55,288 nt of DNA, taken from an uncultured Prevotellaceae bacterium. GTDB taxonomy: Bacteria > Bacteroidota > Bacteroidia > Bacteroidales > Muribaculaceae. Of this stretch, positions 1 through 55,288 are shown in pieces. A program made the position numbers and the translations under genes. Below the pieces are notes generated by a model. It ran no database searches. It saw only the letters and a list, made by a program, of their open reading frames with translations, and was not told the DNA's origin. Numbering within the stretch: the stretch's first letter is position 1; each line of letters opens with the position of its first letter. Location of the stretch: assembly GCA_900318645.1 (NCBI GenBank), contig ONLH01000021.1:1-55288 (forward strand). Direction: 5' to 3'.

Positions 1-103
1 ACGGCGTCTGGTTGACCTTGAGAGTCACCTTCTGCCCTTGTGCAAGCACTGCCAGTGGCAGTATCAGCAGGCACAACAATGCGATGAGTTTTCTCTTGTC
101 CAT
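1..103 (-). CDS. TonB-dependent receptor (SusC/RagA type), N-terminal fragment
   Basis: Only the first 34 codons are inside the window; the gene continues past the left edge. The visible start is a signal peptide (MDKRKL, a long Leu-rich core ending in LAVLA) followed by QGQKVTLKVNQTP. That is how the STN (secretin/TonB short N-terminal) domain of sigma-coupled SusC-like receptors begins. It lies 105 nt downstream of the FecR-like anti-sigma gene on the same strand, the normal order sigma, anti-sigma, receptor. The STN domain would pass the ligand signal to the anti-sigma protein in the periplasm. The family is inferred from 34 residues plus context; the substrate cannot be told. Confidence 0.65.
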   Translation of the reverse strand, partial: MDKRKLIALLCLLILPLAVLAQGQKVTLKVNQTP

Positions 104-208
104 TTGTAATACAGATTTAGTTTAAGATTTAACTTATTCTGTTTCTAATACTAAGAAAAAATAAGCGGGGTACAAGACTCCGCTTCATATCATTGATTTT
201 AACATTTT

Positions 209-1276
209 TTAATTAATGATGACCATATTGCCATCCACCTCGGCATGGACAACGCCCAAAGCATTGAGGTTGGCAACGGCTTCACGCAGGCTCTTGCTTC
301 GCTCGACAACGAAGTGCAATCGCAGCTGCATCTTGCTCCTATCATCAAACGATACGTTCACACCATACCATCTTGCCAATTCCTGCATGATTGAGAATAG
401 CGATTCATTATCAAAATAGAAAAAACCTTCCTTCCATTGGGTGATGGGGTAAGTGTCCACGGCCTTAACCGCCAGTTGAGATCCTGTAAGTGCAGCCTGC
501 TCTCCAGGTGACAATATCTGGGCCAAGTCTCCCGTTTTGACCTGCACACGTCCTGAAACGAGCGTAACAGACGCATCTTTGCGGGAATAGGCCCGCACAT
601 CAAACGAGGTGCCCAACACACGTGTCGACAAGTAATCGGTGTGCACAATGAATGGGCGCTTGACATCCTTTTTTACCTCAAAATAGGCTTCGCCCTGGAG
701 ACGGACCTCGCGCGTATTGCCATTGAATCGGTCAGGGAACTCCAAGCGGCTCTCGGCATTGAGCCATACCTTGGTGCCGTCGGCAAGCGTTAGGTGATAA
801 TCTTGACCACGGGGAATGGACAAAGCCATCAATTGGGCCGACGTGGTGGCCGCTGTTGACTTGTCAAGTGCCATTTCTTCCTTGATGTGCCGAGCATGGC
901 CATCGGCGGTAGTGATAGTCACCGCATCGATACTGTCAGGTACATGAACAGCAAATGAGTCGGCATTCACATTGACGGGCAAAGATTCCTGTAAACCAGA
1001 CCAATAGCGATAACCGACAATCAATGTAATAACAGCAGCGATGCCCGCAGCCCAACGGGCAAAGGGAACCATCCTGTGCCATAACGGTTGCGAGACATGA
1101 CTCGATGCATCTTCCTCTTCCATTACCAGCAAATCCAATCGCCGGCTAACGTCATGCCACGCAGCCTCGACATCGGGCGCACTGGCGTGCTCACGGTTCA
1201 TGGCACTTTGCAACTCCCATTGTTCCAGCGGGGTCAGTGGCTCTTGTCCTTCAATATGCTTGTTGTCTTGTTCCAT
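209..1276 (-). CDS. FecR-type anti-sigma factor
   Basis: A 355-residue inner-membrane anti-sigma factor. Residues 1-70 are the cytoplasmic sigma-binding part and about 73-90 (WAAGIAAVITLIVGYRYW) form one transmembrane helix. The periplasmic FecR domain covers about 150-245, with the typical stretch LADGTKVWLNAESRLEFP and a GEAYFEV motif. The C-terminal DUF4974/STN-like domain is about 285-350. It follows the ECF sigma gene by 4 nt and precedes a TonB receptor, so the three form one cell-surface signalling operon. In this family the receptor's STN domain contacts the periplasmic part and frees the sigma factor. Length is normal; no defects seen. Confidence 0.93.
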   Translation of the reverse strand: MEQDNKHIEGQEPLTPLEQWELQSAMNREHASAPDVEAAWHDVSRRLDLLVMEEEDASSHVSQPLWHRMVPFARWAAGIAAVITLIVGYRYWSGLQESLPVNVNADSFAVHVPDSIDAVTITTADGHARHIKEEMALDKSTAATTSAQLMALSIPRGQDYHLTLADGTKVWLNAESRLEFPDRFNGNTREVRLQGEAYFEVKKDVKRPFIVHTDYLSTRVLGTSFDVRAYSRKDASVTLVSGRVQVKTGDLAQILSPGEQAALTGSQLAVKAVDTYPITQWKEGFFYFDNESLFSIMQELARWYGVNVSFDDRSKMQLRLHFVVERSKSLREAVANLNALGVVHAEVDGNMVIIN

Positions 1277-1280
1277 TTCG

Positions 1281-1811
1281 CTAATTCATACACGCTAAAA
1301 GCAATAGTGGTACAAACTTTAACATTTTTTTACTCAATGACACGCGCATTTGGGCAAAGGATCGCTGAACGATCTTCTTCACGCCATCGACGGTGATTCC
1401 CAACATGTCAGCGACGTCCTGGTTGCTCTTCTGCTCATAAAACCGCAAATATAACACGCGTCTGACACGCTCGGGTTGGCGATTTAACTCATCCTTGAGC
1501 GCCTCAATGCGAGCTTCATATTTTTCCCAGTCGGTATCGGTATAGTTTTCCAGCTCATGAATGACCTCATCCAGTAGCGGCACGTAACGGTTCTGGTGAC
1601 GCAGTTGGTCCAAACTGCGATTGCGTACGCTGGTAAATAGGTAGGACAACGCGGTATCCAGAGCAATTGTCTCGCGCAGTTTCCACACGTTGACAAACAC
1701 GTCGCTCACCACATCGCGTGCCACATCTTCATCATGAACGATGTCAAGGGAATGATAATACAGCCGCTCAAAGTTTTGTTTGAACAGTTGCTCATATTCA
1801 CGAACCGTCAT
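1281..1811 (-). CDS. ECF sigma-70 factor (Bacteroidetes SusC-linked type)
   Basis: RNA polymerase sigma factor of the extracytoplasmic-function class. Region 2 is at the N-terminus (YEQLFKQNFERLYYHSLDI, then DEDVARDVVSDVFVNVW) and region 4 at the C-terminus (RVRRVLYLRFYEQKSNQDVADMLGI, ending in a helix-turn-helix around VDGVKKIVQRS). The start at 1811 (MTVREYEQLF) matches where relatives begin; an upstream in-frame ATG at 1838 is possible. A -7-like box TACTTTTG lies on the minus strand at 1868-1861, without a clear -33 partner. It is the first gene of the sigma/anti-sigma/receptor operon and should switch on that receptor and its partners. Confidence 0.93.
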   Translation of the reverse strand: MTVREYEQLFKQNFERLYYHSLDIVHDEDVARDVVSDVFVNVWKLRETIALDTALSYLFTSVRNRSLDQLRHQNRYVPLLDEVIHELENYTDTDWEKYEARIEALKDELNRQPERVRRVLYLRFYEQKSNQDVADMLGITVDGVKKIVQRSFAQMRVSLSKKMLKFVPLLLLACMN

Positions 1812-2039
1812 GGCCACACCCTTGGTCATCTCTGTCATTATTAATACTATGTTCTAGCCACAAAAGTAATCATTTTTTCATAAAAACCTAATGCAAAATG
1901 AAAAAAACGCACAAAACGGGTTACTTGAAAAACAGATGATATCAGAAAAAAATGTACCCCTAAGTTCTATTATGGTGTATAAATGACAAACGATTGAAAA
2001 AAATAATTAATTTTGCAACCAAATAACCAAACTACTATT

Positions 2040-4109
2040 ATGATGAAGAAGATTGCGACTTTGTTGACGATGGTGACGGTAGCGATGATGGCTGTTGCCC
2101 AGATGGCTAATCCTGTCACGTTCACTTCCCAGCTGAAGACCACTAACGGCTCCAGCGAGGGCGAAATTGTCTTTACCGGTAAGATTGATAAGGGATGGCA
2201 CGTGTATTCCACCAACTTGGGAGATGCCGGTCCTACCGAGGCCAGCATCACCTTCCACAAGAAGGATGGTGTGGAACCCGTCGGCAAGCTGAAAGCCGTG
2301 GGCAAAGAGATCTCACAGTTTGATGAGTTGTTCGGCGCCAAGCTGCGCTACTTCGAGAACAACGTGCAGTTTGTGCAGAAGGTGAAGTTCACCAAGCCCA
2401 ATTATGATATCGACTGCGACCTGGAATACGGCGCCTGCAACGACCAGTCCTGCCTGCCTCCGTCAAGTTCAAGCCTGAAGAAAGCCGGCAAGTCGCCTGC
2501 CGTTGATGGTGAGATCGATAAGAACAAGGAAGAAGAGGACAAGGCAAAGGCTGAGGCCGAAGCCAAGGCCAAAGCCGACTCTCTCGCTGCCCTGGCAGCC
2601 GCCGACAGCGCCGCCATGGCTCCGCCCGTGGATAGCGCTGCCCTCGCCGCTCTGGACCACGATGCGCTGTGGAAGCCCGTAGTGGGCGATATCCAGGCCA
2701 TCGACGGCACCAGCAGCGGTTCCAACCGCTCGCTGTGGTACATCTTCCTGCTGGGTCTGCTGGGTGGACTGGTGGCACTGTTCACGCCCTGCGTGTGGCC
2801 CATCATCCCCATGACGGTGAGCTTCTTCCTCAAGCGCGCCAAGAACGACAAGAAAAAAGGCATCAAGGATGCCATCACCTATGGCATCTCGATTGTCGTC
2901 ATCTACCTGCTGCTGGGTCTCATCGTAACCGCCATCTTCGGTCCCAGTGCGCTGAACGCGCTCTCGACCAACGCGGTATTCAACATCTTCCTGTGCCTGC
3001 TGTTGGTGGTATTCGCCCTGTCGTTCTTCGGCATGTTCGAGATCAAGCTGCCCAGCAAGTGGTCCAACGCCGTTGACAGCAAGGCCAGCAGCACCAGCGG
3101 TTTGCTGTCCATCTTCCTGATGGCCTTCACCCTGGCACTGGTATCGTTCTCCTGCACGGGTCCCATCATCGGCTTCCTGCTCGTGGACTTCGCCACCAGC
3201 GGCAATTTCTGGGGTCCCGCCATCGGCATGCTGGGCTTCGCATTGGCTCTGGCTCTGCCGTTCACGCTGTTTGCCCTCTTCCCCTCGTGGCTGAAGTCGG
3301 CACCCAAGTCGGGTGGCTGGATGAACATCCTCAAGGTGGTACTCGGCTTCATCGAGCTGGCATTTGCCTGCAAGTTCTTCTCGGTGGCCGACCTCGCCTA
3401 CGGCTGGCACCTGATGGATCGCGAGGTATTCCTCTGCCTGTGGATCGCCATCTTTGGTCTGCTGGGCCTCTACCTCATTGGCAAACTCAAATTCCAAAGC
3501 GACATCGTCGAGGGTGAGGAGCAGAAACCCATGCCCGTGATCTGCATCATGGGCGGACTGATCTCCATCGCCTTCGCCATCTATATGATTCCGGGACTGT
3601 GGGGTGCACCGTGCAAGGCCGTGAGTGCCTTTGCCCCGCCCATGAACACCCAGGACTTCAATCTTAATACCAAGGAAGTGCGTGCCGCCTACACCGACTA
3701 TGAGCAGGGCATGGCCGCCGCTGCCGCCTCGGGCAAACCCGTCTTCCTCGACTTCACTGGTTTCGGCTGCGTGAACTGCCGCAAGATGGAAGCCGCCGTG
3801 TGGACCGATCCCAGCGTGGCGGACAAGCTGAACAAGGACTATGTGCTCATCTCCCTGTTCGTCGATGACAAGCGCCCGTTGCCCGAGCCCATCGAGGTGA
3901 CCGAAGCAACCGGCGAGAAGCGCACCCTGCGCACCATCGGCGACAAGTGGAGCTACCTGCAGCGCTACAAGTTCGGCAGCAACACCCAGCCCTTCTACGT
4001 CTGCGTGGACCCGCAGGGCAACGCCCTGAGCGGCTCCTTCAGCTACAAGGAGGACGTCCCCGCCTTCCTCGACTTCCTAAACGGCGGCCTGGAGACTTAC
4101 CGTAAGTAA
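2040..4109 (+). CDS. dsbD: DsbD-like thiol:disulfide interchange protein
   Basis: A 689-residue protein that moves electrons across the inner membrane to periplasmic thiols. Order: signal peptide (MMKKIATLLTMVTVAMMAVAQ), N-terminal DsbD-alpha-like domain with a CNDQSCLPP motif, an Ala/Asp/Lys-rich linker, a polytopic membrane core, and a C-terminal thioredoxin-like domain with a CVNC redox centre (GFGCVNCRKME). The membrane core keeps the two key cysteines, in FTPCVWP and FSCTGP. Start 2040 (or 2043) is chosen because translation from there gives a clean signal peptide. A -7-like TAATTTTG lies at 2008-2015. It stands alone, reading away from the divergent sigma operon, so a general role in periplasmic redox balance is likely. 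Confidence 0.92.
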   Translation: MMKKIATLLTMVTVAMMAVAQMANPVTFTSQLKTTNGSSEGEIVFTGKIDKGWHVYSTNLGDAGPTEASITFHKKDGVEPVGKLKAVGKEISQFDELFGAKLRYFENNVQFVQKVKFTKPNYDIDCDLEYGACNDQSCLPPSSSSLKKAGKSPAVDGEIDKNKEEEDKAKAEAEAKAKADSLAALAAADSAAMAPPVDSAALAALDHDALWKPVVGDIQAIDGTSSGSNRSLWYIFLLGLLGGLVALFTPCVWPIIPMTVSFFLKRAKNDKKKGIKDAITYGISIVVIYLLLGLIVTAIFGPSALNALSTNAVFNIFLCLLLVVFALSFFGMFEIKLPSKWSNAVDSKASSTSGLLSIFLMAFTLALVSFSCTGPIIGFLLVDFATSGNFWGPAIGMLGFALALALPFTLFALFPSWLKSAPKSGGWMNILKVVLGFIELAFACKFFSVADLAYGWHLMDREVFLCLWIAIFGLLGLYLIGKLKFQSDIVEGEEQKPMPVICIMGGLISIAFAIYMIPGLWGAPCKAVSAFAPPMNTQDFNLNTKEVRAAYTDYEQGMAAAAASGKPVFLDFTGFGCVNCRKMEAAVWTDPSVADKLNKDYVLISLFVDDKRPLPEPIEVTEATGEKRTLRTIGDKWSYLQRYKFGSNTQPFYVCVDPQGNALSGSFSYKEDVPAFLDFLNGGLETYRK

Positions 4110-4128
4110 AGAGGCACAAAAACATTTA

Positions 4129-4710
4129 CCGCCCTGACGGGCGGGAAATTAAACAAATTATATTTTTAAAATTATTTTAGGTAATGACAGCCGAGGAGCA
4201 TAACAAGTTTTATTATTTCTTTCATGATATCACTGGAGAAGCCATGCTTGTTCACAGTGAATATCACGAGGGATTGCTTGAATCAGCTTATGAGGCTGCC
4301 TTGGAATACTTACTAAAACATAAGGGCTATAATGTAGAACGGCAGGTCTATTTACCTATGTATTGGAAAGATGTGAAGCTCAACCAACACTATTGCATGG
4401 ATCTAGTGATTAATAATAATATCATAGTTGAACTTAAAGCATCTAGCCATATAGCACTTCCACATCGCAAGCAGTTATGAAATTATCTGAATCTGACCCA
4501 CTTGCCTTATGGTATGCTCATGAACTTTGGAGCAAAAAGTTTTTACAGCGAATGGTACCATCGACATGAAGATGGCACCATTGAGAAAATCACATGGCGA
4601 GATCCTATTCAGGAACTGATTGATGCCAAAATGGAAGAAGCATTAAAATCCAAACATTCTTAAAAATAATTTTAAAACATAATTTGTTTAATTTCCCGTG
4701 CGAAGCACGG
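4129..4710. repeat. Hairpin-ended inverted-repeat element 1, carrying a GxxExxY gene
   Basis: The left end is a hairpin, CCGCCC-TGAC-GGGCGG (4129-4144), followed by GGAAATTAAACAAATTA and an A/T-rich tract. The right end is the mirror image: an A/T-rich tract, TAATTTGTTTAATTTCC, then hairpin CCGTGC-GAA-GCACGG (4696-4710). The inner A/T-rich arms are inverted repeats of about 37 bp with few mismatches. The broken GxxExxY gene fills the space between. Two shorter elements with the same plan lie at 32713-32822 and 50790-50878. Stem sequences differ among the copies but pairing is kept. This looks like a small mobile or regulatory element; its class is not known to me. Confidence 0.75.
4184..4663 (+). 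pseudogene. GxxExxY family protein (PD-(D/E)XK nuclease fold), interrupted by in-frame TGA
   Basis: The N-terminal 98 codons encode a GxxExxY-type protein: EYHEGLLESAYEAALEYLL supplies the name motif, and MDLVINNNIIVELKA supplies the D...ExK nuclease-fold core. Translation stops at TGA 4478-4480, right after HRKQL. The same frame then stays open for 60 codons (NYLNLTHLPYGMLMNFG... to TAA 4661-4663) and gives the usual C-terminal half of the family. Relatives normally carry Trp at the stop position, so one TGG to TGA change explains it. The gene lies wholly between the arms of the inverted-repeat element, with its ATG 10 nt after the left arm. The biochemical role of the family is not established. 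Confidence 0.8.
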
Positions 4711-4740
4711 TTATATATAGAACCAACTGAAAACTGAAAT

Positions 4741-6027
4741 ATGATTGACGAGAAGATTAGAGAGCAGATTATCGCGTTGATGAAGCGCGAAGTAGTCCCT
4801 GCAGTGGGCTGTACCGAGCCCATGGCAGTGGCATTGTGTGTAGCCCGCGCTACCGAGGCGCTCGGCTGCCGTCCCGAGAAGATTACCGCCCTGTTGAGTG
4901 CCAATATCCTCAAGAACGCCATGGGCGTAGGCATCCCCGGCACAGGCATGATTGGCCTGCCCATCGCCATCGCACTGGGCGCCATCATCGGTAAGAGCGA
5001 ATACCAGCTCGAGGTGCTGAAGGACGTCAACCCCAAAGCCATCGAGCAAGGCAAGCAATACATCGACGAGGGACGCATCGACATCCAGCTGAAGAAGGAC
5101 TGCTGCGACAAACTCTATGTCGAGGCCATTGCCGAGGCTGACGGTCACACCGCTACGGCCATCATCCAGGGTTCACACACCCGCTTTGTCCGCGTCACCC
5201 GCGACGACGAGATGCTCCTCGACCAGCAAGCCGGCAACAGCGGCGGTGACGACGATGATGAAATCGCCCTCAACCTGCGACTCGTCTATGATTTCGCCAT
5301 GCAGGCACCGCTCGACGAGATTCATTTCATCCTTGAGACCCGTGACTATAACCTCAAGGCTGCCCAAGAGTCACTCAAGGGAAACTACGGCCACTGCCTG
5401 GGCAAGACCATGGACAGGCCGTTGAGCCACGGCATCTTCGGCAACACCATCTTCTCTCGCATCCTCTCCAAGACTGCATTGGCCACCGATGCCCGCATGG
5501 GCGGCGCATTGATTCCCGTGATGAGCAACAGCGGTTCGGGCAACCAGGGCATCTGCGCCACCAATCCCGTGGCCGTTTATGCTATGGAGAACGAGAATAC
5601 CGAGGAGGAGCTCATCCGCGCCCTCACCCTGAGCCACCTGACGGCCATCTACATCAAGCAGAGCCTGGGCAAGCTCAGTGCCCTGTGCGGCTGCGTCGTG
5701 GCATCTATCGGCAGCTCCTGCGGCATTACCTATCTGATGGGTGGCAGCTTTGAGCGCATCTGCTATGCGGTGAAAAACATGATTGCCAACCTCACCGGCA
5801 TGATCTGTGACGGTGCCAAGCCCAGCTGCGCCCTGAAAATCGCGTCGGGCGTTTCCACTGCCCTGCTGAGCGCTGTGCTCGCGATGGAGGGCCGCCACGT
5901 CACCAGTGCCGAGGGTATTATCGACAAAGACGTGGACCGCAGCATCCGCAACCTCACCGTCATCGGTGCCGACGCCATGTGTGCCACCGACCAGATGGTC
6001 CTCGACATCATGACCCACAAGAAATAA
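4741..6027 (+). CDS. cyuA: L-cysteine desulfidase (CyuA/YhaM, UPF0597 family)
   Basis: A 428-residue cytoplasmic enzyme of the serine dehydratase-alpha-like/UPF0597 family. Known members break L-cysteine down to H2S, pyruvate and ammonia with an oxygen-sensitive 4Fe-4S cluster. Diagnostic motifs are VGCTEPMAVAL (Cys24), SGSGNQGICATNPV and LCGCVVASIGSSCGITYLMGG, which hold the conserved cysteines. Length and ends are normal. The ATG at 4741 lies 30 nt beyond the right hairpin of the inverted-repeat element, so its promoter region may have been altered by that element. A strong hairpin follows at 6055-6088. Serine as a substrate cannot be excluded by sequence. Confidence 0.9.
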   Translation: MIDEKIREQIIALMKREVVPAVGCTEPMAVALCVARATEALGCRPEKITALLSANILKNAMGVGIPGTGMIGLPIAIALGAIIGKSEYQLEVLKDVNPKAIEQGKQYIDEGRIDIQLKKDCCDKLYVEAIAEADGHTATAIIQGSHTRFVRVTRDDEMLLDQQAGNSGGDDDDEIALNLRLVYDFAMQAPLDEIHFILETRDYNLKAAQESLKGNYGHCLGKTMDRPLSHGIFGNTIFSRILSKTALATDARMGGALIPVMSNSGSGNQGICATNPVAVYAMENENTEEELIRALTLSHLTAIYIKQSLGKLSALCGCVVASIGSSCGITYLMGGSFERICYAVKNMIANLTGMICDGAKPSCALKIASGVSTALLSAVLAMEGRHVTSAEGIIDKDVDRSIRNLTVIGADAMCATDQMVLDIMTHKK

Positions 6028-6054
6028 CCTGACAGACAATCGTCCAGAACAACA

Positions 6055-6088
6055 TTGAGGGGGATGGCCTTAGGCTCATCCCCCTCAA
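6055..6088 (+). terminator. Long GC-rich hairpin after the cysteine desulfidase gene
   Basis: TTGAGGGGGATG (6055-6066) pairs with CATCCCCCTCAA (6077-6088), and the stem continues through GCC/GGC around a TTA loop with one bulged T. It begins 27 nt after the stop codon. There is no clean T-run after it, so termination is likely but not certain. Its 3' arm is part of a direct repeat copied again at 6556. Confidence 0.6.
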
Positions 6089-6110
6089 CAGTTTAGCAGA
6101 TGTTATGCTT
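6073..6110. repeat. Direct repeat, copy 1 of 2 (38 bp)
   Basis: GGCTCATCCCCCTCAACAG... matches 6556-6593 in 35 of 38 positions. The copies start 483 bp apart and bracket the hairpin-rich compound repeat at 6111-6553. Such flanking copies could be a duplication made on insertion, or the outcome of recombination. Confidence 0.8.
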
Positions 6111-6553
6111 CTTGTTTTCCGCACAATTATTCTGCAAAAATAGATTTATGTGATATTCAATGGTTTGGCATTACTGATTCTGCAAAAAAGGGTGTCTCGC
6201 TGCGCTTTTCGATGGAATAAAAAGGTCGAAGACCTTGACAAGGCCAGCGGCCTTGAATTGATGTAGCCCCATGGCGTACAGGCCGATAGGTCTGTGCGGC
6301 ATGGGGAAAGAGTGACCGAATGAGGGGGCCTCGAAGAGGGCCACACACTCCAGGCTAAGGAAATGTCGCGGTTAGTGGCCCCTTTCAGGGCCCGTTATTA
6401 CTGTCCTGATGGTCCCCAGGCTACACAGACCTCTGGCCTGTGCACCCTGGGGTTTGAGAAAGTCAAGGCCGCTGGCCTTGTGCAGGTCAACGACCTGCTT
6501 CTACTCAATATACACTCTGAGAGAATACGGGGTGTCTCATTGCGGAAAACAGG
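6111..6553. repeat. Compound hairpin-rich inverted repeat (two mirror-image four-hairpin modules)
   Basis: The left module carries four hairpins in order: H1 at 6222-6236 (AAGGTC-GAA-GACCTT), H2 at 6240-6254 (AAGGCC-AGC-GGCCTT), H3 at 6267-6306 (CCCCATG/CATGGGG with an inner stem) and H4 at 6327-6342. The right module carries the same four in reverse order and orientation: H4' 6377-6392, H3' 6414-6452 (CCCCAGG/CCTGGGG), H2' 6465-6479 and H1' 6482-6498 (GCAGGTC-AAC-GACCTGC). Where the modules differ, paired bases change together. Outer arms TTGTTTTCCGCACAA (6112-6126) and TTGCGGAAAACAGG (6540-6553) are also inverted. Open frames across it give low-complexity proteins and are not believed. This fills most of the 720 bp between 6027 and 6748. 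Confidence 0.75.
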
Positions 6554-6555
6554 AC

Positions 6556-6593
6556 GGCTCATCCCCCTCAACAGTTTATCCAATGTTATGCTT
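6556..6593. repeat. Direct repeat, copy 2 of 2 (38 bp)
   Basis: Partner of 6073-6110 with 35 of 38 identical bases; the differences cluster in four positions after CAGTTTA. Unlike copy 1 it lacks the pairing 5' arm, so it forms no long hairpin. Confidence 0.8.
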
Positions 6594-6667
6594 GATGCGG
6601 ATTAGAATCCGGTATAGCATTCGCATCAACAGGTAAGCCACCACGGCATAACCTAATAAACACAAAC

Positions 6668-6701
6668 AAGAGGGTGTGCCAGAATTTTGACACACCCTCT
6701 T
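6668..6701 (-). terminator. Terminator of the SusCD operon
   Basis: AAGAGGGTGTG (6668-6678) pairs with CACACCCTCTT (6691-6701). On the minus strand the hairpin lies about 45 nt after the last gene of the SusC operon and is followed by a T-rich stretch (GTTTGTGTTTATT). Confidence 0.7.
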
Positions 6702-6747
6702 CTCAATTTTTGGTCTCAATCAATTAAGTGATCAATCAACCTTTACA

Positions 6748-7314
6748 TTAGAAACCTGCATAACGGATACCGCTGATCTTGTATTTGGCATAACCATCAT
6801 CAGGATACCAGGGGTCGTCGGTGTACTTCACGTAGAAAACGATGGAGTCGGCAGGCGAACCGTTACTCTGTTTTCCAGCGCCCTTGAGAATCTTACCATC
6901 TTCAATCGTGATGCTGAAATCACCAGAGAAGTTCTCAGCATCGTTTGAAGAGAAGGTGAGGTTGTTCAGGTCAACGTTCACAAGCATCTTGAATGAATAG
7001 TTGGGATATGCAGCATTGCCATAATAGGATGACAAATCAAACCAGCCCAAATCATCAATCCACATCTGTGTGTCGGAATTGTCGGCGGTGTTGTACGTGA
7101 AAAGAGAAATTCTATCCTCGTCATATCCGAAGTAATGTTCGCCTCCGTCAATGGGATTCCCATTAGCATCGACGGCATCAATGTCAACCATCCAGTGACC
7201 AGCCATCTTCTCAACAGCCGTTCCTCCTGCAGGCTCGTCGGTCTCGACTGCACATGAAGCAAATCCGAGACACAACCCGAGGCTCAAAGCAAATATTGAA
7301 AAATATTTCTTCAT
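6748..7314 (-). CDS. Surface lipoprotein, putative lipid-binding hydrolase-like (SusE/F position)
   Basis: A lipoprotein of 188 residues. The start at 7314 (MKKYFSIFAL) gives a clean signal peptide ending in the lipobox GFASC; an upstream ATG at 7326 is less likely. The mature part is a small beta-rich domain (AGHWMVDIDAVDANGNPI, then FSGDFSITIEDGKILKGAG) resembling the small 'lipid-binding putative hydrolase' lipoproteins that often close SusCD operons. It is the last gene of the operon, 16 nt after its upstream neighbour, and the terminator follows. By position it may bind glycan at the cell surface. No catalytic residues can be assigned, so function is open. Confidence 0.7.
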   Translation of the reverse strand: MKKYFSIFALSLGLCLGFASCAVETDEPAGGTAVEKMAGHWMVDIDAVDANGNPIDGGEHYFGYDEDRISLFTYNTADNSDTQMWIDDLGWFDLSSYYGNAAYPNYSFKMLVNVDLNNLTFSSNDAENFSGDFSITIEDGKILKGAGKQSNGSPADSIVFYVKYTDDPWYPDDGYAKYKISGIRYAGF

Positions 7315-7342
7315 AATTTTAATCATTTAATTAGGTTCTTCG

Positions 7343-8083
7343 TTATTCGCTAACTCTGTACAGCTCCAGGTCCATATAGATCTGACCGGCATAGCACAAG
7401 CTGTAGCTGATCGTACCATCCATAAACATACCATCTTCCAGATAGTCGATGCCATCACCCCAACCAGCAATGTAGCTGCTGAGCAGACCGATGTTACCCT
7501 CGTTGTCCACGCTCACGTAGGCCGTCATGTCATAACGGTTACCGTAGCCACGGATCTGGTCATACCAGCCTCCGAAGATGTCGTTCACGTAGTAGATACC
7601 AGGAACGACCATATCAAAGGTGATGCCCGTGCACTGAGTCGTGTTGCCATAAAAGGCGGCACGGTCAGCATAGGTGCGGGCACCCTGGTAGAACGAGTTT
7701 TCCATGTCAACTTCATACTCACCGCTGATATCAAGCGTCACAGTCGGGTCATACACACACACTGTGCGTTCAACCGAGGCAGGATAACCGTCGCTGCCCT
7801 CGGCCGAGTAGGTGATGTAATAGAAACCCAGGGTGTTGGTATCCACCTCATCAGCTCCTTCGATCACAATCTTGGAAGTGATATCTTCACCAGCGAGGGT
7901 GCCAGTGCATCCGGGGTCAACAAACTTGCTGCCCACAGGAACAAGCATGAATTCGTCACCCTGCATTTGAAGGTCTGCATAGTAGGTCAGGCGAGAATCG
8001 GTCAACTCGTCTTTGTCATCGTTACATGATGAAAGCGCAAGCATCCCGAGTGCCAATAAACCGAATAAATATATTTTCTTCAT
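7343..8083 (-). CDS. SusCD-linked surface lipoprotein with Ig-like N-domain (DUF5011/DUF5012 type)
   Basis: A 246-residue lipoprotein with lipobox LALSSC at residues 16-20. Residues about 30-115 form an Ig-like domain of the DUF5011/5012 type (FMLVPVGSKFVDPGCTG... to ERTVCVYDPTV). The C-terminal half is beta-rich with many Tyr and Trp (ISGEYEVDMENSFYQGARTY, FGGWYDQIRGYGNRYDMTAYV), as in surface glycan-binding proteins. It lies 47 nt after SusD and 16 nt before the final lipoprotein. The likely job is holding polysaccharide near the SusCD transporter, as SusE and SusF do, though it has no sequence motif of those two. Confidence 0.75.
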   Translation of the reverse strand: MKKIYLFGLLALGMLALSSCNDDKDELTDSRLTYYADLQMQGDEFMLVPVGSKFVDPGCTGTLAGEDITSKIVIEGADEVDTNTLGFYYITYSAEGSDGYPASVERTVCVYDPTVTLDISGEYEVDMENSFYQGARTYADRAAFYGNTTQCTGITFDMVVPGIYYVNDIFGGWYDQIRGYGNRYDMTAYVSVDNEGNIGLLSSYIAGWGDGIDYLEDGMFMDGTISYSLCYAGQIYMDLELYRVSE

Positions 8084-8130
8084 AATATGTTCGTTTTTTA
8101 GTTGTTTCTACTTTCTCTCGTAGTTCACTA

Positions 8131-9612
8131 TTACTTGGCATCCCAGAATACGCGGTCACTGAGCAACTTGGCTGCAGGAGTGTTCTTGTTCAACTGACGA
8201 GCAGTGCTGGGATAAGGCACGCGCTTGCACAGGCCACCAGCCTGAATGTAGTTCAAAGCAGGAACAATCATCTGGCCAGCGCTGTAAACGGTGGGATCCT
8301 CAAAGATCTGCTTTGCAGTATAGCTGCTGGTAGCGGGCACGTCGGTACGGCGAACCTCACTCCAGGCCTCCATGTGGTCACGATAGAACAGGGCGGCCCA
8401 CTTCTGCATGTAAATCATGTTCAGACGATTGGCATCGGTGGCCTGAACTTCCCAGTTCACGCGATTGCCGCTCAGGTATGAGCCAACGCTCATGCCACGA
8501 GAAGCGAAGTCGGCAGCTACACCAGCCTCATAAGCGGTCTTAGCGGCAGCCTTATCGCCCCAGCGCAACTGGGTCTCGGCGATGAGGAACTGGAGTTCAC
8601 TCTGGGTGAAGAAGTAAATGGGTGCGAACGTAGCAGGCGTGTAGTCGATGGCGCTCACATCCTTGTTCTTCCAGTCAACGCCCCATGACTTATAGACGGT
8701 CTTGGCACCGGGCATCTGACCTACGTACTCGCCAGCTTCATTCTTCATGATAGCGTAGTCGATGCGCGGGTCGTTGGTTGCCAGGTAGTAGCTCACGATA
8801 GGATAGGAAGCCACGTGGTTCTTGGTACCCAGGGCGCGTGCAACATCATACCAGGGGTTATACTGACCCTCAGCATTGCTGTAAACGTTCCAGGCAACGT
8901 CGCCATCAAAGAAGTCGTCATCATTGACCAGGGCAACGGCCTTGCTCTGATATTCACCGGCATTGATGCCGCCGTCAATCAGACGCAGGTACATGCGCAG
9001 ACGCAGGGCGTTAGCAAAACCACGCCACTGGCTCACGTTCTTGTTGAGCAGCGGGTCGGTAAGGGTCATCGGGTCGCCCTCGAGCGCTTCCTGAGCAGCG
9101 TCAATCTCAGCAAGAACGCCCTTGTAAACGTCCTCACCATTGTCCCAAACGGGATTAGAATTGGCACTACCTTGCAGGGCCTCGGTATAGGGTACCTGAT
9201 CCAGATTGTCCACCAGAAGCTGGAAAGCATAGGCACGCAGAACGGTGCAAGCAAACAGGTCGCTAGTGTTCGTGGTGCGGTCCATCACGTCCTTGATGTC
9301 GGCAAGGGCGCCGGCATACAGCGTGCGGTAGCAACGGTCAAACAGGTTGGTTGACTCGTCAATATTAAGCTCGGCCTCATTGTTGTACTGGTTGGCCTCG
9401 GGGCGCTGCTCAAAGTACTGGGCAAAGAAGCCGCTGTAGTTGAACATGGCATCGCCCACAGTTGCAGCGACAGCATTCTCAGCAGCCGGGAATACCAGAT
9501 CGGGAGTGACGTCAGTGCTCGACGGGTAGTTGGGGTCGTCGTTGATGTCAAGATTGCACGACGACAGGCAGAATACGGCTGCAATAGTCAGCAATAAATA
9601 TATCTTTTTCAT
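8131..9612 (-). CDS. SusD-like outer-membrane glycan-binding lipoprotein (SusD-like_2)
   Basis: A 493-residue lipoprotein: MKKIYLLLTIAAVFCLSSC gives signal peptide and lipobox. The N-terminal stretch LDINDDPNYPSSTDVTPDLVFPAAENA and the TPR-like helices that follow place it in the SusD-like_2 subgroup, which forms a lid on the SusC barrel. It is 18 nt downstream of SusC on the same strand. Together they bind and import an oligosaccharide; the neighbouring GH13 and GH97 enzymes point to alpha-glucan. Full length. Confidence 0.93.
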   Translation of the reverse strand: MKKIYLLLTIAAVFCLSSCNLDINDDPNYPSSTDVTPDLVFPAAENAVAATVGDAMFNYSGFFAQYFEQRPEANQYNNEAELNIDESTNLFDRCYRTLYAGALADIKDVMDRTTNTSDLFACTVLRAYAFQLLVDNLDQVPYTEALQGSANSNPVWDNGEDVYKGVLAEIDAAQEALEGDPMTLTDPLLNKNVSQWRGFANALRLRMYLRLIDGGINAGEYQSKAVALVNDDDFFDGDVAWNVYSNAEGQYNPWYDVARALGTKNHVASYPIVSYYLATNDPRIDYAIMKNEAGEYVGQMPGAKTVYKSWGVDWKNKDVSAIDYTPATFAPIYFFTQSELQFLIAETQLRWGDKAAAKTAYEAGVAADFASRGMSVGSYLSGNRVNWEVQATDANRLNMIYMQKWAALFYRDHMEAWSEVRRTDVPATSSYTAKQIFEDPTVYSAGQMIVPALNYIQAGGLCKRVPYPSTARQLNKNTPAAKLLSDRVFWDAK

Positions 9613-9630
9613 GTCTGTTTCAGTTTTTGA

Positions 9631-12600
9631 TTAGAATTTAACCTGTACATTGAAACCAAACTTGCGTGAGCTCGGGTTAGCGGAGAACTCACCATAGTTA
9701 CCTTCCAGGTCATTACCGAAGGTAGAAGTCTCGGGATCGATAAAGGTGTTGCTCTTGGGTGTCCACAAGAACAGGTTGTTACCGAAGAACGACAGGTTCA
9801 CACCCGTGATGAAGCAGTTAGCAAACCACTTGCTGGGCATCTGCCAGCTCAGGATCACACTACGCAGTTTCACGTAGCCCTTGTCAACGAGGAATGCACG
9901 GTCCAATTCAGAACCACCAGCATCCCAGTAGGTAAAGATACCAGTCTCGTCGAGCGGAGTGGTGTTCTCACCGTAGATGGGGTTACCGTTATCATCTTCA
10001 CCCACCTGCTGTACAGAGTTGGGAACGATGAACGGGTTACGGTTGTTGAACGCAGTCTGGATAGCATTACCGGTGAAGTAGGTGATGTCCTTGGTACGAG
10101 AGTAGAGCATACCGCCGTGACGAACGTCAAGGTTGGCGGTCAGGCTGACGCCCTTATAGCTCAGCGTGGTACCGAAGCCCATCAAATACTTGTAGTTCAT
10201 GCTGCCGACAATCTGCTGCTCGGGGTTAACCAGCGGCTGACCCTCGCCGTCGCAGATAATCTTGCCGTCCTCGGTCATCTGGGGAACGTAAGCCTTGAAC
10301 ACACCAAGGGGTTCACCCTCGATAGCGTACAGGCTTGTACCACCGCTCAGACCGTAGATGGTAGCAATGCCGCCCAGCTCTTCAGGCAGTTTAATCACCT
10401 TACTCCAGTTCTTGGTGTAGTTCCAGGTTACATCCCACTGGAAGTCACCAATCTTGACGGGAGTCACGTTAACCAATAACTCGACACCACGGTTGCGGAT
10501 CTTACCCAGGTTCATGTTCTGGGCAGTGTAACCGGTAGCGGGATCCATATTCAGTGAGAAGATCTGCTTGTCGGTGTTGCGATCGTAGTAGGCAGCATCA
10601 AAGCTGAAGCGGTTCTGGAAGAAGGCCATGTTCAAACCAAGCTCAAACTCGGTGGTCATCTCAGGACTCAGGTTCTGGCTACCCAGCACGTTGCCCAATG
10701 AGTAGGCATTCACGCCCACCTTGGTGAACGGGAACGAGCTACCGTTACCGAAACCACTGGTGGCGGCGGCAGCCTGGGCATATACCGAATTGGTCATATA
10801 TACACCAGCGTCATTACCAGTGCGACCCCAAGCCACGCGGAACTTACCGAAGGTGAGGAAGTTACGCTGTTCGGGCTTAAGCAGCTCGCTGAACAGGAAC
10901 GACAAGCTCACACCAGGATAGAAGTAGGAGCGATTGTCCTTGGGAAGGGTCGATGACCAGTCGTTACGGCCCTGGAGAGTCAGGTAAACCATGTTCTTCC
11001 AGGCGAACTCAGCACTGCCGAATACGGCCAGATAGCGGCGCTTCCACTCCGACTGTGAGGTCGAGGGAATCTCAGCACTGTTCGACAGGTTGTACCACAT
11101 GGGGATAGTCAGGTTGGTTACCGACGAACCCAGATACTTATAGCTGCGCTCATTGCCGTTGAAACCGAGCTGAGCGTTCACGTGCCAGTCTTCCAGAATC
11201 TGCTGATCATAGGTCAACATGAAGTTCTGGTCAATCTCACGACGACGGGTGATGCTCTGCGATACTTCACCGGTCAGGTCCTTCAAGGCGTCCTCATAGT
11301 TGGGGGTATCCTTGAACAACGCGGCCATGTTGGGCGAGCCATAGTTGTGGTGACCCGTGTTGGTATCCAAACCGAAGCGGTAGGTAGCCGTGAAGTACTT
11401 CAGGAATGCATAGTCGAGCTGCAGGTTGCCGTAGAAGCGCTCCTGCTCGTACTCGTTCTGGTAATTATTAATAATGTAGTACGGGTTGGTAACACCGTAG
11501 GGGGTGTAGTAGTAACCCGGAGTGTTGAACGGGTTGTCCAGATCCTTCATCTCGACGATGGCGATATCGCGCGGGGTCTGCATGATACTGTTGTACATCG
11601 AACCCGTCTTCTGACCGGTGGTCACGAAGTGGTTGCGCTGGAACGCGTAGTTCAACGAGGTGCTGAACGTCAACGCGCCTGCAGTATGGCTACCGCGAGC
11701 CGATACCGTGTACTTGGTATAGGTGTCGGCATCCTCGGGGATGATACCGTTATCGTTGATCTGTGATAGCGATACGAAGTAGGTGCTCTTGTCGGTTGCA
11801 CCATTGAACGAGATGCTGTTGTTGTAACGGAAACCGGTTGCGAAGAAGTCCTTCACGTTGTTCTTGATGGGCAGGTAGCTCTTCATGTTCTGGCTATGGT
11901 TGTAAACCCAACCGTAGAGCTGATCTGAACCGTCAAAGGCGGGACCCCATGAACCGTTCTCAATCTCGGTGTGGTCACCATACCAACCCATACCGAAGCC
12001 GTTCTGCATCTGAGGCAGACGCATAACCGACTCCCACTGCAGGCCACCGTTATACTCGATGCCCACGCCGCGGCTCTGCTTGGAGCCCTTCTTGGTGGTA
12101 ATCAGGATGACACCGGCGCCGGCACGGCTACCGTACAGGGCGGTAGCGGCAGCACCCTTCAGAATGGTCATGCTCTCAACGTCGTTGGGGTTAACAGCGC
12201 TGGCTCCGTTACCGAAGTCGTAACCGCTGTTCAGACCATCACTACTGTAGGTTGCCGAGTTGTTCAAGGGCACACCATCCACTACATACAGCGGCTGGTT
12301 GCTGCCCGACAGCGAGCTCACACCACGAATGATAACCGACTTCGAGGTACCGGGGTCGGATGATGTCTCAGCAATCTGGACACCAGCCACCTTACCGGCA
12401 AGGCTCGACATGACGTCGTTGGTGCGGGCTTGGGCAATCACGTCACCCTTAATGGGAGTGGCCGATACACCCAGCGCCTTGGCTTCACGCTTGATACCCA
12501 TTGCAGTAACCACGATCTCATCAAGGGCCGTGTTGTCTTCCTCTAGGGCGACTGTTACAAAACCCGAAATCGCAACGACCTTGGTCTTGTAGCCCAAGCA

Positions 12601-12819
12601 ACTGATTCGCAGTTGCGTCACATTGTCGTTGACGGTTACTGTGAATTGACCGTCTAGGTCGGTAGCAGTACCCTGCGACGAGCCGACAGCTTGCACAGTA
12701 GCACCAATCAGCGGCTCATTGTCAACGGCACTGACGACTTTACCATTTACGGTCTTGTTGGCCCATGCACTCATCACGATGAGGCATATCGCCATCAGAG
12801 TTGATAAAAGTCTCTTCAT
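9631..12819 (-). CDS. SusC-like TonB-dependent outer-membrane transporter
   Basis: A 1062-residue receptor. Signal peptide ends at SAWA; residues about 22-100 are a carboxypeptidase-regulatory-like domain (NGKVVSAVDNEPLIGATVQAVG). A TonB-box-like stretch (LDEIVVTAMG) comes next, then the plug with the SusC/RagA signature SVIIRGVSSLSGSNQPLYVVDGVP. The rest is the 22-strand barrel ending in Phe (FGFNVQVKF). SusD follows after 18 nt. It should take up oligosaccharides using TonB energy. Upstream is a leader of about 290 nt from a predicted promoter at 13141-13113. There is no STN domain, so control is by the SusR-like regulator rather than by a sigma/anti-sigma pair. Confidence 0.95.
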   Translation of the reverse strand: MKRLLSTLMAICLIVMSAWANKTVNGKVVSAVDNEPLIGATVQAVGSSQGTATDLDGQFTVTVNDNVTQLRISCLGYKTKVVAISGFVTVALEEDNTALDEIVVTAMGIKREAKALGVSATPIKGDVIAQARTNDVMSSLAGKVAGVQIAETSSDPGTSKSVIIRGVSSLSGSNQPLYVVDGVPLNNSATYSSDGLNSGYDFGNGASAVNPNDVESMTILKGAAATALYGSRAGAGVILITTKKGSKQSRGVGIEYNGGLQWESVMRLPQMQNGFGMGWYGDHTEIENGSWGPAFDGSDQLYGWVYNHSQNMKSYLPIKNNVKDFFATGFRYNNSISFNGATDKSTYFVSLSQINDNGIIPEDADTYTKYTVSARGSHTAGALTFSTSLNYAFQRNHFVTTGQKTGSMYNSIMQTPRDIAIVEMKDLDNPFNTPGYYYTPYGVTNPYYIINNYQNEYEQERFYGNLQLDYAFLKYFTATYRFGLDTNTGHHNYGSPNMAALFKDTPNYEDALKDLTGEVSQSITRRREIDQNFMLTYDQQILEDWHVNAQLGFNGNERSYKYLGSSVTNLTIPMWYNLSNSAEIPSTSQSEWKRRYLAVFGSAEFAWKNMVYLTLQGRNDWSSTLPKDNRSYFYPGVSLSFLFSELLKPEQRNFLTFGKFRVAWGRTGNDAGVYMTNSVYAQAAAATSGFGNGSSFPFTKVGVNAYSLGNVLGSQNLSPEMTTEFELGLNMAFFQNRFSFDAAYYDRNTDKQIFSLNMDPATGYTAQNMNLGKIRNRGVELLVNVTPVKIGDFQWDVTWNYTKNWSKVIKLPEELGGIATIYGLSGGTSLYAIEGEPLGVFKAYVPQMTEDGKIICDGEGQPLVNPEQQIVGSMNYKYLMGFGTTLSYKGVSLTANLDVRHGGMLYSRTKDITYFTGNAIQTAFNNRNPFIVPNSVQQVGEDDNGNPIYGENTTPLDETGIFTYWDAGGSELDRAFLVDKGYVKLRSVILSWQMPSKWFANCFITGVNLSFFGNNLFLWTPKSNTFIDPETSTFGNDLEGNYGEFSANPSSRKFGFNVQVKF

Positions 12820-13112
12820 ACAGTAAACAATTAGTTAACCCATCGGCAGGCTCAAGCGAGCGCAGACCTGAACTTGCCGGTGGATTGATGTTGATTATCT
12901 CTAAAAAGTTGTTGAACAGCAAGTGCGCTCTGCTTACTGATTTTTGTCAAGTTAAAGACACAGAATGACATAAAGGCATGGACTGCACCCTCCATTGAGA
13001 ATACAATAAGGCTAAATCTAGATGCTTCCAGGTTCCTTGTGTCCATTACTACGATGGTATCATCGGTTTTTTATTTCATTCACTTTTCCCATGCTAGTAG
13101 CAGAGAAACACG

Positions 13113-13141
13113 CAAAGATAAACATTTTTTCACTCAAGCAA
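13113..13141 (-). promoter_or_regulatory. Predicted promoter of the SusC operon
   Basis: On the minus strand TTG (13141-13139), an 18 nt spacer and TATCTTTG (13120-13113) match the Bacteroidetes -33/-7 pattern. Transcription would start near 13106 and give a leader of roughly 290 nt before the SusC start at 12819. I see no riboswitch in that leader. The 539 bp gap 12820-13358 holds this leader, the promoter and the GH97 terminator. Confidence 0.55.
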
Positions 13142-13276
13142 GAACTTATTGTAAAAAAATCTCAAATAAACGGGACTTTTCAGGGAAAAACACCTTTTTC
13201 AATAATAAATCCTAACTATTTTCTCCCTTTTTGGTTGTTCATGACAAAGTATCCGCATCTATATGATTACATATTT

Positions 13277-13321
13277 GCAGCGGAAGAAGCCCCATTTTCG
13301 ACATTTGGCTTCTTCCGCTGC
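13277..13321 (-). terminator. Strong hairpin after the GH97 gene
   Basis: A perfect 15 bp stem: GCAGCGGAAGAAGCC (13277-13291) with GGCTTCTTCCGCTGC (13307-13321). It begins 37 nt past the GH97 stop and separates the amylase/regulator/GH97 unit from the SusC operon. Confidence 0.75.
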
Positions 13322-13358
13322 AAGTGCAACGGTTATAGAATGTTAACCCGCCCTCTAC

Positions 13359-15344
13359 CTATTTGACAGGGAGAATCTGGATGGCACAGCCGCCACCAGG
13401 GGCAAGATGCAGATGCAGCACCTTATTCTTGTCCACGTCAAGACGACGGATGCTCATCGGGTAAGGATTGTTGCGGTAGTCGGCATCTGGACCGTCCTCG
13501 TAGATGATGGCCATATACTTGCCGTCACCCAGGAAGTCGAGCGGCAGGTCAAGGTCACGCGCCTCGCTGTCGGTCACACTTCCCACATACCAGTTGTCGG
13601 TGCCGCGCTCCTGGCGCACATAGGACACATACTTGCCCATCGCGGCATGCGGCACGAGGGTACGCTCCCAGTTGGTGGGTACTTCCTCGATGAACTTGAA
13701 GGCAGGCTGGTGCTCATAGTTCTCAATCTGGTCAGCTGCCATGTGGCCGGGGCTGTAGATGACAACATATTCAGCCAACTGATGGGCAAGCGTGTTCTGC
13801 GGACGAGTGCCGGGCACTGAATCGTTGCGGTACTCAAAGATACCGGGCGTGAAGTCCATCGGGCCACCCAAGCCACGGGTGAACGGCAGGATACACTCGT
13901 GATAGGGCGGATTGCCGCCACGACGGTCAAAGGCGTTGTACTCCTGACCTCGCATGCTCTCGGTGGCAATCAGGTTGGGCCAAGTGCGCTGGATGCCGCT
14001 GGGGATGGCGCCCTCGTGGTTGACAATCATCAGGTGATAACGGGCTGCCGTCTCAATGACCTTGCGGAAGTGCTGCACGCCCCATTGCGAGTGCTGCAGC
14101 TCGCCGTTATAGAAGTGCGAGTTGACATAACCTGTCTTGACGGTGTTGATACCCAGCGACTCATACAGCCTGTAGGCATCCTCGAGCTGGTTCTCATAGT
14201 TCTGGGCTGCACCGCCGGTCTCGTTGTGGGCGATGATACGCACGCCACGCTCGCTGGCATAGCGGCACAGGCCCTGCAGGTCATAGTCAGGATATGCCTT
14301 GGTGAACGAGAAACCGTCGCCATGCTTCGTCCAGTCGGTGTCCCAACCGTAGTTCCAACCCTCGACCAGCACACCACCCAAGCCATGCTTGGCGGCAAAG
14401 TCGATGTAGCGCTTGGTGTTCTCAGTCGTAGCACCATGGCGATCACCCTGCGACCAGGTCCAGCGCTGTTTCTGCAGTGCCCACCAGATGCCCACATACT
14501 TGGTGGGCTTGATCCACGAGGTGTCCCCGATCTTACACGGGTCGTTCAGGTTCAACGGCATGCGCGAGAGCAGGATATCGGCAGCCGTGTGCCCGATGAT
14601 AATGGCTCGCCAGGGGCTCACGCGGGTGTTCCCCACCCTCACCTTGTCGCCGTTCTTCCAGGGCACGAGGTCAGCCTTGAGCGTTGTTCCCTGATGCGAG
14701 AAGTTCATGGTCGAGTAGTCGGTCAAGTTGGCATCCATGATGGCCATGAAGAGCCCATCGTTCACCTCAAGGGCAACGGGACCCGACATATTCTTCTTCT
14801 GGCTCACGGACTCTCTGGTATAAATACCCTCATAGTAAGGCGTCAATGCAGGAATTGACCACGCTTGCGCATCGGTGGTCAGGGCAAACTCCGTCGCCTC
14901 GTCCATAATCACAAAGTCCTGCAGACCAGCCTGGCGCGGGAACTCGTAGCGGAAAGCCACACCGTCGTCATAGGCACGGAATACCACGCCCAGCTGACGC
15001 TTCTGGCCATTCTTTTCCTGCAGCATCACCCGCATCTCGTTGTAATGGTTGCGTACCTGGGCATCCTCGCCCCAAGGCTGGCTCCACGTCTCGTCAAGCG
15101 ATGCACGCGTCACCTTGCCCATCTTGAAGTTGTCCTTGAGGTCTCCATCCTTGAGCACCAGGCCCAGTGCCGAACGGCCGATGACGGTCTCGCCGCCACG
15201 CGCCACACGATACCACGCCTTGCCACCGTCCACACCGACGGTCACCGTCAGCGACCCGTCAGGCGAACTCACCAACACATCCTTGGCACTAGCTACCGCA
15301 CTCAGTACCAAGCACATAAACACAATACTTAAAAATCTCTTCAT
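13359..15344 (-). CDS. susB: GH97 alpha-glucosidase (SusB-like, inverting type)
   Basis: A 661-residue glycoside hydrolase family 97 enzyme with an N-terminal signal peptide (MKRFLSIVFMCLVLSAVASA). It should act in the periplasm on maltooligosaccharides imported by SusC/SusD. The core carries WWALQKQRWTW, HNETGG, VNHEGAIPSG and ESMRGQEYNAF. The glutamates at 375, 444 and 468 are 69 and 24 residues apart, the same spacing as the catalytic/calcium trio of B. thetaiotaomicron SusB as I recall it (E439, E508, E532). The Asp nucleophile of the retaining subgroup is replaced (KTGYVNSHF), so the inverting mechanism is inferred. It follows the SusR-like gene closely. Another start at 15359 adds five residues. 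Confidence 0.93.
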   Translation of the reverse strand: MKRFLSIVFMCLVLSAVASAKDVLVSSPDGSLTVTVGVDGGKAWYRVARGGETVIGRSALGLVLKDGDLKDNFKMGKVTRASLDETWSQPWGEDAQVRNHYNEMRVMLQEKNGQKRQLGVVFRAYDDGVAFRYEFPRQAGLQDFVIMDEATEFALTTDAQAWSIPALTPYYEGIYTRESVSQKKNMSGPVALEVNDGLFMAIMDANLTDYSTMNFSHQGTTLKADLVPWKNGDKVRVGNTRVSPWRAIIIGHTAADILLSRMPLNLNDPCKIGDTSWIKPTKYVGIWWALQKQRWTWSQGDRHGATTENTKRYIDFAAKHGLGGVLVEGWNYGWDTDWTKHGDGFSFTKAYPDYDLQGLCRYASERGVRIIAHNETGGAAQNYENQLEDAYRLYESLGINTVKTGYVNSHFYNGELQHSQWGVQHFRKVIETAARYHLMIVNHEGAIPSGIQRTWPNLIATESMRGQEYNAFDRRGGNPPYHECILPFTRGLGGPMDFTPGIFEYRNDSVPGTRPQNTLAHQLAEYVVIYSPGHMAADQIENYEHQPAFKFIEEVPTNWERTLVPHAAMGKYVSYVRQERGTDNWYVGSVTDSEARDLDLPLDFLGDGKYMAIIYEDGPDADYRNNPYPMSIRRLDVDKNKVLHLHLAPGGGCAIQILPVK

Positions 15345-15405
15345 TATATTTTGTTTCATTTGTTAATTATTCTGTTTACAAACGCAAATCCACCCGCCTT
15401 TCCTC

Positions 15406-17046
15406 TCAGCAGTCAATCGCCTTGACTTGAGCTTCAAAGTCGTCCTTGTTGATGGCACGGGCCTTGAGCTTGGAACGGTAGGTGTAGATGGTCGTCAGGC
15501 TGGCACGCAGGATGGCGGCAATGCTCTGGTTGTCGGTGATACCGATGCGGATGAGCGCCAGCACACGTGACTCGGTAGTCAAGCGTTTGCCCTGCTTGAC
15601 CTCGATTTTCCCGTCTTCCTGTAAAAGCTTATTCACCTCATCGACAAAGGTGGGGTAAATGTTCAAGAACGCATGATCAAAGTTCTCGTAGAACAGCCGC
15701 GCGTTTTCGTTGCCGAAGTTGGTACTCTTCAGTTCGCGCACCAGGTCTTCAGTCTTGCGGTCGCGGTACAGGCGGTAAAGGGACTTGCGCTGCTCCTCGC
15801 CTCGGTCGATAAACCTGCTCGACAAGGCCAAGAAGCGTGCGATATACTGCTCCTTCAACTGCTCCCGTTCCTGCAGCATCCCGTTAGCCTCGTGCAATTC
15901 CTCAACGGTCTCGCCCAGTTGAGCATTGACGTGCCGCAACTCCTCGTTGATGGCCTTCTTCTGCTCGTTCAGGCGACGGTAACGTTTGAACAACTGATAG
16001 ATAGCAACTACTCCACCCACCAGCAGCAGTGCGATGACCGAAATGATGCCCAGCAGCCACATCATCTTGCGATGGCCCTGTTCCTGCTTGGTCTGGTAGG
16101 CACTCAGGATCTTGGGCACGATGCGCGACGCCTGGATGTTACGCAGGCGCGTACCATAGAAGTTGGCATCGTCCACCGCCACGCGCATGTAGCGGTAAGC
16201 TCGGTCAATGTCACCTTCGTCAAACAGGCGGTCGGCAATCGCCCTCAGCGACGTATTCTCGCGGATGCAGCCCTCCAGGTCGCTCTCGGCGCTCTTGATC
16301 AGGTACTCCATCTGGTGCTCCTTGTCGCCCAGTTGCGAATAATAAAACGACATCGTGCTCGTAATGATAGAGTACATGCGCTCGCCACTGTGGTAATTGT
16401 CCATCAGCTTGGACAACAGTTCTATAGCCCGCTGGGGCTGGTTGTCGTCTGAAAAGCACTCGGCCTGCGTGATCTGATAGTTGATGTCATCATGAGGCAC
16501 ATTGATGGCTATCGCCCCGCGGCGCACCTGCACCAGTTGCTGCACATATTCCTCGGCATATTGTGTGCCCTGCATATACTCGGCCTGATAAATCAGCAGG
16601 TCGGTCAGCGTGCGGTGATACACAACGAGTTGGTCAGCAGACAGCCTAGTGGTATCAATCTGGTTCAGCGTCTGACGTGCCTTATCCATCAGGCACGCGG
16701 TGGAAAGGATGTGAGCCAAATTCAAGCGGCTCTCGTTTATCAGTGACTCATCGCCTATCGACTCGGCCAACCGCAAGCACTGGCTCACGTAGGCGTATGC
16801 CGAATCATACTGATAAGCCGAATACTCCTCATAAAGCCGTTTCAACGCGGCATAGCGAGCAGGGGCAGTCGTTTCCTTGCCCAAATCGCTTTTCAACTGA
16901 GTGAGCCGGGCCTCCTTGGCAGCAACAATCTGGGGCTGCGCGACAATCAGGCTGTCCAGACGTTGAAAACGCCCGCCACCATCCGCAGCCAGTGCCACCA
17001 GGACACCAACCGTGACCATCGCCACAAGAATCCCAATTCTCCTCAT
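15406..17046 (-). CDS. SusR-like membrane transcription regulator (TPR plus DUF6377)
   Basis: A 546-residue regulator. Signal/anchor at 1-21, then TPR-like helices (about 40-300) that should face the periplasm. One transmembrane helix is at about 327-348 (MWLLGIISVIALLLVGGVVAIYQLF). A coiled coil follows (EQKKAINEELRHVNAQLGETV), and the C-terminal helix-turn-helix is LALIRIGITDNQSIAAILRASLTTIYTYRSKLKARA. This layout is the DUF6377/SusR type, in which starch-oligosaccharide sensing activates sus transcription. It lies between the amylase and GH97 genes, in the place expected for the locus activator. Its ATG is 46 nt after the amylase stop; a heptamer array fills that gap. Confidence 0.88.
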   Translation of the reverse strand: MRRIGILVAMVTVGVLVALAADGGGRFQRLDSLIVAQPQIVAAKEARLTQLKSDLGKETTAPARYAALKRLYEEYSAYQYDSAYAYVSQCLRLAESIGDESLINESRLNLAHILSTACLMDKARQTLNQIDTTRLSADQLVVYHRTLTDLLIYQAEYMQGTQYAEEYVQQLVQVRRGAIAINVPHDDINYQITQAECFSDDNQPQRAIELLSKLMDNYHSGERMYSIITSTMSFYYSQLGDKEHQMEYLIKSAESDLEGCIRENTSLRAIADRLFDEGDIDRAYRYMRVAVDDANFYGTRLRNIQASRIVPKILSAYQTKQEQGHRKMMWLLGIISVIALLLVGGVVAIYQLFKRYRRLNEQKKAINEELRHVNAQLGETVEELHEANGMLQEREQLKEQYIARFLALSSRFIDRGEEQRKSLYRLYRDRKTEDLVRELKSTNFGNENARLFYENFDHAFLNIYPTFVDEVNKLLQEDGKIEVKQGKRLTTESRVLALIRIGITDNQSIAAILRASLTTIYTYRSKLKARAINKDDFEAQVKAIDC

Positions 17047-17050
17047 CTGT

Positions 17051-17095
17051 CTAAAAACTAATACCTAATATCTAATATCTAACATCTAACATCTA
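17051..17095 (-). repeat. Heptamer array with TAG every 7 nt (7 copies), starting at the amylase stop
   Basis: On the gene strand TAG triplets begin at 17095, 17088, 17081, 17074, 17067, 17060 and 17053, exactly 7 nt apart, in units such as TTAGATG and TTAGATA. The first is the amylase stop codon itself. Because 7 is one more than a multiple of 3, the stops fall in all three frames. Confidence 0.85.
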
Positions 17096-18982
17096 AACCC
17101 CCAAAAGAATATCAATCAAAGCCGACACATCACCGATAGAGAGTTCTCCATCCTGGTTCACGTCGCCCCTCTTGACGGTGGCACTGTCAGCCCCACCATC
17201 CAACAACAGGTCAATCAAGGCGCTGACGTCACCGATGCTCACCTCGCCGTCACCGTTCACGTCACCGATTATATAGGCAGGTACCGGTTCTCCCTTGACA
17301 TAGACCTGATAGCCGCCAGCTGGAATAGAGAAACTCTGTGTAGCGGTCAGGGTCACGGGAATGGCGGTCAGACCGGCCGAGATGTTATTCACGTCGATGG
17401 CGCGTTTCCACTCACCGGCCTCAAGGCCCGACACAATGCTGTTGACAGCGCTGGTGCCCAAGTTGAGCACCACCAGAGCCGTCTGCTCGTTGTGATGACG
17501 GGTATAGGCCACCAGGTTGGTATTGCCTGTGGTCAGGAATGTCACCTCGCTGGCGCGGTCGCCGTTGTCGATCAAGGCGTCACAGCTGTGCTTCAGGGCA
17601 GTCAGCGCCTTGACGGTGTTCAGCATCTTGTTGTCAACGGTGTTCCAGTTGATGGGCGTGCGGTTGAAGTAGTCCAGCTTGCGATTCATCAGGTAGCCGG
17701 TTTCCTGGCCGTTGTAGAGCATCGGCATGCCATAGAGTGTAAACGTCAGCACCGTGAAGGCATAGGCGTTGCTGCCATACTGGGTGTTCATCGTGTTGTT
17801 GTAATTCTGGTCATGGTTGGTGAGATACACCATGCGGCTGACGTCGATAAAGCGCAAGTCACCCACCAGATTGCGGCACTGGTTCAACACGCCGCTGGGA
17901 TTGGTCTTGTTGTTGACCAGCGCGCTCTGGAAGCCCCAAGCGTAGTCATAGTCCCAACCGCACACCAGCAGGCGCGGCACGCTGTTGGCCATGTCGCCCT
18001 CGCCCAGCATGGTGATGGTCTTGCCGGGTTTATACTCCTTGAGGGCCTTGATGGCGCGGGTCCAAAAAGCGGTGGGAATGGTATTGCTGCTGATGTAATC
18101 ACAGCGATAGCCGTCGATGTCCACCTGGTCAATCCAGTACTGCATGGCCTCAATCATCGCTAGCTGGGTCTCTTCCTTGCTGTAATCCAGCTGATAAACG
18201 TCGCCATAGCCGTTGGGGCTGGTGAGCGTTGAGTTGTAGTAGTTGCGGTGCTGAGTAATCCACACGTTGTCTTTGGCGGTGTGGTTTGCCACCCAGTCCA
18301 GCCACACCTGCATGCCGCGTTGGTGGGCAGCGGTGACAAAGGCCTTCAGGTCGGCAATGGTACCGAAGTCGCTGTTCACTGCATGATAGTCACGCGGTGC
18401 GTAGGGGCTGCCCAACGAGCCGATTCGGCCCTGGATACCACGCGGATGAATGGGCATGAGCCAGATGATATCGATGCCCAGGTCCTTGAGGTAGTCCAGA
18501 CGCTGCTGGGCTGCAGCAAGGGTGCCGGCGCTGGTAAAGTTGTACAGGTCAAGCTCATAGATGACATGCTGATTGGGGACAAAGGTGCTCTCCCCTGCCC
18601 CGATGACCTTGGTCAGCTGACCCATCACATAGTAGCCGTGGTTGGTGAACGAACCGTCAACACGGCCGCCCTGGTTGTTCCAAGTGAAAATCAGGCCCGT
18701 AGGCATCGCCAGCGAGCCAGTATAGGTCCACTTGTAGATCTTATTGCCGCTCTGGGTGTCGCCCATATAGGTCATTGACGCCCCAGGCCAGTTGGTACCC
18801 ACATAACTGTTGCCACCGGTGTTGCCCTCCCACACCCAAATCTTGGGTGCATCGGTCACCGTGTTGTTAGCCTCAAAAAAGACACACACCTCGCTGTCGC
18901 TGCTCAGCGTCGGCTCATAAACCGCCGCCATCGCCAGCAACGATACCATCATCAAGATGGAAATTGAAAGAATTCGTTTCAT
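17093..18982 (-). CDS. GH13 alpha-amylase with starch-binding N-domain and dockerin-like C-terminus
   Basis: A 629-residue secreted enzyme. The start at 18982 (MKRILSISILMMVSLLAMA) gives the signal peptide; 19054 would add unlikely residues. About 25-115 resembles a CBM26 starch-binding module (VWEGNTGGNSYVGTNWPG, then LIFTWNNQGG). The GH13 barrel shows all four signatures: LDWVANHT (region I, about 227), GYRCDYIS (II, about 290), LGEGD (III, about 325) and YLTNHDQ (IV, about 387), with Asp, Glu and Asp catalytic residues present. The C-terminus (about 572-629) is a dockerin-like pair (DVNGDGEVSIGDVSALIDLL twice). No lipobox, so it is not a SusG-type lipoprotein. A -7-like TACCTTTG lies at 19019-19012. 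First gene of the locus. Confidence 0.93.
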   Translation of the reverse strand: MKRILSISILMMVSLLAMAAVYEPTLSSDSEVCVFFEANNTVTDAPKIWVWEGNTGGNSYVGTNWPGASMTYMGDTQSGNKIYKWTYTGSLAMPTGLIFTWNNQGGRVDGSFTNHGYYVMGQLTKVIGAGESTFVPNQHVIYELDLYNFTSAGTLAAAQQRLDYLKDLGIDIIWLMPIHPRGIQGRIGSLGSPYAPRDYHAVNSDFGTIADLKAFVTAAHQRGMQVWLDWVANHTAKDNVWITQHRNYYNSTLTSPNGYGDVYQLDYSKEETQLAMIEAMQYWIDQVDIDGYRCDYISSNTIPTAFWTRAIKALKEYKPGKTITMLGEGDMANSVPRLLVCGWDYDYAWGFQSALVNNKTNPSGVLNQCRNLVGDLRFIDVSRMVYLTNHDQNYNNTMNTQYGSNAYAFTVLTFTLYGMPMLYNGQETGYLMNRKLDYFNRTPINWNTVDNKMLNTVKALTALKHSCDALIDNGDRASEVTFLTTGNTNLVAYTRHHNEQTALVVLNLGTSAVNSIVSGLEAGEWKRAIDVNNISAGLTAIPVTLTATQSFSIPAGGYQVYVKGEPVPAYIIGDVNGDGEVSIGDVSALIDLLLDGGADSATVKRGDVNQDGELSIGDVSALIDILLGV

Positions 18983-19159
18983 TTTGGTTATTATTGTTTG
19001 ATGATTTTTCACAAAGGTACACATAATTAATATACCCTCACATCCATCAAACAAAAAATCTAACCCTCAAAACCAATCAATCTATTGTAAACCATAATTT
19101 TACCACCCAACCCCCACTCCAAAAATCAAAGTCCATTTCACACCCCCACAACAAAAAAA

Positions 19160-19179
19160 AGTCGCCGTTCTCGGCGACT
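19160..19179 (-). terminator. Rho-independent terminator of the TPP-regulated receptor gene
   Basis: AGTCGCCG (19160-19167) pairs with CGGCGACT (19172-19179) over a 4 nt loop. On the minus strand it is followed by a run of Ts (19159-19153), a textbook terminator about 33 nt past the stop. Confidence 0.85.
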
Positions 19180-19190
19180 CCCCTTATTAT

Positions 19191-19221
19191 CTATTATCTA
19201 ATATCTAAAGTCTAAAACCTA
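19191..19221 (-). repeat. Heptamer array with TAG every 7 nt, spanning a stop codon
   Basis: Gene-strand TAG triplets begin at 19221, 19214 (the real stop), 19207, 19200 and 19193, each 7 nt apart. The first lies out of frame inside the last codons. The array ends just before the terminator at 19160-19179. Confidence 0.8.
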
Positions 19222-21467
19222 AACGTCACATACCCCAGCGCGTTAATCCCCGCCATGGGATAGAAGCGCGGGTCGCTATAGAGCGAGTAAGCATTCTCCT
19301 TGCTGCCGCCGGAATACAGGGCGCAGGTCTGGGAGTAGCCGTTGGTCTCATACTTCACGTTGAACAGGTTATAGACGGTAGCGCCGACGGTGATGCTGCG
19401 GATTTTCGGCAACTTGAAGGTATAAGCCAGATCCAGGTTGTTGACAAAGTAGGGATCCAGCGAGTCTTCCTTGCGCTCGAAGTTGTCGAGGTACTGGCGC
19501 GACACATACTGCGACTGCAGGTTGGCGGTGAAGCCCTTGTACTCAAACATCAGCATGCTGCCCACGGTCAAGCTGGGCGAGAAAGCGATGGTGGTATTGC
19601 CCTTCTCGATGGCGGTCTGCGTCCACATGTCGTCCCACGTGTCAGCGTCATAGTCGCTCACGTAGCCCACATAGTCCTGGATGCGATTGCGGCTCAGCGT
19701 GGCGTTCACCTCCCAGCGCAGCCAGTCGGTGAAGTGCATACCTGCCAGCAGTTCGATACCCATGCGGTAGCTCTTGTCCACGTTCTCGGCCATCAGCTCG
19801 CCGATCTCATTGATCTTGCCGTTGAGCACGAGCTGGTCCTTGTAGTTCATGTAGTACAGGTTGGCACTGAACAGGTAACGGCCCGTACGGAACTCATAAC
19901 CAGCCTCCCAGTCATAGAGTTTCTCGCTCGTGGGATGCTGCAGGAACAGGCCGTCGGTATAGTTGTTGCGCGTGGGCTCCTTCTGGGCAACGGCAAACGA
20001 GGCATAGGCACGGTGCTTGGGGGCAATCTGCCAGTTCAGACCGGCCTTGGGATTGAAGAAATTGAACGGCTCGTCGATATTGAGGGCCTGCAGGCGCTCG
20101 GGGTCAGCGGTCCAGTCCCACTTGTCGTTGTTGCCCGTGATGCGGTAGCCGATGTGGCGGTACTGCAGGTCGGCATAGGCGCTCAAGCCACCGGTAATCA
20201 CATAGTTGCCCTTGATATAGATGTTGAAGTCGGTTTTGCGGCCGTTGTTGCGGTAGTACTCGTGGTCGGGAGCCAGCGGGCTGGTGTAGTTCTCCACCCA
20301 GATGACCTGCCCGTAGTGGTCGTTGCTGTAGCGGTTGATGCCGCCGCCCAGCGTGGCTGCCAGGCGCTCGCCGGTGTACTGCAGCGAGAAGACACCGCCA
20401 CCGAAGTTGCTATCCACACATTTCTTCCTCACCAGGCTCGCCTTCTTGCTGGTACCCTCGGCAGTCACCACGGGCAGCAGACCGTACTCCTTGAGCGTAC
20501 GGGCATTCTTATACTCCTGGTAGTAGCCGTAGCCGTTGGTGTAGTGCAACGCCACGTTGAGTTTCCACAGGGGATTGAAGGTCTGGTTCCAGATCAGCTG
20601 GTAGTGGGTCTGGCGGTAGATGTCCTTCTGGTCCTTATAGAAGCCCGTCACCTTGCCGTCGTGCTTGATCTCGCCGTTGGGGTTATAGGTACGGCGCTCC
20701 TTCAGGTCGTCGCGGCTGATACCGTCCCAGGCGTGATAGGTATCTTCCTTGCCGCCAAAGGTGATAAAGCGCAACGAGGTCCCGCTGTTGAAATAACCCA
20801 CCTGACCGAAGTAGCTGAGCAGCTCGCTGCTCGCGCGGTCACGGTAGCCGTCGCTGCCGATGTGCGACAGGCGAGCCTCGATGGACCAGTGGTCGCCCAG
20901 CAGACCCGTTCCCAAGCGCAGGGTCTCCTTGTTGGTATTGTACGAGCCATAGCTGCCCGACACCTCGGCATAGGGATCGCGCGAGAAACCTTGGGTCCTC
21001 ATGTTCACGCTGCCACCGAAGGCGCCCGAGCCGTTGGTCGAGGTGCCAGCACCACGCTGCACCTGGATGTCGCGCACCGACGACGCAAAGTCCGGCGTGT
21101 TCACCCAATAGATGCTGTGGCTCTCGGCATCATTCAGCGGGATATCATTCACGGTGATGTTGATGCGCGTGGCGTCAGTGCCACGCACGCGCATCGACGT
21201 GTAGCCCACGCCAGCACCCGCATCGCTGGTGGTGATCACGCTCGGAGTCATCGTCAGCAGGAACGGAATGTCCAGGCCATGGTTCTCGGCAGCCAGTTGC
21301 TTGCCAGTCAGATTAGTAAACGCTACAGGAGTGCTAGCACTAGCACGAGTTCCCAGCACCTCCACCTCGCTCAGCGCGATAGAGGGCACCGTGTCGGTCG
21401 CGGCAGTCTGTGCCACCGCAGCCAGGCCTGCCACTACCATGGCAGCCGTCAAAAAGATCTTCTTCAT
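19212..21467 (-). CDS. TonB-dependent receptor, probable thiamin (or precursor) transporter
   Basis: A 751-residue outer-membrane receptor. Signal peptide MKKIFLTAAMVVAGLAAVAQ, then a TonB-box-like SEVEVLGTRA. The plug domain covers about 45-150 (MRVRGTDATRINITVNDIPLNDAESHSIYWVN, QRGAGTSTNGSGAFGGSVNM). The barrel ends in GYVTFRF. There is no carboxypeptidase-like or STN domain and no SusD partner, so it belongs to the classic cofactor/siderophore receptor class. The TPP riboswitch at 21600-21522 upstream gives the substrate hint: riboswitch-controlled TonB receptors for thiamin are known in Bacteroides. No pnuT or thiamin-pyrophosphokinase gene is nearby, so it works as a single-gene unit. 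Confidence 0.9.
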   Translation of the reverse strand: MKKIFLTAAMVVAGLAAVAQTAATDTVPSIALSEVEVLGTRASASTPVAFTNLTGKQLAAENHGLDIPFLLTMTPSVITTSDAGAGVGYTSMRVRGTDATRINITVNDIPLNDAESHSIYWVNTPDFASSVRDIQVQRGAGTSTNGSGAFGGSVNMRTQGFSRDPYAEVSGSYGSYNTNKETLRLGTGLLGDHWSIEARLSHIGSDGYRDRASSELLSYFGQVGYFNSGTSLRFITFGGKEDTYHAWDGISRDDLKERRTYNPNGEIKHDGKVTGFYKDQKDIYRQTHYQLIWNQTFNPLWKLNVALHYTNGYGYYQEYKNARTLKEYGLLPVVTAEGTSKKASLVRKKCVDSNFGGGVFSLQYTGERLAATLGGGINRYSNDHYGQVIWVENYTSPLAPDHEYYRNNGRKTDFNIYIKGNYVITGGLSAYADLQYRHIGYRITGNNDKWDWTADPERLQALNIDEPFNFFNPKAGLNWQIAPKHRAYASFAVAQKEPTRNNYTDGLFLQHPTSEKLYDWEAGYEFRTGRYLFSANLYYMNYKDQLVLNGKINEIGELMAENVDKSYRMGIELLAGMHFTDWLRWEVNATLSRNRIQDYVGYVSDYDADTWDDMWTQTAIEKGNTTIAFSPSLTVGSMLMFEYKGFTANLQSQYVSRQYLDNFERKEDSLDPYFVNNLDLAYTFKLPKIRSITVGATVYNLFNVKYETNGYSQTCALYSGGSKENAYSLYSDPRFYPMAGINALGYVTFRF

Positions 21468-21521
21468 GCAATAATTCGTTTTCTCAAGTCCCGCAACCCC
21501 GTTGCGAAACTTGAATCAATA

Positions 21522-21600
21522 AATGTTCTCTACGCCGGCATTATCCGGATCAGATCCCATGGGTATGTTCTCAGCCCCCATCTCCCAGGAAGCACCCCAA
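21522..21600 (-). promoter_or_regulatory. TPP riboswitch (THI element)
   Basis: Read on the minus strand: GGGGTGCTTCC, then GGGGGCTGAGAACATACCC, then GATCTGATCCGGATAATGCC and GGCGTAGAGAA. These are the CUGAGA and ACC...CUGAUCNGGNUAAUNCCGGCGNAG cores of the thiamin-pyrophosphate aptamer. A -7-like TAATTTTG lies about 20 nt before it (21627-21620), and the receptor start is 55 nt after it. Binding of TPP should lower expression of the receptor. Whether control is by termination or by hiding the start region cannot be seen. Confidence 0.93.
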
Positions 21601-21699
21601 ACTCATTGAATCACGCCACAAAATTACTACTTTTTCCACAATCCCCCACCACAATCCCCCACAATTCTCACCCCACTCCCCAATAAATCCCCCCCGCAC

Positions 21700-21983
21700 C
21701 ACGACCGTCCCGTCCCCGTATTGCGCGTTACCAACGCGCACCACACATCACCCCCCTCGCCACGACCGTCCCGTCCCCGTATTGCGCGTTATCAACGCGC
21801 ACCCCACTTCCGCCCCCCTGCCACGACCGTCCCGTCCCGTATTGCGCGTTATCAACGCGCACCCCACATCCGCCCCCCACCGCGACCGTGCCGTCCCGTA
21901 TTGCGCGTTATCAACGCGCACCACACATCCGCCCCCCGTCACGACCGTGCCGTCCCGTATTGCGCGTTATCAACGCGCACCCC
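21700..21983. repeat. Palindrome-centred direct repeat array 1 (5 units of 59-61 bp)
   Basis: Each unit has CGACCGTCCCGTCCCGTAT, then the palindrome TGCGCGTT-ATC-AACGCGCA (loop ACC in the first unit), then about 20 nt of C-rich sequence such as CCCCACATCCGCCCCCC. Palindromes sit at 21722-21740, 21783-21801, 21843-21861, 21902-21920 and 21961-21979; spacing is 61, 60, 59 and 59 nt. Stems are perfect in all copies. Varying spacing breaks any reading frame, so it is not coding. It ends about 40 nt before the promoter of the ATPase gene. Confidence 0.93.
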
Positions 21984-22020
21984 CAGCCTCCAGAAATCCC
22001 CCCTCCTCTGCTTTTTAACG

Positions 22021-22052
22021 TTGCATTTCCACAACCCCATCTTTTATCTTTG
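22021..22052 (+). promoter_or_regulatory. Predicted promoter of the repeat-flanked ATPase gene
   Basis: TTG (22021-22023), a 21 nt spacer and TATCTTTG (22045-22052) fit the Bacteroidetes -33/-7 pattern. Transcription should begin near 22058, about 24 nt before the ATG. The array upstream is therefore outside the transcript but close enough to act as an operator. Confidence 0.65.
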
Positions 22053-22081
22053 CTCATTATTAATAATTAAATTTGATTACC

Positions 22082-23314
22082 ATGCATTACAACAGAACAC
22101 CACTTATCGGTGACCGCGATCCCTGGTCATCGCTTTTCATCAACATCGACTCGCCATTGCAGCAATACCGTCCCAATCCCATCGTCACCATTTGCGGTTC
22201 GGTAGCACTCCACAGGCACGACATCACCTTCCTCACGGGAGCAAGCCACTGCAGAGCACATGCCGTCGCCAAGATGCTCGCAGCGGCAGTCTTGCAAGGC
22301 AGCTACCAGTATGTCCCCTCACTTCAGGTCGCCAAGCCTCAAGAAGAACAAGACAACCAGGAGCAGAACAACCGAGTCCTGTGGATTGACTCAGTACATT
22401 CTTTCTATACCTGCTGCAGCTTCATAGAAGACCTCAAGCAGCACTTCGGCGCTTCTAACGAAAACTTTCGGCTCATGTGCCTCGACGATCTCGGCACCTT
22501 CAACGAGTGCGACGAGGTGATTCTCTGCAATATCACCCAAGCAATCCGCGATTTCAAACCCACCCTCATCATCATCGATGACCTGGATCACCTCACCCCA
22601 GAATGTGGCGCCTATCGTGCCGACAACTTCTACCTCGAGATGAGGGAAATTCTCGATTTCTACAGCACTTCCCTCTTGTGCATCGGATACAACCTCATCG
22701 GCAGGGCCAAAAGCACTGCCGGGTTCATTGGCAAGCGCCTTTTCCCGATTGCCAACAACGTGTTCCGCATCACCAACCGAGGCACCACGTCCTTACTACA
22801 GCGCGTCAGAGCAATCACCGACGACGGTGAGTTCCAGTTCGCCTTCACCATCAATGACAAGAATTTCGCACAAGAAGTCCTCCTGAAACCCGAAAACTCA
22901 TCCGCAGCAGCACAGTATGCCGAGGCGACAACGGTCCAGGATGTCTTCAATGCCGTCATCACCGAGGACGAGGCAGTTTCTCCCGATCAGCTTGTCACAA
23001 GATTAAACAAGCGACAGACCGAATTGAATCGCCTAACCCGCAATCGTCTCCTCATCGCCGACGCCCTCGCGCGAGGTGTAATCATCAAGGACAACCAGGG
23101 CTACTACACCATCAATCCCAAGTCAAGCCCTAATAGCTTTTTGACGGAAGCCCACAACCGCCGCCTCATTGATGACTACATTGATAACCTCCGCAGCTAC
23201 AACAAGATACCAAATCTACTCCCCGACAAGAAACCAAACAATTTTTCATATTTTAACAAACGCGCACACACCACCACCTCATCCCACCCATCTAAAACTC
23301 AAGTCTCCCCATAA
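22082..23314 (+). CDS. RecA-like (AAA_25/RepA-like) ATPase with degenerate P-loop and C-terminal winged helix, flanked by repeat arrays
   Basis: A 410-residue protein with the layout of the RecA-like ATPases found on Bacteroidetes mobile elements. The P-loop position reads LTGASHCRAHAVAK (about 51-64), without the GK(S/T) needed for normal nucleotide binding. The next strand is RVLWIDSVHSFY, where relatives have an ID-TEQS-like motif. Walker B is intact (PTLIIIDDLDHL, about 160-171). Residues 290-350 look like a winged helix-turn-helix (SPDQLVTRLNKRQTELNRLTRNRLLIADALARGVIIKDNQGYYTI). The last 40 residues are low-complexity. Start 22082 is the first ATG after the promoter. Function is unknown; binding to the flanking palindromes is my inference. 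Confidence 0.75.
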   Translation: MHYNRTPLIGDRDPWSSLFINIDSPLQQYRPNPIVTICGSVALHRHDITFLTGASHCRAHAVAKMLAAAVLQGSYQYVPSLQVAKPQEEQDNQEQNNRVLWIDSVHSFYTCCSFIEDLKQHFGASNENFRLMCLDDLGTFNECDEVILCNITQAIRDFKPTLIIIDDLDHLTPECGAYRADNFYLEMREILDFYSTSLLCIGYNLIGRAKSTAGFIGKRLFPIANNVFRITNRGTTSLLQRVRAITDDGEFQFAFTINDKNFAQEVLLKPENSSAAAQYAEATTVQDVFNAVITEDEAVSPDQLVTRLNKRQTELNRLTRNRLLIADALARGVIIKDNQGYYTINPKSSPNSFLTEAHNRRLIDDYIDNLRSYNKIPNLLPDKKPNNFSYFNKRAHTTTSSHPSKTQVSP

Positions 23315-23334
23315 CACCCCCTCATCCCCCATCC

Positions 23335-23497
23335 ACGACCGTCCCGTCCCCGTATTGCGCGTTATCAACGCGCACCCCACATCCGCCCCCCGCTCGCGAC
23401 CGTGCCGTCCCGTATTGCGCGTTACCAACGCGCACCCCACATCCGCCCCCCGCTCGCGACCGTGCCGTCCCGTATTGCGCGTTATCAACGCGCACCC
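23335..23497. repeat. Palindrome-centred direct repeat array 2 (3 units of 60 bp)
   Basis: The same unit as array 1. Palindromes are at 23356-23374, 23416-23434 (loop ACC) and 23476-23494, 60 nt apart. The array starts about 20 nt after the ATPase stop codon. Units follow the same order of variants as in array 1: the first carries GACCGTCCCGTCCCC, the later ones GACCGTGCCGTCCC. Confidence 0.93.
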
Positions 23498-23606
23498 ACC
23501 CCCCTCCACTCCTTTTCTTCATTGAATGGATAGCCATTTTAAAAATTTTCATTAAATTTGCGACTTGGATTACGATATAAGAGAGTCACTTAAAAACTAG
23601 ATAGTT

Positions 23607-24968
23607 ATGGGCAACAAGAAATCGGACATGAATCGCCGACAGTTCCTGCACAAGCTGGGACTTGGCGCCGCCGTGGTGGCAACGAATCCGCTGGGTGTTC
23701 TGGCGGGAGAGACCAACAGACGTCAAACCAATGGTGATGGAGATGCGCTGAATCAGATGACCTACAGGGTGCAGCACCGCACGGGTGACAAGGTCTCGCT
23801 GCTGGGCTTCGGCATGATGCGATTGCCCGATGACCAGGATGAAGTGAACCGTTTGGTGGACTATGCCATCGCGCATGGCGTGAACTACTTTGATACCGCT
23901 CCGGTGTACAAGGGCGGTAACAGCGAAACCATGACAGGCATCGCACTGAGCCGCCATCCGCGCGAGAAATATCTCGTAGCCACCAAGATGTCGAACCAGA
24001 GGGACAACATGTGGTCGAAGGATGAAGCCCTCAAGATGTACGAGCGGTCATTCGAGAAGCTACAGGTGGATCACATCGATTACTACCTGCTGCACAGCGT
24101 GGGCGGCGGAGGCCTGGATACCCTCAAAGGGCGCTTCCTGAACAATGGCCTGCTGGACTTCCTGCTGAAGGAGCGCGAGGCGGGACGCATCCGTCACCTA
24201 GGCTTCTCCTACCACGGCGACGTCAGCGTGTTTGACTACCTGCTTGACCATCAGGAGGAATACCATTGGGACTTCGTGCAGATCCAGATGAACTACCTCG
24301 ATTGGCGCCATGCCTCGCTCAGCACGTCGGGCTGGAAAAAGGACGCCGATGCCGAGTATCTCTATGACAAGCTGGAGAAGACCGGTGTGCAGACCGTCGT
24401 GATGGAGCCCCTGAGAGGCGGTGCGCTGGCCAGCTTGAACGAGGACCTCGCCAAGCGGCTCACGGCTGTCCGCCCCGATGACTCACCCGCCAAGTGGGCC
24501 TTCCGTTGGGTGGGCTCTCATCCCAACATCCTCACCACGCTGAGCGGCATGAACCAGATGAGCCACCTGGAGGAAAACATCCGCACCCTCTCGCCCCTGG
24601 AACTGACCACCGATGCCGAGGATAAACTCCTGGAAGAGATTGCCGATGAGATAGCGGGCTTCCCTGTCATTCCCTGTACCGCCTGCGAGTACTGCATGCC
24701 ATGCCCCTATGGCGTCAACATCCCCGGCAACTTCGCCTATTACAACGAGGCGGTGAACCAGAAGATACTGCCCCTGCCCGACAAGCAGGCAGCGGACTAC
24801 ATGGCCCGCAAACAGCAGTTTGCCGACGGCCTGCGCCAGGCATTGCCCGACGTATCGACATGGGCCACACAGTGTGCCGACTGCGAGGAATGCCTGAAGA
24901 AGTGCCCCCAACAGATACGCATCCCCAACCAGATGGCGCGTATCGTCGAGACACTGAGAAGACGATAA
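23607..24968 (+). CDS. Aldo/keto reductase with TAT signal and C-terminal ferredoxin domain
   Basis: A 453-residue oxidoreductase. The N-terminus has a twin-arginine signal (MNRRQFLHKLGLGAAVVATNP), so it should be exported folded; an internal ATG at 23628 could be the start. About 55-320 is the aldo/keto reductase barrel (YFDTAPVYKGGNSETMTG with the catalytic Tyr, then DYYLLHSVGGGG). Two cysteine clusters follow: CTACEYCMPCPYGVNIPG (about 357) and CADCEECLKKCPQQIRIP (about 423), typical of 4Fe-4S binding in this AKR subgroup. A -7-like TAAATTTG is at 23553-23560. It is a single-gene unit; the substrate is unknown. Confidence 0.9.
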   Translation: MGNKKSDMNRRQFLHKLGLGAAVVATNPLGVLAGETNRRQTNGDGDALNQMTYRVQHRTGDKVSLLGFGMMRLPDDQDEVNRLVDYAIAHGVNYFDTAPVYKGGNSETMTGIALSRHPREKYLVATKMSNQRDNMWSKDEALKMYERSFEKLQVDHIDYYLLHSVGGGGLDTLKGRFLNNGLLDFLLKEREAGRIRHLGFSYHGDVSVFDYLLDHQEEYHWDFVQIQMNYLDWRHASLSTSGWKKDADAEYLYDKLEKTGVQTVVMEPLRGGALASLNEDLAKRLTAVRPDDSPAKWAFRWVGSHPNILTTLSGMNQMSHLEENIRTLSPLELTTDAEDKLLEEIADEIAGFPVIPCTACEYCMPCPYGVNIPGNFAYYNEAVNQKILPLPDKQAADYMARKQQFADGLRQALPDVSTWATQCADCEECLKKCPQQIRIPNQMARIVETLRRR

Positions 24969-25002
24969 ACGTGATATTGCTTAATGAAATGGTGCCAGCG
25001 GC

Positions 25003-26211
25003 TTACTTGTAGCGGTCGCTGAGGTTGTATATGGCCTTGTAGATGTCGCGGTCGATGTCGGTGAGAGGGATGTTGCGGCGAGCCATAACACGCTCGGCGA
25101 TGGTATAGAAAGTCTCCAGCGGGACGTTCTTGAAGCCAGCGGCGGCGCTGCCCTCCTGGAAAGAGGCGACGAAGTTGCGCGGGAAACCAGCACCATGGAT
25201 ATTAACGCCTACGCCCAGCACGGTGGCGGTATTGATCATGCCGTTGACACCGATCTTGCTGTGATCGCCCATGAAGAGGCCGCAGAACTGCAGACCCGTA
25301 CGCTCAAAACGCTTGCTGGCATAGTTCCAGAGCTTGATCTCGCCATAGTCGTTCTTGAGATTGCTGGCGGTGGTTCCGCCGCCGATGTTACACCACTCGC
25401 CGATGACGGCATCGCCGAGGAAACCATCATGTGCCTTGTTACTATAGCCAATGAAGATGGTATTCTCGACTTCACCGCCTATCTTGACATGCGGACCAAG
25501 GGTTGTCGCGCCATAGACTTTGGCACCGATACGCACCTTGGCGTCATGGCAAGCGGCAAAACCGCCACGGATGCAGGCACCCTCCATCACCTCGACGTCG
25601 CGGCCGATGTAGATGGGGCCAGCGTTGGTGTTGAGCTTGGCACCCTCCACATATGCGCCCTCTTCTACGAAGATGCGCTCTGGATCACCGATGACCGTGT
25701 TGGTCGATGAAAGCGGCTGCGACTGACGTCCAGCTGTCAAGCGATTGAAATCCTGCTCAAGGACCACGCCGTTAAACTCAAAGAGGTCATACAAGTGACG
25801 GACAATGAGGGGGATATCCTTGGCGAAATGCACGCGGGTGTAAAAACGGGCATCATAGTCATGAGCCGTGCCGTAGAAGGCGACGAGTTCCTCTCCCGCC
25901 ATCAGGGCTTCGCCTTCTTGCAGGGAGAGCACCTGCTCGGCAAGTTCTGGCGTGGGAATGACATGCCCGGCAACCATCAAGTTGGTCGTGCGACGCACGT
26001 GAAGCGGGAACTTCTTCTTGAGGTAACGCGCGGTGAGGTAACTGTAGGTTGCCTCGCCCAGCAAGGCCTGCCACTTCTCGCTGATGGTGGTAATGCCCAC
26101 GCGCAACAATGCTGTGGGACGGGTATAGGTAAACGGCATCAGGTGCTTACGCACCTCGTTGTCGTCAAACAGGATGACATTGCGTGCTGTCTTCTTCATA
26201 TCTCGGCTCAT
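25003..26211 (-). CDS. Bacteroidetes-type GlmU (UDP-GlcNAc diphosphorylase / GlcN-1-P acetyltransferase-like)
   Basis: A 402-residue protein of the alternate GlmU family of Bacteroidetes. The N-terminal half starts with NVILFDDNEVRKHLMPFTYTRP, the shortened nucleotidyltransferase part. The C-terminal half is a left-handed beta helix of hexapeptide repeats (IYIGRDVEVMEGACIRGG, VRIGAKVYGATTLGPHVKIGG, then CNIGGGTTASNLKNDYGE). It should make UDP-N-acetylglucosamine for cell wall and surface glycans. The start could also be 26199 (MKKTARNVI). A -7-like TACTTTTG lies at 26233-26226, close to the start. Divergent from rfbC. Confidence 0.88.
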   Translation of the reverse strand: MSRDMKKTARNVILFDDNEVRKHLMPFTYTRPTALLRVGITTISEKWQALLGEATYSYLTARYLKKKFPLHVRRTTNLMVAGHVIPTPELAEQVLSLQEGEALMAGEELVAFYGTAHDYDARFYTRVHFAKDIPLIVRHLYDLFEFNGVVLEQDFNRLTAGRQSQPLSSTNTVIGDPERIFVEEGAYVEGAKLNTNAGPIYIGRDVEVMEGACIRGGFAACHDAKVRIGAKVYGATTLGPHVKIGGEVENTIFIGYSNKAHDGFLGDAVIGEWCNIGGGTTASNLKNDYGEIKLWNYASKRFERTGLQFCGLFMGDHSKIGVNGMINTATVLGVGVNIHGAGFPRNFVASFQEGSAAAGFKNVPLETFYTIAERVMARRNIPLTDIDRDIYKAIYNLSDRYK

Positions 26212-26253
26212 TTATAAATGGTTGGCAAAAGTAATTGTTTTTCTTGAATAATG

Positions 26254-26284
26254 TTGCATCGATGGACAAAAATGGTTAACTTTG
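26254..26284 (+). promoter_or_regulatory. Predicted rfbC promoter
   Basis: TTG (26254-26256), a 20 nt spacer and TAACTTTG (26277-26284); predicted leader of about 25 nt before the ATG at 26315. Confidence 0.6.
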
Positions 26285-26314
26285 CCCCAAGATTCATCTA
26301 ACAGTTGGTAGGAA

Positions 26315-26872
26315 ATGTCTTTTATTGAGCAAGATATCAAGGGCGTATGGATTATCGAGCCGAAACGGTTCGGTGACAAGCGGGGATACTTCAGCGAAGT
26401 TTTCAAACAAGCCGAGTTTGAAGACCATATAGGGCATGTGGATTTTGTGCAAGACAACGAGTCATTCTCAAGCAAGGGCGTGCTGCGCGGATTGCATTTC
26501 CAGCGCGGCGAGTGGAGCCAGGCCAAGCTGGTGAGAGTCTCGCAAGGTAACGTCCTTGACGTTGTAGTCGATCTGCGACATGGAAGTCCCACATGGGGCA
26601 AGCACCTCGCCGTAGAGCTGAATGCCGACACTGGCCGCCAACTGTTTATTCCCAGAGGCTTTGCCCACGGATTTGTTGTGCTGAGCGACGTAGCCCAGTT
26701 CCAGTATAAGGTGGATAATCTCTATGCTCCGCAGAGCGAGGCGACATTACGCTACGATGATCCCGATGTGGGCATCGACTGGTGCATCGACCCCGCCGAC
26801 ATGATCCTGAGCGACAAGGACCTCCATGGTCTCCCACTCAGCGCTATGACGCCCGAGTTCCTCGGCTTCTAA
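26315..26872 (+). CDS. rfbC: dTDP-4-dehydrorhamnose 3,5-epimerase
   Basis: A 185-residue cupin enzyme that epimerises C3 and C5 of dTDP-4-keto-6-deoxyglucose on the way to dTDP-L-rhamnose. Family marks: RGYFSEVF near the N-terminus, QDNESFSSKGVLRGLHFQ with the catalytic His, VVVDLRHGSPTWGKH, FIPRGFAHGFVVLSD, and YKVDNLYAPQSEATLRYDDPDVGI. Length is normal. The rest of the rhamnose pathway (rfbA, rfbB, rfbD) is not adjacent. A shared hairpin terminator separates it from the convergent clpB gene. Confidence 0.95.
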   Translation: MSFIEQDIKGVWIIEPKRFGDKRGYFSEVFKQAEFEDHIGHVDFVQDNESFSSKGVLRGLHFQRGEWSQAKLVRVSQGNVLDVVVDLRHGSPTWGKHLAVELNADTGRQLFIPRGFAHGFVVLSDVAQFQYKVDNLYAPQSEATLRYDDPDVGIDWCIDPADMILSDKDLHGLPLSAMTPEFLGF

Positions 26873-26900
26873 GGTCATATATCAGCCAAGAAAAAAAATC

Positions 26901-26936
26901 ACCGTGGGCGACAGAGGTTATTCTGTCGTCCACGGT
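26901..26936. terminator. Bidirectional terminator between rfbC and clpB
   Basis: ACCGTGG(GC)GACAGA pairs with TCTGTCGTCCACGGT around a short loop. On the minus strand it is followed by eight Ts (26898-26891), a strong terminator for clpB; on the plus strand it lies 29 nt after rfbC. Confidence 0.85.
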
Positions 26937-26955
26937 AATTCAATATAGATGTCTA

Positions 26956-29544
26956 TCAGTTCTTGAAGACAAGGTTGCCATCAACGGCATCGATGATGAT
27001 GGGACGGTCGCGGTTGACCTTCATGGCGATGATGTCCTTGCTCAACTGGTTGAGCACCATGCTTTGGATGGCACGTTTAACGGGACGAGCGCCGAACTCG
27101 GGATCATAACCGGCCTGGCCCAGCAGTCGGATTGCGGCATCAGTAGCCTCAAGGGTGATGCCATTGTGAGCCAACATCTTCTTGACGCCCACGAGCTGCA
27201 GCTGGACAATCTGGCGTATCTGCTCCTCATCGAGTGGCGTGAACATGATGATCTCGTCGATTCGGTTAAGGAACTCGGGACGGATGGTCTTCTTCAACAT
27301 ATCCATGACATCGTCGCGCGTGCGGCCGATAACCTCATCGCGGTTAGCATCGGTCAAGTGCTCAAAGCGCTCACGGATGAGGCTGGAGCCCAGGTTGCTC
27401 GTCATGATGATGATGGTGTTCTTGAAGTTGACAGTACGGCCCTTGTTGTCGGTGAGTCGGCCGTCATCAAGCACTTGCAACAACACGTTGAACACATCGG
27501 GGTTGGCCTTCTCGATCTCATCAAACAAGACCACCGAATAGGGCTTGCGACGTACGGCCTCGGTCAACTGTCCACCCTCGTCATAGCCGACGTAGCCAGG
27601 AGGTGAACCGATGAGCCTGGTGACCGAGAACTTCTCCTGATATTCGCTCATGTCGATGCGCGTCATCATGTTCTCGTCATTGAACATATAGTCGGCCAGT
27701 GCCTTAGCCAACTCGGTCTTGCCGACGCCGGTAGTGCCCAAGAAGATGAACGAACCGATGGGACGTCGCGGGTCATTCAAGCCCGCACGACTGCGGCGCA
27801 CAGCATCGCTGATGGCCTTGATGGCATCGTCCTGACCCACTACTCGCTTGTGGAGTTCCTCCTCGAGGTGAAGCAATTTTTCCTTCTCGCTCTGGAGCAT
27901 CTTGGTCACGGGAATGCCGGTCCAACGGGATACGATTTCGGCAATGTCGTCACTATCGACTTCCTCCTTGATGAGCGCCTTGTCGCCTTGCATATCACGC
28001 AGCCGGTCCTGAATCTGGCGATTCTCATCCTCCTTCTGCTTGATGAGCGAGTAGCGGATCTCGGCCACACGGCCATAATCACCATTGCGCTCAGCACGCT
28101 CGGCTTCAAAGTTGAGTTGCTCGATATCGATCTTGTTCTGCTGGATCTTGTTAATCAGTTCCTTCTCACTCTTCCACTTGGCGTTGTAATCGCTCTCGCG
28201 GTCCTTGAGCTCAGCAATCTGTCTATCCAACTCGGCAATATGCACCTCGTCGCCATCACGCTTGATGGCTGCGCGCTCAATCTCGAGCTGGGAAATCTTG
28301 CGGGAAATCTCATCAAGCCCTTGCGGCACACTGTCCATCTCGATGCGTAACTTAGCTGCGGCTTCGTCAATCAAGTCAATAGCCTTGTCCGGGAGGAAAC
28401 GGTCACTGATGTAACGCTGGCTCAACTGCACAGCGGCAATGATCGCATCGTCCTTGATACGCACCTTGTGGTGATTCTCGTATTTCTCCTTCAAACCACG
28501 CAGGATAGCGATACTGCTCTCCTCATCAGGCTCATCAACCATAACAATCTGGAAACGGCGTTCCAAAGCTTTGTCCTTCTCAAAGTACTTTTGGTACTCA
28601 TCAAGGGTCGTGGCACCGATGCTACGCAGGTCTCCACGTGCCAAGGCGGGCTTCAGAATATTAGCGGCATCCATCGCGCCGCTACTCTTGCCAGCGCCGA
28701 CAAGCGTATGGATCTCATCAATGAACAGGATGATCTCGCCGTTGGCCTGAGTAATCTCATTGATGACCGACTTGAGTCGTTCCTCAAACTCACCTTGGTA
28801 CTTTGCTCCGGCAATCAGGGCACCCATATCGAGCGAATAAACCTGCTTCATCTTCAGGTTCTCGGGCACATCACCGCGCACGATACGCTGAGCCAAGCCC
28901 TCCACGATAGCAGTCTTACCAGTACCAGGCTCACCGATGAGGATGGGGTTGTTCTTGGTGCGACGGCTCAAGATCTGCAATACACGGCGGATCTCGTCAT
29001 CACGGCCGATCACAGGGTCAAGTTTTCCCTGGCGCGCACGTTCATTAAGATTGACGGCATACTTGTTCAAAGCATTGTACTGTTCTTCAGCACTCTGAGA
29101 TGTAGCATTCTTGCCCTTGCGGAGCTCGTCAATAGCGGCCTTGAGGTCATCGCGTGTAACGCCTGCATCCTTGAGGATGCTCGATACCGTTGATTTCACC
29201 TCAAACAATGCCATGAGCATCGCCTCGACAGTCACGTACTGATCGCCGTTTTTGCTGGCTATGTCATTAGCTTTTTCAAGCACTTGACTAGCATTGTTGC
29301 TCAGGTAAGGTTCGCCACCACTGACACGAGGCAACTTCTGCAGTTCTGCCTCCAACGGCCGTTCCACATTCATTGGGTTGATATCCAACTTCTGAAAGAT
29401 AAAGCGCACTACGGCATCACCCTCGGTAATCAGCGCCTTGAGCAGATGTTCTGGCTCAATTGCCTGATGGCCACCGTTTCGGGTCAGCTGTACGGCTTTC
29501 TGGACGACCTCTTGTGCTTTGATTGTAAAATTGTTAAAATTCAT
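26956..29544 (-). CDS. clpB: ClpB protein disaggregase
   Basis: An 862-residue AAA+ chaperone that pulls aggregated proteins apart together with DnaK. The start at 29544 ([20 protein letters not shown]) gives the normal length; the 40 codons upstream in the same frame do not match the family. Clp-N repeats cover 1-145. Walker A of the first ATPase is GEPGTGKT (about 204-211), with [10 protein letters not shown] as Walker B. The middle coiled-coil domain is rich in Glu, Lys and Arg. The second ATPase has GTTGVGKTE and [11 protein letters not shown], then the D2-small domain. No neighbours of the dnaK group are present. I see no clear -33/-7 pair in 29545-29650. Confidence 0.97.
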
Positions 29545-29652
29545 ATATATGTTTCTCCTTTCTATAGTCTGAATTAAATCATTTTTCACCTCAAAACAAC
29601 TCAACACTTGTGCCAAGAAGCAAAAACTGACAAAATGGCAGTTACACAAAAA

Positions 29653-29678
29653 GCGGCTCATCAATCATGATGAGCCGC
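29653..29678 (-). terminator. Terminator of the polysaccharide-export gene
   Basis: GCGGCTCATCA (29653-29663) pairs perfectly with TGATGAGCCGC (29668-29678). On the minus strand five Ts follow. It sits 28 nt after the stop at 29706. Confidence 0.85.
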
Positions 29679-29705
29679 CATAATAAAACTATGATTATTA
29701 GCGTC

Positions 29706-30515
29706 TTACTTCTTCGCCAGAACGGTGATAAACGTGATGAGTGACATAGCCGTACCCATCATGCTCAGACCAAACGAGAACAGCGGGCCAGCACTCCAAA
29801 TACTACGTTTCTTGTACTTGTTAGGCTCAACATAAAGGATGTCATTTTGCTGGAGCTGGAACTCAGGCTGTGACAAGAAAGTAGCATCATTCAGATTAAA
29901 GCGCTTGATCGTACGCTGACCTTTTGCATCTGTACGAATCAGCAGCAGATTATCACGTAAACCCGTTGAGGCAAGGTCTCCACTCTGGGCAATAGCCTCA
30001 ATCAGGTTAAGGCGTCCATTCTCGGCATGAATCACACCCGAATTACCAAAATCGCCAATGCAATATACCCTAAAATTCTGGATACGGCACTCAACTCCGG
30101 GCTTCTCGGTGAGATAACGAGGATAGATCAAGCTAGCGATATAGTCCTCTAATTCGAGTTTGGTCATTCCAACAATATGCAATGTCCCAATAACGGGGAA
30201 ATCAATATTGCCATTATCATCCACAAGGTAAAAAATCGTTGAACGATCGCCAATATTATAACTTGAAGAGCCAAGAGTGCTGATGTACTGAACCTTATTG
30301 AACGGTTTTACAGCATCTTCATTGGAGCTAGAGACGTTAATGTGCAACATGTCGCCCGGTTTAATGGTAAAGTCACCTGCCTTGGCGGCGGCAGATGCCA
30401 GCGCCGTTGACGGAAGTTGATCGATGTTTGTCATGTAGGCGATGTCTTCACTAGGACTGCAGGCAGCAAGCACAAGCGTGACAATCGCGAGCAAAAATAG
30501 GTTACGGATATTCAT
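29706..30515 (-). CDS. Wza/BexD-like polysaccharide export lipoprotein
   Basis: A 269-residue lipoprotein; lipobox VLAAC near residue 19. The poly_export domain begins at FTIKPGDMLHINVSSSNEDA and continues through NIDFPVIGTLHIVGMTKLELEDYI. An SLBB-like beta-grasp part follows (FRVYCIGDFGNSGVIHAENGRLNLIEAIAQSGDL). The C-terminal segment SAGPLFSFGLSMMGTAMSLITFITVL is hydrophobic. Proteins of this family form the outer-membrane channel for capsule or exopolysaccharide. No Wzc-type kinase or glycosyltransferase lies next to it, so it is separated from its usual partners. A -7-like TAACTTTG lies at 30560-30553. Confidence 0.9.
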   Translation of the reverse strand: MNIRNLFLLAIVTLVLAACSPSEDIAYMTNIDQLPSTALASAAAKAGDFTIKPGDMLHINVSSSNEDAVKPFNKVQYISTLGSSSYNIGDRSTIFYLVDDNGNIDFPVIGTLHIVGMTKLELEDYIASLIYPRYLTEKPGVECRIQNFRVYCIGDFGNSGVIHAENGRLNLIEAIAQSGDLASTGLRDNLLLIRTDAKGQRTIKRFNLNDATFLSQPEFQLQQNDILYVEPNKYKKRSIWSAGPLFSFGLSMMGTAMSLITFITVLAKK

Positions 30516-30636
30516 AACAATTTTTATTTAGTGATTTATATTTTCTAACCTGCAAAGTTAGTAAAAAAAGCAATATTCGGTACTATTTTCAGGAAAAACA
30601 TCTTTCAACAGCTTTTTTTTCGCTAATTTTGCTGAT

Positions 30637-31215
30637 ATGAATGACCATCAACCACACATTGAACGCCATCCGTGGCCAGCATACGTTCCAGGCGGTGCGA
30701 AATACCTCTTTTTAGGAACTTTCCCACCGAAAGAAGAACGCTGGTCTATGCCCTTTTTCTACCCCAACAAGATCAATGACTTTTGGAGAATCATGGGGCT
30801 TATTTTCCATCAGGACAAAGACTACTTTTGGATCGAGAATGATCGACGCTTTGACCTTACGGCCATTAAAGCATTTCTTAATCGAGAAGGTATTGCCCTG
30901 TGGGACACGGCCATGGCCGTGAGACGGCTTAAGGATAACGCCAGCGACAAATTTCTTGAGATTGTCGAAGCGATTGACTTAGTAGCGCTACTTGACCAGC
31001 ATCCAACCATCACAACCATAGTAACTACTGGAGAGAAAGCTACAAGTGTTATCGCCGCCCAAGCAGGCATTGAAGTCCCCTCAATCGGCATACCCGTGAA
31101 CTGCCAAGTGGGTATTCATGGCTTTACCTTGTGGCGAATGCCCTCGACGTCTCGTGCCTATCCGTTACCTCTTTTAAAGAAAGCGGAAGCCTATCGACAG
31201 GTGTTCGGCAAATAG
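30637..31215 (+). CDS. Uracil-DNA-glycosylase-fold protein
   Basis: A 192-residue protein of the uracil-DNA glycosylase superfamily. Visible marks are KYLFLGTFPPKEERWSMPFFYPN near the N-terminus, where the water-activating loop lies, IALWDTAMAVRRL, a central strand TTIVTTGEKATS, and MPSTSRAYPLPL in the place of the minor-groove loop. It probably removes a damaged base from DNA; which one cannot be told. A -7-like TAATTTTG ends only 5 nt before the ATG, so the transcript may have almost no leader. It stands alone. Confidence 0.82.
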   Translation: MNDHQPHIERHPWPAYVPGGAKYLFLGTFPPKEERWSMPFFYPNKINDFWRIMGLIFHQDKDYFWIENDRRFDLTAIKAFLNREGIALWDTAMAVRRLKDNASDKFLEIVEAIDLVALLDQHPTITTIVTTGEKATSVIAAQAGIEVPSIGIPVNCQVGIHGFTLWRMPSTSRAYPLPLLKKAEAYRQVFGK

Positions 31216-31267
31216 CCTCCAGGCTGCTGTGTTAATAACTTTTTTGGTGTTTTTTCATGTAAATAAT

Positions 31268-31298
31268 TTTGCTGTAGAGTTGAAACTGTGTACTTTTG
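31268..31298 (+). promoter_or_regulatory. Predicted promoter abutting a start codon (leaderless)
   Basis: TTTG (31268-31271), a 19 nt spacer and TACTTTTG (31291-31298). The next codons ATGATG begin at 31300, so the predicted start site falls on or at the ATG and the mRNA would be leaderless. Confidence 0.6.
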
Positions 31299-31299
31299 T

Positions 31300-32238
31300 A
31301 TGATGTTTTCTATAATTGAACATATTGAGTACCTGATAACGCGCCACGATTGTGTGGTTATCCCTGAGTGGGGCGCGTTTATCGCTAATTATAGCTTCTC
31401 GAGTTATGACGAGGAGCAGGGATTGATAAGGGCTCCCCAGCGCCTGATCAGTTTCAACGCCAGTGTATCGCACAACGATGGCCTGATTTCACAGTCGATT
31501 ATGCGACGCGAGGGATTGGATTATCCCGAGGCGATGCGTTTCATCGCCGATAGCGTTACTGCATTCCGCCAACAGCTATCGATGGGATGCGAGGTATCCA
31601 TGGGCCGCTTGGGTTATTTCAAGAGCAATGATAGCGGACACATTGAGTTTGTTCCGTTCATTAACGATGAGGCCTGCGACAGCTTCTATGGTCTGTCCGA
31701 TATGGAGATTAAGACAGTTGAAGCACTTGAACAAGAGCTCGTCGAACAAGAAAATGCCCACACTGCCATTATTGCCGAAAAGTCCAACCTGTTTACGCGG
31801 AAGGCTGCCAAGATTGCAGCATCGGTTGCCGTGTTGATTGGCCTCGGTGTGATGCTTTCGACCCCCATTATTGTGGACCGCAACCACGGCATGGCAAGTA
31901 TGACTCCAGAGGTTACAGCTCCTCAGTCCCAGAAACTGGATGTAACTGTCCAGCAGGGTTCCGTTGCACAGTCCATTGAGATGGTAGAGAATTATCCTGG
32001 CATCTCAGCTACAGGCAACAGCGCGGGCAAGTATTACATGGTTATCGCCACCTTGCGCGATCAACAGGAGTTGGATGCCTTCAAGGCCAAGTACGCGTCC
32101 TTGGTGCCTCACATGAAATTGTTGAGCTACAAGGGATATACCTGCGTCTATGTCGCACGCAGTGATGACTACGGTCAGTTAATGGACCTTCGCGGTGAAC
32201 TGCCTGAGCGCCTGCGTGATGTCTGGATTTATAACTGA
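31300..32238 (+). CDS. HU-like (CCDC81-type) and SPOR-domain membrane protein
   Basis: A 312-residue protein. Residues 1-130 are the two HU-like domains of the bacterial CCDC81 type (IIEHIEYLITRHDCVVIPEWGAFIANY, then FRQQLSMGCEVSMGRLGYF). One transmembrane helix lies at about 170-190 (KIAASVAVLIGLGVMLSTPII). The C-terminus from about 240 is a SPOR domain (KYYMVIATLRDQQELDAFKAKY, then YTCVYVARSDDYGQLMDL), which in other proteins binds denuded peptidoglycan at division sites. A link between the cell wall and a cytoplasmic HU-like part is inferred. Start is 31300 or 31303. Its 3' end overlaps the convergent next gene by 60 nt. Confidence 0.85.
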   Translation: MMFSIIEHIEYLITRHDCVVIPEWGAFIANYSFSSYDEEQGLIRAPQRLISFNASVSHNDGLISQSIMRREGLDYPEAMRFIADSVTAFRQQLSMGCEVSMGRLGYFKSNDSGHIEFVPFINDEACDSFYGLSDMEIKTVEALEQELVEQENAHTAIIAEKSNLFTRKAAKIAASVAVLIGLGVMLSTPIIVDRNHGMASMTPEVTAPQSQKLDVTVQQGSVAQSIEMVENYPGISATGNSAGKYYMVIATLRDQQELDAFKAKYASLVPHMKLLSYKGYTCVYVARSDDYGQLMDLRGELPERLRDVWIYN

Positions 32239-32667
32239 CGCCGGCAACATCAGGCAAGTATAACGTTTGCCGTTAAGCATCAGCATTAGTACATCATCTT
32301 TCTCAATGATATTACGCACGTCATTCCAACCGATGACGTGCGTTTTCATTCGTTCATCGCTGAAGTTCAGCGAGATGCCCTTGCCATCGATAGTGGCAGT
32401 TTTCTCCATGATGGACCAACGGGCCTCGGGCGACAGGCCGTAATAGAAGTAGAGCATTGCCAGCACCATGGGCAGGGCGATGAAGAGCACCATCATCGCT
32501 ACGATAACGAAGCGCACGTCTATCCAGATGGCCAACAGCGCACACAAGGCGACAGGTGCAACCAGCCACAACCAGTTGTCGGCCAGAAACATGGCGCACA
32601 GGTGCCGCATGTAGGCACTTGACGAGACGCTACAATTATCGATGGTGAAATCTCCTCCCACTTCCAT
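32179..32667 (-). CDS. YcxB-like two-helix membrane protein
   Basis: A 162-residue inner-membrane protein. Two transmembrane helices are at about 31-50 (NWLWLVAPVALCALLAIWI) and 53-75 (FVIVAMMVLFIALPMVLAMLYFYY). The C-terminal domain resembles YcxB (IDGKGISLNFSDERMKTHVIGWNDVRNIIEKDDVLMLML). Function is unknown. The last 60 nt overlap the end of the convergent HU-SPOR gene, with both stop codons inside the partner gene. Starts at 32667 with a hydrophilic N-terminus of about 30 residues. Confidence 0.75.
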   Translation of the reverse strand: MEVGGDFTIDNCSVSSSAYMRHLCAMFLADNWLWLVAPVALCALLAIWIDVRFVIVAMMVLFIALPMVLAMLYFYYGLSPEARWSIMEKTATIDGKGISLNFSDERMKTHVIGWNDVRNIIEKDDVLMLMLNGKRYTCLMLPASVINPDITQALRQFTAKVH

Positions 32668-32680
32668 TCCTTGTTCAAGA

Positions 32681-32855
32681 GGCTATGTCAAAATTCACCT
32701 CGTGATTTTTAATCGGCCTGACGGCCGAGAAATTAAACAAAATTATTACTAAAATTAAAATAAAAATGCATTTTGCTTAATTTTTATATAAATTTTTGCT
32801 TAATTTCTCGCGCGAAGCGCGACTCAATTTGCAACGAATGAATTATGACACAGCC
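32681..32855 (-). terminator. Terminator-like hairpin split by element 2
   Basis: GGCTATGTCAAAATTCA (32681-32697) and TGAATTATGACACAGCC (32839-32855) pair in 15 of 17 positions, and resemble the terminator stem at 6668-6701 (GTGTG...TTTTGACACAC). Element 2 lies in what would be the loop. On the minus strand this follows the stop of the Ntn-hydrolase gene by 16 nt. Confidence 0.55.
32713..32822. repeat. Hairpin-ended inverted-repeat element 2 (no gene)
   Basis: Left hairpin TCGGCC-TGAC-GGCCGA (32713-32728), then GAAATTAAACAAAATTATT; A/T-rich middle; then TTGCTTAATTTC and right hairpin TCGCGC-GAA-GCGCGA (32808-32822). Loops TGAC on the left and GAA on the right are the same as in element 1 at 4129-4710, while the stem bases differ. 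At 110 bp it looks like a form of that element without the gene. Confidence 0.75.
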
Positions 32856-32870
32856 CCCTACGGGTGATGC

Positions 32871-34007
32871 CTATTTTCTCTTTTTTGACTTACTATAAAG
32901 GGCACGGCGGCGGGCGATTTCCTCATAGCCGCGTTTGTAGGCCTGACGGTTCTTCAGGGTGAGGGTTTGGCAATAGCCAGTGCCATCGTTGTTGTAGAGT
33001 TTTGACAGATTGAGGTACTGCTTACCGTTGCCACGGACAACAGGGAAGACCTCTTCCTTGCGCTTGTTCACCTTGTCGCACTGGACCGAGTGGTTATCGG
33101 CAGTAGTACCTGTCAATTCAGGTGCCACGCCATCCTCGCCAACCCATACGGGATACACTTCAGCACAGGGGGGATAACCTAAGGCAATCCACATGGTGGT
33201 CAGACGTGGATTCTCGCCGGGAACAATGCCCTCAATGACCACACTGGCAGTGGATATGCGGCGCGGGATGAAATCCTGATCCACGATCCAATTATCGCCA
33301 CTACGAGTGTAATCCCTGCCAATCAACGAATTGTAGAACGTGCGTGACAACTCTTCGGTAAATACAGCCGGGGTGATGTCCTGAGCGATGATGTGCGGCT
33401 CAAGCAGGTGTTTCTCGTTCTTCTCGCGGACGTATCCCATGCCTTTGTCTTTCTCGCCGCTGTAGGAGTAGTTGGTGCGCGTGAGAATGCCGCTGGTCGC
33501 GTCGGCGAGATCAAACTTCACATACTTAAAATTGCCTGTCTCGAAGTAGGCTCCGTTGCCCTGCGCATCGATGACGCCGAAGTTGGCTTCTACGCCGAGG
33601 GGCTTGGGTAAGGTCTTCAAGAGGTTCTCAAAGTCATCCACCGTCTTGCAGCGCTCCAAAGCGTAGCGCATCAGTTCTCCCTCACGGTCCATATTTTTGA
33701 CGCCATCATTGCCGTTCAGGTTATAGGATGCCGTATTCATGATAGCGAAGCCCGCCTCGTTGAAGCCCATCCAAGCAGCCGTGTCCTGCAAGTCACGAGC
33801 ATCAAACAGGGCAACGAACTCCAACAGACCGTCATGGGCCACGATACGTTCCACGCGATTGTTCAGGTCGTTGGTATCGCGGTTCTTCCACATCAGTGGC
33901 CGACCGTTAGCCGTCAACTTGCCACTCACGATGGCCGAAGTACAGGCATCAGCTGCTACAAAGGTGCCCAATAGAGCCACTATCGCAATCAATAATCTCT
34001 TTTTCAT
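32871..34007 (-). CDS. Ntn-hydrolase of the acyl-CoA:6-APA acyltransferase / C45-like family
   Basis: A 378-residue secreted hydrolase. Signal peptide MKKRLLIAIVALLGTFVAADA ends right before Cys22. In this fold the processed N-terminal Cys (CTSAIVSGKLTANGRPLMWKNRDT) is the nucleophile, and the W-KNRD motif is typical. Further marks are AAWMGFNEAGFAIMNT and FGVIDAQGNGAYFET. Relatives cleave linear amide bonds; the substrate here is unknown. A bile-salt-hydrolase-like role is possible but not supported by specific residues. The terminator-like hairpin after it appears split by element 2. Confidence 0.82.
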   Translation of the reverse strand: MKKRLLIAIVALLGTFVAADACTSAIVSGKLTANGRPLMWKNRDTNDLNNRVERIVAHDGLLEFVALFDARDLQDTAAWMGFNEAGFAIMNTASYNLNGNDGVKNMDREGELMRYALERCKTVDDFENLLKTLPKPLGVEANFGVIDAQGNGAYFETGNFKYVKFDLADATSGILTRTNYSYSGEKDKGMGYVREKNEKHLLEPHIIAQDITPAVFTEELSRTFYNSLIGRDYTRSGDNWIVDQDFIPRRISTASVVIEGIVPGENPRLTTMWIALGYPPCAEVYPVWVGEDGVAPELTGTTADNHSVQCDKVNKRKEEVFPVVRGNGKQYLNLSKLYNNDGTGYCQTLTLKNRQAYKRGYEEIARRRALYSKSKKRK

Positions 34008-34055
34008 ATCCTTATAGTTTTGTTATTTTTCTGACGCAAAGATAGTATAAAAGTT

Positions 34056-34079
34056 TAGAGTATCTGGTTTAGAGTTCAG
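34056..34079 (+). repeat. Partial heptamer array
   Basis: TTTAGAG, TATCTGG, TTTAGAG and TTCAGAG follow each other at 7 nt steps in the spacer between the Ntn-hydrolase start and the giant gene's end. Orientation is opposite to both genes, unlike the other arrays. Confidence 0.55.
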
Positions 34080-34126
34080 AGTTTTTTGTCCTTATATGGG
34101 ATTTGGGCAGTGGATTCACTCAATGA

Positions 34127-34156
34127 AAATGGCTGCTCAACAAGAAGCAGCCATTT
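34127..34156 (-). terminator. Hairpin after the giant surface-protein gene
   Basis: AAATGGCTGCT (34127-34137) pairs perfectly with AGCAGCCATTT (34146-34156), 31 nt after the stop at 34187. The T-run is short. Confidence 0.65.
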
Positions 34157-34186
34157 CCATCATAACGAATGTTTATTTTCCACTCT

Positions 34187-37100
34187 TTACTTGATCGCTA
34201 TCTTATGTGATTGGCCGTTGACCACCACAATATAGATGCCGCGATCCAGTCGCTGACGATTGATGCCAACCTTGAGAGGAATGTTGCTCACCATACCATT
34301 AATCATCGCCAGCTGGGCGGTGCCGTCCTGGCGAGATTCTATGAACAGTGTGCGTCCCTCAACCCAAACGCGGTCAACTGTCGCCGTCATGTCGTTGATG
34401 CCACTGGCGTTGTTCACGCGAGCAGTACAATCGCTGACGCGCCATGCCTTGTTGCCAGCATCGGCGAGCACGGCATTGGTCAGCGAGATCTCGCTCTCTG
34501 GAGCAAGAGCAGCATCGGCACGCACGGTGAAGGTCATCACAGGCTGGGTGTCACCGACAAACGGCAGTCGGGCCATTGAGTAGTTCAACGCACGGCAGGT
34601 GTTGTCGTTTATGCCACCTGTCTTGACAGTGTTGGCACCCGGAGCATAGACGTCCATGAGGGTCAAGCCTGCGGGCAGGACGATGTCGCATTGCAGCGCG
34701 CTGTAGTGTGCTGCATGATCAACGGTGACTTGCAGTGTGCGCACGTCACCCGGTTTCATCGTCACATCATCCATGTGCAACAGGTCATCGCAATTCACCT
34801 TGAGCATCATGTTAGCAGCAGGATTCAAGATGATGTCAATCACCGCATTGATATCGGCAATATTCACCTCGCCATCACCATTCACATCGGCACGGTAGCG
34901 TGTATCTGCATCAGCCTGACCTCCCAGGATGATGTCAATCACTGCATTAACATCAGCGATATTTACCTCACCGTCACCGTTCACATCGCCCTTCTTGCCG
35001 CCAACCACGCGGTAAACGAAAGTGGCAACTTCGCTGTCATACAGATCGGGAGCCGTTGCCATTGCCTTGATGGTCACGGTACTGTTGATTATGATGGGTG
35101 AGCCATCATAGACCTTGCGTGCAGGTGACAGGTCACACGGGCAGCTGCCATCCAGCGTGTAGAAGATAGTGGCTCCCTCGGTAGCACAGTGAAGGTAAAC
35201 AGCCGTACCCTTCTCCACCTCACTACCACTGGCAATCGTGGCGGTAGGTATGGCAACTGTCATTTGGTTTTCCATCATCACTTTGACGAGCGTGGATGCT
35301 GTCAAGTCATAATCCTCAATGCTGTAGAGCAGTGATGTCGAGCCAGGCAGGTCACCATGCACAGCGATCACCGCTTTACCACTATTATCAATTGTGTAGG
35401 TCTCGGCATCGGTCGTGGCAATCATCGGAGCTACACTTCTCACAGACAGAGTCTTTCCCCTTGACGCATTAGCGGGTAATACGGTAACAGTCAACTCACG
35501 GCAGTCGCCGTATAGGATCTTCACGGTTGAGTCGGCTTCAATCGACTGGATTTCGAGTTCAACATCGAGCACGGCCTCGTAGTCCTCATACATCTCCAAG
35601 TCGGCATAACTCTTCACGTCTTTCTTGACATGGAGCGTTACCTTGTCAGCATTGAACGGGCTGTTAGCATTAAAGCGCACCTTTGAGGCGAAGGTCAAGC
35701 CAGTTCCCGGAGCGCGGCGAATTGACGTGATGGCCAGCGGGTCGTCCACCTCGGCGTTCAGCAATTCGATGGTACCACTAACGGGTGATCCATTGACAGT
35801 CACGGTAATGTTATTACTATTCAGCATCTCGGGGAACATGAACTTGTCGAACTCAAACTCTACTGCCTGAGGATATGCGCGGGCCTTGATGACCTCGGGC
35901 TGGCGCATCTGTACCATACCGATGTTCACGTCCAGTTGGGGAGGAGGCACGGGCAGCCAGTCGCTATAAGTGGTCTCATAACCCTCCTTCTCATACTTCA
36001 CCTGCCACATGCCGATGGGCACATCCCAGCGGTAGTAACCGTTCGCGTCGGTCAAGAGCGGGTTCTGCTGACCATACTGCTCAGCATCCCAGAGCACAAC
36101 TTCCTCATGCGTGTCACCATACATGTCCTCAACCGTCTCCTTGTAATAGCAAGTCACTGTCACACCCTGCAAACGGTTTGAAGGAACGCCCTCATAAACG
36201 AAGCCAGAGGGGTCACGTATGGGTTCTGTCGGCGGCAGAGGCGGACGCTTCTTGTCATCTGAATTATCGGGTTTGTCTGGTTCGTTCTTGTCTTCTTTGC
36301 ACTTCAAACTGCGATATTCTGCATACCTTATGGGGTACCAGTTTAAAGAAGCACTACGCGCATTGTTAAACAATGCTTCTGCTGTATTGTTCAAAAAGTC
36401 GGTAATTGCCGAGATAAGTACTTGTGCCACAATCTTTGCCGCTTTGTTTGTCATCATATAACCATTGACCACTGTGGTTAATGCCGTAATGGTGAAAGCA
36501 GGATAATACCCCTTGCTCCAAGCAATGTCGGACCAGTCGCTCTCGCACCTTGCTTTCAAGGCGACGGCTCTTTCTTGGTCTGCCTTGCAAGGCAAGATGT
36601 TGTTAATTAACGAGTGCCAGTGGCCGTGGTCTTGAATGGCTGTAGATACATAAGATACTGTTTTAAAAATTCCTTCGCCCACTTGATATAGTTCGTAAAG
36701 TTGGCCGAGAACAGCTGTTACCGCAACAATTCTTGCACCGCATCTAGTTATACCTTGCGTTAATTTATTGATGTTAACACGATTTGCCTTGATTTTCTTT
36801 AGTACATTTTCTCTCTCAAGTTTGAGTTGGTTCACCAACTCATCACGCTCAACTATATCAAAGTACTCTTCCACAGTAATCACATCTGGGGTAGTCAGTG
36901 CCTGCAGTTCCTTCTCTATCTCATTTATTCGGATCTGCAATCCAGCATTCTCACCCAACAGTACAGCCTGCTGTTGTTCAAGAGAATTCCTCAATGCTTC
37001 TTGTGCAGCCCTTTCAGCTTCCTGTTCATTTATCCACCCTTGCACAGCAGATAACACGGTATTGCCAAGCCACATCAATTTTTGCCTTGCGGTTTCCATT

Positions 37101-40100
37101 GCGGCAACGAAATCGCCCTTTGCCCTTAGCAAACAGGATTTGACAACCTCTTGAGCCACTATCTGGTCGTTCACGTACCACACGCAGTTATTCAGACTAT
37201 CGACAATGATTACCTCGTCTTCAGTTGAGATATAGATGTAAACGGTACTGTTGTCGGTCATTTCAATGTGGATGGTATCAGCTATCTCAAAGGGAATGTC
37301 GCCATACTTCTCCAGAGTAGTTCGGAAAAGTGTAGCAGTGCCGTTTTCCGTATCAACAATAATAGTATCAGATTGGGCAGACCATAACGAGGCCATATAG
37401 TCGAATCGGTCATCGTCATCCTGGAGGGACTCATTGACTTGTTCAAGCAATGTTTCAATTTCCTCTGAGTGATCGGAATAATCACTGCTGTCCAAAAGTT
37501 CTTGTGCTTTGGTAATAAGCGTTTGTATGTATTGCCCATCTACAGTTTCCGGCGTTTCGACATCAAAGTCTTCTATTGACGATTCCAGGCCGGCCTGGCT
37601 TAACCACAGCACCAGCAGCTGGTTCATCTCGTCGTTGTCGGTCGCATTGTTTATTTGGTCCTCTAATCCTGCAAATATTTCCTCATCGATTGTCATCTGC
37701 TGGTCAATGGCATTGATAGCCTCCTCCAGTTCATCAATATGGTTTAGAGTCTCCTTTGCATCTTCCCTCTTCTCATCAACCCTATTTGCGAGAAGATTGA
37801 ATTGTCCTCGGTCAGCATAGGTCGATTCATTTGAATGGATCGATATACCGATATTGACAGGGAGATTGTTTGAATCGAAGTGACTAACAGCTACCCATTT
37901 GTCTAAATTCTCGTCGTAATTGGCAACTAACTCACGTACCTCGTTCTCATCGGTGTATATATACAAAGTTACTCCGGACACTACTGTTGGATCGTTGTTG
38001 GTTAGGTCGGCAACGAAAGTGAAGTCTGTTGCAGTATAGAAACTATATGAAGAGGGGTTAGTAGTCCCATTTTCAAAGTCAAAAACAGTCGTAACAGTCT
38101 TTTCCATCCATCCGTTATAGAACGACATTGTAATTTTCTTTGGCTGGCAGATATCCTTATTATACAAGCAGCTGACAGTTTCTGTCCTCAATTCTAAACC
38201 ATCTTTTGTTCTAGCTACAGCATAAATGTTATGTGATGATAAGTTGTAAGCCCCATACAATTCACATTTCGTTGACCAAATTCCATTGGCTAGCGATGAG
38301 GTTTGACCGATTAATATATCATTATCATATATGTCAATGTTGCATTGACCAATAGCAGTCCCTGAAACGGGAATTGTTGTCTTGGCTACAGTAGTGGGTA
38401 CATTGATTGATAATCCTTTTGCCGTGAATTGTGCATTGCCGATGGGTTGGGTAATAGTTTTACCATTAAGTTCAAACTTGACGAGAGCACTAGGAGCAAA
38501 GTCGCCGGCAACTGTCGGAATAGCGCAGAAGCGCACAACATTCATCAGTTCAGCCATTGACAGCGAAATGATGAGCCTATTTCCTTGTATCGTATAACCT
38601 CCTAATGAAGTACTTATCAGCACTGAGTTATCAATAAACGAGCAGGATTCCGGCAGATCTATGATCAATTGCACGTCATTGACCTTGCTTACAAATTCGT
38701 CCTTGAAATCAACCTGAACTCTAAAGGTTAGGTAATTGCCAATGACTATATTGGGTTTATTGACTATGAATGAAGTGTGGTCGCCAGTGTAGTAGAACTT
38801 GCTCTCGTCAAAGAAGGGCACTTCATCAATAGACACTTGACTGATGATACTGCTATTAACTTGCACTTCGTTCTTGACATAGTCATCGCCTACGGTTAGA
38901 CCGGCAGCAGCAAACTGCTCTAAGTCATAGATGGAGTTAAAGAAGTCGCTCTTGCCCATGGTAACGAGCGTGTAATTGCCATCAGGTAATTTGTCTATCG
39001 TCTGTGTCCTACCCGAATAGTCGGCAGTCTTGACCAGTTTATTTTCTGCATCATAGAGCGAACCTGTCACTTTGGGATTGATGTTCCTATTGAATGTCGC
39101 AGTCACTTTACCCAATTCCTTGATATTGAAGGTTGCGGTCGCCTTTTGCTCTGCGATAGTTACAGTTGTCTTGACCGGCTTGAAAGCATTTTTGCGACTT
39201 GTCGCTGTCAGTTCAAGAACATCGCCATCGTTAACATCTTCCAATAAGACAATTTGCGGATACTGGACATGGATGTCACTGATCGCACAGTTAGTTATCT
39301 TGTTATAGACCTCATAATCTACATTACTGTAGTCACTATACCAGTTCTGGGTGTCGGCTGCTTCGCCCTCGGCATGAGCTGGAGTGTAGGTCAAGTTAAT
39401 GTTGACCACAGCACCAGTAATGGGGCTTAATGCTACATCAGGAACGGTAAAAGTGCTGCCGCCACTTACCATGTCGCAGTCGATAGTCTGGCTAATGTAG
39501 CCAGTAGCGGCAATGGTCAATGTGGTAGGCACTGTAGATGCTTCTAATGAATACTGTCCCTGGTTGTCGGTCCTGGCAGTAATTGTATGGGAAGTGCCAC
39601 CGCCAAACGACTGCACCGCCGAAATCGTTGCGCCATACAACAACTGGTTATTGGTCGCATCCTTTACCTTTCCGCTTAACTGAGCCTCACCGATGGCTGA
39701 CAACTGACAAGTGATGTCGTTATTACCCTCCTTGACCGTGTAAGTATTCATTGACGGCAAGGTGAATGCGGTTGCCAAATCTTGCGGTAACGTCACTTGA
39801 TACTTTAACTTGCGCTCGGCGGGTAATTTCTTGATGGGATTGCCTTGCAACAGTAACTCACCATCCTCATCAAACCAAGAGATTCTGCATGCATCGGTCA
39901 CATCCTGGCCATTGGGTTTCTTGACTGCTAAGGAAACATCCTGGGGCTTGAGCAGCGAGGAAAAAGTCACAGCAACACTCTCCTCACCAATAACGACATT
40001 CTCTATTTTGCCGAACTGATCTCCGTATTGGTTGGTCAGTGTCACATTCCAGGTGGAATTAGACTCAACAGTAAACTTATAAGTTGGCTTATCGGTCAAC

Positions 40101-41875
40101 GTGAAGCAAAGAGTTTGATTATTCTCTATATTATTTACCTCCAAGCGCATGTTAGCATAATCCTGCACATCAACGTTTTCAGGAAGGCTGACAGAAAGTA
40201 TATGATGGCCATCATCCATCGGCAAAATCTCAAATGCATTCCATCCATTTGCTGATTGATATGCTTCAACAGATATTAATGGAACAAAAACCACCATATC
40301 AGATGGCACTTGAGAGAAAACATTTGTTCCTAAACTGGGAGGTTCTATAGCATTGCAAGTTAAACTCATTAAATTTGTGCAACCAGAGAACGCATTGTTG
40401 CCTATGGCAGCCACCATTGGTATTGAAAGACTTATTATTTCTGCGCAATCGGAGAATGCGTCATTTCCTATGCTTACGACTTCAAATGTTCTTCCATTGT
40501 GTAAAACTTTATGCGGAATATTGAGCGAGAATACTCCGGCCTCGTGATGTCGATAGATTAATACTTCATTATCGGAAATAACTTGGTAACAAATACCATT
40601 AATCTTGAATTTATCAGCACAAGGATTATCATCAATCGAGATGGGTAGAACTTGATATATATCAAAATAATTGCTTATAATACCATATACTTTGAGAGGT
40701 TGGCCGTCAGTGGGCATTTCTATTTGAAAAGGATAATCATAATAGGGGCAAGTTTCACCATTAGCGGATAAAGTCTTATGGGTTTTATCTATAACTACAT
40801 TATCAAGTAGAACATACTGGCCCCATGTATCAGGACCAACCTGGCTAGGAGTGATCATATTCGGCTCGAGAATCTCACCAACATTATCTATCATTCCCCT
40901 TAAGTTGGTTGGATTGGACAACTCTGGATAGCCTTGATATGTCATTTTTTGTCCGCCATATCCAGCTGGAATAACATCACCAATTTCGTAGTTTTTGCTA
41001 AAGTTTCCGTATATCCGACCATAGCCACAGTCAGAATCTTTTAGAAAAAGATAATGGCCGTTCTGGCCAAGCACAATAGCATCATTCTTGATTGTCACGT
41101 TTGTATAATCATTCACATCATTCAATTCACACAGTGCGATGCTTGCAGAACGAACAGAATTACCTTCACTGCCATTTGGAACAGGCTTTTTTTCGAATGT
41201 CGGGGATGCAATTGAAACAAGATTTTCATAGCCCAAACAACCTTCACCGACAAAAAGCATGTCGCTTAATGCAACTATGTCAACTAGATCTATTACTCCA
41301 TCACGATTAAGATCAGAGTGGATATTAGTGACCCTATCACTTAAGACAAGATGAATTAAACTTGAAATATCAGTAACATTAATAATTGAATCTTGATTTA
41401 TATCGGATCTTTCTCGATCATCATCTGTAATTGGTCGACAAGGTAATTCATTTAATATCGGATCATAGCGCATAGCAGTCTTAGATTTAACCGTTATTTC
41501 ACTCTTGAAATCATATTCATTGGACACCTCTAAACTCAAGAAAAACAGATCTTCATATTCACCTGGAGACCAATAATTAGAGTCGTAAGAATTAGAGTAG
41601 TCTAAATAAATAAAACTATTTTTATCACAACTGCTATGTATATTCTTCCCCCGAAAATTTATTGGTGTTAATCCATCAGGATAAATAAAAACAACATGCC
41701 AAGCACTGACATAGGTGTCAAAGGAAGCTTTAACTGGAACCTCAACAGTTTTTCCCATATCAGATGGTTTTAACAATGATAAATCGACATAAAACCTATT
41801 TGTAGCACATACAGGTTCAATTGATACCATTAAAAATAGTATCAACATTATTCTAGAATATAAACTATTTCTCAT
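34187..41875 (-). CDS. Giant mosaic T9SS-sorted surface protein with dockerin-like and cohesin-like parts
   Basis: About 2562 residues from the start at 41875 (MRNSLYSRIMLILFLMVS signal). In order, with rough positions: a cohesin-like beta domain (30-140); dockerin-like repeats (152-212); an OB-like domain; BspA-type leucine-rich repeats (440-555); a carboxypeptidase-regulatory-like domain (732-800); several Ig-like domains; coiled coils (1380-1440 and 1610-1700); a Pro/Lys/Asp-rich linker (1865-1890); a second regulatory-like domain (1900-1980); a chitobiase-C-like domain (2200-2290); a dockerin-like pair (2295-2350); a cohesin-like domain (2360-2480); and a type IX secretion tail ending in GIYIVVVNGQSHKIAIK. 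The 5' two thirds are clearly more A/T-rich than the 3' third. Probably an adhesin or scaffold; no enzyme domain was recognised. Confidence 0.85.
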   Translation of the reverse strand: MRNSLYSRIMLILFLMVSIEPVCATNRFYVDLSLLKPSDMGKTVEVPVKASFDTYVSAWHVVFIYPDGLTPINFRGKNIHSSCDKNSFIYLDYSNSYDSNYWSPGEYEDLFFLSLEVSNEYDFKSEITVKSKTAMRYDPILNELPCRPITDDDRERSDINQDSIINVTDISSLIHLVLSDRVTNIHSDLNRDGVIDLVDIVALSDMLFVGEGCLGYENLVSIASPTFEKKPVPNGSEGNSVRSASIALCELNDVNDYTNVTIKNDAIVLGQNGHYLFLKDSDCGYGRIYGNFSKNYEIGDVIPAGYGGQKMTYQGYPELSNPTNLRGMIDNVGEILEPNMITPSQVGPDTWGQYVLLDNVVIDKTHKTLSANGETCPYYDYPFQIEMPTDGQPLKVYGIISNYFDIYQVLPISIDDNPCADKFKINGICYQVISDNEVLIYRHHEAGVFSLNIPHKVLHNGRTFEVVSIGNDAFSDCAEIISLSIPMVAAIGNNAFSGCTNLMSLTCNAIEPPSLGTNVFSQVPSDMVVFVPLISVEAYQSANGWNAFEILPMDDGHHILSVSLPENVDVQDYANMRLEVNNIENNQTLCFTLTDKPTYKFTVESNSTWNVTLTNQYGDQFGKIENVVIGEESVAVTFSSLLKPQDVSLAVKKPNGQDVTDACRISWFDEDGELLLQGNPIKKLPAERKLKYQVTLPQDLATAFTLPSMNTYTVKEGNNDITCQLSAIGEAQLSGKVKDATNNQLLYGATISAVQSFGGGTSHTITARTDNQGQYSLEASTVPTTLTIAATGYISQTIDCDMVSGGSTFTVPDVALSPITGAVVNINLTYTPAHAEGEAADTQNWYSDYSNVDYEVYNKITNCAISDIHVQYPQIVLLEDVNDGDVLELTATSRKNAFKPVKTTVTIAEQKATATFNIKELGKVTATFNRNINPKVTGSLYDAENKLVKTADYSGRTQTIDKLPDGNYTLVTMGKSDFFNSIYDLEQFAAAGLTVGDDYVKNEVQVNSSIISQVSIDEVPFFDESKFYYTGDHTSFIVNKPNIVIGNYLTFRVQVDFKDEFVSKVNDVQLIIDLPESCSFIDNSVLISTSLGGYTIQGNRLIISLSMAELMNVVRFCAIPTVAGDFAPSALVKFELNGKTITQPIGNAQFTAKGLSINVPTTVAKTTIPVSGTAIGQCNIDIYDNDILIGQTSSLANGIWSTKCELYGAYNLSSHNIYAVARTKDGLELRTETVSCLYNKDICQPKKITMSFYNGWMEKTVTTVFDFENGTTNPSSYSFYTATDFTFVADLTNNDPTVVSGVTLYIYTDENEVRELVANYDENLDKWVAVSHFDSNNLPVNIGISIHSNESTYADRGQFNLLANRVDEKREDAKETLNHIDELEEAINAIDQQMTIDEEIFAGLEDQINNATDNDEMNQLLVLWLSQAGLESSIEDFDVETPETVDGQYIQTLITKAQELLDSSDYSDHSEEIETLLEQVNESLQDDDDRFDYMASLWSAQSDTIIVDTENGTATLFRTTLEKYGDIPFEIADTIHIEMTDNSTVYIYISTEDEVIIVDSLNNCVWYVNDQIVAQEVVKSCLLRAKGDFVAAMETARQKLMWLGNTVLSAVQGWINEQEAERAAQEALRNSLEQQQAVLLGENAGLQIRINEIEKELQALTTPDVITVEEYFDIVERDELVNQLKLERENVLKKIKANRVNINKLTQGITRCGARIVAVTAVLGQLYELYQVGEGIFKTVSYVSTAIQDHGHWHSLINNILPCKADQERAVALKARCESDWSDIAWSKGYYPAFTITALTTVVNGYMMTNKAAKIVAQVLISAITDFLNNTAEALFNNARSASLNWYPIRYAEYRSLKCKEDKNEPDKPDNSDDKKRPPLPPTEPIRDPSGFVYEGVPSNRLQGVTVTCYYKETVEDMYGDTHEEVVLWDAEQYGQQNPLLTDANGYYRWDVPIGMWQVKYEKEGYETTYSDWLPVPPPQLDVNIGMVQMRQPEVIKARAYPQAVEFEFDKFMFPEMLNSNNITVTVNGSPVSGTIELLNAEVDDPLAITSIRRAPGTGLTFASKVRFNANSPFNADKVTLHVKKDVKSYADLEMYEDYEAVLDVELEIQSIEADSTVKILYGDCRELTVTVLPANASRGKTLSVRSVAPMIATTDAETYTIDNSGKAVIAVHGDLPGSTSLLYSIEDYDLTASTLVKVMMENQMTVAIPTATIASGSEVEKGTAVYLHCATEGATIFYTLDGSCPCDLSPARKVYDGSPIIINSTVTIKAMATAPDLYDSEVATFVYRVVGGKKGDVNGDGEVNIADVNAVIDIILGGQADADTRYRADVNGDGEVNIADINAVIDIILNPAANMMLKVNCDDLLHMDDVTMKPGDVRTLQVTVDHAAHYSALQCDIVLPAGLTLMDVYAPGANTVKTGGINDNTCRALNYSMARLPFVGDTQPVMTFTVRADAALAPESEISLTNAVLADAGNKAWRVSDCTARVNNASGINDMTATVDRVWVEGRTLFIESRQDGTAQLAMINGMVSNIPLKVGINRQRLDRGIYIVVVNGQSHKIAIK

Positions 41876-42037
41876 AATAAAAAACAATCTAATAGTTATC
41901 TTCAATGTCCTCCAAAGATGTAATGGTTCTCAATTTAGGTTGGTTAATGGTATGCGAATAAAAGAAGGGCATGAGAACGATGTCTTGCTAACAATGTGCA
42001 AAAACGCCTTTCTTTTCATCCTACTTGAGTCACGCTA

Positions 42038-42068
42038 CAAAAATAACTTAATTCTTTTTAACATGCAA
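42038..42068 (-). promoter_or_regulatory. Predicted promoter of the giant surface-protein gene
   Basis: Minus strand TTG (42068-42066), a 20 nt spacer and TATTTTTG (42045-42038). The leader would be about 155 nt to the ATG at 41875. The gap 41876-42345 also holds the small unit at 42121-42280; the 62-codon open frame at 41940-42128 is not supported. Confidence 0.6.
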
Positions 42069-42120
42069 GAGAAACGCAATTATTCTTTAGATATTTTGGG
42101 GCAAGGGAATCTTTTTGACA

Positions 42121-42280
42121 TTGACTGATTGTCGAGAGGGAGTGTAACTTTGCAATGGAAGAGTTAGAATCGCTTTTAATACTCATTAATGATTCCGCAC
42201 CACCCTATTGAGGATGATGCCCAACATGGAATCTTATGATAACCAGCCCATTAAAAAAACGGGGCACTAGACCCCGTTTT
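42121..42280 (+). other. Compact promoter-terminator unit, possible small RNA or 18-residue peptide
   Basis: TTG (42121-42123), a 21 nt spacer and TAACTTTG (42145-42152) make a good promoter. ATG follows at 42155 with an 18-codon frame (MEELESLLILINDSAPPY, stop TGA 42209-42211). A terminator stands at 42256-42280. The predicted transcript is about 120 nt and nearly leaderless. It could be a small RNA, a tiny peptide gene, or the remnant of a deleted gene that kept its promoter. Confidence 0.45.
42256..42280. terminator. Bidirectional rho-independent terminator
   Basis: AAAACGGGG (42256-42264) pairs with CCCCGTTTT (42272-42280). T-runs stand on both sides (TTTTTGC on plus; TTTTTTTAA on minus). 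It serves the C69 peptidase gene on the minus strand and the small unit on the plus strand. Confidence 0.85.
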
Positions 42281-42311
42281 TGCTTTTTGACGTAAAACCA
42301 GGAGAAGCCTC

Positions 42312-42342
42312 CTAAGGCCTAAAGCCTAACGCCTGAAGCCTA
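42312..42342 (-). repeat. Heptamer array with TAG every 7 nt, after the C69 peptidase stop
   Basis: Gene-strand TAG triplets begin at 42342, 42328, 42321 and 42314, with CAG at 42335, all in 7 nt steps (units TTAGGCT, TTAGGCC). The real stop TGA (42348-42346) stands 6 nt before the first unit. Confidence 0.75.
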
Positions 42343-42345
42343 AAA

Positions 42346-43962
42346 TCAGAAGCCTTTCCAGGATTGGAGCCAGAAGGTGTGGGCCATTTGTTGCCAGCGG
42401 TAGGCGGCGGCGCCTAGCATGTCTTGGGTGTAGTCGTTGAGGTATTGGGCGGCACGCTTGGGGTCCTGGGTATTGAGGTCTTGCCAAGTCTTCTCCACCA
42501 TGGGGAGCTCGCGGAGGCCTTTATCGAGGAAGTGGTCACGGGCGGGCTCTAGGGTCTTGCGGTAGATGCCCCAGCGCAATGAGGCGAGGCGGTTGGCCTT
42601 ACGGAACTGCCAGAGGGCGGTGTTATCGTTCTCGGCGCTGTGGCCGCAGAGCTTCATCGAGGCGGGCAGGTCGGTGTTGCCGCAGAAGATGGGGAAACGG
42701 GGGCTCTGGCCGGGGTTGTCGAAGGCTACCCATGCGACGCCGCCGATCTCGTCGGGGAGCCAGTCGCGCAGCTGGATAACGGTGCTATAGGAACACCAGG
42801 GGACGCTGACAGTGCGTGTCCACTTCATGGCGGAGTCGCCCATGGCATAGAACATGGCGAGCTGCTCGTTGGTAATCCAGGGGTTGGCGACGGGCGAGAC
42901 GATGCTGTCGGGCTCGTTCTCGACGAGGTTGCCCTTTTTGTCCTTGCGCTTGGGGTTGGGGATCTTGTGGCGGGCGCTCAAGTCAAGCGATGTGCCCTCG
43001 TAGTAGCTGCCCAGCAGGCGTGAGACATCCTCAACACTCACTTTCTTGTCGGGCTTGACGCTGACGGGGAGGTTCTCGATGGCATCGGTCAGGTTCAGTG
43101 AGGGAGCCAGCTGCTGGAGGATGTAGAGCTCGCGGGTGCTGTAGTTCTTTACTTCCTTCTTGTAGTTGGTGCCGCTATAGGCCTTCCAGAAGCAGAAGGG
43201 TTCCTTGCCATCCCATAGTTTCAGCTTCTTGGCCACGTCAAATACGTTTTCGGACGCCATATAATGGTCGGGGTCGCTGAGGTCAAGGGCACCAATGCGG
43301 GAGATGTTGGCCGAAACAGCCACCTCGTCGTCGGGGATGCGCACAGCAGCCCAGACGCCACCGATGCGCTTGGGCCCCTCGCCGAATACCTCAAAGAGCC
43401 ATGCCTCGTTCTTGTCGGCAATGGTGAGGCACTCGCCGCTATCACCGTAGCCATATTTCTTGACCAATTCGCCCATAAGACGAATGGCGTCGCGTGCCGT
43501 AGTGCAACGCTCCAGAGCGATGCGGGCAAGCTCCTCGATCATAAAGATGCCCTCCTTGTTGCGCAGGGTGTCACGACCCGAGATGGTCGTCTCGCCCATG
43601 GCCAACTGCTTCTCGTTGAGGCAAGGATAGGCGGTATCTAGGAAACGGTAGGTGTGTCGCACCTGGGGGATGGTTCCCGTCTGTACCATGCCGGTGACAT
43701 CGGTGGGCGAGGAGGTGTGAAAACGGTCACGATAGACGGCGGTGACAGTATCGCGCTCATAGTCGCGCGCGGGTGTCATGGTCATCCACGTGCGGTAACG
43801 GGCGTCACAGGTGTGTGAGGTAATGACCGAGCCGTCGGTGCTCGCCTTTTTGCCCACCATGATGCTGGTGCAAGATTCTGTCATGCGCTCCTGCTGGTCC
43901 TGGGCGCTGATGTTCACGGTAAGGGCCATCATGAGGATGGCAATTGTCAAGAAGGATTTCAT
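42346..43962 (-). CDS. C69-family dipeptidase
   Basis: A 538-residue secreted peptidase of family C69 (PepD-like, Ntn fold). The start at 43962 gives signal peptide MKSFLTIAILMMALTVNISA. After a short propeptide, Cys31 (ESCTSIMVGKKASTDGSVITSHTCDARYR) is the expected N-terminal nucleophile. Other marks are GESGECLT-like text (YGYGDSGECLTIADKNEAWLFEVFG), VWAAVRIPDDEVAVSANISRIG and DYTQDMLGAAAYRWQQM. It probably trims dipeptides in the periplasm. A -7-like TACCTTTG is at 43999-43992. Single-gene unit; an upstream ATG at 44016 would spoil the signal peptide. Confidence 0.93.
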   Translation of the reverse strand: MKSFLTIAILMMALTVNISAQDQQERMTESCTSIMVGKKASTDGSVITSHTCDARYRTWMTMTPARDYERDTVTAVYRDRFHTSSPTDVTGMVQTGTIPQVRHTYRFLDTAYPCLNEKQLAMGETTISGRDTLRNKEGIFMIEELARIALERCTTARDAIRLMGELVKKYGYGDSGECLTIADKNEAWLFEVFGEGPKRIGGVWAAVRIPDDEVAVSANISRIGALDLSDPDHYMASENVFDVAKKLKLWDGKEPFCFWKAYSGTNYKKEVKNYSTRELYILQQLAPSLNLTDAIENLPVSVKPDKKVSVEDVSRLLGSYYEGTSLDLSARHKIPNPKRKDKKGNLVENEPDSIVSPVANPWITNEQLAMFYAMGDSAMKWTRTVSVPWCSYSTVIQLRDWLPDEIGGVAWVAFDNPGQSPRFPIFCGNTDLPASMKLCGHSAENDNTALWQFRKANRLASLRWGIYRKTLEPARDHFLDKGLRELPMVEKTWQDLNTQDPKRAAQYLNDYTQDMLGAAAYRWQQMAHTFWLQSWKGF

Positions 43963-44044
43963 ATTCAGTCGGTTTTTGTTTTTGGTTAGGGCAAAGGTAG
44001 TGAATTTTCTTGACATAGATGATATTGAGGTGGCTTTACTACAT

Positions 44045-44293
44045 TAACGTGAGTTCGACGAAAACAAAGTGCTGATATTCAGTTCCCCCTCTTGGTTAAG
44101 AGGGGAACTCCTCCCCCGTCTGGGGGGAGGTGGCACGAAGTGCCGGAGGAGGGGGGAAGGGCGGGGGCGTTCGTGCTACAGCGACTAGCAACTGACATCG
44201 GTAGCATCAACGCCCCCCGCCCCCCTCTAATCTTAGAGGGGGAGTTGCTAACGCATTGGTTATCAAAACAATTATTCATCGGACTCACGTTAC
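44045..44293. repeat. Palindrome-rich element bounded by inverted repeats
   Basis: Ends: TAACGTGAGTTCGACG (44045-44060) and its inverse near 44278-44293, 14 of 16 matching. Inside are CCCCTCTT/AAGAGGGG (44086-44105), CCTCCCCC/GGGGGAGG (44110-44130), GGCAC-GAA-GTGCC (44132-44144), CCCCCTCTAA-TC-TTAGAGGGGG (44221-44242), and a wider G/C pair near 44160-44172 and 44210-44221. Open frames across it are low-complexity and rejected. Such GC-rich palindromes are common in many bacterial genomes. It fills most of the 427 bp gap 44017-44443. Confidence 0.7.
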
Positions 44294-44385
44294 ATTATAG
44301 TGGCAGAGCCACGGTCCACTGGACAAGACGCGACTTGACACACGGGGGCCGCGACGGGGAGAACGAGATAATGTATATTGACAAA

Positions 44386-44410
44386 GCAGCCCCGCGAAAC
44401 GCAGGGCTGC
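44386..44410 (-). terminator. Hairpin after the MBG-domain gene
   Basis: GCAGCCC (44386-44392) pairs with GGGCTGC (44404-44410), 33 nt after the stop on the minus strand, followed by a short T stretch. Confidence 0.6.
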
Positions 44411-44443
44411 CATCAATTCACGTCAAATAATGACGGAGAGAAT

Positions 44444-46303
44444 TTACTTCACAAAGTACTTCTTGCCGTTGTGGATGTAGATGCCACGCTCGGTGGGAGC
44501 AGCAACACGACGGCCGTCGATGGTGTACCATGCACCGTTATCATTGCCAACCACTACCTCATTGATGCTGGTGGGATCAGCGTAGATTACGATCGGGCCG
44601 AAGGAAGCATCGGTGATACCATAGTAGAGATCAGTCTCGGGCAAGTTAACGATGATGAGATATTCACCAACATTAACGGGATCCTCGGTCAGAACGATCT
44701 CATTAATGATGTCCTGATAGGTCACAACAGGCTCAGCGTCACCAGCTACTACAGTAACAGTTGCACCATGAGCGTTGCCGTCATACTTCACAGGAGTGTC
44801 ATATTCAACAGTGATTTGGGGCTGACCCTTGTCTACCATGAACTCAACAGTGGCGATACCGATGGTCTCCATATCATAGTCACCCCAGATGCTCTGTGAA
44901 TAGGTGCCGGGATAGGTGTACTCACCATCCTCACCAACGATATAGTCAATAACGCCACCAACGGTTACCGTGAAGAGCTTGGGCGTACCATCGTAAGCCT
45001 GTACCTCAGGAGAAACGGTCAAGCCAAAGCTGCGAACATCCTCCCACTGCAGACCATCCATCTCTCTGATGTTGTCCAGACCATCGTTGAAGCGCAGCTC
45101 CAGCTTGTGGATATCAGCTACGTCGGGATTGAAGAACATGTCGAAGGGCAGCTCAAAGGTCTGACCAGATACCAGCGGAGTCTCAATGCGGGTCCACTCA
45201 CCAGTCCACTCGCGGTTATTAGCGTCAACCCTGTACTCAATGAAGCCTTCCTGGCCATAGGGGTGCTCATAGTAGCCCCAAACGTGGGCGGGATGGGCAA
45301 CGGTCAAGTCATTCCAACCGTCGAAGTTGTAAGCTTCTACATCGTAGGTGAAGAGGTCCTGACCAGGCTCGGGCTCGGGATCGGGCTCCTCGAAGTCGAT
45401 TTCACCAACGCTGATGAGGTAAGCCAGCTCAATGCTCTCACCCGGCTCAATGGGGCGCTCCTTCCAGCAGAAACCAAGACCGCTGTCATAGCCAACATTG
45501 TCCGGACCACCATTCTCCTGCATATAGTACTGCGAGTTGCTGGCAGGATAGTTTACAGTACCACCTTCTTCACGGGGCGCATTGTAGACTGTGCTCGAGT
45601 ACTCACCCACGATCTCATTGGCATGCCAGTTGCTGCTGTAGAAGCCGAACCAGTAGTCATCAACGGGGGTCACACCAGTAACGTGCTCACCAAAGAGGAC
45701 GCACAGCAACGGGGAGTTGGGATTGGTAGACGCTTTCATCTTGATACCATAGGTAGCGTTGGTAGAGGTGGTCAACATCTCCAGGGGAGCCTCATCGTTG
45801 GTACCAATCATGATGTCGGCCCAAACACCGGCATTGATGGTCACAGGCGTGGAGCCATTGTTGGTCACGGTGTAAATAACACGAGCGGCAACATCGCCTT
45901 GAGGCTCAAGTCTTGTTGTCATTCTCACATCACCCACATTAGTTCCATTCAAGGCATTCACATAGGTAGGAGTACCATTGTTCACCTGGAGAGCAGCAAT
46001 GAAACCTGCACCAGGCTTGGGAGTGGGATTCCACCAGTTCAAAATTGAGGGTTCATCTTCATGCTCAAAAGTACTTGAGTAATACTGGTTGCCAATCTTA
46101 CCAAGGATGCTGACACCATATTGGTTGCCAGGACCTGCAGCAAAACGCTGTGAAATGTTGTAATAGATTGACGTGGGGGGCAACTGCTGATAGCCACTGG
46201 GAAGGCTATTGTAGACGTTTGAACGCGACGGACCCTTAGAGGGAGCAGCCACTGCACAAACGCATGCCATTAAGACACACAAAAGGACTGTAATCTTTTT
46301 CAT
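44444..46303 (-). CDS. T9SS-sorted secreted protein with MBG-like domain
   Basis: A 619-residue secreted protein. Signal peptide MKKITVLLCVLMACVCAVA. The N-terminal half (about 25-310) is a beta-rich domain I do not recognise (FAAGPGNQYGVSILGKIGNQYYSSTFEHEDEPSILNWW). A Glu/Pro linker (EEPDPEPEPGQD) leads to Ig-like parts and an MBG-type domain (ITVEYDTPVKYDGNAHGATVTV). The C-terminus (GAWYTIDGRRVAAPTERGIYIHNGKKYFVK) is a short type IX sorting tail. A promoter lies at 46464-46435 and a 20 bp tandem repeat is in its leader. Function unknown; surface attachment is inferred from the tail. Confidence 0.78.
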   Translation of the reverse strand: MKKITVLLCVLMACVCAVAAPSKGPSRSNVYNSLPSGYQQLPPTSIYYNISQRFAAGPGNQYGVSILGKIGNQYYSSTFEHEDEPSILNWWNPTPKPGAGFIAALQVNNGTPTYVNALNGTNVGDVRMTTRLEPQGDVAARVIYTVTNNGSTPVTINAGVWADIMIGTNDEAPLEMLTTSTNATYGIKMKASTNPNSPLLCVLFGEHVTGVTPVDDYWFGFYSSNWHANEIVGEYSSTVYNAPREEGGTVNYPASNSQYYMQENGGPDNVGYDSGLGFCWKERPIEPGESIELAYLISVGEIDFEEPDPEPEPGQDLFTYDVEAYNFDGWNDLTVAHPAHVWGYYEHPYGQEGFIEYRVDANNREWTGEWTRIETPLVSGQTFELPFDMFFNPDVADIHKLELRFNDGLDNIREMDGLQWEDVRSFGLTVSPEVQAYDGTPKLFTVTVGGVIDYIVGEDGEYTYPGTYSQSIWGDYDMETIGIATVEFMVDKGQPQITVEYDTPVKYDGNAHGATVTVVAGDAEPVVTYQDIINEIVLTEDPVNVGEYLIIVNLPETDLYYGITDASFGPIVIYADPTSINEVVVGNDNGAWYTIDGRRVAAPTERGIYIHNGKKYFVK

Positions 46304-46361
46304 AATCAAATTAAAAATTAAAAGTTTATAAAAATGAATAATACTAATATACGGTGGTCAG

Positions 46362-46400
46362 CTTTTATGGTTTAAAGCATACTTTTATGGTTTAAACCAT
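46362..46400. promoter_or_regulatory. Tandem 20 bp operator-like repeat in a 5' leader
   Basis: CTTTTATGGTTTAAAGCAT (46362-46380) and CTTTTATGGTTTAAACCAT (46382-46400) repeat at 20 bp, two helical turns. The second contains the perfect palindrome ATGGTTTAAACCAT. Both lie between the predicted start site (about 46428) and the ATG at 46303, where a bound repressor could block transcription. Confidence 0.5.
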
Positions 46401-46434
46401 ATACTTTTCTTCTTATGCTCCAAAACATCGGTTA

Positions 46435-46464
46435 CAAAATTACAATAAGTAGCAAAAATAACAA
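46435..46464 (-). promoter_or_regulatory. Predicted promoter of the MBG-domain gene
   Basis: Minus strand TTG (46464-46462), a 19 nt spacer and TAATTTTG (46442-46435); predicted leader about 125 nt. Confidence 0.6.
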
Positions 46465-46564
46465 AATAATTTACTGTTAATATATCTTAATGTTAATAAC
46501 TTGTGCAAAAATACCGTATTTTTTTTAGTAAATAGATGCCATTTCTCAGCAAACAGCAATCATT

Positions 46565-47890
46565 TTATCGCAAAATCACTTCCAAAATGGTATCAATGCC
46601 AGACGGCACATCCTGCAACAGAATTGTAATGCCATCGCCAGAACGGGTGTACTGCAACCTAGCCTTGTCACTGAAGCGGCGCACCTGTTTGACGCTCTTG
46701 CTATTGAGGGGCAGGAACAGGGCATTGTCCTTGAGGTTGAGGATGTGGACATAGAGCGTGTTTCCGCGCTGTGTGGTCACACCCCAATCATGGGGCGGGA
46801 TGATACCACCACGAGTGCCGTAAATGCTCTCGCCATTGGCCCGCATCCACTCTCCCAGGGCGTGCAGACGCTCTACTGCCTCGTCGGGGAGGCAACCGTC
46901 GGGTCGGGGTCCCACGTTGATGAGAAGGTTACCGTTGCGGCCTGCAGCGCGGATGAGCGTGCGTATGATCTCATCGCCGCTCTTGTAGTTCTTGTCGGTG
47001 ATGCGATATCCCCAAGTGTTGTTCATCGTCATGCAGGTCTCCAATGGCAGTTGGCTGATGCCGTTCTCACCCGAGTAGCCTGCAGTATTCTCTCCAGGCA
47101 CGTCCTGCTCAAAAATCTGGATGTCCTCGCCTGGGAAAGGCACCTCATGGTGGTTGTTGCCGATGAGGCAGGCAGGCTGGAGACGATGGATGAGAGCGTA
47201 CTGCTCATCGAGTTGCCAATCGAAGGGCGTGGGGTCAGTATCGTGTTCCCACTTGCCGTCAAACCAGATGGCGCCAATGGGGCCGTAGTTGGTCAACAGT
47301 TCGGTCAACTGGTCGTTCATGAAGCGGTAGTACTGCGGCCAGTTGTTCGTGGCAGGGTCATGGGGCAGCTCCTTCTGGTGGCGTCCTAACGGATAGTCCA
47401 AGCGGTGCCAGTCGAGGTGGGAATAATAGAAATGGAGCTTGATGCCGTGCCGCTGGCAGGCGTCAGCAAGTTCTTTCAAGACATCGCGCTTGAAGGGCGT
47501 GGCATCGACGATGTTGTAGTCGCTGACATTGCTCTTGAACATCGAGAAACCGTCGTGGTGGCGCGAGGTGATGGTGATGTAACGTGCTCCTGCATCCTTG
47601 ATGGCGCGCACCCACTCGTCGGCATTGAAACGCGAAGGATAAAAACCGGCAGGCAACTGGGCATACTCGTCGCGATCGATGTGCTTGTTGAGCATCACCC
47701 ACTCGCCATCGGCAAGCATTGAATAGACGCCCCAATGGATGAATACGCCGAGTTTGTTGTCCTGGAATTCCTGACGGGCCTTGATATTCTCGTCGGAGGG
47801 AGTGTAAACGGAAGACTGGGCTGCCGAGGCAAGGCAAGCGGTTAATGCCAAGGCAAGAACGACTGATTTGATGGGAAGATTGGGAAACAT
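46565..47890 (-). CDS. GH29 alpha-L-fucosidase
   Basis: A 441-residue secreted fucosidase that removes alpha-linked L-fucose from host or plant glycans. A signal peptide ends near ASAAQ. GH29 marks: LGVFIHWGVYSM, YITITSRHHDGFSMFKS, YYSHLDWHR and GPIGAIWFDGKW, whose Asp211 is the nucleophile. RNGNLLINVGPRPDG closes the barrel. Length fits a catalytic domain with a short C-terminal beta part. It lies 22 nt downstream of the carboxylesterase gene, so the two should be co-transcribed, a pairing that would suit removal of acyl groups and then fucose. No SusCD pair is adjacent. Confidence 0.93.
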   Translation of the reverse strand: MFPNLPIKSVVLALALTACLASAAQSSVYTPSDENIKARQEFQDNKLGVFIHWGVYSMLADGEWVMLNKHIDRDEYAQLPAGFYPSRFNADEWVRAIKDAGARYITITSRHHDGFSMFKSNVSDYNIVDATPFKRDVLKELADACQRHGIKLHFYYSHLDWHRLDYPLGRHQKELPHDPATNNWPQYYRFMNDQLTELLTNYGPIGAIWFDGKWEHDTDPTPFDWQLDEQYALIHRLQPACLIGNNHHEVPFPGEDIQIFEQDVPGENTAGYSGENGISQLPLETCMTMNNTWGYRITDKNYKSGDEIIRTLIRAAGRNGNLLINVGPRPDGCLPDEAVERLHALGEWMRANGESIYGTRGGIIPPHDWGVTTQRGNTLYVHILNLKDNALFLPLNSKSVKQVRRFSDKARLQYTRSGDGITILLQDVPSGIDTILEVILR

Positions 47891-47912
47891 GGGAAAACTG
47901 GAATTAATGGGA

Positions 47913-49664
47913 TTAATGTTTTTTTTTCTTTATGCTGCGGCGCAACTTAACGATGAGCCAGATGATGAGCATGAGGATTGTAATCAGGGTGCCAATAGCA
48001 ATGCCGATATACCATGGGGCTTTATCAAGGAGATCGCTGAAGATGGGCGAGATGTATTCCTTGATTAACGGAGCAATGAGTTGGCGCTGCTCCGGCATCG
48101 GGTCATTCTCCAACCTGATGGAGTCACCGAGGAGCATCGTGGCCCGTTGGGTCGGCTCATAGGCGGGCCAGTAGTGATCAGGTGTGCTGGGATTGCCCGT
48201 AGATGCAAAGTTCACCCACATCTGTTGCACCTCGCTGGCCAAAACGGGATTGTGATTGTCACCACTCTTAATCTGGCGGCCGGTATTGAGGACATAGGAA
48301 ACCTCCGCCCCGTGACAAGCGCCATAGATGGGATTACTCAATGGCTTGTTCCACAAGTACATATAGGTTTTTCCGCCAGAAATGGCATGACGCTGTGCCA
48401 TCTCAATAGCAGGTCCACGGAACATCAGGTCATTCAGCAGTTCGGCCACCTTCCATGGTTTGCTGTCAGGAACAATGTCGAGAAAACGGCTGGCATTCTC
48501 TCGCTGCTCATCGTCTAGCGACATGGAAATGTAGCGATACCATAATCTTGAGGCCGTCTCAAAACTCTCCTCGCCTCCCATAGCATCAATCCAGTAGTTA
48601 GTCTCATCGGCCGTTGTACCGATGAGCACATCGATGCCCGCGTTGAAACCGTCAAAGCGGCTGTACGGGTCCTCAGGGATGAGGACACCGTCACGCTCAG
48701 GGAAACGGTAAAACTTGCCCACCTCGTCGTTGAGGGCGATGATTTCGTCTTGGGTAAGCGCCTGCAATTCAGCGACGGTTTTGGCTCCTGTGGCATCGAG
48801 CACGCGCTTGGTCAGGCTCTGGCAGTCCTCGCGGCTACTTGTTAATGCCAAGCTGCCGCTCTGCATGATGGCACGGCGGAAGAGGCCTTGCGCCTCGTCA
48901 ATGCTGGAAAGAATCGACACACTACCGGCGCCAGCTGAATGGCCGGCAATGGTCACGTTATCGGGGTCGCCACCGAAAGCAGCGATGTTACGTTTAATCC
49001 AGCGCAATGCTTCCACTTGGTCTAGGATTCCCAAGTTGCCACTGCGGGAATAAGCCTTGCCGTCGGGTAACGAGGACAGGTCAAGGAAACCCAATAAGCC
49101 CAAACGGTAGTTGATCGAGACCATCACGACCTCGGGGTGAGCTTTGACAAACTTATCACCCCAATTGCGCGGATTGACAGTCCCGTCATTGACATAGGAT
49201 CCGCCATGGATCCATACCATCACTGGACGACGTGCCGTGCGCATTCCCTGGGCGGCAGTCCACACATTAAGCGTCAGGCAATCCTCACCTTGGGGGTAGA
49301 GCGAAGCAGCGTTATTCCGGCTACGCCATTGTATTGCCGTGTGGCCAAAATACTTGGCCTCGCGTACGAAGCGACTGTCGGGCTCGGGCTGGGCAACCTG
49401 CCAGCGTCGCTCACCCGTGGGCTGCAAAGCATATGGGATACCCTTGAATGCCAACAAGATGCTGTCACGTTGTCCCACAAAAATGCCATTAGCTGCTTCT
49501 ACCGCCAGTGAGTCGGGATAGTCACCCTCAATGACCTTGTTCTCGCCATAGAGCGCTGCCATTTCCTGCTCCAGCGCCGAGGGCTCCTGTGACTGGTTAT
49601 CCTGATTAGAGCCACAGGCGGCCAGCAAAGCCAGCAAGACAAAACAAAAAGTGATGCGTCTCAT
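47913..49664 (-). CDS. Carboxylesterase type B, lipoprotein with C-terminal membrane anchor
   Basis: A 583-residue alpha/beta hydrolase. The start at 49664 gives MRRITFCFVLLALLAAC, a signal peptide with lipobox. Family marks are FKGIPYALQPTGERRW, EDCLTLNVWTA, VMVWIHGGSYVNDG (oxyanion hole) and TIAGHSAGAGSVSIL (nucleophile Ser). The acid and His are expected in EDPYSRFDGF and GACHGAEVSYV. Unusually, a transmembrane helix and a Lys/Arg tail follow (WYIGIAIGTLITILMLIIWLIVKLRRSIKKKKH), so the protein would be held at both ends. Head of a two-gene operon with the fucosidase. Substrate unknown. Confidence 0.9.
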   Translation of the reverse strand: MRRITFCFVLLALLAACGSNQDNQSQEPSALEQEMAALYGENKVIEGDYPDSLAVEAANGIFVGQRDSILLAFKGIPYALQPTGERRWQVAQPEPDSRFVREAKYFGHTAIQWRSRNNAASLYPQGEDCLTLNVWTAAQGMRTARRPVMVWIHGGSYVNDGTVNPRNWGDKFVKAHPEVVMVSINYRLGLLGFLDLSSLPDGKAYSRSGNLGILDQVEALRWIKRNIAAFGGDPDNVTIAGHSAGAGSVSILSSIDEAQGLFRRAIMQSGSLALTSSREDCQSLTKRVLDATGAKTVAELQALTQDEIIALNDEVGKFYRFPERDGVLIPEDPYSRFDGFNAGIDVLIGTTADETNYWIDAMGGEESFETASRLWYRYISMSLDDEQRENASRFLDIVPDSKPWKVAELLNDLMFRGPAIEMAQRHAISGGKTYMYLWNKPLSNPIYGACHGAEVSYVLNTGRQIKSGDNHNPVLASEVQQMWVNFASTGNPSTPDHYWPAYEPTQRATMLLGDSIRLENDPMPEQRQLIAPLIKEYISPIFSDLLDKAPWYIGIAIGTLITILMLIIWLIVKLRRSIKKKKH

Positions 49665-49693
49665 ACCAATTGAATTGATGTAATAGAAGAGCA

Positions 49694-49724
49694 CAAAGGT
49701 AGTTAAAGTTGGGCAAAACTGCAA
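49694..49724 (-). promoter_or_regulatory. Predicted promoter of the esterase-fucosidase operon
   Basis: Minus strand TTG (49724-49722), a 20 nt spacer and TACCTTTG (49701-49694), about 30 nt before the ATG at 49664. A TACCTTTG box for the divergent ftsY gene stands at 49764-49771. Confidence 0.65.
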
Positions 49725-49799
49725 AAAAAGAGCATAGTCAACCTTAATCCGCAAGAAATGTTGTACCTTTGTACCCAAATATCCAAATACAAGAAGAAT

Positions 49800-50765
49800 A
49801 TGGGACTGTTCAAGAAATTATTCTCTCGTGAGAAAAAAGAGACGCTCGATAAGGGCCTGGAGAAAACCAAACAAGGTGTGTTTGAGAAAATCAAACACGC
49901 TGTTGCCGGTAAATCGACCGTTGACGACGACGTGCTCGACAACCTGGAGGAAGTGTTTGTCACCAGTGACGTGGGCGTTGATACCACTGTCAAGATCATT
50001 GATCGCCTGCAGGAGCGCGTGGCGCGCGACAAATATGTGGGTACCGATGAACTGAATGAGCTACTGTGTGACGAAATCTCGCAAATGCTCGCCGACAACA
50101 ATAATGCCGAGCTTGAAGACTTTACCGTACCCGAGAACATGAAGCCCTATGTCATCATGGTCGTGGGCGTTAACGGCGTGGGCAAGACAACCACCATCGG
50201 CAAGCTAGCCTACCAGTTCAAACAGGCTGGCAACAAGGTGGTGCTTGGCGCTGCCGACACCTACCGTGCTGCTGCCGATGAGCAGTTGGAAATCTGGGGC
50301 AACCGTGTGGGTGTTCCCGTCATCAAGCACAAGATGGGCACCGACCCTGCCGCCGTGGCCTATGATGCCGTGCAGAGTGCTGTGGCCCAGAATGCCGACG
50401 TGGTCATCATCGATACCGCAGGCCGCCTTCACAACAACGTGAGCCTGATGAACCAGTTGACCAAGATCAAGAAAACTATGCAGAAGGTACTGCCCGAGGC
50501 CCCTCAGGAGGTGTTGCTTGTGCTTGACGGCTCAACGGGCCAGAACGCCTTTGAGCAGGCGAAGCAGTTCTCGGCCGCTACCGAAGTCAATGCTCTGGCC
50601 ATCACCAAGCTTGACGGTACCGCCAAGGGAGGCGTGGTCATCGGCGTGAGCGACCAGTTCCAGATTCCTGTGAAATACATTGGTCTGGGTGAGCAGATGA
50701 CCGACCTGCAGATTTTCAACAAGCGGGAGTTTGTGAAGTCGCTGTTCGGTGTGACGAAGGAGTAA
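49800..50765 (+). CDS. ftsY: Signal recognition particle receptor FtsY
   Basis: A 321-residue GTPase that docks SRP-bound ribosomes at the membrane. The start at 49800 (MGLFKKLFSREKK) gives the usual short basic N-terminus without a long acidic A domain. The NG domain shows GVNGVGKTTTIGKLA (about 123-137), AADTYRAAADEQLEIWGNR, DTAGRLHNN and TKLDGTAKGG. Length matches Bacteroidetes FtsY. rimO follows on the same strand, but element 3 and about 128 nt lie between them. Confidence 0.97.
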   Translation: MGLFKKLFSREKKETLDKGLEKTKQGVFEKIKHAVAGKSTVDDDVLDNLEEVFVTSDVGVDTTVKIIDRLQERVARDKYVGTDELNELLCDEISQMLADNNNAELEDFTVPENMKPYVIMVVGVNGVGKTTTIGKLAYQFKQAGNKVVLGAADTYRAAADEQLEIWGNRVGVPVIKHKMGTDPAAVAYDAVQSAVAQNADVVIIDTAGRLHNNVSLMNQLTKIKKTMQKVLPEAPQEVLLVLDGSTGQNAFEQAKQFSAATEVNALAITKLDGTAKGGVVIGVSDQFQIPVKYIGLGEQMTDLQIFNKREFVKSLFGVTKE

Positions 50766-50789
50766 CTAAACTATCGACTGATACTTTGA

Positions 50790-50878
50790 TCGAGCTTCGC
50801 TCGAGAAATTAAACAAAATTTTTTTAAAAAATTAAACACGCTATTTGTATCTCCTTAATTTCTTACCCATTTGGGTGA
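50790..50878. repeat. Hairpin-ended inverted-repeat element 3 (no gene, reversed)
   Basis: Left hairpin TCGAGC-TTC-GCTCGA (50790-50804) then GAAATTAAACAAAATTTTT; right side CTTAATTTC then hairpin TTACCC-ATTT-GGGTGA (50863-50878, one G-T pair). The TTC loop is the complement of the GAA loop at the right end of elements 1 and 2, so this copy is inverted relative to them. Only 89 bp long, between ftsY and rimO. Confidence 0.7.
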
Positions 50879-50893
50879 TAATTGACGTGACAG

Positions 50894-52192
50894 ATGAGGA
50901 AGAACAAGATAGATATTATCTCGTTAGGATGTTCCAAGAACCTAGTGGACAGCGAACACCTGATGCGTCAACTACAGGCAGCAGGCTACACTGTAGCGCA
51001 CAATGCTGACCGTGTTGACGGCGAGACCGTTGTGGTCAATACCTGCGGATTTATCGCTGATGCCCAGCAAGAGTCAATCGACACCATCCTGCAACTGGGA
51101 GAGGCAAAACGTGAAGGAAAAATCCGCAACCTGTTTGTCATGGGTTGTCTGGCGGAGCGATTCCGTGCCGACCTAATCGAGGCATTGCCCGAAGTGGACC
51201 GTTTTTATGGCAAGTTTGACTGGAAAGGTATGCTTGCCGACCTGGGGCACGCCTATCGTAACGAACTAGCCAATGAGCGCTGCCTGACCACCCCACCCCA
51301 TTACTGTTACCTGAAGATTTCGGAGGGTTGCAACCGATTTTGCGCGTTTTGCGCCATTCCACTAATTACCGGTCGCCACACGTCGGTCCCCATGGAGGTG
51401 CTGCTTGATGAGGTGCAACGTCTTGTCGAGAGGGGCGTCAAGGAATTTAACGTGATTGCCCAGGACTTGTCCTCCTACGGCATGGACCTGGAGAATCGCA
51501 TGATGCTGCCCAAGCTCATTGACCGCATGGCCGATATCAAGGGCGTGGAATGGATCAGGCTGCACTATGCCTACCCCACCCAATTCCCCTATGACATCCT
51601 GCCCGTGATGGCGAGCCGCAACAACGTGTGCAGCTACCTGGACATCGCCCTTCAGCACATCAGCGACAAGGTGCTGACCAACATGCGCCGCCACATCAGC
51701 CGTCAGGAGACGCTTGACCTGCTGGCACGCCTGCGTCGTGAGGTGCCGGGCATCCACATCCGCACCACGCTGATGGTGGGCTTCCCCGGAGAAGGCGAGG
51801 AGGAATTCAAGGAACTGATGGATTTCGTGCGCGAGGCACGATTTGAGCGTATGGGCGCGTTTGCCTACAGCGAAGAGAACGGCACCTGGGCTGCCGAGCA
51901 CTTGAGTGATGATACGCCACAGGAAGTGAAGCAGGAACGCCTGCAACAACTCATGGCGCTGCAGGAAAGCATCTCGCTCGATATCCAAGAGCAGAAGGTG
52001 GGCAAGACGCTACGCGTCATCGTTGACCGTGAAGAAGATGACTATTACATCGGGCGCACCGAGTGGGATAGCCCCGAGGTGGACCCCGAAGTGCTCATCA
52101 GCAAAGAGCAACCGCTAGCCATTGGCGAGTTTACCGATGTGCGCATCACCGAGGCCCTGCCGTTTGAGCTGGTAGCGGAGAAGGATAGTTAG
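50894..52192 (+). CDS. rimO: Ribosomal protein S12 methylthiotransferase RimO
   Basis: A 432-residue radical-SAM enzyme that adds a methylthio group to an Asp of ribosomal protein S12. The N-terminal domain holds Cys13, Cys51 and Cys85 (SLGCSKNLVDS, VVNTCGF, VMGCLAE) for one 4Fe-4S cluster. The radical-SAM triad is CNRFCAFC (Cys146, 150, 153). The C-terminal TRAM domain starts near VGKTLRVIVDREEDDYYIGR. The SLGCSKNLVDSE start is specific to RimO rather than MiaB. Its stop codon TAG is the first unit of a heptamer array. Confidence 0.96.
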   Translation: MRKNKIDIISLGCSKNLVDSEHLMRQLQAAGYTVAHNADRVDGETVVVNTCGFIADAQQESIDTILQLGEAKREGKIRNLFVMGCLAERFRADLIEALPEVDRFYGKFDWKGMLADLGHAYRNELANERCLTTPPHYCYLKISEGCNRFCAFCAIPLITGRHTSVPMEVLLDEVQRLVERGVKEFNVIAQDLSSYGMDLENRMMLPKLIDRMADIKGVEWIRLHYAYPTQFPYDILPVMASRNNVCSYLDIALQHISDKVLTNMRRHISRQETLDLLARLRREVPGIHIRTTLMVGFPGEGEEEFKELMDFVREARFERMGAFAYSEENGTWAAEHLSDDTPQEVKQERLQQLMALQESISLDIQEQKVGKTLRVIVDREEDDYYIGRTEWDSPEVDPEVLISKEQPLAIGEFTDVRITEALPFELVAEKDS

Positions 52193-52213
52193 GAGTTAGA
52201 AGTTAGAAGTTAG
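52190..52213 (+). repeat. Heptamer array with TAG every 7 nt, starting at the rimO stop
   Basis: TAG at 52190 (the stop codon), 52197, 52204 and 52211, in units TTAGGAG and TTAGAAG. All three reading frames meet a stop within 21 nt. The rest of the 215 bp gap is A/T-rich with a -7-like TAATTTTG at 52324-52331. Confidence 0.8.
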
Positions 52214-52407
52214 AAGTTTCTTTTTTTGTTGGACTTGGCGCGGGATGCGTTGAGTGCAATCGTTTGCACAATAATTTGAAATGAAATTATATTATTATAT
52301 AATGTGACTGTGGAAATAATAAGTAATTTTGAGCGACTTTAAAAGTTTCAGGTATCACGACAAACCAACTTTATTCACATGTTTAATTCATAACTCATTA
52401 TTCATTT

Positions 52408-54030
52408 ATGAAGAAATTAACGTTAGTTTTATCAATGTTGATCGCTCTCGTTGGCTTCAATGCCAATGCAGCAATGTACATTGTAGGTAGCAACCCCTTC
52501 GGTAACTGGAATCCCGGGAACGGTGTTGAGATGACCGACAATGGTGATGGCACCTACACTTATACCGCAACGATCACCGGTACGGTGTACTTCGTTTTCG
52601 GTGATGGTCTGAACAGCGACTGGGGAGTTTTCAACCCCGATCACCGCTATGGTCCCGCTACTGGCGACGAGAATGTTGCTGTAGATGAGTGGGTAGCCAC
52701 CCAGAAGGCCGGCGACCACGGTTCATACATCTTTACCGGCAGTGGTGACGACTATACGTTCACCTTTGACGAGATTAACTCCCAGTTTAAAATCGAAGGC
52801 TATGTTGAGCCCATCAATCCCCTGACCGGTCATCTGTATGCACTAGGCCAGGTTAACGGCAACAACTGGAATCCTTCGGCTGGTATTGAGATGAACACCA
52901 CCGACGAGAATATTTTCACGCTCACCGATGCTGAAATCACCGACAGCGGTGAGGGCTTCGGCTTCTTTAGCTTCACCTCCAAGTTGGGAGAGAACGCTGA
53001 GGACTGGGGTTTCTTGCCCTATCGTCGTGGTGCAACTGTCGATGGTGCCCTCATTGAGGACGGTGTTGTTGCAGAACTTGCAGGCTGGGGTAGCGATAAG
53101 GCCTTCAAGGCTGTTCCCGGTATCTATGACATCGAGGTTAACCTGAGCGAGAACACCGTATTGTTAACCCGCAAGGGTGGTGATGTTCCTCCCGTAGAGA
53201 TCACTGTTTACACCGTAGCTGGTCCCGATATCATCTTCGGCAGCAACTGGGATCCCACTGACGAGGCTAACGACATGGTAAAGGGTGCTGACGGCATCTA
53301 CACCTGGAGCAAGGACGAGGTCGCCCTGTATGGTAACTTCGAGTTCAAGGTAGCCGGTAACCACGACTTCAAAGTCTATGAGTGGCCTCTCGGAAACAAC
53401 TGGATTGCCAAGGTAAACGAGGAAGGCATCTACACGATTGAGATCACCTTTGACCCCGAGGCCGAGGATGCTGACCGCATCACTTGCACGCTGACCAAGA
53501 CTGGTGACGTTGAACACGTTGACCACACCTACACTGTTGCCGGTACCGAGAACGTATTCGGCAGCAACTGGAATCCCGAAGACGAGGCCAACGACATGGT
53601 GAAGGGTGCTGACGGCATCTATACCTGGAGCAAGGACGATGTTGAACTCGCTGCTCAGGAAGAAGTGCAGTTCAGGATTGTTCAAGACCACGCATGGACC
53701 TATGCATGGCCCGTTGGCAACTGGCGTTACACTTGCGAGGAGGCTGGCACCTACAACATTGTCATCACCTTTGATCCCACCGCTATCGATGAGGAGAAGA
53801 TCACCTTCACCGCAACTCCCGCTGGTGAGCCCACCTATATCCGTGGCGACGTTGACAACAGCGGCGACGTGAAGATTGGTGACGTTACTGCTCTGATCAA
53901 CTACCTGCTCAGTGGTGATGCAACAGGCGTCAACCTGCAGGGTGCTGACTGCGACAACAGCGGTGACGTGAAGATCGGTGACGTTACAGCCCTGATCAAC
54001 TACCTGCTCAGTGGTTCGTGGGCCGATTAA
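52408..54030 (+). CDS. SusE/SusF-like starch-binding protein with dockerin-like C-terminus
   Basis: A 540-residue secreted protein. The signal peptide ends ALVGFNANA with no lipobox Cys. Several SusE/F-like carbohydrate-binding modules follow: MYIVGSNPFGNWNPGNGVEM (about 23), LYALGQVNGNNWNPSAGIEM (about 143), then two near-identical ones beginning YTVAGPDIIFGSNWDP and YTVAGTENVFGSNWNP. Residues 477-537 are a dockerin-like pair (GDVDNSGDVKIGDVTALINYLL twice). Binding of starch-like glycans is inferred from the module type. Tandem paralogue of the next gene; both share 5' leader sequence. It may hold glycan for the amylase locus at 7-19 kb, which lacks true SusE/F. Confidence 0.85.
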   Translation: MKKLTLVLSMLIALVGFNANAAMYIVGSNPFGNWNPGNGVEMTDNGDGTYTYTATITGTVYFVFGDGLNSDWGVFNPDHRYGPATGDENVAVDEWVATQKAGDHGSYIFTGSGDDYTFTFDEINSQFKIEGYVEPINPLTGHLYALGQVNGNNWNPSAGIEMNTTDENIFTLTDAEITDSGEGFGFFSFTSKLGENAEDWGFLPYRRGATVDGALIEDGVVAELAGWGSDKAFKAVPGIYDIEVNLSENTVLLTRKGGDVPPVEITVYTVAGPDIIFGSNWDPTDEANDMVKGADGIYTWSKDEVALYGNFEFKVAGNHDFKVYEWPLGNNWIAKVNEEGIYTIEITFDPEAEDADRITCTLTKTGDVEHVDHTYTVAGTENVFGSNWNPEDEANDMVKGADGIYTWSKDDVELAAQEEVQFRIVQDHAWTYAWPVGNWRYTCEEAGTYNIVITFDPTAIDEEKITFTATPAGEPTYIRGDVDNSGDVKIGDVTALINYLLSGDATGVNLQGADCDNSGDVKIGDVTALINYLLSGSWAD

Positions 54031-54041
54031 TCCTAAGTTTT

Positions 54042-54081
54042 AAAAAGGCCAGGACCCCTCAATGGGATCCTGCCTTTTTTT
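54042..54081 (+). terminator. Rho-independent terminator after the first SusE/F-like gene
   Basis: AAAAAGGC and CAGGA pair with TCCTG and CCTTTTTTT, with a T-run built into the 3' arm; it starts 12 nt after the stop. Confidence 0.85.
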
Positions 54082-54229
54082 GTGTTTGTTATCTCGAGAT
54101 GCAACAAACTGAAAAAAGCTATTGGTGCTTATAGTGTCTCAATAATATAGCGACTCTATCTGTTTCAGGTAAGCATAATCAAATTAACTTTTTATTTACA
54201 CGTTTAATTAATAACCAACTTATTCTTGT

Positions 54230-55288
54230 ATGAAGAGATTAACGTTAATTATCTCCATGTTGATTGCTCTCGTTGGCTTGAATGCCAACGCGGCAATGTA
54301 CATTGTTGGTAGCGACCCGTTCGGTAACTGGAATCCCGGGAACGGCGTTGAGATGACCGACAATGGCGACGGTACCTATTCTTACACCGTAGCGATTAAT
54401 GGCACGGTGTACTTCGTCTTTGGCGATGGTCTGAACAGCGACTGGGGCATTTTCAATGCCAATTACCGCTATGGTCCTGCTACTGGTGACACCGGAATCA
54501 GCGCCGGCAACTGGGTGACCACCCAGAAGGCTGGAGACCACGGTGCTTACATCTTCAGTGGCAGTGGTGAAGACTATGTATTCACCTTTGACGAGACGAA
54601 CAAGATGTTTAAGGTAGAAGGCTATGTTGAGCCGTTCAACCCCCTAACCGGTGAATTATTTATTCTGGGTCAGGTGAATGGCAACAACTGGAATCCTTCA
54701 ACAGGTGTTGAGATGAACACCACCGACGAGATCACCTTCACGCTCAGCGATGCTGAAATCAGTGACAGTGGTGACGGCTATGGTTACTTCAGCTTCACCA
54801 CCAAGCTGGGTGAGAACGCCGATGACTGGGGTTTCTTGCCCTATCGTCGCGGAGCTCTTGCAGATGGCACACTTGTAGAGGACAACACGGAAACCGCTCT
54901 TGGAGCCTGGGGTACAGCCAATGCCTTCAAGGCTCTTCCCGGCACCTATGACATCACCGTCTCCATCAATGATCAGAATGCCTATGTGAAAATCGTTAAA
55001 AAGGCTGATCCCCAGCCTGTTGTTGACGATGTATTCATCATGGGTGAGGTGAACGGCAATGGTTGGGCCGCCAACCTGGGCGTCAAGATGACCTTGAACG
55101 AGGGTGTTTACACCGCCAACATCACCACCACTGGTGAGAATGACGGCAAGAGCTACTTCAGCTTCACCAAGCAGCTGGCTGAAGGTGCCGAAGACTGGGA
55201 CGCTATCGCTCCCTACCGCTTCGGTGCTGTCAGCGAGGGTGACTTCCTGATGACCGAGGAACTCCTGGGCGTACAGTGCGACCTGGCT
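54230..55288 (+). CDS. SusE/SusF-like starch-binding protein, tandem paralogue (3' end outside window)
   Basis: 353 codons are visible and the frame is open to the right edge. The signal peptide (MKRLTLIISMLIALVGLNANA) and first two modules (MYIVGSDPFGNWNPGNGVEM, LFILGQVNGNNWNPSTGVEM) are very close to the gene at 52408. The third module (VFIMGEVNGNGWAANLGVKM) is of the LGQVNGN type and differs from the IFGSNWDP modules of its neighbour. Like that gene it has no lipobox. A dockerin-like C-terminus is expected but lies outside. The two genes and their leaders look like a recent tandem duplication. Confidence 0.88.
   Translation, partial: MKRLTLIISMLIALVGLNANAAMYIVGSDPFGNWNPGNGVEMTDNGDGTYSYTVAINGTVYFVFGDGLNSDWGIFNANYRYGPATGDTGISAGNWVTTQKAGDHGAYIFSGSGEDYVFTFDETNKMFKVEGYVEPFNPLTGELFILGQVNGNNWNPSTGVEMNTTDEITFTLSDAEISDSGDGYGYFSFTTKLGENADDWGFLPYRRGALADGTLVEDNTETALGAWGTANAFKALPGTYDITVSINDQNAYVKIVKKADPQPVVDDVFIMGEVNGNGWAANLGVKMTLNEGVYTANITTTGENDGKSYFSFTKQLAEGAEDWDAIAPYRFGAVSEGDFLMTEELLGVQCDLA

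Follow-up and report, generated by a model that had tools for sequence, protein, structure and literature searches.

What are eight copies of a palindrome doing on either side of a RecA-like gene with no match above cut-off in Pfam or NCBIfam? The window (the whole 55,288-nt stretch of DNA analysed here, from an uncultured Prevotellaceae bacterium) raised this question in a first-pass annotation, which likened the arrangement to iteron origins, partition sites or operator arrays and saw in it the best candidate in the window for a self-contained, undescribed system. Three observations guide our answer: the repeats form a class of REP hairpins, this class is linked to RAYT transposase genes, and it is linked to the family of the RecA-like gene. 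The kind of repeat is thus already known; its setting and the resident gene family are new.

Two arrays of co-oriented hairpins flank an orphan gene

The orphan gene lies on the plus strand and encodes 410 amino acids, with its frame open from the ATG at 22082 to the stop at 23314. Around it, the palindrome TGCGCGTTAYCAACGCGCA occurs in eight exact plus-strand copies, starting at 21722, 21783, 21843, 21902 and 21961 upstream and at 23356, 23416 and 23476 downstream; shuffled sequence predicts 0.01 matches with up to three mismatches allowed. Each copy is an exact hairpin of 8-3-8 bp, all eight share one orientation, and units within each array are spaced 59–61 bp apart, the palindromes covering 21722–21979 and 23356–23494. 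Palindrome search, spacing and a covariance model together delimit an upstream array at 21710–21981 (plus strand; hairpins at 21710–21742, 21771–21803, 21832–21863, 21891–21922 and 21950–21981), in which the tag GTCC(C)(C)GTAT precedes each 8-3-8 hairpin, and a downstream array at 23344–23496 (plus strand; hairpins at 23344–23376, 23405–23436 and 23465–23496). The reported count of five units before the gene, three after it and none elsewhere in the window was confirmed by exact search.

No further exact copy occurs in the window outside the two arrays or in the rest of the 3.6-Mb assembly (91% complete), and contig C34 of this assembly carries one copy with a single mismatch. The covariance model of the wider hairpin class, with 150 of 1,624 candidates in the assembly scored, returned the same eight hairpins as the sole matches in the window contig and at least 49 matches at E ≤ 1 in the assembly, these eight included.

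A TPP riboswitch on the minus strand (21510–21609) adjoins the repeat unit and is the only Rfam match in the window at gathering scores; the gene downstream of it, at 19212–21467, presumably encodes a TonB-dependent receptor-like protein. A stretch very similar to this riboswitch region lies near a distant member of the gene family at locus L019.

The repeats belong to a genus-wide class of REP-like hairpins

Palindromes of 8-3-8 geometry (9-1-9 where the loop ends pair) are prominent at 31 homologue loci, one of which, L039, is the same contig stretch as another, L015. Their stems vary, the loop has 3 nt, and a tag, commonly GTCnnnGTA[T/G], stands directly 5′ of the 8-bp stem. Among 34 aligned hairpins, selected for pairing, stem covariation reached 0.675 compared with 0.215 in shuffles, and seven of the eight stem pairs show two-sided changes. 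The 99.6% pairing of the aligned stems and the invariant GT of the tag arise in part by construction, because the selection of rows allowed no more than one mismatch and demanded GT. The tag reads GTAT in 26 rows, GTAG in 6, and GTAA and GTGT in one each; the first stem pair is T-A in 31 of 34 and the second is mostly G-C.

At E ≤ 0.01 the covariance model finds the class in 68 of 150 related genomes, all of them in the genus of the window: 68 of 91 same-genus genomes versus 0 of 59 from other genera. The hairpin counts per genome are lower bounds, with at most 47 candidates scored in each. Copies are dispersed, and many intergenic regions of the genome carry them. We therefore assign the window repeats to a genus-wide REP-like class, not to iterons or partition sites, and, with the reservation that most tags read GTAT and not GTAG, consider them REPs in the sense set out in PMC3733652 and PMC6006769.

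Some hairpins lie within or close to genes. At L036 (G034:C1), the gene contains an in-frame tandem array of REP hairpins inside its open frame; REP hairpins also fall in open frames at L019, L030 and L038, and some C termini are hairpin-encoded (...QATGL). In genomes without the gene, tagged hairpins in sense orientation were seen by eye just 5′ of start codons at L126, L128, L129 and L130, where they are possible 5′ UTR elements.

The hairpins are linked to RAYT genes

In the same genome as the window (G000), inverted hairpin pairs on contig C40 bracket a 320-amino-acid protein with a DHLH motif, which matches Y1_Tnp just above the cut-off and the NCBI REP-associated tyrosine transposase model at 1.8e-9, below the cut-off of that model. 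Taking the best match to this RAYT in each of 30 genomes, we found a hairpin at E ≤ 0.01 flanking it in 23 of the 30 loci, with both orientations present in 18 of the 19 loci that have two or more full hairpin matches. The link extends to whole genomes: hairpins occur in 63 of 71 genus genomes with this RAYT type and in 5 of 20 without it. The stem in the window differs from those at the two RAYT loci of its own genome, C40 and C51, and one genome (G047) has at least 14 hairpin matches and no detected RAYT of this type. The hairpin model gave no match at E ≤ 0.01 at nine loci of shorter Y1 transposases (L067–L075), where a chance-like pattern match at L073 is the sole one, and no REP at this threshold at five loci of distant relatives (0/14 for this control as a whole).

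RAYTs bind their REPs as single strands and in a strand-specific manner, according to the available portion of PMC8266576, which would fit hairpin copies in direct orientation.

A RecA-like family that has lost Walker A

The window protein has no match above cut-off in Pfam or NCBIfam, Rep and Par families included. Its Walker A motif is degenerate (TGASHCRAH) and its Walker B motif, IDDLDH, is retained. At E ≤ 0.1, AAA_25 matches 7 of 27 family members (best 4.1e-6) and AAA_22 matches 15 of 27 (best 1e-6); scores were compared with the model cut-offs for the window protein alone, which falls below them. A profile of the family retrieves AAA_25 proteins. Homologues occur in 30 of the 150 relatives, every one in the genus of the window; the profile search adds five, for a total of 35, through distant or partial matches, and one of the five belongs to another genus. 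Plasmid and phage records hold no homologue of the window protein. All 27 members fall on one side of a branch with 100/100 support, in a tree for which the program warns of long branches. Among the genomes searched, this places the gene family as one clade that is seen solely in this genus.

None of the 27 aligned members has kept Walker A, whereas 14 of 14 distant relatives keep its lysine together with a serine or threonine. At Walker B, 22 of the 27 members retain the aspartate and 5 have asparagine. Values of dN/dS lie at 0.09–0.20 in 10 of 12 pairs and at 0.34 and 0.48 in the other two, several pairs having saturated dS, and show the family to be under purifying selection. Together, the loss of Walker A and the low dN/dS describe a protein that is under selection and is probably not an active ATPase. 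The original description of a RecA-like ATPase that is no known Rep, ParA or transposase survives as regards the RecA-like character, with no Pfam or NCBIfam match above cut-off, and an active ATPase has become improbable.

The C-terminal winged helix proposed in the first-pass annotation is weakly indicated by a profile match to BlaI (1sd4) at E = 0.022, which ranks behind FtsY matches at 0.003, and the region is possibly of this type. A structure model built from three sequences was poor (pLDDT 45.6), and its Foldseek matches to KaiC, RAD51 and Twinkle, at TM about 0.25, do no more than agree with a RecA fold. The homologue at L035 contains proline/serine-rich repeats.

These properties bear on the idea that the protein uses the repeats as iterons, as a centromere or as an operator. 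Direct repeats of a dyad do adjoin the gene of a probable DNA-binding protein. But the protein has no plasmid or phage homologue and has lost Walker A, the repeats are dispersed in places where the gene is absent, and the stem changes between loci while the tag stays, unlike an operator that is read by its sequence. We regard this reading as very improbable; iteron origin, partition site and operator array have found no support. An iteron origin or partition site was also set aside on the basis of chromosome-like neighbours (judged by eye) and the lack of plasmid, phage, Rep or Par matches.

Gene and hairpins occur together and in one orientation

The covariance model places a REP at E ≤ 0.01 in 24 of 30 homologue loci, one of which, L023, has no more than a partial match; this figure is partly circular, because 17 of the 30 loci supplied training rows for the model. 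Of 16 further gene copies outside the training set, 13 have a REP at the same threshold. These copies were chosen from the profile search with most small fragments omitted. They include paralogues of training loci from the same genome, and part of their REP matches were already known from the scan of 150 genomes. As a control, loci of the gene downstream of the window gene, which we take to encode an aldo/keto reductase, contain a REP in 1 of 28 cases, and the positive one is itself a remnant, the gene-less derivative described below. At the level of genomes, 24 of 30 with the gene have at least 10 hairpin matches versus 10 of 61 without it. Because the genomes are related, these counts are not independent and tests on them are inflated.

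The association has exceptions on both sides. Hairpins are present in 38 of 61 genus genomes without a detected homologue, and one genome (G025) has at least 33 hairpin matches yet only distant relatives of the gene; conversely, 6 of the 30 homologue loci and 3 of the 16 extra copies lack a REP. Repeat and gene are thus found together more often than chance would give, and the repeat is not peculiar to the gene. The proposed unit of repeat plus gene stands in so far as it recurs in other genomes, where a search for the repeat beside the gene mostly succeeds, and has to be given up as a pairing special to this gene: the repeat is widespread where the gene is lacking, and some homologues do without it.

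All full-length REP matches at gene loci share the orientation of the gene. This includes 53 of 53 matches found when 20 kb around each of 20 gene copies was scanned (17 of these copies have REPs), a set that overlaps the earlier loci. Partial matches on the opposite strand are the same palindromes read backwards.

Such uniformity would be expected if the REPs acted as RNA elements within the transcript of the gene, say in its stability or in translation control, since they would then have to lie in sense orientation. Also in keeping with this are the REPs at L022 between the promoter-like motif (described below) and the start codon, the REPs inside open frames elsewhere, and the hairpins seen by eye just upstream of start codons in some genomes without the gene. 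Several points, however, make RNA elements an improbable explanation. The five upstream units in the window precede the promoter-like motif, and REPs several kilobases from the gene are co-oriented too. Ten REPs all point one way on C35, which has no such gene, suggesting a possibly regional polarity. In Pseudomonas fluorescens SBW25, tandem REP arrays run forward in one half of the genome's two sides and in reverse in the other (PMC3116915); in our data GC skew gave no support for a replication polarity.

The stretch of contig C35 in question (G000, 15193–117325) has its ten REPs in about 100 kb on one strand, which neither gene direction nor GC skew explains. Replication polarity as the cause of co-orientation was rejected as unsupported by GC skew. 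Skew taken relative to the REP strand is positive in 9 of 18 loci (8 of 18 at third codon positions); relative to the gene, the figures are 6 of 21 and, at third codon positions, 11 of 21. Skews over 20 kb are noisy.

Unit ends and gene-less derivatives

A promoter-like motif, CTTTTTAAC...TATCTTTG, forms the left part of the unit at 22011–22052 (plus strand) and was recognized by its recurrence upstream of family members. Searched for in up to 500 bp before the gene, it is present in 13 of 27 members (one case is doubtful), and it gave 2 matches in 108 kb of control loci. The motif resembles Bacteroidetes promoters and is a candidate for the promoter of its own that had been claimed for the gene.

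At the other end, other family members carry a 3′-end motif, TTTTAACAnnYCCSCCCC, of which a degenerate version, matched by eye, is tentatively placed at 23250–23267 (plus strand) in the window. The motif is conserved as DNA although members read it in different frames. A strict pattern finds it at 7 of the 30 homologue loci and at 5 of the 16 further copies, and at 0 of 27 control and 0 of 30 RAYT loci. Of 92 genus genomes, 22 contain a 27-base form of the motif, and none contains the reversed control; the window's own genome has no match to the 27-base form.

Genome G054 contains 17 copies of the end motif, two with the gene or most of it and 15 with no trace of the gene within 1.7 kb upstream. 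Nine of these 15 gene-less copies carry one to three REPs (by pattern), the last 45–71 bp before the end motif, and eight have the promoter-like motif; L343 and L344 have neither. Many pairs are homologous beyond the motif (L341 and L345, for example, are 83% identical over 201 bp), and the derivatives end on the right about 26 to 200 bases past the motif start. At ten end-motif loci in seven other genomes, one of them at a contig start, the gene was upstream in none and a REP was present in two; such gene-free loci suggest that the motif may not be confined to the unit.

Comparison of loci adds possible signs of movement or exchange. The segment 21636–23593 of the window cannot be aligned to the orthologous site in G054, where the same two neighbours enclose another gene together with a gene-less derivative. 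The units of G087 and G021 share 95% identity over 1,334 bp, compared with 78–83% for the neighbouring sequence, to which the unit is inverted; for G021 and G024, identity is 91.5% in the unit and in the flank alike. No target duplication or excision product was found. These alignments show gene-less derivatives that are alike at different loci, and one unit that is more similar than its flanks. Copies on contigs C2 and C13 of G018, matching at 99.98% over 4.1 kb, were not counted as movement, because the match reaches the contig ends and may be an assembly duplicate.

All of this could still describe an ordinary multi-copy chromosomal gene, with REPs accumulating in permissive, fast-changing flanks and the derivatives being decayed copies. 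Flanks of the family do collect other repeats (a 218-bp tandem with hairpins of its own lies downstream of a homologue at L029, 2788–3461), the L035 protein has its proline/serine-rich repeats, and gene fragments sit at contig ends. REPs occupy many intergenic regions elsewhere, and L343 and L344 lack both REP and promoter-like motif. Yet the neighbour-gene control loci are nearly free of REPs, many derivatives share layout and sequence at different loci, as independent decay would not produce, and the 3′-end motif is conserved as DNA despite the differing frames. We hold this explanation to be doubtful, though it is the strongest of the competing ones.

A proposed REP-borne unit

The reading that we prefer, at a rough probability of 0.53, is that of a REP-borne, partly mobile unit, probably moved in trans by RAYTs, whose protein is a predicted DNA-binding pseudo-ATPase of RecA fold. 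The palindromes are REP-like hairpins, of the kind that RAYT transposases bind as single strands, placed around, and in some relatives inside, a genus-specific RecA-fold gene whose catalytic Walker A is lost. Promoter-like end, gene, REPs and 3′-end motif would together make up a unit that is moved or exchanged within the genus and may leave gene-less derivatives behind. We infer that RAYTs encoded elsewhere would work on these REPs in trans. The protein, a RecA-like factor that would bind DNA but not hydrolyse ATP, may attach to the hairpins or to the ends of the unit and either help or limit copying. A more speculative extension, which we doubt, is a two-part mobile system in which the dead RecA-fold protein marks or escorts REP-bearing units for copying by RAYTs encoded elsewhere. 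Equally tentatively, the escorted units would be the protein's own gene and the gene-less miniature copies.

Relation to known systems

The closest parallel is with REPtrons (a REP with its RAYT, or TnpAREP), in which a short, tagged, dispersed and mostly extragenic hairpin flanks the gene of a Y1 HUH transposase. The present hairpins differ from REPtrons in a tag that usually reads GTAT instead of GTAG and follows a GTC at a distance of about three bases, and in that many copies bracket a non-transposase gene in direct, not inverted, orientation. GTAT is not among the tags in the accessible text of PMC3733652 and PMC6006769, which also describes REPs inside genes. REPINs share a non-autonomous dispersal that is proposed to depend on RAYTs, but are inverted doublets, to judge from the available part of PMC3116915. 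The present units are single or direct tandem hairpins, with all full-length matches at gene loci direct, and are bounded by a promoter-like sequence on the left and by TTAACA...CCCC on the right. The CGTC REPs are similar in their GTC motif upstream of an 8-bp stem and in an A/T first stem pair, which is T-A in 31 of 34 of ours, and are reported from Bacteroidetes among other phyla; they differ in a loop of 4–5 nt instead of 3, in an A/T second stem pair where ours is mostly G-C, and in lacking a transposase gene, where ours flank a RAYT (all from the portion of PMC3733652 available). A literature search that had most subscription journals outside its reach returned no work tying REPs or RAYTs to an ATPase partner and nothing on REPs in Prevotella.

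The protein family, for its part, is homologous to the AAA_25 RecA-like ATPases of mobile elements and has the same order of motifs. These relatives have an intact Walker A and DG at Walker B in 14 of 14; the window family, set apart from them by the 100/100 branch, no longer has Walker A. A search with the family profile also retrieved AAA_25 copies that are paired with RAYT-like genes (E from 3e-17 to 4e-14). These observations speak to the spread of REPs and to a possible need of RAYTs for partner proteins. They suggest that REP-borne units can carry a non-transposase gene. They also offer a concrete candidate for a RAYT partner, because the RecA-like family travels with REPs and is under selection and because relatives are paired with a RAYT-like gene at 7 of 10 loci.

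At these 7 of 10 subfamily loci read, a RAYT-like gene of 381 amino acids is followed directly by an AAA_25-type ATPase gene of 360–362 amino acids with intact Walker A (L167, L169, L217, L218, L219, L221 and L222, in G054, G043, G035, G087, G025, G034 and G086, respectively). The seven paired ATPases form one subclade (96/100), and L220, L223 and L224 have no RAYT-like gene. At six of the seven paired loci the neighbours resemble type I restriction genes by eye, and two of them, an N6_Mtase and a Methylase_S, were confirmed with Pfam; we would guess at an accessory or defence role for the pair.
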